From positions 1 to 20,559 of IMG/VR virus record IMGVR_UViG_3300017771_003698: DNA of 20,559 bases, one strand, 5' to 3'. Every line of letters begins with the position of its first letter. Positions within the stretch are counted from its first letter, which is position 1. Source of the stretch: a virus. A model generated the notes under the pieces. That model was not told where the DNA came from. It searched no databases and saw nothing but the letters and a program-made list of their open reading frames with translations. Both the position numbers and the translations under genes were made by a program. Of this stretch, positions 1 through 20,559 are shown piece by piece.

Positions 1-634
1 AACCTGCTAGTTTTTTCTTAGAAACAGGTTTCTGTTTTATTTTATTAACAAATGTATCATCTGGTGATAAAAAATTTGGTACACCATCAGAGGTATCGCC
101 TTTAAGAATATGCTCGTAGATATATTCTTGTGGACTATCAGTTTCTACGAAATGTTTTTTTGTAGGTGAGTATTGAAATACGTTTGGATATTTTTGTAAT
201 TGTTGAAAATCTTTATCACCTGATACAATTAAAATTTTTCTATCATGATGCTTTTTACATATGACAGCAATAATATCATCTGCCTCTACCTTATCTAATT
301 GCACCACTTTATATGGAAAGTTATCTCGTATTTCTTCTTTGATTGTATGAATTAAACCAAATACACTTTCCCAATCTTTATCATCATTGTTTCTACCTTC
401 TCTACGTTTTGCTTTGTATTGTTCAAAGATATCTCTACGCCATGGATCTGGGCCATCAACACAAATAACCACCTCGCCGGGATAATCGTTTTTAAATCTG
501 TGTACATAACCTCGAATAGAATTTAGTATCATGTGTCTAACCATAGGAATAGATAAAACATTTTTATCCTTACTCATAGCAAGTTGGACAGCAATGTTAG
601 AAATGGCGACTTGGGAATAATCAATCAGTATCAT
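1..634 (-). CDS. rnh: RNase H, T4 Rnh-type 5'-3' exonuclease (5' part only)
   Basis: FEN-1 family 5' nuclease that in T4 removes RNA primers from lagging-strand fragments. The first 211 codons are present; the frame is still open at the window edge, so the C-terminal third (T4 Rnh is about 305 aa) is outside. The ATG at 634 is followed by MILIDYSQVAISNIA, matching the T4 LIDFSQIALS start, then PMVRHMILNSI (30-40), CVDG (58-61), EADD (117-120), SGDKDF (138-143) and KGDTSDG (178-184). The acidic metal ligands expected from T4 (D19, D71, D132, D155, D157, D197, D200) have counterparts here at D5, D60, the EADD motif, D140, D142, D180 and D183. It lacks the extra residues T4 has before this start. 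The start overlaps the upstream gene by 14 nt, so it is translationally coupled; no strong Shine-Dalgarno is visible. Confidence 0.95.
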   Translation of the reverse strand, partial: MILIDYSQVAISNIAVQLAMSKDKNVLSIPMVRHMILNSIRGYVHRFKNDYPGEVVICVDGPDPWRRDIFEQYKAKRREGRNNDDKDWESVFGLIHTIKEEIRDNFPYKVVQLDKVEADDIIAVICKKHHDRKILIVSGDKDFQQLQKYPNVFQYSPTKKHFVETDSPQEYIYEHILKGDTSDGVPNFLSPDDTFVNKIKQKPVSKKKLAG

Positions 635-1040
635 TTAAATTAATATCACTTTCAAATTTTATAGTGGGTGGTTTTTGTTTTATTGGTACTATCTTTGTAC
701 CTGAATAATTAACTACGGAGTATCTTCTACCTTTTTCTCCCTTTTCAATATAAACCATTTTATCTGTTATTTGATGAAAAGGATGAACTAAATCAAAATC
801 ACGATATATCATAGCACGAAATGCCTCAAGAAATATACCAACGTCTGTAAAAGTTTTATTGCCATCTGGTGTGCCTATACTTAGACCTTCTTGTTGTAAA
901 TGCTGTATCATTTGAATAACACAATCATCTGCCAAAGAATCAGCAAACTTTTTTGTTTGATGATCTGCAACAGATTCCGTTGATACTGTATGATTAGCAG
1001 GTACTACTGCACCATCTGGAAACGATAAAACTTTACCCAT
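621..1040 (-). CDS. Conserved-looking phage protein of unknown function (139 aa)
   Basis: I do not recognise a domain. The protein is soluble, with no signal peptide or membrane segment. It starts with MGKVLSFPDG, has a helical middle (about 25-80, including DDCVIQMIQHLQQEG and a segment LEAFRAMIYRDFDL) and a lysine-rich C-terminal part ending in an acidic tail. It lies between glutaredoxin (8-nt overlap at its start) and RNase H (14-nt overlap at its end). It is therefore co-translated with replication and nucleotide genes, which suggests a role there, but no activity can be assigned. Confidence 0.85.
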   Translation of the reverse strand: MGKVLSFPDGAVVPANHTVSTESVADHQTKKFADSLADDCVIQMIQHLQQEGLSIGTPDGNKTFTDVGIFLEAFRAMIYRDFDLVHPFHQITDKMVYIEKGEKGRRYSVVNYSGTKIVPIKQKPPTIKFESDINLNDTD

Positions 1041-1323
1041 GTATTATTTCGCCTTTAAAATTCAATTTACCTTCATTGATAAAATGTTCTCTTAAATCCG
1101 TATATCCTCCGATATGAATATCTTTATTCATTATTTGTGGCATTGAACGGACTTGTTTTCCTATCATTTCAAACATTTGCTCAATGGTGACTTCGTAATC
1201 TCCATCACCACCTTGCATAGATGTAGATAGTTTATATTCTTCAAACGGAATATTTAAACTGTCCAACAATGCCTTTGCTTTTGTGCAATAAACACAATTA
1301 GGCTTTGTAAAGACTTTGTACAT
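1033..1323 (-). CDS. nrdC: Glutaredoxin/thioredoxin (NrdC-type)
   Basis: Small dithiol reductant that in T4 phages recycles ribonucleotide reductase. The active site CVYC is at residues 10-13, the same dipeptide as in T4 NrdC. The cis-proline loop is SMPQIM (60-65, P62), and IGGYTDLREHF (71-81) matches the glutathione-binding end of the fold (T4: HIGGFDQLREYF). At 96 aa it is slightly longer than T4 NrdC (87 aa), with a glycine/aspartate-rich insert at 38-43. It overlaps the downstream gene by 8 nt and starts 1 nt after the lipoprotein stop. nrdA and nrdB are more than 11 kb upstream, so the reductase and its reductant sit in different transcription units of this window. Confidence 0.93.
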   Translation of the reverse strand: MYKVFTKPNCVYCTKAKALLDSLNIPFEEYKLSTSMQGGDGDYEVTIEQMFEMIGKQVRSMPQIMNKDIHIGGYTDLREHFINEGKLNFKGEIIHG

Positions 1324-1324
1324 A

Positions 1325-1909
1325 TTATATTTTTTCCTCTAAACTCTTAAAGGCCTCCTCACTATTGTTGGCAATACTATTTAGTTCAGATAACATTTCT
1401 TTATCAACAAGTTCTCTTAGTTTATTATATTCTTCTAAAGGATACTGTAAACCTATATAAACTCTATATTCTTCTTTAGGAGTAAGAGCAAATTGTATCT
1501 TCCATCTTTCGTAACCAATAACTTTAGTATTAGTAATTATGTTGATAATTGTATCTTGTGCTTCGGATATGATTTCTCGATTACCTTCACCTTGACCTAT
1601 TTCTTGATTGAAGATTTTAGTCTCTCTATTGATTTCACCTCTAATAACATCAGCAATATCTGCTTTTGCAATTATGGTTGCTTTTTCTATTGCAAGCTGT
1701 AAATCTGGAGAGGTTGCAACACCTACACCATAGATAAAGAATTTATCTTTTTTACCTAGAAAACCTTTGTCGTCTTTTTTCTCGACAAACCATTTAGGTA
1801 CTTCTTCTATCTTACCTGACTTTGTTTCTGCTTCATTCGCAACCTTTACAGTTTGAGAACAACTTACAGCAAACAATGATAATAGTAATATTATTATTAT
1901 ATTTTTCAT
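1325..1909 (-). CDS. Lipoprotein, LPP20-like
   Basis: Predicted exported lipoprotein. The N-terminus has a lysine, a hydrophobic core (residues 4-14) and the lipobox-like AVSC with Cys17; the -3 position is Ala, so the box is slightly weak. The mature part has the pattern of LPP20-family lipoproteins: VPKWFVEK, a YGVGVA motif, then a long alternating helix rich in Ala (LAIEKATIIAKADIADVI) and a late segment EEYRVYIGL. The family assignment is from recalled pattern. A strong AAGGAGG sits 11 nt upstream, inside the end of the preceding 42-aa gene, whose stop abuts this ATG (TAAATG). A phage-encoded envelope lipoprotein could affect superinfection or surface properties; that is inference from context. 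Confidence 0.85.
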   Translation of the reverse strand: MKNIIIILLLSLFAVSCSQTVKVANEAETKSGKIEEVPKWFVEKKDDKGFLGKKDKFFIYGVGVATSPDLQLAIEKATIIAKADIADVIRGEINRETKIFNQEIGQGEGNREIISEAQDTIINIITNTKVIGYERWKIQFALTPKEEYRVYIGLQYPLEEYNKLRELVDKEMLSELNSIANNSEEAFKSLEEKI

Positions 1910-2038
1910 TTAATTATTCACCTCCTTAAATTGTGTTAATATATTTACCGCACCGTCCCACATGGTGAATACTACTTCAGGTCCATAGACACTTACAATA
2001 ATATAACCCATTACAAGACCCATAATAAATTTAATCAT
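1910..2038 (-). CDS. Small membrane protein (42 aa)
   Basis: Translates as MIKFIMGLVMGYIIVSVYG, then a short tail ending KEVNN. Residues 3-18 form a single hydrophobic segment, so this is a predicted one-span inner-membrane protein. A clear GGAGG lies 6 nt before the ATG. The start overlaps the stop of the upstream 57-aa gene by 8 nt, and the stop directly abuts the downstream lipoprotein ATG. Its 3' end carries the lipoprotein's Shine-Dalgarno, so the two are coupled. Function unknown; small spanning proteins of this kind are common in T4-like phages. Confidence 0.75.
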   Translation of the reverse strand: MIKFIMGLVMGYIIVSVYGPEVVFTMWDGAVNILTQFKEVNN

Positions 2039-2204
2039 GATACCTCCAAGTTCCATCTTCATTTAAACATACTTTTTCTGGTAGTCCAAATATGTTTTCA
2101 CCTTTTACATAACGACAGTATTCTTGTTCAGATACACCACCATAATAAAATTCAGCAAATAATTCCCAATAACTAGGGCCTATGTTGCCGTCTCTACACA
2201 CCAT
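2031..2204 (-). CDS. Small cysteine-containing protein (57 aa), unknown
   Basis: Starts MVCRDGNIGPSYWELFAEFY and ends in NEDGTWRYHD. It has three cysteines (3, 30, 46) and many aromatic residues, and no signal peptide or membrane segment from this start. No earlier in-frame ATG exists: a TAA lies five codons upstream. The Shine-Dalgarno is weak. The gene sits 12 nt after the small membrane gene above it and overlaps the one below, so it belongs to the same tight small-gene run. Function unknown. Confidence 0.6.
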   Translation of the reverse strand: MVCRDGNIGPSYWELFAEFYYGGVSEQEYCRYVKGENIFGLPEKVCLNEDGTWRYHD

Positions 2205-2216
2205 CGTTGTTTCTAA

Positions 2217-2360
2217 TTACTTTTCTTTATCTGGTGTATAAATTTTTTGAATAACACAACCGCTTTCCATTGTATGACTTAGTGCAGGATTAAACATACT
2301 GTAAACTATAACTATGACAAGAACAACAAAAAACATTGATATTATATTAAATGGTTTCAT
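2217..2360 (-). CDS. Small single-span membrane protein (47 aa)
   Basis: MKPFNIISMFFVVLVIVIVY gives one strong hydrophobic segment (residues 5-22). It is followed by a short polar tail with one cysteine (SGCVIQ) and a charged end (PDKEK). The ATG overlaps the stop of the upstream lipoprotein gene by 4 nt (ATGA), which supports it as real although short. The tail probably faces the periplasm, but orientation is not certain. Function unknown; part of the envelope-associated gene run between 1.3 and 2.7 kb. Confidence 0.7.
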   Translation of the reverse strand: MKPFNIISMFFVVLVIVIVYSMFNPALSHTMESGCVIQKIYTPDKEK

Positions 2361-2710
2361 AATACTCTTTCAATAACTTGCCAACGACCATCTGGCAATT
2401 GACATGCCTTTCCAAATTCTGTACTTCTCTCTAAACTCGATATAGAATATAAAGGAAATTGATCCTGAATACTTACTGTTGATGTATAATCAACACATTT
2501 GAAATGGTTTTCTATATATGATCTTGTAATTTTTATATCTCCATGGTTTCCTGTTTTAGGATTATGCCAAAGTAAATAACTAGATTTACCTGATGGCATA
2601 CTGTTTAAATGATCTACAAACATTTCACTATGCACCGTTCTATCGTGCATACCCATATTAGAACATGCAACTAAAAAAGGTAATAATAATAAACTAGATA
2701 AGTGCTTCAA
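2357..2710 (-). CDS. Lipoprotein with 17-kDa surface-antigen-like C-terminus
   Basis: Signal MKHLSSLLLLPFLVAC has a textbook lipobox LVAC with Cys16. The C-terminal part contains FKCVDYTSTV and FGKACQLPDGRWQVI. This resembles the end of the alphaproteobacterial 17-kDa surface antigen fold, where the second cysteine is followed by a PDGxW segment. The glycine-zipper half of that family is missing, so this is only the C-terminal domain on a lipid anchor. The cysteines could form a disulphide in the periplasm. It overlaps its upstream neighbour by 17 nt and its downstream neighbour by 4 nt. A host-derived envelope protein used for surface change or superinfection exclusion is a reasonable but untested reading. 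Confidence 0.8.
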   Translation of the reverse strand: MKHLSSLLLLPFLVACSNMGMHDRTVHSEMFVDHLNSMPSGKSSYLLWHNPKTGNHGDIKITRSYIENHFKCVDYTSTVSIQDQFPLYSISSLERSTEFGKACQLPDGRWQVIERVL

Positions 2711-2993
2711 GTTCTTCCTTTGTTAGTGGTTTATCATCACCTGCTGATTGTGATATTTCAATTGTATCTTTAAGTATGTCTTCATTTTTATCTTTTTTAG
2801 TAGATGTAAAAGAAGGCCAAGGTTTTGAACCTTCGTGATAACAAGCAAGGTTTTCCCACTTGATATCATAAGGTAAGTTTAATTGACCCATTTCTCTAAG
2901 AAACTTTGCTTTCTGTTTACCAGATTTGTAAGATTCTAATTCTGCCATGATACCTTCCATGGATAAATCGTTGTTTTGTTTTGCTTTGTTCAT
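2694..2993 (-). CDS. Unknown soluble protein (99 aa)
   Basis: No family recognised. The N-terminal half is helical and basic-acidic mixed (MEGIMAELESYKSGKQKAKFLREMG). A central stretch, LPYDIKWENLACYHEG, contains aromatic residues. The C-terminus is acidic and probably flexible, ending KPLTKEELEALI. A good GGAAGG lies 8 nt before the ATG and within the end of the preceding ORF. Five bases separate it from the upstream gene, and it overlaps the downstream lipoprotein by 17 nt. Function unknown. Confidence 0.8.
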   Translation of the reverse strand: MNKAKQNNDLSMEGIMAELESYKSGKQKAKFLREMGQLNLPYDIKWENLACYHEGSKPWPSFTSTKKDKNEDILKDTIEISQSAGDDKPLTKEELEALI

Positions 2994-2998
2994 AATGT

Positions 2999-3388
2999 TT
3001 ACCTTCCTATATCTTTTATTTCTGTTTTAGGAATAACTTGATATGCACCTTTATTGTATGCAGGTGCAACTGTGAAATTCCTGCTTTCTTCTAATCGCCA
3101 GTTATGATGTGGTTTAGTGCCACCTATCTTCTGGCGAGGACGATGGGATTCGAACCCACGGCCTCCTGCGTGACAGGCAGGCGTTCTAACCGGCTGAACT
3201 ACGCCCTCATTTCTTTGGTCATACCAATTAGGAATAACCTTGAAATTTTTTCTATCAATCTTTCTATCAGGATCAATACCTAATGATTTAAGATATTGCC
3301 TGTGTTCTTTTCTTGCTTTAATCAAACTATCTGTAAGAGGTAGTTTTTTTCTCTTTGACTTCTTAAATGATGTGTAAAATATTGCCAT
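2999..3388 (-). CDS. Small phage protein of unknown function, interrupted by an in-frame tRNA gene (129-codon ORF)
   Basis: The ORF is open for 129 codons, but codons 61-86 coincide with a tRNA-Asp gene. Their translation (VVQPVRTPACHAGGRGFE...) is the familiar artefact peptide of a tRNA read as protein. The flanks look like real coding sequence: a basic N-terminus MAIFYTSFKKSKRKKLPL (1-18) and a C-terminus with APAYNKGAYQVIPKTEIKDIGR. I recall these as the two ends of a small phage protein family of unknown function, about 100 aa without any tRNA segment. So either the tRNA landed in the gene and left the frame open, or the two halves are relics. The ATG is only 8 nt from the promoter -10, giving an almost leaderless message. 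Whether a full 129-aa protein is made is uncertain. Confidence 0.6.
   Translation of the reverse strand: MAIFYTSFKKSKRKKLPLTDSLIKARKEHRQYLKSLGIDPDRKIDRKNFKVIPNWYDQRNEGVVQPVRTPACHAGGRGFESHRPRQKIGGTKPHHNWRLEESRNFTVAPAYNKGAYQVIPKTEIKDIGR
3132..3208 (-). tRNA. trnD: tRNA-Asp (anticodon GUC), CCA encoded
   Basis: Complete 77-nt cloverleaf on the minus strand. The 7-bp acceptor stem GAGGGCG/CGTCCTC has one G-U pair. The D arm is GTTC/GAAC, the anticodon stem CCTGC/GCAGG with loop CTGTCAC (anticodon GTC), and the T arm GTGGG/CCCAT with loop TTCGAAT. Discriminator G is followed by genomically encoded CCA. It is far more GC-rich than its surroundings. It lies inside an ORF on the same strand and would share that ORF's promoter (3397-3425). 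Asp identity elements (GUC, G73) are intact, so it is predicted functional. Confidence 0.96.
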
Positions 3389-3396
3389 ACTCTTTA

Positions 3397-3425
3397 ATAC
3401 TATCAGGAAACGATTGCATTGTCAA
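3397..3425 (-). promoter_or_regulatory. Sigma-70 promoter, extended -10, overlapping the upstream stop
   Basis: TTGACA at 3425-3420, a 17-bp spacer, then TAGTAT at 3402-3397, preceded by TGA as an extended -10 (TGn). That TGA is the stop codon of the upstream gene, and the -35 lies within its last codons (Leu-Asp-Asn). The next ATG is 8 nt beyond the -10, so the message would be nearly leaderless. It would drive the tRNA-containing ORF and the genes below. Confidence 0.8.
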
Positions 3426-3597
3426 GGGTTAATTTTTGTTGATTTTCTTGATCTTTTTCAAATTCATCAATCATATTCTCATATTTTTGAACAGTTTTAT
3501 CAATAACTCTGTTTGTTTGACTAGGGTCTGCAAACCTTGTATTGTTTGTATTTCTAATCTTTTTTAGTTCTTCAATGAATGTTAAGTAGTCTATCAT
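3403..3597 (-). CDS. Unknown small protein (64 aa)
   Basis: Mostly helical and charged: MIDYLTFIEELKKIRNTNN at the start and a segment DKTVQKYENMIDEFEKDQEN that could form a short coiled coil. No recognised domain, signal or membrane segment. The ATG overlaps the stop of the upstream gene by 4 nt (ATGA). Its last codons double as the -35 element and extended -10 of the next promoter, an economical arrangement. Function unknown. Confidence 0.8.
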   Translation of the reverse strand: MIDYLTFIEELKKIRNTNNTRFADPSQTNRVIDKTVQKYENMIDEFEKDQENQQKLTLDNAIVS

Positions 3598-3962
3598 GCG
3601 GCCTCCTTCTCAAAATCTTTTAATAACATAAATGGAATCGTTTGTCCATACTCGTGGTAATAACTTTTATCAGAATACGGTGTGCCTTCATTATCGAACT
3701 CATCATCATAAGTCCAAAAGTATTCTTTATCATCTACAATAAAAACCTCTGTGTGGAAACATTGATCAGGATCGTGGTTCTTATCTTTTTCATAATCTGC
3801 ATAAAAATTATCTGCGTTTTCTTTAAGTGTTGGAATTGCATCTTTCATTTTAAACAACTCTGAATATGGTACGTTTCTATATAACGTCCATGAATTGGCA
3901 AATGAATCATTACCTTTTTCATAATCAGAATAATGTCTAGAGTAAACTACATGAAATGCCAT
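3594..3962 (-). CDS. Unknown acidic protein (122 aa)
   Basis: Soluble, acidic and rich in Tyr, Asp and Glu (YSRHYSDYEKG near the start; YFWTYDDEFDNEG at about 80-93). No catalytic motif or family is recognised. The middle segment FHTEVFIVDDKEYFW reads like beta strands. It is translated between a 46-aa membrane protein and a 64-aa gene, with a 4-nt overlap to the latter; the Shine-Dalgarno is poor. Small, acidic, tyrosine-rich early proteins are frequent host-takeover candidates in T4-like phages, but nothing in the sequence shows a target. Confidence 0.82.
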   Translation of the reverse strand: MAFHVVYSRHYSDYEKGNDSFANSWTLYRNVPYSELFKMKDAIPTLKENADNFYADYEKDKNHDPDQCFHTEVFIVDDKEYFWTYDDEFDNEGTPYSDKSYYHEYGQTIPFMLLKDFEKEAA

Positions 3963-3966
3963 TGTA

Positions 3967-4107
3967 TTATTTGCCTGCTAATAAATGAAGAACATACCAC
4001 CAAGTATATTCTTTTGAATTTTCTACACCGAACATCCACAAGGTGTCGATAAAACCAAGACCTAACAAAGTTAAAAAACTTAAAGTAAATATTTCTGATC
4101 TAGTCAT
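3967..4107 (-). CDS. Small membrane protein (46 aa)
   Basis: MTRSEIFTLSFLTLLGLGFIDTLWMFG contains one hydrophobic helix (about 6-26), then a short tail with YTWWYVLHLLAGK that is itself aromatic and hydrophobic and may be a second membrane-associated helix. The start overlaps the previous stop in a TAATG arrangement, indicating translational coupling; no separate Shine-Dalgarno is evident. Function unknown. Confidence 0.68.
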   Translation of the reverse strand: MTRSEIFTLSFLTLLGLGFIDTLWMFGVENSKEYTWWYVLHLLAGK

Positions 4108-4382
4108 TATTGTGCAAACTCTGGATATATATTTGGATATTTTTGACCCAAGTAGTTATTCTCATATTCATCTTGTGCAAATATTTCATAATATAATGAT
4201 GGTTGTTTTTCAATAATCTGTTTCATGTGATCTCTAGGACTTGTGTCCAATCTATCAATGAAGTTAAAGGCAGCAATAAATTGATTGCCTTTAATCAGAT
4301 TTGCAACAGTCTCATAGTCTTGACCGTCAATCTCATCTGATTTAAATTGTAAAAGTTTGTTTTGTATAGTCTTTGTTTTCAT
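4107..4382 (-). CDS. Unknown protein (91 aa)
   Basis: An in-frame ATG seven codons earlier (4403) would give 98 aa. I prefer the ATG at 4382 because AAAGGAAAC lies just upstream at normal spacing, and this start reads MKTKTIQNKLLQFKSDEIDG. The protein is soluble and helical, with QDYETVANLIKGNQFIAAFNFIDRL in the middle and an aromatic end (PSLYYEIFAQDEYENNYLG). No domain recognised. It is the first gene after the promoter at 4415-4443 and so heads the small-gene run below 4.4 kb. Confidence 0.75.
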   Translation of the reverse strand: MKTKTIQNKLLQFKSDEIDGQDYETVANLIKGNQFIAAFNFIDRLDTSPRDHMKQIIEKQPSLYYEIFAQDEYENNYLGQKYPNIYPEFAQ

Positions 4383-4414
4383 AATGTTTCCTTTGTTTTT
4401 CATAATATAACTAT

Positions 4415-4443
4415 ACTATAACTGGTCTTTAGCGATAAGTCAA
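4415..4443 (-). promoter_or_regulatory. Sigma-70-type promoter
   Basis: TTGACT at 4443-4438, a 17-bp spacer, then TATAGT at 4420-4415. The -35 is preceded by CC, as in the other promoters of this window. It lies in the only sizeable gap of the left half and would start transcription about 25-30 nt before the preferred ATG at 4382. Confidence 0.75.
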
Positions 4444-4497
4444 GGAAATAACCAAAGAAAATTGGTATAAAAAATCGTTATTTATCAGGGGTTTAAT

Positions 4498-4521
4498 AGG
4501 GTGCGACAATCTGCACACCCT
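4498..4521 (-). terminator. Hairpin at the end of the accessory block, terminator-like
   Basis: As minus-strand RNA, AGGGTGTG pairs with CGCACCCT over 8 bp (one G-U) around an 8-nt loop. On the plus strand the same site would have a C-A mismatch, which favours minus-strand transcription. No U tract follows directly; a run of six Ts begins about 25 nt downstream, so termination strength is doubtful. The sequence gggtgcgaca recurs in the hairpin at 20279-20303. The site follows the sugar dehydrogenase and precedes a promoter. Confidence 0.55.
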
Positions 4522-4537
4522 TTGTTCTGGGTTTGTT

Positions 4538-4630
4538 CTATAAAAATAAGGTAAAAATGCCGTATGTTCCACCAGATATGATGAGGGTTACTGCAAGCAT
4601 CCCAAAAAATGTATAGATTTTATCTAACAC
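4538..4630 (-). CDS. Possible short membrane peptide, uncertain start
   Basis: The frame ends in a TAG at 4540-4538 and encodes VLDKIYTFFGMLAVTLIISGGTYGIFTLFL as two adjoining segments from a GTG at 4630, a strongly hydrophobic 30-aa peptide. The frame continues upstream to 4663, adding ILDKIELLNNW, but there the only start candidates are ATA or ATT, overlapping the dehydrogenase stop. There is no clear Shine-Dalgarno for any start. The hydrophobic pattern suggests a small one-span protein; it could also be chance. Confidence 0.35.
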   Translation of the reverse strand: MLDKIYTFFGMLAVTLIISGGTYGIFTLFL

Positions 4631-4652
4631 CCAATTATTTAGTAATTCTATT

Positions 4653-5807
4653 TTATCTAGTATTACCGTAATATTTTATTACACAATGTTTGGTTGCGTC
4701 TGAATGTTTAAGACTTCTATATGGATCAATAATACAACTACCAGGATTAAATTGTTTGGGGATTAAACCTTTATCATGTATTAGATAAGTATATGCACCC
4801 TCGTCTGGTGCCTTATCATAATATACTTTCATACTACTATCAAGATTTTCAATATACCAACCAACTAACATAGACGGACTTCCTGCCGTCTGGTCAATAC
4901 CAGGTTTAAATGCTTTGCCTAAAATGACTACTGGCATTTGATACTTTAAACAATATCTTGCCATATTCTCTGCTTGTGATTCTCGTACTTTCATAATACT
5001 ATCAAACAAATCATAACCAAGATTTAATTGTTTTGCCATATGTCTTAAAGCAATATTATCTCTAGGGTGACAAGCACCACCATCACCAAAACCTGCCATC
5101 ATGTAACTAGGTCCCATAATTCTTTGTGTGGAGTGTTTCAATGCGTCTGTGACTACATCAACATTTATATTACCAACTTTCATTGCCACATCTTGTATCA
5201 TATTTACTAAACACAACTTGGTTGTAATAAAGGTATTATAAAAAACTTTTAGTGCCTCTATTTCTTCCCAAGTACCTATTTCATATCTTGTATCTTTTTG
5301 TAGTATAGGGTCATAAACTTTTCTTAATGTTTGTGATTGCTCATCATCTTTACCAGATGAAGTTCCTATCATAATCATTTCAGGATTTCTCATATCCCAT
5401 TTTACTGTGCCTTGTGCAATTAAATATGGATTGTAAATAAACTTACCATTTTTAATTAGAGGTAAAACTTCTCGTCTTACCGTGCCAGGCAATACTGTTG
5501 AAATAACAGATATCAATGTATCTTTGTCAACCAAAGCATCTACATCTTTTACTGCTTGTATTAAGTATGAATAATCAAAATCTTTAGGTTCTAAATGTGA
5601 AGTAGGTGTCTCACCACCATACTTTGAATCGTGTGGTGTTTGTACTGCAACTAAAACTACATCTTTATCTTTACATGTTTCCTCAAGTGTTCCAGATAAA
5701 CCATCAACAACTACATTTGGATCGTAACCAACCACATCATGTTTCTCTGCTAAAACTTCAGCAGCGTCTCTACCTAATTTACCTAATCCTATAAATCCTA
5801 TTTTCAT
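4653..5807 (-). CDS. UDP-glucose/GDP-mannose dehydrogenase family protein
   Basis: NAD-dependent four-electron oxidation of a nucleotide sugar to its uronic acid is the family reaction. The N-terminal Rossmann motif is GFIGLGKLG (4-12). The central dimer domain has E184, K187 and N191 in EALKVFYNTF, and the catalytic cysteine C246 is in GGACHPRD. The C-terminal UDP-binding domain starts at VILGKAFKPGIDQTAGSPS (294-312). Two consensus elements differ from what I recall: the usual C-F-P-K-D is C-H-P-R-D, and the usual DDxRESP is IDQTAGSP, losing the Arg. At 384 aa it is slightly short for the family (about 390-440). The substrate may therefore not be UDP-glucose. It is the last gene of the accessory block and overlaps the NadE-type gene by 4 nt. 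Confidence 0.88.
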   Translation of the reverse strand: MKIGFIGLGKLGRDAAEVLAEKHDVVGYDPNVVVDGLSGTLEETCKDKDVVLVAVQTPHDSKYGGETPTSHLEPKDFDYSYLIQAVKDVDALVDKDTLISVISTVLPGTVRREVLPLIKNGKFIYNPYLIAQGTVKWDMRNPEMIMIGTSSGKDDEQSQTLRKVYDPILQKDTRYEIGTWEEIEALKVFYNTFITTKLCLVNMIQDVAMKVGNINVDVVTDALKHSTQRIMGPSYMMAGFGDGGACHPRDNIALRHMAKQLNLGYDLFDSIMKVRESQAENMARYCLKYQMPVVILGKAFKPGIDQTAGSPSMLVGWYIENLDSSMKVYYDKAPDEGAYTYLIHDKGLIPKQFNPGSCIIDPYRSLKHSDATKHCVIKYYGNTR

Positions 5808-6562
5808 CTAAACTTCTCCATATCGCATACTGGTATTGGAACCATCTTATGTTTGTTTTGTTCTTTTATCTTTCTATATATCTCTAATTTTCTTGCCTCT
5901 TCTGGAATTGTGACAATGGCACCCATATCATCTTGTATCATCGCCTTTTCTAAATCATCATAAGACATACCTATTTGATCTTCGTCTGTTCTACCATCAT
6001 CCCATAAACCATCAGTAGGTGGAGCGTCTTGTATGTCTTGTAAAATATTTAAATAGTTTGCCATTTTAAATACATCGCTTTTCATACAATCTGCAATAGG
6101 GGAAATATCTACACCACCATCACCATACTTAGTATAAAATCCTACACCAAAGTCTTCTACTTTATTACCTGTACCTATAACTAAACCATTATTAGATGTT
6201 GCCACTTGATATAACATCATCATTCTCAATCTACTTCTACTGTTAGCAAAAGCATGTTCACTATCTGCACCAAGATATTTTGATGCATTTTCAAACTCAT
6301 GAAATATTTTTTCTAAATTAATAATTCTTTTACTTACGTTAGAAAAGTTTTCTTCTAACCACCATGCATGTTCTAAAGCAAGCATGTCTTTATTCTTAAT
6401 TGTCATTACTATTGGTATTGTTCTTAAACCAGTTTTTGCTGATAACGTAGAAACCACGCTACTATCAATACCACCAGATACACCTACAACTAAACTTGTT
6501 TTATTATTTTGTTCAGCATAGTCTGTTATCCAATCAATAATATGTTCAATCTTCTCTTTCAT
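5804..6562 (-). CDS. nadE: NH3-dependent NAD+ synthetase (NadE-type)
   Basis: N-type ATP pyrophosphatase that adenylates deamido-NAD and amidates it with ammonia. The PP-loop SGGIDSS (29-35 from this start) and the family stretches GTGNKVEDFGVGFYTKYGDGG, DISPIAD.MKSDVF and APPTDGLWDDGRTDEDQIG are all present, so the enzyme looks intact. It has no glutaminase domain. Two ATGs compete: the one at 6571 directly abuts the AGGAG, while the one at 6562 has 9-nt spacing, so 6562 is chosen (252 aa, against 255). It overlaps the carbamoyltransferase by 17 nt and the dehydrogenase by 4 nt. It could simply restore NAD+ during infection, or amidate a carboxylated sugar made by its neighbour; the strong NadE motifs favour the former. 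Confidence 0.9.
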   Translation of the reverse strand: MKEKIEHIIDWITDYAEQNNKTSLVVGVSGGIDSSVVSTLSAKTGLRTIPIVMTIKNKDMLALEHAWWLEENFSNVSKRIINLEKIFHEFENASKYLGADSEHAFANSRSRLRMMMLYQVATSNNGLVIGTGNKVEDFGVGFYTKYGDGGVDISPIADCMKSDVFKMANYLNILQDIQDAPPTDGLWDDGRTDEDQIGMSYDDLEKAMIQDDMGAIVTIPEEARKLEIYRKIKEQNKHKMVPIPVCDMEKFR

Positions 6563-8099
6563 AAATTTCATCTCCTAAAAATAATTTATCTATTGGCATT
6601 TTTCTGAATGTTGCTAATGCTTGTTCAGGTGTTTCTACAATAGGTTCTTGGTAATTAAAACTTGTATTTAATACAGCAGGTAAACCACTTTGTTCTATGA
6701 TGTTATATAGTATTTCATTATGTTCTCGTTTTAAAATTTGTGGTCTTGTTGAATTATCAACATGATTAACACCTGTTAATTGATGTCTATATTTCTCTTT
6801 AATTACGGCGCTAGTCTGCATATATGGAGACCACTCGTTATAATCACTTAAATATTCATCTGCATACTTATCCAATATAATAGGTGCATATGGTCTATAC
6901 CATTCTCTTTGTTTAACTTGTTCGTTTAATATTTTTCTTATGTGTGGTATACTAGGATCACATAATATACTTCTATGTCCTAATGCTCTAGGTCCACTTT
7001 CACTACCACCTTCATAGTATGCAATAACATCACCTGATGATAAACTCTCTGCAACTTTATTAACATCTGGTGTACCAACTTTATAATCTGGTCCTGTATA
7101 TGGACTAAAGTAATCATTTGTTTTAGGATTGTTTAGAACATGATGCCAAACATACAAAGCTGCACCTATTGCCAAACCTGTGTCATTTGGAAATGGTGGT
7201 ACATGTAGATTTTCAAAATGTGTTTCTTTTATTATATCTCTATTAGCAATACAGTTTAAAGCCAAACCACCAGAGTAGCAAAGATTTGTTTCGCCTTGAT
7301 ATATATTTTTTATTTCACTTACTAATCTTTTTACAGTATATCTTTGTAATGTCGCTGCCACATTTTGTGACCTAAATCTTTTTGTATCTGATAAATCTTC
7401 ACACTCATTAAATGCTCTTGCTCTTGGATCAAAATTTTTAGGGCTTGGTGCCAATGCTAAATCTTGTCTTATTCTTGTTTCTAGTTCTTCATCACCAAAT
7501 GTACCATAACTAGATAAACCCATAATCTTACCTGCACCTGAACCTGGATCCCAATCATGTATTCTTTTCATTCTGTAATTATTAAAACATATTGATGACC
7601 AATAACTAGCAACATTTTCTTTTACTAGACCTTCGTATTGTTCTATCTTATTACCACGACCAAATGATGTACTTGCGTTCTCACTATCACCTCCACCATC
7701 CCATGTAAATATTCTCGCTGATGAATATGGACTTGTGTAGTATGCACTTGCGGCATGACATAAATGATGATTTACTGCAATACCTCTAGTACCATCGCCT
7801 ACATTAAATTCTATTGATTCTGATTGTGCTGTGTCAACTATTCTAAATGGTGGTAATTTATCTGGTTCTTTTCTACCAATCCAGTTTATAATGGACTTTG
7901 GAAAATTACATGCTAGTATGTTAATGTCGGTCCATTGTAAATTACAATGCTCTAGTGTTTTATTAACAAACTCTTGACTATAACCATAATCATGTTTAAT
8001 TCTAGAATGACGTTCCAGTTCCCAATTAATAAGAACTTTACCATCTTTAATTACACATGCTGAGGCGTTATGTCCATAATATAATCCTAGTATTATCAT
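6546..8099 (-). CDS. Carbamoyltransferase, NodU/CmcH/TobZ family
   Basis: Family enzymes make carbamoyl-adenylate from carbamoyl phosphate and ATP in an N-terminal Kae1-like domain and pass the carbamoyl group to a hydroxyl. Seen here: GLYYGHNASA (5-14) opening the ASKHA fold, the metal-binding histidine motif HHLCHAASAYYTSP (111-124), TWDGGGD (132-138), SGGLALNC (276-283), PFPNDTGLAIGAAL (302-315), GSESGPRALGHRSI (365-378) and REWYRPYAP (398-406), with the Carbam_trans_C domain to the end. At 517 aa it is near the usual length (about 550-600). It overlaps the methyltransferase by 4 nt and nadE by 17 nt. Bacterial members act on antibiotics and Nod factors, and phage members on 5-hydroxymethylcytosine are reported. 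The acceptor here is unknown; the context of glycosyltransferases and a sugar dehydrogenase suggests a sugar. Confidence 0.93.
   Translation of the reverse strand: MIILGLYYGHNASACVIKDGKVLINWELERHSRIKHDYGYSQEFVNKTLEHCNLQWTDINILACNFPKSIINWIGRKEPDKLPPFRIVDTAQSESIEFNVGDGTRGIAVNHHLCHAASAYYTSPYSSARIFTWDGGGDSENASTSFGRGNKIEQYEGLVKENVASYWSSICFNNYRMKRIHDWDPGSGAGKIMGLSSYGTFGDEELETRIRQDLALAPSPKNFDPRARAFNECEDLSDTKRFRSQNVAATLQRYTVKRLVSEIKNIYQGETNLCYSGGLALNCIANRDIIKETHFENLHVPPFPNDTGLAIGAALYVWHHVLNNPKTNDYFSPYTGPDYKVGTPDVNKVAESLSSGDVIAYYEGGSESGPRALGHRSILCDPSIPHIRKILNEQVKQREWYRPYAPIILDKYADEYLSDYNEWSPYMQTSAVIKEKYRHQLTGVNHVDNSTRPQILKREHNEILYNIIEQSGLPAVLNTSFNYQEPIVETPEQALATFRKMPIDKLFLGDEIYERED
6572..6576 (-). promoter_or_regulatory. 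Shine-Dalgarno deciding the nadE start
   Basis: AGGAG lies immediately before the ATG at 6571 (zero spacing) and 9 nt before the ATG at 6562. The spacing supports the downstream start. The site lies within the 3' end of the carbamoyltransferase gene. Confidence 0.65.
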
Positions 8100-8752
8100 C
8101 TATGTGCAATTATTAAACCATTACCTTTATCGTCAACCTTTTGCCAATTCTTTTTAAAGGGTCCTAGATCATGTGTGGCCTTATCAATAGTCCAACCAGC
8201 ACTTTCAAATTTGTTCACCCACCAGTCTAACGTTTCTCGTATAAAGTGTGATTTATCATGTTCATAACTTTCAATAATATATTTCTCACCATCACCAAGT
8301 GGTATCATTGCTAATATTTTTTGACCACCTTTGTTTAATACTTTTAACTGTTCGTCTATATCTTCATAAGGTATGTGTTCTAATATATCTTTACACAGCA
8401 CCCAAGTATAAGAATCAGGACCAGCACAAACTAGAGCATCTTTTGGTTGTATAACACCTAACCATCGTCTTATATCTTCATCTGCTTTACTTACAGCATA
8501 TTCAGATACATCTACACCATATGCTTTATGACCTAGTAATCGTAAACCTTTTACTGTAAATCCTTTGGCACAACCAAAGTCTAATAATTTTTCTTCTGGT
8601 TTAAGGTTAGTATATTGTACAATGTGATGACACATTGGTATAGTAAGTTCTGGCATCCAACGATAGTGTGAGTATAAAGACTTTCCAGTCTCCGCACCTC
8701 TTTCGTAATAATTTTCATCAAAATAATCTGTTGCCTTAAATGAAGTTTTCAT
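8096..8752 (-). CDS. Class I SAM-dependent methyltransferase
   Basis: Rossmann methyltransferase of 218 aa. Motif I LLDFGCAKGF (56-65) binds SAM, followed by YGVDVSEYAV for the acidic ribose ligand and CKDILEHIPYEDI for the post-IV region, as in the Methyltransf_11/23 type. An N-terminal segment, TDYFDENYYERGAETG, and a WMPELT motif resemble the small-molecule or sugar methyltransferases found in surface-polysaccharide clusters. No zinc-binding or target-recognition domain is present, so DNA is an unlikely substrate. It overlaps the radical SAM gene by 17 nt and the carbamoyltransferase by 4 nt. Confidence 0.88.
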   Translation of the reverse strand: MKTSFKATDYFDENYYERGAETGKSLYSHYRWMPELTIPMCHHIVQYTNLKPEEKLLDFGCAKGFTVKGLRLLGHKAYGVDVSEYAVSKADEDIRRWLGVIQPKDALVCAGPDSYTWVLCKDILEHIPYEDIDEQLKVLNKGGQKILAMIPLGDGEKYIIESYEHDKSHFIRETLDWWVNKFESAGWTIDKATHDLGPFKKNWQKVDDKGNGLIIAHR

Positions 8753-10097
8753 GTTCTAATGGTTCCTTAAATTCATCAAATCTGTTTACTTTATCATTTA
8801 TAAAATCGTCTAACATATTGACATTGTTTGTAAAGACACAACCTGTACATCTTTTTGTTGCGTCAAATCTTTGTTTTATTTTTTTATCCATATAGTCTAA
8901 AACATCACTCGCATGGCATAATTGGTATTCCTCTGCAAAGTGTTCAAAGTTATCATTTAAAACTACACTATCACAAGGATAAACTGTACCAGGTTTACCT
9001 GTACCTGTATGTATCTCCTCTGATAGATATGGTCTGAAATAACTTTGATGGCACGTAGGTGTTTTAGGTCCCCCATGTACTTTGTATTGGTGAAAGAATC
9101 TTTTATCTTTAACTTCTTTTAATACATTATCTAAACTTCTATGTTGTCGTATTAAATTTTTTTGTTCTAATAAACAGTTAGGTAATAATCTTATATATTT
9201 ACTACCACATGCATTAGCAACTTTTGAAACTTTATCTAATAAACCAACTCTGTCTGCCATTACTTCATCTGATGCTTCATGTTCAACTGTGTACACCATA
9301 GAATTACCAATTGTTGTTTTATTCAGATCAAATTTTTCTAATGGTAAACCTATTCTGTTTTCCCAATCAAAGAATACATTAATAGATATTCTAACCCATG
9401 TAAACATCTTACATACATCTTCATCAACTCTTTTCCAATATTGTTTACTACCATTACTAATTAAAGCAACTTGTAGTCCTTCTCCATATAACCATCTAAC
9501 TAATTCATTAAAATGCTTGTAGGCAGTAGGTTCACCGCCGCCGGTTAATATTACTGCCTTCAATCCTCTCGTTTTCAATTTTGTTACATAGTCTTTAATT
9601 GTATCCATGTCAATACGACTATGTGTATCTCTATATGTTACACTACAATAAGGGCATTTTAAATTACAAGCACCCTCTGGACTAATGTGTGTACTAATAA
9701 CTGTATTGGGATTATTATTCTTATAGTTCATCATCGCTTCTTGATGACGCCACCATTTAATACCTGTTGATGTAAACTTATGTTCTTCTTCACTAGGGTC
9801 ATGTTCTAATTCTGTTTCAGTAGGTGTTTCATCATAAAAGATATAGATATTACTATACTTCATACCATTCTCAACTCTATCTAATATTTCATGACCTTTC
9901 TCTAATGTAATTGGTTTTAAATGTGAAACATCATTATTGTCAATATACTCATAATTCTTAACAAAGTTTTTTACTTTACCTCTAGCCGCATGTCTGTATA
10001 TAATATACTCATCTTCTTTTTTATAGAGACCTATTTCGAAACCTGTTCCTTGATGAACTTTGACTGGTTCGTAATCTTTTATTTTTGGGAGGGCCAT
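8736..10097 (-). CDS. Radical SAM enzyme with C-terminal auxiliary cysteines
   Basis: The [4Fe-4S] motif CNLKCPYC (C144, C148, C151) is followed by ILTGGGEPT (183-191), the SAM-amine binding region, and VALISNGS. An unusual N-terminal extension of about 130 residues precedes the core. The C-terminal part has C349, C375, C394, C417 and C420 (YPCDSVV, CTGCVF), which resembles a SPASM or twitch domain binding one or more extra Fe-S clusters. Such proteins modify peptides, sugars or nucleotides by radical chemistry; the substrate here is not readable. It overlaps the upstream glycosyltransferase-like gene by 19 nt and the methyltransferase by 17 nt. Confidence 0.9.
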   Translation of the reverse strand: MALPKIKDYEPVKVHQGTGFEIGLYKKEDEYIIYRHAARGKVKNFVKNYEYIDNNDVSHLKPITLEKGHEILDRVENGMKYSNIYIFYDETPTETELEHDPSEEEHKFTSTGIKWWRHQEAMMNYKNNNPNTVISTHISPEGACNLKCPYCSVTYRDTHSRIDMDTIKDYVTKLKTRGLKAVILTGGGEPTAYKHFNELVRWLYGEGLQVALISNGSKQYWKRVDEDVCKMFTWVRISINVFFDWENRIGLPLEKFDLNKTTIGNSMVYTVEHEASDEVMADRVGLLDKVSKVANACGSKYIRLLPNCLLEQKNLIRQHRSLDNVLKEVKDKRFFHQYKVHGGPKTPTCHQSYFRPYLSEEIHTGTGKPGTVYPCDSVVLNDNFEHFAEEYQLCHASDVLDYMDKKIKQRFDATKRCTGCVFTNNVNMLDDFINDKVNRFDEFKEPLEHENFI

Positions 10098-10795
10098 GGT
10101 AATGCTTTCTTTATATAGTGTTTATGTTTTTCAGATATTTCTAAGTCCTCTGTCTCTGGTGTCCAGTTTAACCACTTTTCTTCGTACCAAGTTTCAGACG
10201 GTGGACTATCTTTGTAATATTTAGATGATTGTAATGCCACCTCATGTTTGTATTTCATCACATCTGGTGATAAACAAAACCCATAATTATAACACTTTAT
10301 TGATGAATGTACTGTTTCTGCATTTTGCCAACAACCTTTTTGTGTTTCTGTTGGTACTGTATTCCATAATGAAGGACCCGGTCTATCTTTATCTCTTTTG
10401 ACATACCATTGTTTATTTTTCCAAAACTCTATTTGATTAAAACAAACTTCTAAATCTTTTATATCCCATATGTCTTTTATCTCATTACCCCAAACCATAT
10501 CTGGTTCCATCATCAATGTTTGTTTAGGTTGAGGATAATATTGCATAACTTCGTCATACATTAATTTATATTGATTTAGAGGAAGATCATATTCTTTTTC
10601 AAATACTGTGACCTTACTATACTTTTCACAAAACTCTTTTACATTTTCATCTAAAGGAGGTAAGTTCATAGCACCTTTGTACCATGGTTTTTTAGACCAA
10701 AATACAAATATTTTATCTACATGATTTTCAATACTTTCAATAGATTGACCTAGAAAATCTAGACCATAGTGTATTCTATATAAGGCATATTTCAT
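10079..10795 (-). CDS. Glycosyltransferase-like protein (GT-A fold)
   Basis: Starts MKYALYRIHYGLDFLGQSIES, followed by HVDKIFVFWSKKPW. This resembles GT-A enzymes that open with a strand and a helix naming the position of the nucleotide sugar. An acidic element, MEPDMVW (96-102), sits where the DxD metal site is expected. The second half is Trp/Tyr-rich with KCYNYGFCLSPDVM. The match is by fold pattern only and weaker than for the two neighbours. It overlaps them by 4 nt upstream and 19 nt downstream, tying it to the same block. It may act on the same acceptor or be an accessory, non-catalytic member. Confidence 0.65.
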   Translation of the reverse strand: MKYALYRIHYGLDFLGQSIESIENHVDKIFVFWSKKPWYKGAMNLPPLDENVKEFCEKYSKVTVFEKEYDLPLNQYKLMYDEVMQYYPQPKQTLMMEPDMVWGNEIKDIWDIKDLEVCFNQIEFWKNKQWYVKRDKDRPGPSLWNTVPTETQKGCWQNAETVHSSIKCYNYGFCLSPDVMKYKHEVALQSSKYYKDSPPSETWYEEKWLNWTPETEDLEISEKHKHYIKKALPWPSQK

Positions 10796-11868
10796 ATAGG
10801 GTATTTTGATTTATGTATATAAGTTTCTTGTATGTATCTATCCATTTCACCTTCTTTTATTGCATAGGCACCTATCATATCAATATTATTATCTATACAA
10901 TACCAAACTCTCTGATTACCTCTTAATACTCTATAATCTGAAGCACAAACAATAATAGGATATGTCATACCATTTTTATCTATGGATTCACAAAGTTTTT
11001 TATATTGTATTACCTGTTCAGGTAAAGGATCTTCTTTTAGTTTATGTGCAGCTGGCGCCCACTCTTTTTCTAATATCTTCACATCATAATAAGTAAAATT
11101 TTCTTTCAATTCTTCATTTATGATTTGAGGTTTTAATTTTGTTGCCTTACCTATATTAATTAATTCTTGTAATTTATTTCTATCATCAAGTCTTACATTT
11201 CTAGTTTTATCAAATAAGATTTTATCTTTTGCATATAGATTACCTTTTTCTTGTGTTCTATTTCTAGCATAAGTATCGTCCATTGGTGCCCCTTTACTAA
11301 AATGTAAATGCTCTGCTTTAATATGTGGTATAAAATGTGTTCTATCTAACATCTTACCAACTTCAAAAATAAAAGTATCATTATAACCAAAGTGAAAACA
11401 CCCCGGTGTAAATCTACCTAGACACTCATACCATTCTCTACTAACAATAGGAAAAGCACAATGTGCCTCACCGTTGATACCATCTTCCATATATGCAACA
11501 TAAACTTTATCTTTATCAAACTGTTGTAATTCTTTTTCAAGTATATCTTCCCAACCAGGTGTACTGTAAACTAAATCATCATTACCCATAATCAATACAT
11601 CACCAGAACACTCTGCAGCTAAATCATTCCATGATATAGAAACACTTTTAGGTTCTCCTATTATGAAACGAACATCATAAAATCCTATGTATTCTGTTTT
11701 ACAATGTTTTTCTAGTGACTTATATGCTTCTATTGCAGGATCGTCATTATCAACGTAAAATAATAATTCTACACTACCTCTTGCCCAAGCTGTGTTATAA
11801 ATTGATTTGATAAACCTCTCACAATTATTAGGTCTATTTCTTGTTGGTGTTAGTATTGATATTCTCAT
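10792..11868 (-). CDS. GT2 glycosyltransferase fused to a ParB-like domain
   Basis: Residues 1 to about 225 read as family-2 glycosyltransferase: RISILTPTRNRP (2-13), LFYVDNDDP (36-44) and GDVLIMGNDDL (89-99), where NDD replaces the usual DxD. Residues about 283-340 resemble the ParB/sulfiredoxin N-terminal fold: PLPEQVIQYKKLCESIDKNG, then YPIIV and YRVLRGNQRVWYCIDNN, with GNQR (317-320) in place of the ParB GxxR box, and IGAYAI as the last strand. ParB folds bind or hydrolyse CTP/ATP, so the domain could bind a nucleotide or DNA. This fusion is unusual to me. It overlaps both neighbours by 4 nt. Confidence 0.8.
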   Translation of the reverse strand: MRISILTPTRNRPNNCERFIKSIYNTAWARGSVELLFYVDNDDPAIEAYKSLEKHCKTEYIGFYDVRFIIGEPKSVSISWNDLAAECSGDVLIMGNDDLVYSTPGWEDILEKELQQFDKDKVYVAYMEDGINGEAHCAFPIVSREWYECLGRFTPGCFHFGYNDTFIFEVGKMLDRTHFIPHIKAEHLHFSKGAPMDDTYARNRTQEKGNLYAKDKILFDKTRNVRLDDRNKLQELINIGKATKLKPQIINEELKENFTYYDVKILEKEWAPAAHKLKEDPLPEQVIQYKKLCESIDKNGMTYPIIVCASDYRVLRGNQRVWYCIDNNIDMIGAYAIKEGEMDRYIQETYIHKSKYPI

Positions 11869-12488
11869 TTCATTAAAGTCTTTCTTATATGTTCTCTACC
11901 CACAGGTCCTGTCCAATGTATAACTTTTTTTGTAGGACTGTCTTGACCTTTGTTTAAAGATATTCTTAACCATTGATAGTCTTGTGGCAATTCTTGTATC
12001 TGTTCATTTTCATTACTTTCAATTAAATCATATAATGCTTCTTGATCACCCCTAATACCATCATTCTGGTTTAATCTTACATTCCAATCGTATAATAATT
12101 TAGGTCTATCATTTACTACAATGACACCTGTTGCCCACCAATTAGCTCTAACCCAATCTCTAGTTAACCCTATCATACCAGGTGGCACTAAATTAAACAT
12201 GTCAGATATATCTGTTAATATTTCACAATCTACATCTAACCATGCAACTCTTTTTTCAGGTGCTTCTATAACTGCATGTAATTTGTAAAACCACCCGGAA
12301 TCTGTTCTCTTTTGTAAAGGTATAGATAACCAAACATTAGGATAATGTGTTTTAATCATTTCCCTTTTTGATTGTGACATACCAAAATCCCAAACACCTA
12401 TTGTTTCATCTTTAATATGTGTTGTGGCATTTCTTAACCACCACTCAATTAAATCTTCATGATTTGAATCAACTCCTGTTAGTATCAT
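11865..12488 (-). CDS. GT8-like glycosyltransferase
   Basis: Residues 82-90 read AWLDVDCEI, with the DxD metal motif DVD (85-87). GVIVVNDRP and IRGDQEALYDLI form the acceptor-side region, and VIHWTGP near residue 190 is the usual closing H-W motif of GT8-type enzymes. At 207 aa it is short but holds the complete GT-A core. It starts the accessory block: its 5' end overlaps the PD-(D/E)XK nuclease gene by 20 nt and its 3' end overlaps the GT2-ParB gene by 4 nt. Donor and acceptor sugars are unknown. Confidence 0.8.
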   Translation of the reverse strand: MILTGVDSNHEDLIEWWLRNATTHIKDETIGVWDFGMSQSKREMIKTHYPNVWLSIPLQKRTDSGWFYKLHAVIEAPEKRVAWLDVDCEILTDISDMFNLVPPGMIGLTRDWVRANWWATGVIVVNDRPKLLYDWNVRLNQNDGIRGDQEALYDLIESNENEQIQELPQDYQWLRISLNKGQDSPTKKVIHWTGPVGREHIRKTLMK

Positions 12489-12822
12489 CTTCTTTTCTGT
12501 TTAGTAAAATAAATGTCTCTAAGTCTAGAACAGCTAGAGGTTTATGGTGATTTCTTTTAATAACTGCAAGTGGCTCATAACCTTTACAGTTTTCTTCGGC
12601 TTGTTTATATGCAGCCCAAATGTTTAATGCTTCTTGATTTTTACATTCAATGCTATATGGAAACAAATTTCGTGCAGCCTTTGCCATGATTAAATCTTCA
12701 CCGCCTGCACCCATTGATCTACTTTCTATATCTTCTGGATCAACGCCTAAATGTTCAATTAATAATTCTCTTACTTTTTTTTGTAGGTTTCTACCCTTCG
12801 CTTTCGCTGAACTCGTCTTCAT
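12469..12822 (-). CDS. PD-(D/E)XK nuclease (VRR-NUC/Holliday-resolvase-like)
   Basis: Small nuclease of about 117 aa. From the preferred ATG it reads MKTSSAKAKGRNLQKKVRELL. GAGGEDLIMA supplies E-D and SIECKN supplies E-x-K, the catalytic core of PD-(D/E)XK enzymes, followed by the helix ALNIWAAYKQAEEN and AVIKRNHHKPLAVL. T4-like marine phages often carry such a gene near nrd; its exact role (branched DNA processing or host DNA breakdown) is not known to me. Earlier in-frame ATGs at 12837 and 12834 exist; 12822 has a GGAG 6 nt upstream and gives the typical MKTSS start. The beginning overlaps the zinc-ribbon gene out of frame by 32 nt. Confidence 0.75.
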   Translation of the reverse strand: MKTSSAKAKGRNLQKKVRELLIEHLGVDPEDIESRSMGAGGEDLIMAKAARNLFPYSIECKNQEALNIWAAYKQAEENCKGYEPLAVIKRNHHKPLAVLDLETFILLNRKEDDTNRS

Positions 12823-12934
12823 CCCATTCTCCATCATTGTGTAATGCCTCTCCGCAACACGGACAGAACTTCACCGGTAGATCATTCTCTACCTTTATTC
12901 TAACTTCAGCTTCACAATTTTCGCATATTATCAT
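12791..12934 (-). CDS. Small zinc-ribbon protein (47 aa)
   Basis: MIICENCEAEVRIKVENDLP followed by VKFCPCCGEAL gives two Cys pairs, C4-x2-C7 and C24/C26/C27, a rubredoxin-like zinc knuckle. An acidic tail (DGEWDEDEFSESEG) follows. The ATG overlaps the nrdB stop by 4 nt (ATGA). The 3' end overlaps the nuclease gene in a different frame. Acidic zinc-ribbon proteins of this size recur next to the reductase genes of T4-like marine phages in my recollection; the function is unknown. Confidence 0.8.
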   Translation of the reverse strand: MIICENCEAEVRIKVENDLPVKFCPCCGEALHNDGEWDEDEFSESEG

Positions 12935-14037
12935 AACTTGAATCCTTCAAATGTATCTTTCTCGACATCTTGTTTAATGCCACCCACAACATAACTTTCT
13001 ATTTCTGTCTCTTGTGGTGCGTTTTGTAATCCACGACTATTTAACCAATGCTCTGTCCACGGTAATGGATTTTGATTAGCAGGTTGATCGTAAATTGGTT
13101 TTAAGCCTATTGCTTTCATTCTTTTATTAGCTATATATTCAACATAACTATGTAGTAATTTATCGTTTAATCCAATCATAGAACCATCTTTAAACAAATA
13201 GTTTGCCCAATTCTTTTCTTGTTGAACTGCATCTTTATACATTTGGATAACATTACCTTCTTCTTCTTTGATAACTTCTAACATTTCTTTATCTTTTTCA
13301 TAATTCATGTAGTTTTTAATTATGTGTTGTGATACTGCTAAATGCTGACTTTCATCACGAGCAATCAAAGATATAATTTTTGCACTACCTTCCATAAGTT
13401 TTAATTCACCAAAAGCAAACGAACAAGCGAATGATACATAAAAACGTACACCCTCTAATATGTTTACATTTATTAATGCTCTCCATAGTTTTCTTTTTAA
13501 TTCTTTTGTGCTACCTTTATTATCAAGTACCCACCTTTGACCAGAATTAATTAGATCATCATATGTTTTAGTAACAGCCTCAGCTCTTTCTGTAATGTAT
13601 TCATCTGTTAATATTTTATCAAAAACATCAGACGGATTAGAATATATATTTTTAATTATGTATGTATAAGACCTAGAGTGTATAGATTCCATAAAATCCC
13701 ATATCAAGATACAACCTTCAAGTTCTGGTAATGAGCAAAATGGCAAAAATGCTAAACATGGACCACGACCTTGTACGCTGTCTAATAGTGTTTGATATCT
13801 AAGATTACTTGTAAAGATATGCTTTTGCTCTGGTCTTAATTCTTGCCAGTCATTTCTATCTTTCTGTAATGAGACTTCTTGTGGTCTCCAGAACAATCCT
13901 AATTGATGATCTGTTAGTTTATCAAAGATAGGATACTTAAATGTATCAAACCTTTGTACTGCGTTATCTTCTCCAAAAAACATTGGTTGCTTTGTGAAAT
14001 CCACACTTGCATCTTTATTGTAAACACTCTTTGCCAT
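12931..14037 (-). CDS. nrdB: Ribonucleotide reductase class Ia, beta subunit
   Basis: Diiron-tyrosyl radical subunit that works with NrdA to make dNDPs. All ligands of the E. coli enzyme are matched: D86 (LLDSVQG), E117 and H120 with the radical Y124 (FMESIHSRSYTY), E195 (LEGVRFY), E229 and H232 (RDESQH). The C-terminal peptide ending FEGFKL would bind NrdA, like the E. coli tail ending in FQL. At 368 aa it is of usual length, with no intein. An AAGGAG lies 12 nt before the ATG, a rather long spacing. Six bases separate it from the upstream ATE-like gene. Confidence 0.97.
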   Translation of the reverse strand: MAKSVYNKDASVDFTKQPMFFGEDNAVQRFDTFKYPIFDKLTDHQLGLFWRPQEVSLQKDRNDWQELRPEQKHIFTSNLRYQTLLDSVQGRGPCLAFLPFCSLPELEGCILIWDFMESIHSRSYTYIIKNIYSNPSDVFDKILTDEYITERAEAVTKTYDDLINSGQRWVLDNKGSTKELKRKLWRALINVNILEGVRFYVSFACSFAFGELKLMEGSAKIISLIARDESQHLAVSQHIIKNYMNYEKDKEMLEVIKEEEGNVIQMYKDAVQQEKNWANYLFKDGSMIGLNDKLLHSYVEYIANKRMKAIGLKPIYDQPANQNPLPWTEHWLNSRGLQNAPQETEIESYVVGGIKQDVEKDTFEGFKL

Positions 14038-14043
14038 TTTATT

Positions 14044-14781
14044 TTATATCTCCTTGTAATAATCCTTGTGCCTGTAGTATAAATCTTTTAGATTTTCTAC
14101 CTTGCTGTCTTTGTCTAGTAAATTTCTAAACAACTCTTTATCTTCGCTCCATTTTCTACCAGTCCACCATTCAAATCCATTGTAGTGAGACTTATATTCA
14201 CATACATTTTCATAAGCATATGATGAATAATAGTATTCATAACCCATATCTTTGTATAAGGCACACTCGTAATTTTGTGCAACTGTGCCTAAACTTAGTT
14301 CAGGATTTTCATAGTTCCAAGCAAATTCACCTGCAACTATTGATTTCTTAAATCTAGTTAATTGAGTATAACCTATAATTTTACTATCGTGCCAGTAAAT
14401 AAAATAGTCTTTATTACCATACTCTTTATCAACTAATTCACTTCCATGATCATCATATCCTTTATAATCACAATACTGTTTAAATATAATGTCACACTCT
14501 TTCTGCCAAGGATTATCATCAGGATAATACTTACCAGTAATTTCTTTCTTTAAGTATTGTCTATGTTTCTTTTTAAGAGAAAATTTACTTAAATCAATTC
14601 TTGTTGTTCTCGCTTGTACCCACAACTGTTTATCTGTCTGATAGAAGAAAGCATCCATAGGTGTCCAACCTAATTTTAATGCTTGATCTTCTTCTTCTTT
14701 TTCAACCTCTGCTAATGCAAGTCCGTAGATTAAATCATACTTCGTTGTATTACCATAGATGTGGTCATAAAATACTTTCAC
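14044..14781 (-). CDS. ATE/Bpt-like aminoacyl-tRNA-protein transferase homologue
   Basis: The C-terminal region LSLGTVAQNYECALYKDMGYEYYYSSYAYENVCEYK (split at about residues 162-197), followed by FEWWTGRKW, resembles the GNAT-like core of arginyl- and leucyl-tRNA-protein transferases (S-L-G, then Y-Y-x-x-Y, then Y-K, then W). The N-terminal part has GWTPMD and a segment RIDLSKFSLKKKHRQYLKK, which recalls the RVxVxxFxxSRSxRR region of ATE. The usual N-terminal cysteines are missing. True members add Arg or Leu to protein N-termini from charged tRNA. The start is GTG, with GAGGA a few bases upstream, and overlaps the preceding stop by 1 nt. It lies between nrdA and nrdB. Confidence 0.65.
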   Translation of the reverse strand: MKVFYDHIYGNTTKYDLIYGLALAEVEKEEEDQALKLGWTPMDAFFYQTDKQLWVQARTTRIDLSKFSLKKKHRQYLKKEITGKYYPDDNPWQKECDIIFKQYCDYKGYDDHGSELVDKEYGNKDYFIYWHDSKIIGYTQLTRFKKSIVAGEFAWNYENPELSLGTVAQNYECALYKDMGYEYYYSSYAYENVCEYKSHYNGFEWWTGRKWSEDKELFRNLLDKDSKVENLKDLYYRHKDYYKEI

Positions 14782-15494
14782 TATTCCTCATCATGTTTAT
14801 GTTTTTGATGTATTGGTCCTATTGGTGTCTGGTCATCATTCTCTACGTTAAATTGTTCTGCTTCTTCTCTTTCCCATTGTGTGAAATAAGAATCATCAGT
14901 AATACTATCTTCTCTAGTATTCTCAACTGTGTAAAAGTTTTGATCAATTAAATAACCAGGATTACCTGTTAATCGTTCTTCCATAAATGCATCATCATAC
15001 CATATCGTTCTATTGTTAGGATATGCGAAAAAATTACCGTCATCCATTCTAAACATATGGGCACATTTATGTTCAGGATCTTCAGCAAAGTTAGTATCTA
15101 ACATTGCCGCTTTATCTTCCCAACCAAAATCAATTGTAAACATATAAGTACCTTTTCTTTTAGTACCATGCCAATCAACTAATTCTGCTCGACAGTTTGC
15201 AAGTCTATTTCTTTTATTGACATTTACATACGAACTAAAACAATCCCAATACATATGAATATTCATAGGATACTTAGGTGCATCTTTTTTCCAAACAAAT
15301 GCGTTGATTGGTCGTCTTGTCCAGTTTACACCATTTGGTAATAAACATTCAAATAATATTGCTCTTCTTTCCATACAGTTAACAGTATGAACATCAGCGA
15401 AAGTAAAATCACCATGTCCTTTAGTATGATTGTATAAGTATTCGTTTCTTATATAAGCACTAAAGGGTGGTAAGTTATGGTTTAAGTATGGCAT
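14781..15494 (-). CDS. Conserved phage protein of unknown function (237 aa)
   Basis: No domain recognised. The N-terminus is aromatic-rich (LPPFSAYIRNEYLYNHTKGHGDF). The middle holds HMYWDCFSSYVNV and TYMFTIDFGWED, and an acidic, flexible C-terminus ends in HQKHKHDEE. There is no signal or membrane segment. It lies 9 nt after nrdA with a good AAGGAG at 5-nt spacing, and its stop overlaps the next GTG. I recall similar genes next to nrd in marine T4-like phages, and its placement between the two reductase subunits suggests co-expression with them. Function unknown. Confidence 0.85.
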   Translation of the reverse strand: MPYLNHNLPPFSAYIRNEYLYNHTKGHGDFTFADVHTVNCMERRAILFECLLPNGVNWTRRPINAFVWKKDAPKYPMNIHMYWDCFSSYVNVNKRNRLANCRAELVDWHGTKRKGTYMFTIDFGWEDKAAMLDTNFAEDPEHKCAHMFRMDDGNFFAYPNNRTIWYDDAFMEERLTGNPGYLIDQNFYTVENTREDSITDDSYFTQWEREEAEQFNVENDDQTPIGPIHQKHKHDEE

Positions 15495-15503
15495 AGTCTC
15501 TCC

Positions 15504-17825
15504 TTATATAGCACAACTTTCACAATATTCATCATAATCTTCTTGACTATCAAATTCTGATCTAGTCTTTAATTCATTTTCTGGTCCACCTATTGGATGT
15601 GCTGGTTCATCATTATCATTTTTGCTATCGTAAGTATTTTGATAGTAAGATGTTTTCCAACCTAATTTATAAGTGGTTAATAAATCTTTTGCCATTGTTG
15701 ATAGTGGAACTTCATTACCTTCATACTGTTCAGGATTATATGACCAATTACCTGAAATTGCTTGATCAAAATATTTTTGCATTACTGCAACGATATTTAT
15801 ATAACCTTCATTACCTTGCATATCCCAAAGTAAAGTATAATGATTTTTGATATAAGGATACCCAGGAACTATTTGTTTGAGTGGTCCTTTTTTTGATTTC
15901 TTAATTGACAAGAAGTCACGAGGCGGCTCGATACCATTCGTTTCATTGCACACCACGCTCGAACTTTCACTAGGCATTTGTGCGGACAAGGTCGAATGTC
16001 TAAGTCCATATGTTTTAATATCTCTACTAAGGCCATTCCAGTCATAGTCTAATTTCCTTTTTACTACACTATCCACATCTTTCTTATAGGTGTGTATAGG
16101 CATTATTCCTTCTGAATATTTAGTCTTGTTAAAGTATGTGCAAGGTGTTTTCTCTTTTGCTAATTGATTACTTGCTTTAAGTAAATAATATTGAAATGCC
16201 TCTGTATATTCATCTACAAGTTTCCATGCATCTGGACTATCATACTTAACTTTATTTTTGGCTAGAAAGTGTGCTAAACCAATATAACCAATACCTAGAC
16301 TTCTTCTTGCTTTTGTTGATACCTCTGCAGCCTTAACTGGATAGTTTTGTAAATCAATTAATTCTTCTAAACCTCTCACAGATAAATCACATAAGTTTTC
16401 TAATTCTTCTTTATTTTTTACTTGACCAAGATTGATAGCACTTAAAATACATAAAGCAATTTCACCTTGACCATCAATATGTTCTAGTGGTTCTGTTGGT
16501 AATGTAATCTCTTGACATAGATTAGACATTCTAATAACATCTTTAAAAGAACTATGAGTATTACAGTGGTCTATATTCATGATATAGATACGACCTGTTT
16601 CTGCTCTTTCTTTTAGTATTGATAAAAATAATTCTTGAGCAGGTATCTTTTTCTTTTTGACACTTGTTGCTCTTTCATACTTTTCATACAACTCATCAAA
16701 CTCTGGTGTACCAAATGCATCATATAAACCAGGAACATCATGGGGTGAGAATAAAGTAATATCTTTATTTTCAATAAACCTTTTGTAAAATAATTCTGAT
16801 AACTGTATAGAGTAATCTAGTTTTCTAACACGATTATCCTCTGTGCCTTTGTTATTCTTTAAGACAATGATGTCTTCTATTTCTTGGTGCCAAATAGGGA
16901 AGTGTACTGTTGCACTACCACCTCGAACACCGTTTTGAGTGCAACACTTGACCGTTGCTTCAAATTTTTTGAGAAAAGGAATAACTCCCGTATGCTGTAC
17001 CTCACCGCCTCTAATGCGTGAATTGATACCTCTGATCCTTCCTGCATTAATTCCAATCCCTGCTCTTTGGGCCACATAACGTCCAATAGCCATGTCACTA
17101 CTAAAGATACTGCCCAAAGTATCAGCGCTATCAACAAGCACACAACTACTAAATTGACGTAGAGGAGTACGGACACCAGCCATAACAGGCGTTGGAATAT
17201 TAATAAGATGCTGGGAAATAGCATTGTAATATTTTTTAACATAACTTATTCTTTTATCCTTATCATAGTTTCTAAACAATGTTGCCGCAATCATCATATA
17301 CATGAATTGTGGCGTTTCGTATATCTGACCAGACGATCTATCTTGGACCAAATATTTATCAATAACCTGTCTAAGACCTGCATATGAAAACAAATAATCT
17401 CTTTCATGCTTTATAACATCTTGCATTTCATTAATTTCATTTTCATCATACCAGTTATTAAATTCTGAATCATACACACCTAATTCAATACATTTTTTGA
17501 TGTGTTCTTTTAAATGTGGATGCTCCCATAATCTATGATGGAGAGATTTTCTTAAACTGAAAAGAAGCAAACGAGCAGCCACATATTGATAGTTAGGATT
17601 ATCTAGTGAGATTAAATCACTAGCAGACCTAATTAAAATTTGTTGTATTTCATCTGTGGAGATTTTGTCATAGATTTGCATACCACTTGACATTTCTACT
17701 TGGGATTCTGAAACACCAGATAAGTCTTGACAAGCATATCTAACCATTTCATGTATTTTCTCTAAGTCTAGAGGTTCTGTCCCCCTACCATTTCGTTTAA
17801 TAACGCTAATATTGTCTGGTGACAT
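15504..17825 (-). CDS. nrdA: Ribonucleotide reductase class Ia, alpha subunit
   Basis: Catalytic subunit for NDP to dNDP reduction. An N-terminal ATP-cone (about 5-95, VIKRNGRGTEPLDLEKI) points to overall activity regulation. Active-site residues are C228 (RQFSSC), N435, C437 and E439 (SNLCQEI), and C459 (ALCILSAINLG). The C-terminal redox pair is C768 and C771 in CESCAI, to be reduced by the glutaredoxin. Length 773 aa is close to E. coli NrdA (761), with no intein insertion. It starts in a TAATG overlap with the primase stop and has an AAGGAGG 4 nt before the ATG. Confidence 0.97.
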   Translation of the reverse strand: MSPDNISVIKRNGRGTEPLDLEKIHEMVRYACQDLSGVSESQVEMSSGMQIYDKISTDEIQQILIRSASDLISLDNPNYQYVAARLLLFSLRKSLHHRLWEHPHLKEHIKKCIELGVYDSEFNNWYDENEINEMQDVIKHERDYLFSYAGLRQVIDKYLVQDRSSGQIYETPQFMYMMIAATLFRNYDKDKRISYVKKYYNAISQHLINIPTPVMAGVRTPLRQFSSCVLVDSADTLGSIFSSDMAIGRYVAQRAGIGINAGRIRGINSRIRGGEVQHTGVIPFLKKFEATVKCCTQNGVRGGSATVHFPIWHQEIEDIIVLKNNKGTEDNRVRKLDYSIQLSELFYKRFIENKDITLFSPHDVPGLYDAFGTPEFDELYEKYERATSVKKKKIPAQELFLSILKERAETGRIYIMNIDHCNTHSSFKDVIRMSNLCQEITLPTEPLEHIDGQGEIALCILSAINLGQVKNKEELENLCDLSVRGLEELIDLQNYPVKAAEVSTKARRSLGIGYIGLAHFLAKNKVKYDSPDAWKLVDEYTEAFQYYLLKASNQLAKEKTPCTYFNKTKYSEGIMPIHTYKKDVDSVVKRKLDYDWNGLSRDIKTYGLRHSTLSAQMPSESSSVVCNETNGIEPPRDFLSIKKSKKGPLKQIVPGYPYIKNHYTLLWDMQGNEGYINIVAVMQKYFDQAISGNWSYNPEQYEGNEVPLSTMAKDLLTTYKLGWKTSYYQNTYDSKNDNDEPAHPIGGPENELKTRSEFDSQEDYDEYCESCAI

Positions 17826-18811
17826 TAAACCTCCTTAAAATTGTTTAATTGTTGATACGCTGATAACCTTGAAAAAGTATTACTATCTATAATACCTTGA
17901 ACCTCTGCTGGTGTCATACCAGCAATGACCATATCGTTAATATCTTTATGTTTCAATGACTTTGGCCATATACATATATTATAATTTTTTTCTATTAATC
18001 TTTGCATTTTTTTAACTATTTCCTCGTTTCTTGGTTCATTATCAAACACATATACTGCATGTTTTTTAAGTTTAGGTATTTCTAGATCAGAACCTGCGAC
18101 TGCGATAGCATTAGGTAAGAACAAACTATCAATAGGTCCTTCTGTTATATATGTCTTCTTATTGACATCTAATTTGTCAAGACCATATATTCTTCTTTTC
18201 TTTTCATCTAATTTAATTGTTATATATTTTGGTTGTTCATCACCAAATGCACGGCCTTGAAATGCAAACATCTTATTATCTATATCTAGAAAAGGTATAA
18301 TAACTCTTGGATGATCTTCTTTGATGACAGGAAACTTATTAGGTATAATAGAATTGACCCAAGTATAAAAATGCCAAGTGACATAAAGTTTCTTATGATG
18401 TTCTTTTAAATGTCGTTTCTCAACAAACATCTGATAAGCAGGATGGTTAGGTATCTTATCAAGTCTTGTTAATTCTTGCAATGCCTTATCATCAAACTTA
18501 ACTGGTTCAAATTTAAACTCTGGTTCTTGTACTGTATTATTATTACCTGATTTATACTTTTCTATAACATACTGTTTATATATCTGTGGATCAATATGTT
18601 CTATAAGTTTACCAAGGGTTGTGCCTTTAGAACAGTTATGACATTTATAAAAATATTCATTCTTAATTGCATAGACAAAACCTCTTGCCTTAGATTTATT
18701 CTTTTGACTATCACCACAATAGGGACAGCGAAAGTTAAAAAGATTTCTAGACTTCTTTTTAAATCTGTCTAATCGTGGTGATATATTATAAAGATATTGA
18801 ACGTCAATCAT
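17825..18811 (-). CDS. 61: DNA primase (T4 gp61-type)
   Basis: Makes RNA primers for lagging-strand synthesis, in complex with the gp41 helicase in T4. The N-terminal zinc finger has C29/C32 (FRCPYCGDS) and C57/C60 (YKCHNCSKG). The TOPRIM core has YITEGPIDSLFLP (E224, D228), VAGSDL and VFDNEP (D256), where DNE replaces the usual DxD, as I recall for phage gp61 proteins. At 328 aa it is close to T4 gp61 (342). The TAA overlaps the nrdA ATG by 1 nt. The ATG is 8 nt from the promoter -10, implying a nearly leaderless message. Confidence 0.93.
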   Translation of the reverse strand: MIDVQYLYNISPRLDRFKKKSRNLFNFRCPYCGDSQKNKSKARGFVYAIKNEYFYKCHNCSKGTTLGKLIEHIDPQIYKQYVIEKYKSGNNNTVQEPEFKFEPVKFDDKALQELTRLDKIPNHPAYQMFVEKRHLKEHHKKLYVTWHFYTWVNSIIPNKFPVIKEDHPRVIIPFLDIDNKMFAFQGRAFGDEQPKYITIKLDEKKRRIYGLDKLDVNKKTYITEGPIDSLFLPNAIAVAGSDLEIPKLKKHAVYVFDNEPRNEEIVKKMQRLIEKNYNICIWPKSLKHKDINDMVIAGMTPAEVQGIIDSNTFSRLSAYQQLNNFKEV

Positions 18812-18819
18812 TGAGAGAT

Positions 18820-18848
18820 ATTATATCAGAATTATGCTAGATTGTCAA
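18820..18848 (-). promoter_or_regulatory. Consensus sigma-70 promoter for the primase-nrd operon
   Basis: TTGACA at 18848-18843, exactly 17 bp, then TATAAT at 18825-18820, with TGA just before it as an extended -10. Both hexamers are perfect consensus. The -35 lies in the last codons of the HNH gene (Leu-Asp-Asn) and the -10 starts after its stop. The primase ATG follows 8 nt later. No terminator precedes it, so readthrough from the HNH gene adds to it. Confidence 0.88.
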
Positions 18849-20169
18849 GGACTTTTCTATAATCTTCTAAGTCCATTGTACCCATTGCTCTGTTATGTTC
18901 TCGTCTAACCATAACCATATTACTCATGGTAGTTTTACCACCATTTTTATGTGCAATGATATGGGCAGCTTCAGCGTCTCCGTATAATAACGGTTGACCA
19001 TCTAAAGAACATTTATAATCTTGTTGTGCTAGTCTCAACTCTTTTTGTTCTTTATTAAAGTTTCTTTTAGAATCTTGCACAGTAATTACTGCTTCGTAAT
19101 TAAATTCTAATATTAACCAATCAACAGCTTTTTTAATTTTCTTCTCATGGTGTGGAGCACCAAGATAGTTTTTAAATGCCTCTGCAATTGTTCTTTGTTT
19201 TGAATCAAAGTCAATCGTAGGGTCTTTAGTAACAAGAGTATTACCATAATTAAAATGGTCTTTATCTTGTAACGTTTTCATTGCTGTATTATAAGATTTA
19301 ATAAACTCTTGATAATCAGGCTCAAATGGACCTACTTTATCTAAAAGATAATATCTTATGAATGTTAACATTTTGAAATCTTGCATTGATAAAGTCGTAC
19401 CAATGTGTGTTTTCTTTGCAATGGCACATTTAAGTAAATAATCAAAATGTGATTTGACATTTTTTTCTAATAAAACAAAATCATTTTCATCAAAATTTGT
19501 TTTATACATTTTATCTAAATCTTCATATGATGAACTACCTAGTAATTCATCTTGGGTATATCTAAAAACAATACGAGCAACCATTTCCTCTGTCTTTAAT
19601 CTAGTGTTATCAAAGTTTAGAAATCTAAAATTTTTGTCTTGGGTAGTTTCAAATAATGGGTGTGTAATATTATCAACACCAGGAACTACTCTTACTAAAT
19701 TTCTAATTAAATTTGCGATAGCAATATCGCCATAAGAATTTAATGTCTCTTGATCGTTAACATCTGTGGTTTCGTTTATCGTTCTAAAGATATAACCTTT
19801 TGTAAAGACATCTAGCTTTTCATATATAACGAACATCAATTCGTATGCATTGAACTTGTCTTTTTCTTCTTGGGTTAATTCGCTATAGAACTTTCCATTG
19901 ACTTTAAATTTATTTGTTCTATAATCGTGGATGTATCTTTTACGGTGACCACCATCTACGGAATCGTTTTCGTATTTTGGATCGTTTTGATTTTTAACGA
20001 TAGTGATTTGACCAATGTCTATGCCTTGTAAGATAGTATTAATAATACCGTCTCTTTTATCAGACTTATCTGTTACTGGTAATCTTTGTCCTATTGGGGA
20101 ACAGTTTATATCGTTATACCAATTTGACACATAATCGCCAATTGATATTGCTTGTTTAGTATATTTCAT
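18832..20169 (-). CDS. DUF262-HNH nuclease (GmrSD/ParB-like plus HNH)
   Basis: The N-terminal DUF262-type domain has a NTILQGIDIGQITIV strand and the box VDGGHRKRYI (71-80, DGGHR 72-76), which in this family lies in a ParB-like NTPase. The C-terminal HNH nuclease reads CSLDGQ (C387), AAHIIAHKNGG (H403, H407), SNMVMV (N417) and REHN (H425, N426). The middle is a helical linker. GmrSD-type relatives cut modified DNA in an NTP-dependent way; a phage copy could attack competing phages or host DNA, or act as a mobile endonuclease. It has its own consensus promoter, an AAGGAG 7 nt before the ATG, and a 5' UTR of about 45 nt. Confidence 0.88.
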   Translation of the reverse strand: MKYTKQAISIGDYVSNWYNDINCSPIGQRLPVTDKSDKRDGIINTILQGIDIGQITIVKNQNDPKYENDSVDGGHRKRYIHDYRTNKFKVNGKFYSELTQEEKDKFNAYELMFVIYEKLDVFTKGYIFRTINETTDVNDQETLNSYGDIAIANLIRNLVRVVPGVDNITHPLFETTQDKNFRFLNFDNTRLKTEEMVARIVFRYTQDELLGSSSYEDLDKMYKTNFDENDFVLLEKNVKSHFDYLLKCAIAKKTHIGTTLSMQDFKMLTFIRYYLLDKVGPFEPDYQEFIKSYNTAMKTLQDKDHFNYGNTLVTKDPTIDFDSKQRTIAEAFKNYLGAPHHEKKIKKAVDWLILEFNYEAVITVQDSKRNFNKEQKELRLAQQDYKCSLDGQPLLYGDAEAAHIIAHKNGGKTTMSNMVMVRREHNRAMGTMDLEDYRKVLDNLA

Positions 20170-20217
20170 TTTAACTCCTTATTGTAGTTTTAATACCTAC
20201 TAATTGTAGATGATTGT

Positions 20218-20246
20218 ATTATACTATATTTGAAGTAAAATGTCAA
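20218..20246 (-). promoter_or_regulatory. Consensus sigma-70 promoter for the HNH gene
   Basis: TTGACA at 20246-20241, 17 bp, TATAAT at 20223-20218; both hexamers are perfect. CCC precedes the -35. It lies between the terminator hairpin of the upstream gene and the DUF262-HNH ATG (20169), giving a leader of about 40-45 nt. Confidence 0.88.
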
Positions 20247-20278
20247 GGGCTAAATAACCCTAGATTTTAAAAAGAAAT

Positions 20279-20303
20279 GGGGTGCGACAGGATGTCGCAG
20301 CCC
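20279..20303 (-). terminator. Rho-independent terminator after the DUF3563-like gene
   Basis: TGTCGCA and TGCGACA form a 7-bp stem around a 3-nt loop, extended after one G-G mismatch by GGG/CCC. On the minus strand ATTTCTTTTT follows, a reasonable U tract. The stop codon TAG of the upstream gene touches the base of the stem. It shares gggtgcgaca with the hairpin at 4498-4521. Confidence 0.75.
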
Positions 20304-20476
20304 TAATAAAGATGTCTGTATAAAAATGAGTGGTTTTTGCCGTTAAAATTACCACTATCCAATTGTCTCATTCTAAATTCTAAATCAGCATGGTCTCTTG
20401 ATTTAGATAAGTAATTTTCTATAATCTGCTCATCCGTTTGATATAGTGATAGTATCCAGTTAAATATTTTTACCAT
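20303..20476 (-). CDS. Small DUF3563-like protein (57 aa)
   Basis: MVKIFNWILSLYQTDEQIIE is followed by NYLSKSRDHADLEFRMRQLDSG. The second part fits the DUF3563 signature (YLaxaxDxaDLExRMRxle), a short helical family of unknown function known from bacteria; assignment is from recalled pattern. An amphipathic N-terminal helix may associate with the membrane. There is no strong Shine-Dalgarno (AGAGAG about 10 nt upstream). It overlaps the end of the broken or shifted reading frame above and ends at the terminator. Confidence 0.72.
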   Translation of the reverse strand: MVKIFNWILSLYQTDEQIIENYLSKSRDHADLEFRMRQLDSGNFNGKNHSFLYRHLY

Positions 20477-20559
20477 AAAGATACTCTCTTACTTTGTTTG
20501 CTGCTTGTGGCGCCTGCTAGTGCTATTCTTAAAAGATTTAGATTTGAATATTTGAAGCT
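20460..20559 (-). pseudogene. 3' end of a small gene needing a frame change near 20513
   Basis: Two overlapping frames each look half like a gene. From the edge one frame reads LQIFKSKSFKNSTSR and soon ends (TAA at 20491-20489). The frame one base back reads APQAANKVREYLYGKNI and ends at 20460, but has a TAG just before it. Joining them with a single-base shift at AGG/GCG (about 20513) gives a continuous basic peptide. A real indel, an assembly error or a -1 frameshift would explain it; it could also be chance over such a short stretch. The gene start is outside the window. Confidence 0.35.

Follow-up and report, generated by a model that had tools for sequence, protein, structure and literature searches.

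Dual-function RNAs, overlapping genes and elements inserted in frame are already known kinds of arrangement. In Rickettsia, the palindromic elements (RPEs) are small mobile elements that lie in frame in protein genes and add a tolerated peptide; they are repeats found in many unrelated genes and are not known to have a cellular RNA function. A literature search for them turned up genome papers only, which mention them. In the E. coli tyrT/tpr transcript and in operons of the thrU-tufB type, a tRNA and a protein come from one transcript, with the tRNA and the ORF lying side by side or sharing only tRNA-derived repeats. In animal mitochondria, where tRNAs punctuate the transcript, same-strand overlaps of tRNA and mRNA are usually confined to a few nucleotides at the gene ends, and neighbouring products are parted by processing. 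Bifunctional RNAs and tmRNA have either a minor peptide or a specialised RNA. Annotation errors often take the form of an ORF running across a tRNA gene. SgrS/SgrT and RyhB/RyhP are bifunctional RNAs that combine a functional RNA and a message in one (PMC5331693). tRNAs were counted in 18 genomes in a survey of pelagimyophages, and in the passages that a term search of its text returned, nested tRNAs are not mentioned (PMC7029224). Among published open-access papers, no precedent was found for an exchangeable, complete, same-strand tRNA serving as the linker of a conserved protein gene.

We analysed a 20.6-kb virus record (IMGVR_UViG_3300017771_003698, positions 1-20,559; the whole stretch is called the window here), which is akin to the Pelagibacter (SAR11) myophage HTVC008M, with 59% covered and 76% identity. 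On its minus strand, an ORF of 129 aa (2,999-3,388) starts with ATG and stays open through a whole tRNA gene, as judged from the ORF list, contiguous homologues and family alignments. Codons 1-60 (3,209-3,388) encode a basic N-terminal domain with the motif KKSKRKK and, by AlphaFold2, a helix at residues 20-35; this domain is under purifying selection. The tRNA-Asp(GUC) occupies 3,132-3,208, is complete at 77 nt and carries an encoded CCA; it starts at base 3,208, which opens codon 61. ARAGORN called it Asp(GTC), and Rfam (RF00005) matched it over its full length with 71.7 bits, the cut-off being 29; it has a full cloverleaf, an anticodon and a CCA end. Together with base 3,131, the tRNA forms codons 61-86 and encodes the peptide EGVVQPVRTPACHAGGRGFESHRPRQ, a predicted disordered linker. 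Codons 87-129 (3,002-3,130) form the C-terminal domain, which is conserved by its invariant columns and pN/pS and has the family-wide consensus GGTKP..NWRLEES..FTVAPAYNKGAYQVI....IKDIGR. The stop codon TAA (2,999-3,001) is followed by the next same-strand gene, whose ATG lies at 2,993. The preliminary description had claimed a complete tRNA-Asp(GUC) with CCA at codon 61 of an ORF open throughout, and ARAGORN, Rfam and the ORF list agree on this. It had also claimed that the frame is kept despite the 77 nt, and one further base indeed completes codons 61-86. A tmRNA identity was considered and rejected, as the window locus matches RF00005 only.

Upstream of the ATG lies a sigma-70-like promoter (3,397-3,425, minus strand), consisting of TTGACA (3,425-3,420), a 17-nt spacer and TAGTAT (3,402-3,397) with an extended TG, and matching the consensus at 10 of 12 positions. 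The -10 box ends 8 nt ahead of the ATG, which predicts that the window mRNA is leaderless or nearly so and that some 180 nt precede the tRNA in it. Across the family, a TTGACA-N16-18-TATAAT-like promoter ending 5-11 nt before the ATG was present in 63/98 tRNA-bearing loci and in 0/98 shuffles; about one third of the tRNA-bearing loci were without this promoter, and 16/46 tRNA-free loci had the same arrangement. Judging by these consensus-like sigma-70 promoters, whose -10 box directly adjoins the start codon, early mRNAs of these phages may often be leaderless.

Three other regions of the window, all on the minus strand, deserve a brief record. A 245-aa ORF with a GTG start (14,044-14,781) lies beside ribonucleotide reductase genes and gave a weak match to ATE_C (arginine-tRNA-protein transferase), its 24.3 bits falling just short of the cut-off of 25; its product is possibly a phage aminoacyl-tRNA protein transferase. 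The 445-aa product of 18,832-20,169 has DGGHR near its N-terminus and an HNH-like C-terminus (AAHIIAHKNGG); by eye it resembles DUF262-HNH (GmrSD-like) proteins, and it had no Pfam match. Pfam identified a UDP-sugar dehydrogenase, an NAD synthase and a NodU-type carbamoyltransferase, followed by a methyltransferase-looking ORF, within 4,653-8,752, and this cassette probably comprises surface-sugar modification genes.

To characterize the gene beyond the window, a family set was assembled by a family search and by scanning DNA for a pattern in which a tRNA T-loop and CCA precede the C-terminal motif; the pattern, which supplied most of the tRNA carriers, imposed no reading frame. Among the 152 distinct family sequences obtained, 105 had a tRNA within the linker. 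Counted by the tRNA first recorded in each ORF, the kinds were Thr-TGT (33), Ala-TGC (27), Asp-GTC (26), Pro-TGG (8), Glu-TTC (5), Arg-TCT (5) and Cys-GCA (1), and at 80% identity the nested tRNAs formed about 15 clusters. Ten distinct sequences, namely the window and nine further IMG/VR contigs, carry this tRNA-Asp at the same codon with the ORF open, and other tRNAs occupied the homologous place in about 95 further sequences. Seven ORFs contained two tandem tRNAs, both in frame (Arg+Pro, Glu+Ala or Ala+Pro). In the phage loci examined, 164/168 tRNAs fell inside this gene. The nested anticodons match codons that are frequent in the window, namely ACA, GCA, CCA, GAA and AGA. A tRNA was present in 31 of the 80 closest relatives (the best 80 to an alignment that included tRNA carriers), and the trait is therefore common and not universal. 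No nested form was found in cultured phages among INPHARED records, and both isolates found in the group, HTVC008M and Mosig, are without it.

The tRNA-free relatives show the two flanks to be one protein. HTVC008M (AGE60505) and Mosig (QOI69135) have full-length, contiguous homologues with no tRNA at that site. Many metagenomic relatives are contiguous too, with a variable linker of about 18-27 residues between the basic N-terminal part and the conserved C-terminal part. Contiguous homologues lacking the tRNA, which the preliminary description had proposed to look for, thus exist; homologues run past codon 60, and both flanks have them. A weak match to phrog_4593 covered only the C-terminal 28 residues (E 2e-4), and no Pfam family matched the window protein. 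AlphaFold2 gave the window protein a pLDDT above 90 at residues 21-40, with its helix predicted confidently, and very low confidence at residues 66-79, within the tRNA-encoded stretch; in the tRNA-free HTVC008M-type homologue, confidence was low beyond residue 50. Global confidence was low for both proteins (pTM 0.28 and 0.34, respectively). The low confidence in the linker fits a permissive, disordered segment. A small gene with a C-terminus resembling APAYNKGAYQVI..IKDIGR (E 0.2-1) was also noticed in the T5-like phages KY363465 (45,871-46,149) and OR862218 (34,968-35,252), and these genes are possibly distant tRNA-free relatives of the family. In the T5-like relatives sharing this C-terminal motif (Providencia PR1 and Salmonella SP33), the gene sits after an RNase H gene, and no tRNA is annotated within or beside it.

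We then compared selection on the parts of the gene. In 44 disjoint pairs of tRNA-bearing sequences, pooled pN/pS was 0.26 upstream of the tRNA (95% interval 0.20-0.32) and 0.19 downstream (0.15-0.24), with values of 0.27 and 0.11 in the window's clade. Strong purifying selection after the tRNA was seen in every tRNA-bearing clade with enough data. These values indicate a constraint on the protein before as well as after the tRNA. The earlier proposal that both flanks are coding holds: they are parts of one protein with contiguous homologues. Inside the tRNA the pattern was different: pS fell to 0.052, as against 0.26-0.29 in the flanks, a five-fold suppression, and was lower in 42/44 pairs. 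With pN/pS at 0.76 (0.51-1.07) there, no amino-acid-level selection on the linker residues was detected in the 44 pairs. A low pS together with this ratio is what a constraint on the RNA rather than on the peptide would produce in that part. In agreement with such a constraint, stems were paired at 95-100% of the checked positions in each 76-nt type. Two sequences (L146 and L155) are identical around the gene except for two compensated base pairs in the anticodon stem, and in another comparison (L003 and L025) one T-stem pair differs, with the pairing kept and the amino acid altered.

The ORF was open through the tRNA in 104/104 carriers not cut by a contig end; the exception, L174, starts at a contig edge. 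All three frames relative to the tRNA are used, and the frame differs between clusters. Free-standing alphaproteobacterial tRNAs (n = 186) had a mean of 1.02 of 3 frames open, whereas in nested tRNAs the used frame was open in 61/61 distinct sequences. Considered by kind, the used frame was open in 0/12 free and 4/4 nested Arg tRNAs, in 4/29 free and 7/7 nested Asp tRNAs in frame 1, and in 22/32 free and 14/14 nested Thr tRNAs, counts that are not independent because the sequences are related; they are a sign that stops have been removed in these nested tRNAs. For Pro, Ala and Asp in frame 0, the used frame is usually open in free tRNAs as well, and stop avoidance alone is therefore only moderate evidence overall; we regard it as strong in Arg tRNAs and in Asp tRNAs read in frame 1 or 2. 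Outside the gene, 3/4 tRNAs in the examined phage loci were closed in all frames. Phage Mosig belongs to a related group and shares tRNA kinds with the nested set (Pro-TGG, Arg-TCT), but its Pro, Arg and Leu tRNAs are free-standing, between genes; its tRNA-Pro is closed in all frames, and its Arg and Leu tRNAs have an open frame.

Taken together, the frame open in 104/104 carriers, the suppressed synonymous change and the compensatory changes in the stems indicate that evolution has apparently preserved one RNA stretch in two roles, as message and as tRNA. The preliminary description had also raised the possibility of a gene split by tRNA capture. This part did not stand: purifying selection continues downstream, the frame is never lost, and no in-frame ATG, GTG or TTG lies between the tRNA and the C-terminal motif in 54/105 loci. 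Judged by these comparisons, the gene is not broken, and the tRNA now serves as its linker.

Closely related loci further showed that tRNAs come and go at this site. One tRNA-Asp carrier (L175) and a tRNA-free relative (L047) have near-identical flanking DNA and wholly different linkers. Likewise, L163 (Ala) and L133 (Pro) have near-identical flanks with a different tRNA in the linker, and L144 (Arg+Pro) has one tRNA more than L136 (Pro). On a poorly resolved tree of the flanks, built from 94 columns, we counted no fewer than 13 gains or losses of a tRNA and 32 changes of kind, figures that recombination may have inflated. No decayed-tRNA remnants above shuffles were found in the linkers of tRNA-free relatives. 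A recent bacterial donor of the window tRNA was sought and rejected: an exact 41-mer matched six GTDB genomes that belong to different phyla and do not include any labelled as Pelagibacter, and with such mixed matches no donor can be named. Regarding other structured RNAs in these phages, Mosig has an annotated SsrA tmRNA as well, and a pelagimyophage-like contig with a nested tRNA-Thr (L194, 194-477, minus strand) gave matches to the alphaproteobacterial and permuted tmRNA families (Rfam 77.7 and 82.7 bits).

The reading we prefer, with a probability of roughly three in four, is that of a dual-function gene in which one transcript is either translated whole or processed to free a working tRNA. 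One transcript must carry both tRNA and message, as anticipated earlier. The sequences show that tRNAs are nested in this gene, that the nesting is inherited and recurrent, that tRNAs are swapped, that selection acts on the protein in both flanks and on the RNA in between, and that the frame is not lost. All elements in the DNA agree with the dual use, whereas we infer read-through translation, RNase P cleavage, tRNA charging and how transcripts are divided between protein and tRNA. The host-type promoter just upstream of the ATG would yield a leaderless mRNA. Intact copies would be translated through the tRNA to give a small basic phage protein with a disordered linker encoded by the tRNA. 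Other copies would fold the tRNA, its ends being cut by host RNase P and 3' tRNA-processing nucleases, and cleavage would free a working tRNA while sacrificing that message copy. Because processing should destroy the message, a cost is implied, and no balancing mechanism was found. The linker, which tolerates almost any in-frame sequence, would serve as a docking slot where tRNA kinds can be inserted, swapped, doubled or lost, provided that the used frame is free of stops.

The nearest competitor to this dual use is a cis-acting processing switch, in which RNase P cleavage sets the half-life or translation of the message and the released tRNA is unimportant. Free swapping of tRNA kinds in one slot, as if any tRNA sufficed, would suit such a switch, as would a tRNA in a promoter-proximal, leaderless message. 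However, relatives without any tRNA retain the gene, the anticodons are non-random and fit frequent phage codons, the CCA is encoded, and tandem tRNAs of two kinds exist; we therefore consider the switch unlikely. If instead the protein alone mattered, with a linker merely of tRNA ancestry after one insertion, the uninterrupted ORF (104/104) and the protein-level selection on the flanks would be accounted for. The five-fold synonymous suppression, the stem pairing of 95-100%, the compensatory changes and an Rfam score far above the cut-off would not, and a dead linker would drift like the linkers of tRNA-free relatives, which makes this explanation highly improbable.

Cleavage would also leave two mRNA pieces, and one could imagine two products without any fusion: an N-terminal peptide that stops within the tRNA region, and a C-terminal peptide for which translation starts anew once the RNA has been cut. 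An ATG, GTG or TTG past the tRNA is indeed present in about half of the loci. The 54/105 loci without such a codon include the window, whose ORF has no in-frame start codon from the tRNA to the C-terminal motif; the tRNA-free relatives make one continuous protein, and the shared frame without stops through the tRNA would be left unexplained. We hold two products to be quite improbable. Finally, the ORF might surround a tRNA gene by chance or stem from faulty assembly, given that free tRNAs average one open frame in three. This is refuted by comparison and retains hardly any probability: the flanks are conserved, homologues are contiguous, selection persists after the tRNA, and the arrangement recurs in about 100 contigs from many metagenomes.

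Set against the described systems, the dual-function gene resembles the RPEs in that a structured RNA-forming element lies in frame within a conserved protein gene, but the inserts in these phages are complete, conserved tRNA genes, which are of many kinds and occupy a single gene family. An identity with RPEs was rejected on that ground, the insert being a tRNA and 164/168 tRNAs of the examined phage loci lying in the one family. As with bifunctional RNAs and tmRNA, one RNA is proposed, on evolutionary evidence, to act both as functional RNA and as message; unlike them, a standard tRNA lies wholly inside an independently conserved ORF, and use of the tRNA must cut the message. The animal mitochondrial overlaps share with it the use of the same nucleotides for tRNA and mRNA on one strand, whereas the overlap here is total and internal. 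It also differs from tyrT/tpr and thrU-tufB, as the whole tRNA is inside the conserved ORF. On balance, we think it probable that this is a novel gene architecture, with exchangeable functional tRNA genes used as in-frame protein linkers and each leaderless transcript giving either protein or tRNA.

In summary, a whole same-strand tRNA in a conserved ORF is normally dismissed as an annotation error, and gene finders drop one of the two. The comparative evidence shows that viruses infecting the most abundant bacteria of the sea have retained both layers, and have done so independently many times. It also implies that phage tRNAs and proteins are missed wherever overlapping calls are filtered. 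The locus offers a natural experiment in which the ribosome and RNase P would compete for one RNA, and it bears on the acquisition and exchange of tRNAs by phages and on the extent to which an RNA can dictate a protein. If the proposed dual use is true, the tRNA supply of these phages would be coupled to the expression of one protein.

Follow-up and report, generated by a model that had tools for sequence, protein, structure and literature searches.

The window, the whole 20,559-nucleotide stretch analysed here (IMG/VR record IMGVR_UViG_3300017771_003698), is a viral record of 20.6 kb, apparently a fragment, whose gene set (a primase-like gene, nrdA, nrdB, and others) is T4-like. The SAR11 phage HTVC008M has close relatives of these genes, and the virus is marine. 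Eight open reading frames, all on the minus strand, occupy positions 4653-12488 in the order given by a first-pass annotation (Table 1), and nrdB and nrdA sit just upstream, which places the block directly downstream of the nucleotide-reduction genes, as had been noted. A ninth gene overlaps the 207-aa gene at the head of the block by 20 nt and is probably a housekeeping phage gene outside the pathway.

Table 1. The eight genes of the block in transcription order, preceded by the gene that overlaps its head
Gene or product	Coordinates	Strand	Basis
RusA-like Holliday junction resolvase / PDDEXK gene	12469..12837	-	PHROG 244, E 1.5e-21; same place in relatives
GT8-like glycosyltransferase (putative), 207 aa	11865..12488	-	DVD and HWTG motifs only
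GT2 glycosyltransferase with C-terminal ParB-like domain, 358 aa	10792..11868	-	PF00535 over cut-off
GT-A fold glycosyltransferase-like protein, 238 aa	10079..10795	-	AlphaFold2 model and Foldseek
Radical SAM protein with SPASM-like C-terminal cysteines, 453 aa	8736..10097	-	PF04055
SAM-dependent methyltransferase, 218 aa	8096..8752	-	PF13489, PF08241, PHROG 27380
NodU/TobZ-type O-carbamoyltransferase, 517 aa (optional module)	6546..8099	-	PF02543 and PF16861 over cut-off
NadE-family amide ligase / NAD+ synthetase, 255 aa	5804..6571	-	TIGR00552
UDP-glucose dehydrogenase-type nucleotide-sugar dehydrogenase (UGDH), 384 aa	4653..5807	-	PF03721 and PF00984 over cut-off

All neighbours within the block overlap, by 4, 4, 19, 17, 4, 26, and 4 nt in transcription order. 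The earlier description of overlaps without a gap is thus correct, and its range of 4-20 nt has to be widened for the 26-nt overlap between the carbamoyltransferase gene and nadE, which an internal ATG of nadE would shrink to 17 nt. The overlaps suggest that the eight genes may be translationally coupled. As a sign of unity they are modest evidence, since about half of the neighbouring gene pairs in HTVC008M overlap (31 of 63 adjacent pairs in the equivalent region, where the eight-gene block is the longest overlapping run), and conserved gene order is the stronger argument for a single unit. Promoter-like sites in the sequence were no commoner than in shuffled sequence, terminator-like sites were few and uninformative, and a search for RNA elements turned up nothing but a tRNA.

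Family profiles support the UGDH, NadE, carbamoyltransferase, methyltransferase, radical SAM, and GT2 assignments, and solved relatives back most of them. The UGDH has the NAD-binding and central domains of UDP-glucose 6-dehydrogenases together with the catalytic cysteine, its GGACHPRD motif aligning with GGSCFPKD of a solved UGDH; the UDP-binding C-terminal domain (PF03720, 20.4 against a cut-off of 30 bits) and the NCBIfam model TIGR03026 (143.5 against 189.8) score below cut-off, and its substrate is therefore uncertain. The NadE protein belongs to the ammonia-dependent NAD+ synthetase family by score (173 bits against a TIGR00552 cut-off of 63.65) and by residues, retaining 37 of 38 NadE-invariant positions. 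Both domains of the NodU/TobZ O-carbamoyltransferases are present in the carbamoyltransferase, of which TobZ is the best solved relative, and its score of 129 bits against a cut-off of 1000 (NCBIfam equivalog NF041651) sets it apart from the NodU nodulation protein proper. The radical SAM protein combines a CX3CX2C core motif with extra C-terminal cysteines, as in radical SAM/SPASM proteins, without a formal SPASM profile match; eight cysteines (C144, C148, C151, C349, C375, C394, C417, and C420) are invariant among seven diverse relatives and are kept even in a 23%-identical cyanophage protein. A defence system was considered and rejected, the viperin matches of the radical SAM protein being at superfamily level only and the mad2 match of the methyltransferase weak. 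The three genes originally described as glycosyltransferase-like differ in how they are identified: the GT2 protein, with a GT-A fold and a C-terminal part that is ParB-like (PHROG 620 and a PDB profile match), by profile; the 238-aa protein, which had no match in family profile searches, by an AlphaFold2 model (pLDDT 79) in which it models as a GT-A glycosyltransferase, with the SunS and ThuS glycosyltransferases as top Foldseek matches; and the 207-aa protein, which matched no family and no PDB sequence, by motif only, its DVD and HWTG motifs being invariant across eight relatives and suggesting a GT8-like glycosyltransferase.

A search for the gene set in other marine phages, as the first-pass annotation had suggested, found all eight genes in identical order in HTVC008M (gp155-gp162, NC_020484, likewise downstream of nrdAB, with proteins 55-86% identical to those of the window) and in five environmental contigs, and the other seven genes in order without the carbamoyltransferase in five more contigs. 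A 2OG-Fe(II) oxygenase-like gene follows UGDH in most relatives, HTVC008M included, and is absent after the UGDH of the window. With the radical SAM and the glycosyltransferase genes as starting points, searches brought up a divergent estuarine lineage that has the GT2, GT-A, radical SAM, methyltransferase, and UGDH genes, sometimes the carbamoyltransferase, and no NadE; in some of its contigs the set follows different nrdAB genes. The tightest unit of the block is the radical SAM / methyltransferase pair: the two genes adjoin in cyanophage SynMITS9220M01 and occur without other block genes in the stretch of contig L323 that was read. The carbamoyltransferase and NadE are optional modules. Because the order is kept across contigs and two deeply diverged lineages, the block is best read as one modular pathway, a functional unit built of modules, and not as a chance assembly. 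The single pathway for a decorated sugar that was proposed at first therefore stands, as a gene set that other SAR11 phages keep as one unit; the homologues are not single and scattered across genomes, yet two of the members can be missing.

In other phages the homologues lie in glycan clusters: in cyanophages among heptose genes, NDP-sugar epimerases, and several glycosyltransferases, and likewise, as read from sequence, in single-cell marine viruses and a jumbo phage. The clusters of Bellamy, S-SSM7, P-TIM68, S-SCSM2R, and Sf-FS3 share with the window the NadE-UGDH neighbours, a methyltransferase, and glycosyltransferases (and, in Bellamy, a carbamoyltransferase). Unlike in the window, these genes sit in the cyanophage clusters among heptose genes, epimerases, and additional glycosyltransferases, with no close radical SAM gene, and their NadE and UGDH proteins are 46-50% and 30-52% identical, respectively, to those of the window. 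Since these clusters are equal to the block or larger, it is not larger than usual for a phage, as had been thought. Kinship with SAR11 surface islands, also raised earlier, was not borne out: the 117 SAR11-family genomes sampled hold only a distant UGDH (about 21-31%), a distant carbamoyltransferase (mostly <40%), and radical SAM homologues that match mainly the core domain. The cassette has therefore not been copied recently from a host island, and capture of such an island is rejected. The block is a real, conserved phage glycan cassette. Glycosyltransferases and a UDP-glucose 6-dehydrogenase had already been reported in a survey of pelagimyophages, whose authors proposed that they modify the host O-chain (PMC7029224); our literature search found no description of the eight-gene block, its modularity, or the NadE-UGDH pairing.

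We think it likely that this modular cassette makes a decorated acidic sugar and attaches it to a surface glycan of the host cell or the virus particle, not to DNA. In the pathway that we infer, from its substrates and order of reactions to the exact sugar, its uronamide form, and the acceptor, UGDH would oxidise an NDP-hexose of the UDP-glucose type to a uronate; the NadE-family enzyme, acting with UGDH, would most likely amidate the uronate in an ATP-dependent reaction, giving a uronamide; the pair of radical SAM protein and methyltransferase would alter and methylate the sugar or glycan; the optional carbamoyltransferase would attach an O-carbamoyl group; and the three GT-A-type transferases would assemble the sugar onto its acceptor, most likely the host LPS or O-chain (so that the receptor changes or competing phages are excluded), and otherwise a glycan of the virion.

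NadE had been ascribed to amidation or to NAD supply; its tie to UGDH is now well supported, and it may serve either function. Among phage records with a NadE of at least 45% identity, the gene adjoins a UGDH-type gene in all nine annotated or sequenced records (in Bellamy, one methyltransferase gene lies between them), and in IMG/VR a UGDH lies directly downstream on the same strand at 45 of the 80 closest NadE loci. Of the 35 loci without UGDH, some lack it because the contig stops there, and many have the appearance of stand-alone phage genes. On the NadE tree the UGDH-linked label requires at least five changes, so the pairing has been gained or lost several times, and the UGDH tree shows one cyanophage NadE clade paired with two deeply split UGDH types. 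Because the pairing spans separate NadE lineages and two UGDH types, it speaks well for joint action of UGDH and the NadE-family enzyme. Enzymes of the NadE type amidate a different carboxylate, which makes amidation of a uronate the simplest chemistry. We tentatively propose that separate phage lineages have repeatedly recruited a NadE-family enzyme to act, alongside UGDH, as a UDP-uronic-acid amide synthetase; the uronamide step in the window is likewise credible, if short of probable. Uronamide sugars are known in bacterial O-antigens, where they are made with the AsnB-like WbpS, and the WbpS/WbqG pathway, our proposed analogue, amidates a nucleotide- or lipid-linked uronic acid (PMC7468200). 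If recruitment is true, uronamide sugars, here also methylated and carbamoylated, would be made by a route unlike that of AsnB-like WbpS, with a NadE-like candidate as the amidating enzyme. The NadE-UGDH pairing also offers a clear biochemical prediction for genes that in many marine phages are annotated just 'NAD synthetase' and hence read as NAD metabolism.

Alternatively, within the same glycan cassette, NadE may be a genuine NAD+ synthetase, providing cofactor for both UGDH and phage metabolism and forming no uronamide, a serious possibility that we nonetheless hesitate to call probable. Its intact invariant positions fit this function, and its nearest cellular relatives are the sole NadE found in the SAR11 genomes examined, in housekeeping gene contexts; many phages carry a stand-alone NadE gene of this clade, in one case inside the pelagiphage clade, and the estuarine lineage of the block does without NadE. 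A plain synthetase does not readily account for a UGDH pairing that recurs across distinct NadE lineages and involves both UGDH types: with NAD+ being recycled, one would hardly expect a cofactor gene to follow a single dehydrogenase through glycan clusters. Also against uronamide formation, convergent substrate-switch residues were looked for in the UGDH-linked NadE proteins and not found, no change being common to the linked clades. In the pelagiphage clade some otherwise conserved positions (57, 60, 65, 168, and 171) are changed, which may matter.

SAR11 bacteria are among the most abundant bacterial groups, and phage effects on their cell or particle surfaces are hardly known. That the glycan decorates the virion, on its tail fibre or a capsid protein, instead of the host surface seems to us unlikely, although several observations favour it. 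Such cassettes are carried by lytic T4-like phages; no flippase, polymerase, or membrane protein was found among the block genes, which counts against a host-glycan cassette in that a flippase or polymerase would be needed to export a new chain (having no flippase-family match among its eight proteins, the block also differs from gtrABC-type serotype conversion clusters, which pair a GtrA flippase with a GtrB transferase); and the 238-aa model is nearest to SunS-type peptide glycosyltransferases, a resemblance at the level of fold only. In HTVC008M and the relatives read, however, the block has no linked gene for a virion protein. The host surface is the acceptor that we favour. The presence of the conserved cassette in a cultured phage, HTVC008M, makes such phage effects on surfaces testable.

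Phage DNA, another acceptor named at the outset, is unlikely, and hypermodification of DNA by carbamoylated or glycosylated 5hmC is very improbable. Related carbamoyltransferases do act on 5hmC: the MetaGPA systems share the domains PF02543/PF16861 with the window (PMC8670742). The same study ties the TobZ residues W408/G421/R423 to cytosine activity in carbamoyltransferases, without stating which residue goes with which class, and they carry no weight here. The ParB-like domain of the GT2 protein would also fit, but the estuarine lineage lacks it. The 5hmC-modifying carbamoyltransferases co-occur with thymidylate-synthase-family enzymes, which in the MetaGPA systems are thymidylate-synthase-like dCMP hydroxymethylases, and carbamoyltransferases with flanking glycosyltransferases lay on contigs that were not modified (PMC8670742). 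In contrast, the thymidylate-synthase/dCMP-hydroxymethylase family (PF00303) was found in none of ten records that contain the gene set or relatives of it (six complete genomes are among them, and the window itself is a fragment), which argues against carbamoylated 5hmC in DNA. UGDH and NadE would also be superfluous for 5hmC chemistry. With no thymidylate-synthase-family partner, and with the relatives in glycan clusters, we reject DNA hypermodification.

Least credible is the idea that unrelated auxiliary genes came together by chance in a densely packed phage genome. One could cite for it the coming and going of the carbamoyltransferase and NadE and the commonness of overlaps in such genomes, but synteny over many contigs and two deeply diverged lineages already contradicts it. 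Further contigs, truncated by their own ends, agree with the eight-gene order. Between the window and HTVC008M, the radical SAM proteins are 86% identical, like NrdB (85%), and the glycosyltransferases 55-61%.

The small conserved phage ORF of the window that contains a tRNA gene has relatives in which the identity of the tRNA at this position varies: tRNA-Asp at the same site in two of the compared records (L012 and L015), tRNA-Thr at the equivalent site in three (L022, L024, and L026), tRNA-Ala in L290, and two tRNAs, Arg and Pro, in L341. The ORF is kept without a tRNA in L031 and in the cultured Pelagibacter phage HTVC008M, and the N- and C-terminal ends on either side of the tRNA are conserved. 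The ORF is a coding gene with an internal tRNA slot.

Features in the window and in compared phage records
Record	Feature	Position	Strand	Remark
Window	small conserved phage ORF	2999-3388	(-)	reading frame uninterrupted across tRNA gene, same strand
Window	tRNA-Asp	3132-3208	(-)	inside ORF 2999-3388
Window	arginyl-tRNA-protein transferase-like gene (C-terminal part)	14044-14781	(-)	PF04377 E 5e-5; NCBIfam arginyltransferase E 3e-7
L012	146-aa ORF	9303-9743		inserted between NadE and UGDH
L191 (Synechococcus phage Sf-FS3)	CN-hydrolase (nitrilase/amidase) gene	11734-12594		two genes after NadE-UGDH pair

In L244 and L245, a NadE of the pelagiphage clade is solitary and close to phoH, with no UGDH near it within these short contigs. 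The ORF inserted in L012 has no family match, and L013 has a similar-sized gap between NadE and UGDH. In glutamine-dependent NAD synthetases, ammonia is delivered by nitrilase-type domains, and the CN-hydrolase of Sf-FS3 may therefore serve the NadE step.

HTVC008M also carries a second carbamoyltransferase (gp003; L195), which adjoins 2OG oxygenase genes. The terminase genes of this phage have a tryptophan-halogenase-like gene (gp079; L196) as neighbour. The arginyltransferase-like gene of the window lies between nrdA and nrdB, an unusual partner for ribonucleotide reductase.
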